Positions 1-5,847 of a stretch of 5,847 bases of DNA are shown here, one piece after another (positions within the stretch are counted from its first letter, which is position 1; every line of letters begins with the position of its first letter). The DNA comes from Nitrosomonadales bacterium (GTDB taxonomy: Bacteria > Pseudomonadota > Gammaproteobacteria > Burkholderiales > SG8-41): positions 1-5,847 of the forward strand of contig VFLF01000051.1 in assembly GCA_009885185.1 (NCBI GenBank), in the 5' to 3' direction. The position numbers were made by a program, and so were the translations under genes. The notes under the pieces were generated by a model that saw only the letters and a program-made list of their open reading frames with translations, was not told the DNA's origin and did no database searches.

Positions 1-518
1 CGGTGATCGCAAGATTGGTTGCGCAGGCCGGTGCCGGGCGGGTGATCGTGCTGACCGCGGAGTTTAACGAGGACGAAGAGGTGGCGTTGTTGCGCTGCGG
101 TGTCAAGGGCTGCTGCCGCCGCGGCGTCGATCCGGAATCGCTGCGGCAGGTGTTGTCCGTGACGCAAAGCGGCGTGTGGGTCACGCGTAGTCTGCTGCCG
201 CGATTGGTATCCGAATTGCGGCGCTACGCGCAGCAAACGGCCGCGCCGATTGCATTGCAACAAACAGCGCCCGCCGAACCGTCGAAGGCCGAGAAGGCGC
301 TCGCGCGGTTACCGTCGGACAAGCTCACCACACTGACGAGACGAGAACTGGATATCGTCAAACTGATTGCCGACGGTGCCACCAACAAGGAAGTCGGCGT
401 CGCGCTGGATATTTCAGATCGCACGGCTAAGGGACATCTATCCAATATCTATCTGAAATTGGGTACTCCAGACAGGGTAAAGCTCATGCTATATTTGCAA
501 GACGAAAGACAGCCCTAG
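1..518 (+). CDS. NarL/LuxR-family response regulator, 5' partial
   Basis: This is the C-terminal part of a two-component response regulator that would act as a cytoplasmic DNA-binding transcription factor. The reading frame is open to the left edge (first full codon at 3), so the GTG at 3 is probably internal. Numbering from that codon, residues 13-70 match the last strands and helices of a receiver domain: VIVLTAE carries the conserved Thr, followed by a GVKG turn. The phosphoacceptor Asp lies outside the window. A linker rich in Ala, Gln and Pro (about 75-105) leads to a LuxR-type helix-turn-helix at 109-166, with LTRRELDIVKLIADGATNKE and then HLSNIYLKLG. The position of the conserved receiver Lys appears to be Arg (R40), and Cys residues cluster at 32, 37 and 38. 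The stop is TAG at 516-518, and I see no clear intrinsic terminator after it. The cognate kinase and target genes cannot be seen. Its place upstream of the exporter gene makes a regulatory link possible but unproven. Confidence 0.9.
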   Translation, partial: VIARLVAQAGAGRVIVLTAEFNEDEEVALLRCGVKGCCRRGVDPESLRQVLSVTQSGVWVTRSLLPRLVSELRRYAQQTAAPIALQQTAPAEPSKAEKALARLPSDKLTTLTRRELDIVKLIADGATNKEVGVALDISDRTAKGHLSNIYLKLGTPDRVKLMLYLQDERQP

Positions 519-715
519 CAGACACCACACTGTGAACTGAGGGCGCGTTGGTGGCAATGTTTAAGTAATTGTTTTTAAATAAAAAAACAAAAAAAGAGAA
601 TGTAGTAGGGAATATGGTATTCGGGTGGAATACGGCGTCGAAAACTAAGATAATGTTGCGTTTATGTCACATATCGAGGGTTTTTGGGGGGGTACAAAAA
701 ATCGCATTCCCAACA

Positions 716-730
716 ACCAGTTAGGCTGGT
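716..730 (+). repeat. short inverted repeat ACCAG-N5-CTGGT
   Basis: Perfect 5-base arms (716-720 and 726-730) surround a 5-base spacer TTAGG. There is no following T-tract, so it is not an intrinsic terminator. It lies about 75 bases before the start codon of the exporter gene and directly precedes the ACTTA cluster, so it may be a protein-binding site or a leader hairpin. The arms are short enough to be chance. Confidence 0.3.
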
Positions 731-731
731 A

Positions 732-763
732 ACTTAACCACATAACTTAGACTTATCCACTTA
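732..763 (+). repeat. cluster of four ACTTA pentamers
   Basis: ACTTA occurs at 732-736, 745-749, 751-755 and 759-763, all in the same orientation, within 32 bases of the leader of the exporter gene. Spacing is irregular (13, 6 and 8 bases between starts), which weakens an operator interpretation. The local sequence is AT-rich, so some repetition is expected. Confidence 0.3.
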
Positions 764-804
764 ATATTGAGTGGAGGTCTTGCTGTTTGTCAGGGGTGCG
801 GTAA

Positions 805-2133
805 ATGAAAAAAACATTAAGAATAAAACTGCTAGTGGGTGCCGTGGCGTTGACCACCAGTGCTTGGGCAAGCGCTCAAACACTCAAGGAAGTGGTTCAG
901 CTGGCCGTGGAAACCAATCCGCAGGTGGGGGCGGTGGCCAAGCGCAAGGATGCGGCGGATGCTGCCGTCAGCGCGGCGAAAGGCGCGTATTTCCCGAAAC
1001 TGGACTTTTTATACGGCTCGGGACGAGAGCGCAGCGACAATGCCACTACTGCGCCGATTGTAGGCCAAGGAAACTTTCTTCGCCTGCATCGCCATCAAGA
1101 AGGAATGGTGCTTAACCAGATGCTATTTGATGGTTTGGGCACGCCAGCTGAAGTGAATCGCCGCCGCGCGATTTCCGACGCGACCGCGTATCGGGTTTAT
1201 GCGACGGCGGAAGAAATCGCCCTGCAGGCCATTGATGCGTACATCGATGTGCTGAAAAACAAGGAACTCGTTACCTTCGCCAGGGAAAACCTCAACGCGC
1301 ACCAGCGCACGTTCGATCAAGTCAAGCTGCGTAGTGATAAGGGTGTCGGACGCCGTGCCGACCTGGAGCAGATCGAGGCGCGTCTCGCGCTGGCCACTGC
1401 AAACGTGTCGTCGGCGGAGAGCAGTCTGCGCGATGCCGAAATCGCTTATCTCAAGGTAGTCGGCAGAAACCCGATCAACCTTGCGCCGGCGCCGGATCCC
1501 AAGAATATACCGAATAATGTCGAAGACGCTGTCAAGGCGGGCTTTGCCAATCATCCCACGCTCAAGTCATCGCATTCCGATATCGAGCAGGCGTCGGCGC
1601 AGCGCGAGTTGGCGCGGTCATTCTGGTTCCCGCGTCTCGAACTGGAGGCGAGCTACACCAATAACCGCAATCTCGATGGCACGGCCGGCCCCAATCGCGA
1701 CCGCATGCTGATGCTGTATTTAAAGTGGAACCTTTTCCGTGGCGGCTTTGATTACCATCGCCTGAAAGAGACCGCGCTGCAAATCGACGAAGCGACGGAA
1801 ATCTCGCGCAATACCAACCGTCAGGTCGAGAACGCTGTGCGTTTGGCTTATAACGCATTCGCTACCGCCCGCGACCGCATTCCGTCGTTGGCCCGCTACG
1901 TGAAATCCAGCGATTCAACCCGTGCGGCCTATGCGCAGCAGTTTGCCATCGGCCAGCGCACGTTGCTGGACCTGCTGGATGCGGAAAACGAATATTTCAC
2001 GTCCCGCAGCACGGATGCCACCGGCAGATATATTCAGTTGTCGGCAAAATATCGCGTGCTCAATGCGATGGGACAATTGCTTGCCACGCTGGAAGTCAAG
2101 GCGCCGGACCAAGCGACATTGCGCGAGCGCTAA
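805..2133 (+). CDS. TolC-family outer-membrane protein, AggA/LapE type (type I secretion)
   Basis: This is the outer-membrane channel of a type I secretion system, 442 residues, close to the usual length. Residues 1-24 form a Sec signal peptide: basic KK near the start, a hydrophobic core and a likely cut after ASA before Q25. The mature protein shows the duplicated outer-membrane-factor repeat. The first half has KGAYFPKLDF (about 59-68) and QMLFDG (105-110); the second has FWFPRLELEASY (273-284) and KWNLFRGG (307-314). Near the C-terminus, FAIGQRTLLDLLDAENE (380-396) is typical of AggA/LapE proteins that export large RTX adhesins. The ATG at 805 is supported by AGGGG at 792-796, eight bases upstream. 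A strong terminator follows, so it is probably monocistronic. The LapA-like adhesin gene at 5458 is its likely substrate gene. No ABC transporter or membrane-fusion gene adjoins it here. Assignment to TolC family is firm; LapE-type function is an inference. Confidence 0.93.
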   Translation: MKKTLRIKLLVGAVALTTSAWASAQTLKEVVQLAVETNPQVGAVAKRKDAADAAVSAAKGAYFPKLDFLYGSGRERSDNATTAPIVGQGNFLRLHRHQEGMVLNQMLFDGLGTPAEVNRRRAISDATAYRVYATAEEIALQAIDAYIDVLKNKELVTFARENLNAHQRTFDQVKLRSDKGVGRRADLEQIEARLALATANVSSAESSLRDAEIAYLKVVGRNPINLAPAPDPKNIPNNVEDAVKAGFANHPTLKSSHSDIEQASAQRELARSFWFPRLELEASYTNNRNLDGTAGPNRDRMLMLYLKWNLFRGGFDYHRLKETALQIDEATEISRNTNRQVENAVRLAYNAFATARDRIPSLARYVKSSDSTRAAYAQQFAIGQRTLLDLLDAENEYFTSRSTDATGRYIQLSAKYRVLNAMGQLLATLEVKAPDQATLRER

Positions 2134-2165
2134 AAAGCACAGACCGCACGTTTCTTGATTTGCCG

Positions 2166-2196
2166 CGAGGGGCGCTTTGTGCGCCCCTTGTTTTTT
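2166..2196 (+). terminator. intrinsic terminator after the TolC-family gene
   Basis: Perfect 8-base arms AGGGGCGC (2168-2175) and GCGCCCCT (2181-2188) enclose the 5-base loop TTTGT. The stem can extend by a G-U pair and a C-G pair (2166-2167 with 2189-2190). A run of six T follows at 2191-2196. It lies 32 bases after the stop codon and should separate the exporter gene from the next transcription unit. Confidence 0.92.
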
Positions 2197-2242
2197 CAGG
2201 CATACTAGCGACCATGCACACCAATCACACAAAGCGTGACAT

Positions 2243-2587
2243 ATGCCGTATGTAATCCGTGACGCAGACGGGAAAATCGTTCAGGTCTTTGAGCAGCCCG
2301 TTACCGGCAAATCCGAAGCGGTTTCCGCGGACTCCGCAGATTACAAACAATTCGTCGACGAGCGCTCAGCGCACAGCGCCGAAGAGTTGCGGCAGAAGCT
2401 TGCCGCCAGCGACAGCGGCATGGCGCGGCTGGTGGAAGACCTGGTAGATTTGCTGATCAACAAGGGTGTGATCAAGTTTACCGATTTGCCCGCTGCGGCA
2501 GGAGCCAAATACCTCGAACGCCAGACCGCACGCGAACGCCTGCACGCCTACAAGAACCTCATCGTCGACGAGAAAGACATTATCTGA
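2243..2587 (+). CDS. small conserved protein of unknown function (often labelled 'tryptophan synthase beta-like')
   Basis: The product is 114 residues, acidic, with no signal peptide or membrane segment, so it is probably cytoplasmic. It opens with MPYVIRDADGKIVQVFEQP, and a conserved-looking core at 61-94 contains ARLVEDLVDLLINKGVIKFT followed by DLP. This resembles a small proteobacterial family (N-terminal P-[FY]-V-x-R-D-x-x-G-x-I and a core V-E-D-L-[IV]-D-x-L-I-x-K-x-x-I-x-F-T-D-L-P). From memory, databases often call it tryptophan synthase beta subunit-like. It is far too short to be TrpB and shows no PLP-lysine motif, so that name should not be read as a function. The ATG at 2243 starts the family-like N-terminus, although no strong Shine-Dalgarno sequence precedes it. 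It lies 54 bases before the M23 peptidase gene on the same strand, which suggests co-transcription. Confidence 0.8.
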   Translation: MPYVIRDADGKIVQVFEQPVTGKSEAVSADSADYKQFVDERSAHSAEELRQKLAASDSGMARLVEDLVDLLINKGVIKFTDLPAAAGAKYLERQTARERLHAYKNLIVDEKDII

Positions 2588-2641
2588 CGCGCCCGCGCGC
2601 CTGTCCGCGCCGCCCCTCCGGGCCAAACTGATCTTTCCGCC

Positions 2642-3973
2642 ATGTACCCGCCGCTCTTTCCGCTCCTGCTGCTGCATTTGTTGACGCTGATGGTGTTTGT
2701 TCCACCCAAGGCGGCGGCGCAGCCGTCGCTCATCCAATTGCCGTCGCTGTCGCAACCCGTGATCGAGGTGGCGGCTTTTCGGGTTGCCCCGGTCAGGCTG
2801 GGGCCGCCGGAACGCCTGCGCAAAGTCACAGCGATTGATGATCTACTGCTGTTGCCCGCGCCCGCCGCCGGGGGTGAAAGCGAGCTGGAAACGCGGGTAC
2901 TGGCCGCAGAAACGTGGGTTGATGTCTTGCAGCGCATCCATGCCGGCCTGCGTCTTCCGCCGCTGGCAAACGACGTGGTTGCGCCGACAGGGTTATTACC
3001 GCCGCCGGAACCCGGTAAATATCTACGAGCGCGCAGCACGCCCGGCGGCTCGACTGAAATTGACTACATCATCAAGCCCGATGAGGCATATACCCTCTCG
3101 ATACGCGGTGGCACCATGCAGGTTCAGGCTCATACCGCCGATCCGAGGCTTATCGAGCGCATGCGCGCTGACCCGGCCAAGGCCTCATTATTTACCGCGA
3201 CCAACGCCATCGGGTTGCCCGAAAGCATTGCGTTGCAACTCACGGAAATATTTGCCGGCGAAGTGGATTTTCATAGAGAACTTCACCAGGGATATCGCTG
3301 CGCCATCGTGTATGAGGCCAATTATCGCGAAGGGTTCATCGAGAAATCAGGGCGCATACTGGCAGCCGAACTCGAGGTTGGCAATCGCCAGTTCAGGGCA
3401 TATTACACGCTCGATACAAAGGGGCGCGCTGCCTACTTCGATGCCAGCGGCAAGACGACGCGCCGCATGTTTCGCCGCTCCCCCGTGGAATTCACGCGCA
3501 TCACGTCGGAATACACGCTTGCTCGTTTTCATCCTGTCTTGGGTATCTGGCGCGCCCATCGCGGCGTCGATTACGCCGCGCCGATGGGTGCAAAAGTGAT
3601 GACGGTGGCCGATGGCGTGGTGGAGTTTGTGGGACCGCGTGGCGACTATGGCAATCTCGTCGTCATTCGTCATCAGGAAAAATTCATGACTTACTATGGG
3701 CACCTGAGCGAGTTTGCGCCGGGGTTGGCTGTCGGTAACAAGGTGGAGCAGGGGCAAGTCGTGGGACTGGTGGGCATGACGGGGCTCGCCACTGGGCCGC
3801 ATCTGCATTTCGAGTTTCATGCCCGCGACACGAATGGCGTCTGGAATTCCGTGCCGGCCCCGGACATGATTGAATCCACGATTGCAGCGGCGCCGGGGTT
3901 TGGCGCATTGGTTAGCGGCTATCGTGAAAGACTGACCGTGGCCGACACCGCCAATGTCGTGGTTCTCGACTGA
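2642..3973 (+). CDS. M23-family peptidoglycan metalloendopeptidase (MepM/YebA-like)
   Basis: This 443-residue exported enzyme is predicted to cleave peptide cross-links in periplasmic peptidoglycan, as MepM-type DD-endopeptidases do. Residues 1-26 are a hydrophobic leader ending AAA before Q27, a plausible signal peptide although without basic residues at the start. Residues 83-105 may be a LysM/OapA-like segment. About 183-285 resembles the Csd3-type second domain (SLFTATNAIGLPESIALQLT, then FHREL and YEANYREGF). The C-terminal LytM domain (about 296-400) has the full zinc and catalytic set: H306-x3-D310 in HRGVDYAAP, H354 in YYGHLS, and H387/H389 in TGPHLHFEF. It therefore looks active. No good Shine-Dalgarno sequence precedes the ATG, but no other in-frame start fits the leader. 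The gene ends 18 bases before the convergent kinase gene's stop. A housekeeping cell-wall role is more likely than a direct link to the adhesin. Confidence 0.92.
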   Translation: MYPPLFPLLLLHLLTLMVFVPPKAAAQPSLIQLPSLSQPVIEVAAFRVAPVRLGPPERLRKVTAIDDLLLLPAPAAGGESELETRVLAAETWVDVLQRIHAGLRLPPLANDVVAPTGLLPPPEPGKYLRARSTPGGSTEIDYIIKPDEAYTLSIRGGTMQVQAHTADPRLIERMRADPAKASLFTATNAIGLPESIALQLTEIFAGEVDFHRELHQGYRCAIVYEANYREGFIEKSGRILAAELEVGNRQFRAYYTLDTKGRAAYFDASGKTTRRMFRRSPVEFTRITSEYTLARFHPVLGIWRAHRGVDYAAPMGAKVMTVADGVVEFVGPRGDYGNLVVIRHQEKFMTYYGHLSEFAPGLAVGNKVEQGQVVGLVGMTGLATGPHLHFEFHARDTNGVWNSVPAPDMIESTIAAAPGFGALVSGYRERLTVADTANVVVLD

Positions 3974-3991
3974 ATCGCGTTACCGGTGGCG

Positions 3992-5074
3992 CTACACGAG
4001 TTGCTGCAGTAGTTCCACGCAGTCCAAATCCTCGTAGGCTGCAAAAACGCGTTCGAGGTTTTCCCACCACGCGGCAGGTTGCACGCCATAGGACGATACA
4101 TAGATAGGCGTACACAACTGCTTGATCACCGACAATCGGTAATCCTTCCAGCAGGTTTCCCATGCGTAGTCGCCGACGCCTGCCGCGCACAGCGCGCGGT
4201 GGTATTGGCGCAAAAATGCCCTCTCCAGCCGTCCGCGCCGCTCCGCGTTCCATTGCAACGCCATCATGAAGGCGAGATCGTCCGTGGCGGGCGCGATTTC
4301 CCATGATTGCCAATCGATGATGCGGCAATCGGCCGTCGTCCTGCTCACCAGGAAATTCTGTGCATGAGTGTCACTGTGCGTCAGGGTCAGCGGCCCCGCG
4401 CCTTGCCGCTCCAGCAAGCGGGGATAGGCCATGCATAGCTTGCGCAAAGTCTCGCGCCGCCCGCTGGAGATTCTGTCACCCAGGCGCGCGACGAATTTGC
4501 CGATCAACAGGGTGTTGGTGGCGGCATAACGGCTTCGCCGCTCCTCGCGAAACGGGCTGCCGATGCGCGTGCCCAGCCGTGCATCGTTCCACCACGCCGC
4601 GTGAAAGCACGCCAGACTATCCACCATGCGCCCACAAGCCGCCAGCGTCGGCGGCAATGCCTTGCCCGCACACGCATGCGTGGCGGAAAGATCTTCCAGC
4701 AGAATATGGAAGCCGCCCGTATGCGCATCATAGGCCGCATGGTAGCAATGCGCCGAAGGCTGATGCGTCATGGCGGGCGCAATCGCGTTGTAAAACTCGA
4801 CTTCACGCGGCTCGAACGACGGCGTGCTTCGTACCGTGCGACCGGGCGAATTGAACTTGAGCAACAGTGCCGCGGGCGGCGCACCGCCATCGGCACCGAC
4901 GGCATCGCCGGTGTAGCTGACCTGCAATCGTGCCATCATCGAATAATTCGACTGCCGCCGGATGTCGCGTATTACGCGCGCGACACGGCCACGCGTCAGA
5001 CAACCGCTGGCAACCAGCGTTTGCGTCAGCCATTCGGCGCTGACCTGACTTAAATCAGAAAGTGGAGTTTTCAT
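3992..5074 (-). CDS. phosphotransferase of the aminoglycoside-phosphotransferase/EcKinase-like fold
   Basis: The predicted cytoplasmic small-molecule kinase has 360 residues from the ATG at 5074-5072. Visible landmarks, numbered from there, are a candidate ATP-binding Lys in LLLKFNSP (K73), REVEFY with a likely helix-C Glu (E91 or E93), a hinge-like HILLEDLS (about 123-130), a catalytic loop HSDTHAQN (H233, D235, N240) and a metal-binding DWQ (D254) in IIDWQSWEIAP. The kinase fold looks complete. The substrate is unknown, and homology to this broad group does not imply antibiotic resistance. The start is uncertain. The frame stays open to a GTG at 5269-5267 and has an ATG at 5113-5111, but residues upstream of 5074 look unlike the family, whereas DLSQVSAEWLTQTL just after it resembles a normal N-terminus. 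None of the three starts has a convincing Shine-Dalgarno sequence. It is convergent with the M23 gene and divergent from the adhesin gene. Confidence 0.82.
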   Translation of the reverse strand: MKTPLSDLSQVSAEWLTQTLVASGCLTRGRVARVIRDIRRQSNYSMMARLQVSYTGDAVGADGGAPPAALLLKFNSPGRTVRSTPSFEPREVEFYNAIAPAMTHQPSAHCYHAAYDAHTGGFHILLEDLSATHACAGKALPPTLAACGRMVDSLACFHAAWWNDARLGTRIGSPFREERRSRYAATNTLLIGKFVARLGDRISSGRRETLRKLCMAYPRLLERQGAGPLTLTHSDTHAQNFLVSRTTADCRIIDWQSWEIAPATDDLAFMMALQWNAERRGRLERAFLRQYHRALCAAGVGDYAWETCWKDYRLSVIKQLCTPIYVSSYGVQPAAWWENLERVFAAYEDLDCVELLQQLV

Positions 5075-5227
5075 GGACAGGAGGTGACATCCGGTGGCGG
5101 CGATTGTATCCATCTGGCGCACGCCTGAATGGGCGGTATGCGTGCGGTTGTCCCGTGCGATCAGGGCGGCGAAAGTTGATCCGAACCCGCCACACCTCGT
5201 AACGCCCGAAATGAGCCGGTTTTCATG

Positions 5228-5239
5228 TCGATACCTTGG
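5228..5239 (+). repeat. upstream copy of the TCGATACC motif
   Basis: TCGATACCTTGG here is nearly identical to the two motifs at 5338-5349 (TCGATACCAAGG) and 5352-5364 (TCGATACCTTTGG). It lies 110 bases before the first of them, start to start. Such an arrangement could allow cooperative binding by DNA looping, but only one remote copy is seen. Confidence 0.4.
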
Positions 5240-5300
5240 AATCACCCGGTCCGACCGTACCTTTTTCACGAAAACACATTAACATGTTGTTTTTAAAGGA

Positions 5301-5328
5301 TTTATAGTTAAAACCACTAGTGTGTCAT
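5301..5328 (-). promoter_or_regulatory. candidate minus-strand sigma-70 promoter toward the kinase
   Basis: Read on the minus strand, ATGACA (5328-5323, five of six to TTGACA) and TATAAA (5306-5301, five of six to TATAAT) are separated by 16 bases. Transcription would start near 5294 and run toward the kinase, giving a leader of about 220 bases to the ATG at 5074, or about 25 bases to the GTG at 5269. The -35 box overlaps the CRP-like site, so an activator or repressor bound there would affect this promoter. The region is AT-rich, so a chance match is possible. Confidence 0.4.
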
Positions 5329-5336
5329 AAATCACA
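5321..5336. promoter_or_regulatory. CRP/FNR-superfamily-like binding site
   Basis: TGTGT-CATAAA-TCACA differs at one base from the classic CRP core TGTGA-N6-TCACA. Its centre lies 129 bases upstream of the adhesin start codon and about 52 bases upstream of the TTGACA box, far for a class I site but usable with other factors. It overlaps the -35 of the minus-strand promoter candidate. The cognate regulator is unknown; CRP-, Vfr- or Clp-type proteins share this recognition pattern. Confidence 0.45.
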
Positions 5337-5364
5337 ATCGATACCAAGGTATCGATACCTTTGG
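5337..5364. repeat. palindrome AAGGTATCGATACCTT with overlapping direct repeats
   Basis: Bases 5346-5361 are a perfect 16-base palindrome. Overlapping it, ATCGATACC is repeated directly at 5337-5345 and 5351-5359, 14 bases apart, and GATACC-AA-GGTATC (5340-5353) forms a second inverted repeat. This is the architecture of an operator for a dimeric regulator. It sits 16 bases upstream of the TTGACA box. No T-tract follows, so it is not a terminator. The protein that binds is not identifiable from sequence. Confidence 0.65.
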
Positions 5365-5379
5365 CCCTGTTGCAACGCC

Positions 5380-5410
5380 TTGACAGTGTGCAGAATGCTA
5401 CCAATCTAAC
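5380..5410 (+). promoter_or_regulatory. candidate sigma-70 promoter of the adhesin gene
   Basis: A perfect -35 hexamer TTGACA lies at 5380-5385. The -10 is weak: AATCTA at 5403-5408 gives a 17-base spacer, and TCTAAC at 5405-5410 gives 19. A consensus -35 with a poor -10 is consistent with dependence on an activator, for which the sites just upstream are candidates. Transcription would start near 5415, leaving a leader of about 40 bases before the start codon. Confidence 0.5.
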
Positions 5411-5457
5411 CGGGCACCTTGTCTGGTTACGGATACAAACACTCGGGGGGTTTCATC

Positions 5458-5847
5458 ATGGCAACAGCAGCGAGCGGCAACGCAGGCGTAGGCACCATCA
5501 AAGTCGTCATCGGCGACGTCAAAGTCATCGGCGTGGACGGCGTAGCGCGCCAGGCGCAAGTGGGCGACAAAGTATTTGCGCGTGAAACGATCCAGACCAA
5601 CGCGAATGCCATCGTGCAAGTGCAGCTTGAAAATGGCCGCATGCTTGATCTGGGCCGTGACTCCAAGATAGCACTCGACAGCGACGTCATCGGCCCGCAA
5701 GGTCCGGCCACGACCACAGCGCCCGCCACTGGCGACATTGCCGCGATCCAGGCGCAGATCGCCGCAGGCGCGGATCCTTCAAAAGTGGCAGAAGCCACCG
5801 CTGCGGGCGGTGCGCCCGGCGCGGGTGGTGCTGACGGCGGCGGCGGC
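5458..5847 (+). CDS. LapA-like surface adhesin, N-terminal retention module, 3' partial
   Basis: Only the first 130 residues are visible; the frame is open at the right edge. The start is ATG at 5458, seven bases after a G6 run (5445-5450) that can serve as Shine-Dalgarno sequence. There is no Sec signal peptide, as expected for a type I substrate with a C-terminal signal. Residues 10-80 form a beta-rich retention module with GTIKVVIGDVKVIG, VGDKVFARETIQTNA and LENGRMLDLGRDS. Then come IAAGADPSKVAEATAAG (101-117) and a Gly-rich linker (117-130). In P. fluorescens LapA, LapG cuts between the two Ala of TAAG and releases the adhesin from the outer membrane; here this would be A115/A116. The downstream protein is probably long and repetitive, with RTX-type repeats and a C-terminal secretion signal, but none of that is visible. 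The TolC-family protein at 805-2133 is the likely outer-membrane exporter and anchor. Confidence 0.92.
   Translation, partial: MATAASGNAGVGTIKVVIGDVKVIGVDGVARQAQVGDKVFARETIQTNANAIVQVQLENGRMLDLGRDSKIALDSDVIGPQGPATTTAPATGDIAAIQAQIAAGADPSKVAEATAAGGAPGAGGADGGGG
5797..5808 (+). other. predicted LapG cleavage site TAAG in the adhesin
   Basis: These codons encode T114-A115-A116-G117. The preceding IAAGADPS...EATAAG context closely resembles the LapA cleavage region, and the position matches well (the P. fluorescens cut is at Ala108/Ala109). Another AAG at residues 102-104 lacks the Thr and lies in the conserved helix-like segment before the site, so TAAG is preferred. Confidence 0.85.

Follow-up and report, generated by a model that had tools for sequence, protein, structure and literature searches.

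Gene Content of the Locus

The window, i.e., the whole stretch of 5,847 nucleotides of DNA analyzed here, encodes a LuxR/NarL-type regulator, a TolC-family outer membrane channel, a small conserved protein, an M23 peptidase, a kinase-like protein and the beginning of a lapA-type adhesin, the latter being preceded by a conserved box (Table 1). The retention module of the adhesin, its dialanine site and the channel gene are present in the window itself, and the whole lap cluster is present in relatives.

Table 1. Genes and sequence elements of the window with their coordinates.
Feature	Position	Strand	Evidence and remarks
LuxR/NarL-type regulator, 5′ end missing	3..518	+	PF00196; GVWVTR after receiver-like part
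TolC-family outer membrane channel (LapE role)	805..2133	+	TIGR01844, 285.7 bits (cut-off 225)
114-aa conserved protein without family	2243..2587	+	No Pfam/NCBIfam match; same place in 12/14 loci
M23 peptidase (MepM/ShyC-like)	2642..3973	+	PF01551, 104.5 bits; upstream of lapA in 13/14 loci
Phosphotransferase/kinase-like protein (APH/EcKL)	3992..5074	-	Between M23 peptidase and lapA
Conserved upstream box	5319..5402	+	TGTG-N8-CACA 5321-5336; CGATACCAAGGTATCGATACC 5339-5359; -10-like CAGAAT 5391-5396
lapA-type adhesin, N-terminal retention module and linker start	5458..5847	+	NF033682, 5IX9; 3′ end missing
TAAG dialanine site, predicted LapG cut A115/A116	5797..5808	+	Residues 114-117

The Retention Module at the Right Edge

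The adhesin frame starts with the ATG at position 5458, comprises 130 codons and is open past the right edge of the window. The first-pass annotation had ascribed to it the N-terminal signature of c-di-GMP-regulated biofilm adhesins, consisting of a beta-rich module with DLGRDS, an IAAGADPS segment, the TAAG site at residues 114-117 and a Gly-rich linker, and all these elements are located at the residues claimed: DLGRDS spans residues 64-69 (5647-5664), IAAGADPS residues 101-108 (5758-5781) and the linker, inside which the window stops, residues 118-130. The module was recognized by the model NF033682 (retention_LapA) with 85.7 bits (cut-off 50; E 3.3e-24), so that the assignment is not due to chance; a Pfam search of the frame gave no match.

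A search of the PDB by sequence resulted in 5IX9 as the sole match at E 0.001 or better (E 5.3e-9). For the AlphaFold model of the adhesin piece the pLDDT is 86-90 across residues 11-70, with a mean of 67.8 for the whole piece, and Foldseek with this predicted fold gave one match at E 0.001 or better, which is again 5IX9, described as “cell surface anchoring domain” (TM 0.85 by target, rmsd 1.8). This only PDB relative at the threshold by both sequence and fold, which we take to be Region I of the Marinomonas primoryensis ice-binding adhesin, differs from the module in sequence (25% identity) and comes from an ice-binding context. Moreover, a homologue of 195 aa encoded on another contig (P0002) is 97% identical to the adhesin piece and runs 65 residues past the end of the window, showing that this close relative has no stop immediately after that point. 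The frame begins the gene of a giant adhesin of the LapA type and, within this known family, is nothing out of the ordinary.

The lap Cluster in Relatives

A profile search of genome contigs with the M23 protein resulted in 14 loci. These relatives stand in for the window’s own genome: lapG, lapD, the repeats and the RTX part are known only from relatives with an M23 identity of 73% or less. The gene order of the window is kept in 13 of the 14 loci, with two single-gene gaps, i.e., the LuxR-type regulator in L004, the contig of which begins inside tolC, and the 114-aa protein in L003. The most distant locus, L014 from Azohydromonas (45% M23 identity), shares the M23 match alone with the window.

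Thirteen of the 14 genomes contain the retention module (10 above cut-off), LapG (PF06035) likewise occurs in 13 and LapD (PF16448) in 12; the search detected none of the three in genome G014, and in G004 only LapD was not found. The first-pass annotation had expected lapG and lapD homologues elsewhere in the genome. Their existence is borne out in the relatives; their location is mostly the adhesin’s own contig, which LapG shares in 9 of 13 genomes (exceptions G003, G004, G010 and G011) and LapD in 11 of 12 (exception G003). On this contig, both genes lie upstream, some 10-12 kb from the module, which corresponds to a position left of the window.

The nearest locus, L001 (73% M23 identity), has the order lapG-lapD-lapB-lapC-LuxR-tolC-114aa-M23-lapA. 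Its adhesin is complete, starting with the ATG at 12088 and comprising 2,346 aa, and contains T1SS-143 repeats, VWA, Big_9, RTX repeats and TIGR03661 (type I C-terminal target), in agreement with the repeats, RTX nonapeptides and C-terminal secretion signal that had been anticipated to the right of the window. The adhesin of L002 is interrupted by masked stretches and was left out of the domain reading. The exporter proteins, which were identified in L001 only, reach 996 bits for LapB (TIGR03375) and 395 bits for LapC (TIGR01843). LapG of L001 scores 219 bits with NF045674, i.e., below the equivalog cut-off of 320, and aligns with Legionella pneumophila LapG (4FGO; E 8.5e-50), the GGDCEDF, EAHMV and ILDN motifs being kept. 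Similarly, LapD scores 433 bits with NF045673, below the equivalog cut-off of 1020, and aligns with the output domains of Pseudomonas fluorescens LapD (3PJV) and of CdgS9 (4U64). As foreseen for a LapD, its GGDEF (LDGPEF) and EAL (DRFGQ) sites are degenerate, and the changes from GGDEF to [LM]DGPEF and from the DDFG of the EAL domain to DRFG(Q) occur in those 10 of the 12 LapD loci which the pattern caught. The control of attachment by proteolytic release, which had been predicted from the module, is supported by the lap clusters of the relatives and, judged from sequence, would apply to the source organism as well.

Three further observations concern these loci. Firstly, the kinase-like gene has a full-length match in L002 (68%), a match of 71 aa in L001 and none in the 12 other loci; its restriction to these two loci suggests a passing insertion that probably stands outside the Lap system. 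Secondly, in 13 of the 14 loci the closest gene ahead of lapA in the same orientation encodes the M23 peptidase; a testable idea is that this enzyme might help the adhesin, or the exporter, to pass the peptidoglycan. Thirdly, L004, L005 and L006 stem from metagenome-assembled genomes labelled Bordetella parapertussis, and since these genomes belong to the same family set as G001 this label looks wrong.

A Conserved Box Ahead of lapA

The box was found in the DNA ahead of lapA, which was inspected for 11 loci and aligned for the window and 13 loci. In the lap loci the consensus consists of TGTG-N8-CACA, two bases, CGRTACYWWGGTAYYGRTACY, CCT and, 23 columns further, CA..AT, with slight variation of TGTG-N8-CACA in some of them (CGTG or other small changes). 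The CGATACC of the window begins 119 bp ahead of the lapA start codon, and across the window and the nine loci measured the distance from the beginning of CGRTACY to the start codon is 119-141 bp. Next to the main box, a degenerate second pair of GATACC half-sites is located about 110 bp further upstream (5228-5243; E 0.28-0.32).

With up to one mismatch, the box pattern occurs in 13 of the 14 genomes with a backwards control of 0, the one miss being G014, which is devoid of lap genes. It precedes 15 of the 16 over-cut-off retention-module genes of these genomes (exception G010:C71). In the family, it was detected at the same tolerance in 16 of 74 genomes (control 0), and among the order's 399 genomes the exact pattern is confined to 3, all of them from the original set (backwards control 1/399). 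None of 20,000 shuffles of the letters of 5075-5457 contains the pattern. Furthermore, a sequence-only box model was trained on the window and 13 lap loci. Searched with stricter filters, by which weak matches are lost, it reached E 0.01 or better in 16 genomes of the family of 74, and the remaining 58 gave no match. Pattern and model agree on 15 genomes; the sixteenth is G276 for the pattern (one mismatch) and G464 for the model. Wherever a family genome has an over-cut-off retention module (ten genomes), the model matches as well.

An Rfam scan of the window at gathering score revealed no RNA element upstream of lapA. A sigma-70 scan of 5075-5460 gave one site with 0.6 expected and is not counted as evidence. 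Searches of the open-licence literature for the letters of the box and for a lapG/M23/lapA/LuxR cluster in Betaproteobacteria returned no relevant paper. Taken by its sequence and distribution, the box is quite probably a real operator.

Genes Downstream of the Box

Pooling three scans resulted in 34 distinct box sites in the family, 9 of which belong to the training set of the model and 25 lie outside it. Downstream genes were picked from open frames within about 1 kb, their starts lying at most about 720 bp beyond the box. As a raw count, 20 of the 25 independent sites precede surface or matrix genes. Eight sites precede further retention-module genes; among these, the gene at G413:C202 is an 81-aa frame recognized by eye, and the module of G465 is identical to that of the short homologue P0009. 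The 12 other surface and matrix targets encode FHA-type TPS proteins (three genomes), RTX proteins (two genomes), EpsB_2 exopolysaccharide transferases (two genomes) and LEPR-XLL proteins at two sites, both in G414, one of which shows a lipase match. Single sites precede the genes of a cadherin-like/tandem-95 protein, a small type I target protein and a PEP-CTERM protein, the last with a WcaJ transferase after it. The box of G003:C84, which precedes EpsB_2, is weak (E 0.0067) but has an intact TGTG-N8-CACA. A further site precedes the gene of an EpsA-type regulator (G464:C384; 162 bits, cut-off 170).

For the other four sites (G415:C183, G414:C459, G413:C85 and G006:C4) no surface or matrix gene was recognized downstream. 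At G413:C85 the contig ends about 400 bp after the box, and the site at G006:C4, which has one mismatch and is located inside a transporter gene, is probably due to chance.

We consider both the compound box and its wide range of targets to be new. We tentatively propose, at somewhat less than an even chance, that a lineage of uncultured Betaproteobacteria possesses a giant-adhesin and matrix regulon under one compound operator, which would consist of TGTG-N8-CACA, alternating GATACC half-sites and a -10-like element in register and would be read by an undescribed c-di-GMP-linked regulator. This regulon would unite LapA-type, FHA-type, RTX, cadherin-like and LEPR-XLL proteins, PEP-CTERM and exopolysaccharide genes and an EpsA-type regulator.

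Candidate Regulators and Alternative Explanations for the Box

The box might be bound by a regulator that is not linked to the cluster, perhaps a CRP/FNR-type protein at TGTG-N8-CACA, a motif that we liken to the CRP consensus, with another protein occupying the GATACC half-sites. An unlinked regulator is possible, with the odds leaning slightly against it, and the CRP/FNR-type protein is a guess. The presence of the box in genomes where the LuxR-type regulator of the cluster was not found is consistent with such a regulator, as is TGTG-N8-CACA or a near version of it beside the box in the lap loci and at several other sites; however, some sites retain just its right half, or little of it, and no candidate gene was found. 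For Vibrio cholerae, binding of CRP to the regulatory regions of frhA and craA is described in PMC6890996.

EpsA (TIGR03020) was considered as candidate; with a threshold of E 1e-15 it was matched in 17 of the 74 family genomes (9 above cut-off). Only G413, G414, G464, G007 and G276 of these 17 are boxed; EpsA does not track the box and was rejected because most box genomes have none.

Alternatively, the LuxR-type regulator of the cluster might itself bind the box and sense c-di-GMP like VpsT, in which case c-di-GMP would control transcription as well as release. We regard this as doubtful. In its favour, the gene is part of the cluster, at the same position, in 12 of the 14 loci; within the family, 11 of the 16 genomes matched by the model possess it and none of the 58 others does. 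W, T and R of its WVTR motif are invariant and align with the WLTR of VpsT. The motif rule for VpsT-type c-di-GMP-binding regulators, the dimer of which is driven by c-di-GMP, is W[F/L/M][T/S]R; the second residue here is mostly V, outside this rule, with M in L006. The protein resembles VpsT (3KLN) in its LuxR-type DNA-binding domain and in the W-x-T-R after the receiver part, whereas the receiver part itself is too distant for a significant alignment (-1.2 bits over WVTR); c-di-GMP binding is putative. In VpsT the exchange R134A disrupts binding of c-di-GMP (PMC3359988), and control by c-di-GMP at two layers, release and transcription, with CRP binding upstream, is reported for LapG-cut adhesins of V. 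cholerae (PMC6890996). Against the LuxR-type regulator, a profile search found none in the box-bearing genomes G413, G415, G465, G466 and G276, which are possibly incomplete drafts; these genomes weaken it as sole regulator of the box. It is missing from G004 as well, on a contig that begins inside tolC.

It is very unlikely that the box is a repeat, a mobile element or a terminator standing near long genes by chance, without operator function. Several copies per genome exist in some of the metagenome-assembled genomes, and the inverted repeat at 5337-5356 is terminator-like on the - strand (one found, 0.3 expected; not counted as evidence), but the box is short, lies 119-141 bp ahead of the start codon in the window and the nine loci measured, is in register with the -10-like CA..AT and mostly marks surface and matrix genes.

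Conservation of the Cut Site

From the loci of the relatives 17 modules were excised, 16 of which extend to the cut site. TAAG is present in 15 of these 16, including that of L025, which was read directly from the sequence, and is replaced by AAAG in one (L020). Moreover, TAAG was found in 13 of 19 aligned short homologues; in the six others (P0004, P0006, P0007, P0009, P0016 and P0019) divergence begins after the module. The site is, by sequence comparison, conserved, though not universal.

Two architectures stand apart. In L028 (G012:C14), L032 (G008:C53) and L136 (G414:C253) the adhesin starts with two tandem retention modules, in the first of which no cut site was seen (by eye in the case of G414). 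In the boxed protein of G465:C106 (L130; P0009) the module is followed directly by an RTX-like stretch, the IAAGADPS/TAAG part being absent, and a search of this genome for LapD found none, suggesting that module and release may part company.

That the adhesin of the window has a retention module yet serves as a permanent anchor which LapG does not release is highly improbable. The TAAG part is absent from some modules, as in G465, but the module of the window has an intact site and the nearest relatives carry LapG and LapD in the cluster.

Comparison With Known Systems

Both the adhesin and the machinery for its release are those of the Lap system already known. As in P. fluorescens, the retention module is combined with a dialanine cut site, with LapA being cut between A108 and A109 there (PMC3032545) and the cut predicted between A115 and A116 here. 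The complete relative shares with P. fluorescens LapG, a LapD with degenerate GGDEF-EAL, the LapB-LapC-TolC exporter and an adhesin with repeats, VWA and RTX. In contrast to P. fluorescens, the stretch from lapC to lapA additionally holds a VpsT-like LuxR, the 114-aa protein and the M23 peptidase, and lapA is preceded by a conserved box. Pseudomonas uses FleQ at lapA. By analogy, the adhesin would also resemble FrhA and CraA of V. cholerae with LapD-LapG in being cut by LapG; there VpsR, VpsT and FlrA are involved, whereas here one box is common to many surface and matrix genes.

Proposed Mechanism and Implications

We assign a probability of roughly 0.9 to the reading that the window carries an adhesin with Lap-type retention and c-di-GMP-controlled release in a betaproteobacterium. 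For the source organism, retention, cutting and control by c-di-GMP are deduced from the known Lap system. The adhesin would exit the cell via a LapB-LapC-TolC(LapE) type I exporter, and its folded N-terminal retention module would jam in the channel, keeping the adhesin on the surface. At high c-di-GMP levels LapD would bind the periplasmic protease LapG; as c-di-GMP falls, LapG would cut at A115/A116 and the adhesin would be shed. In a second, less certain layer, the box 119 bp before the start codon might recruit a transcription factor, and this factor might co-regulate the lapA adhesin with other giant adhesins and with exopolysaccharide genes.

The adhesin carries the Lap paradigm into a little-known betaproteobacterial lineage. 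Moreover, the box may serve as a searchable signature for surface-protein and polysaccharide genes run as one biofilm programme, and as a DNA bait for the regulator that would join adhesin synthesis to adhesin release.
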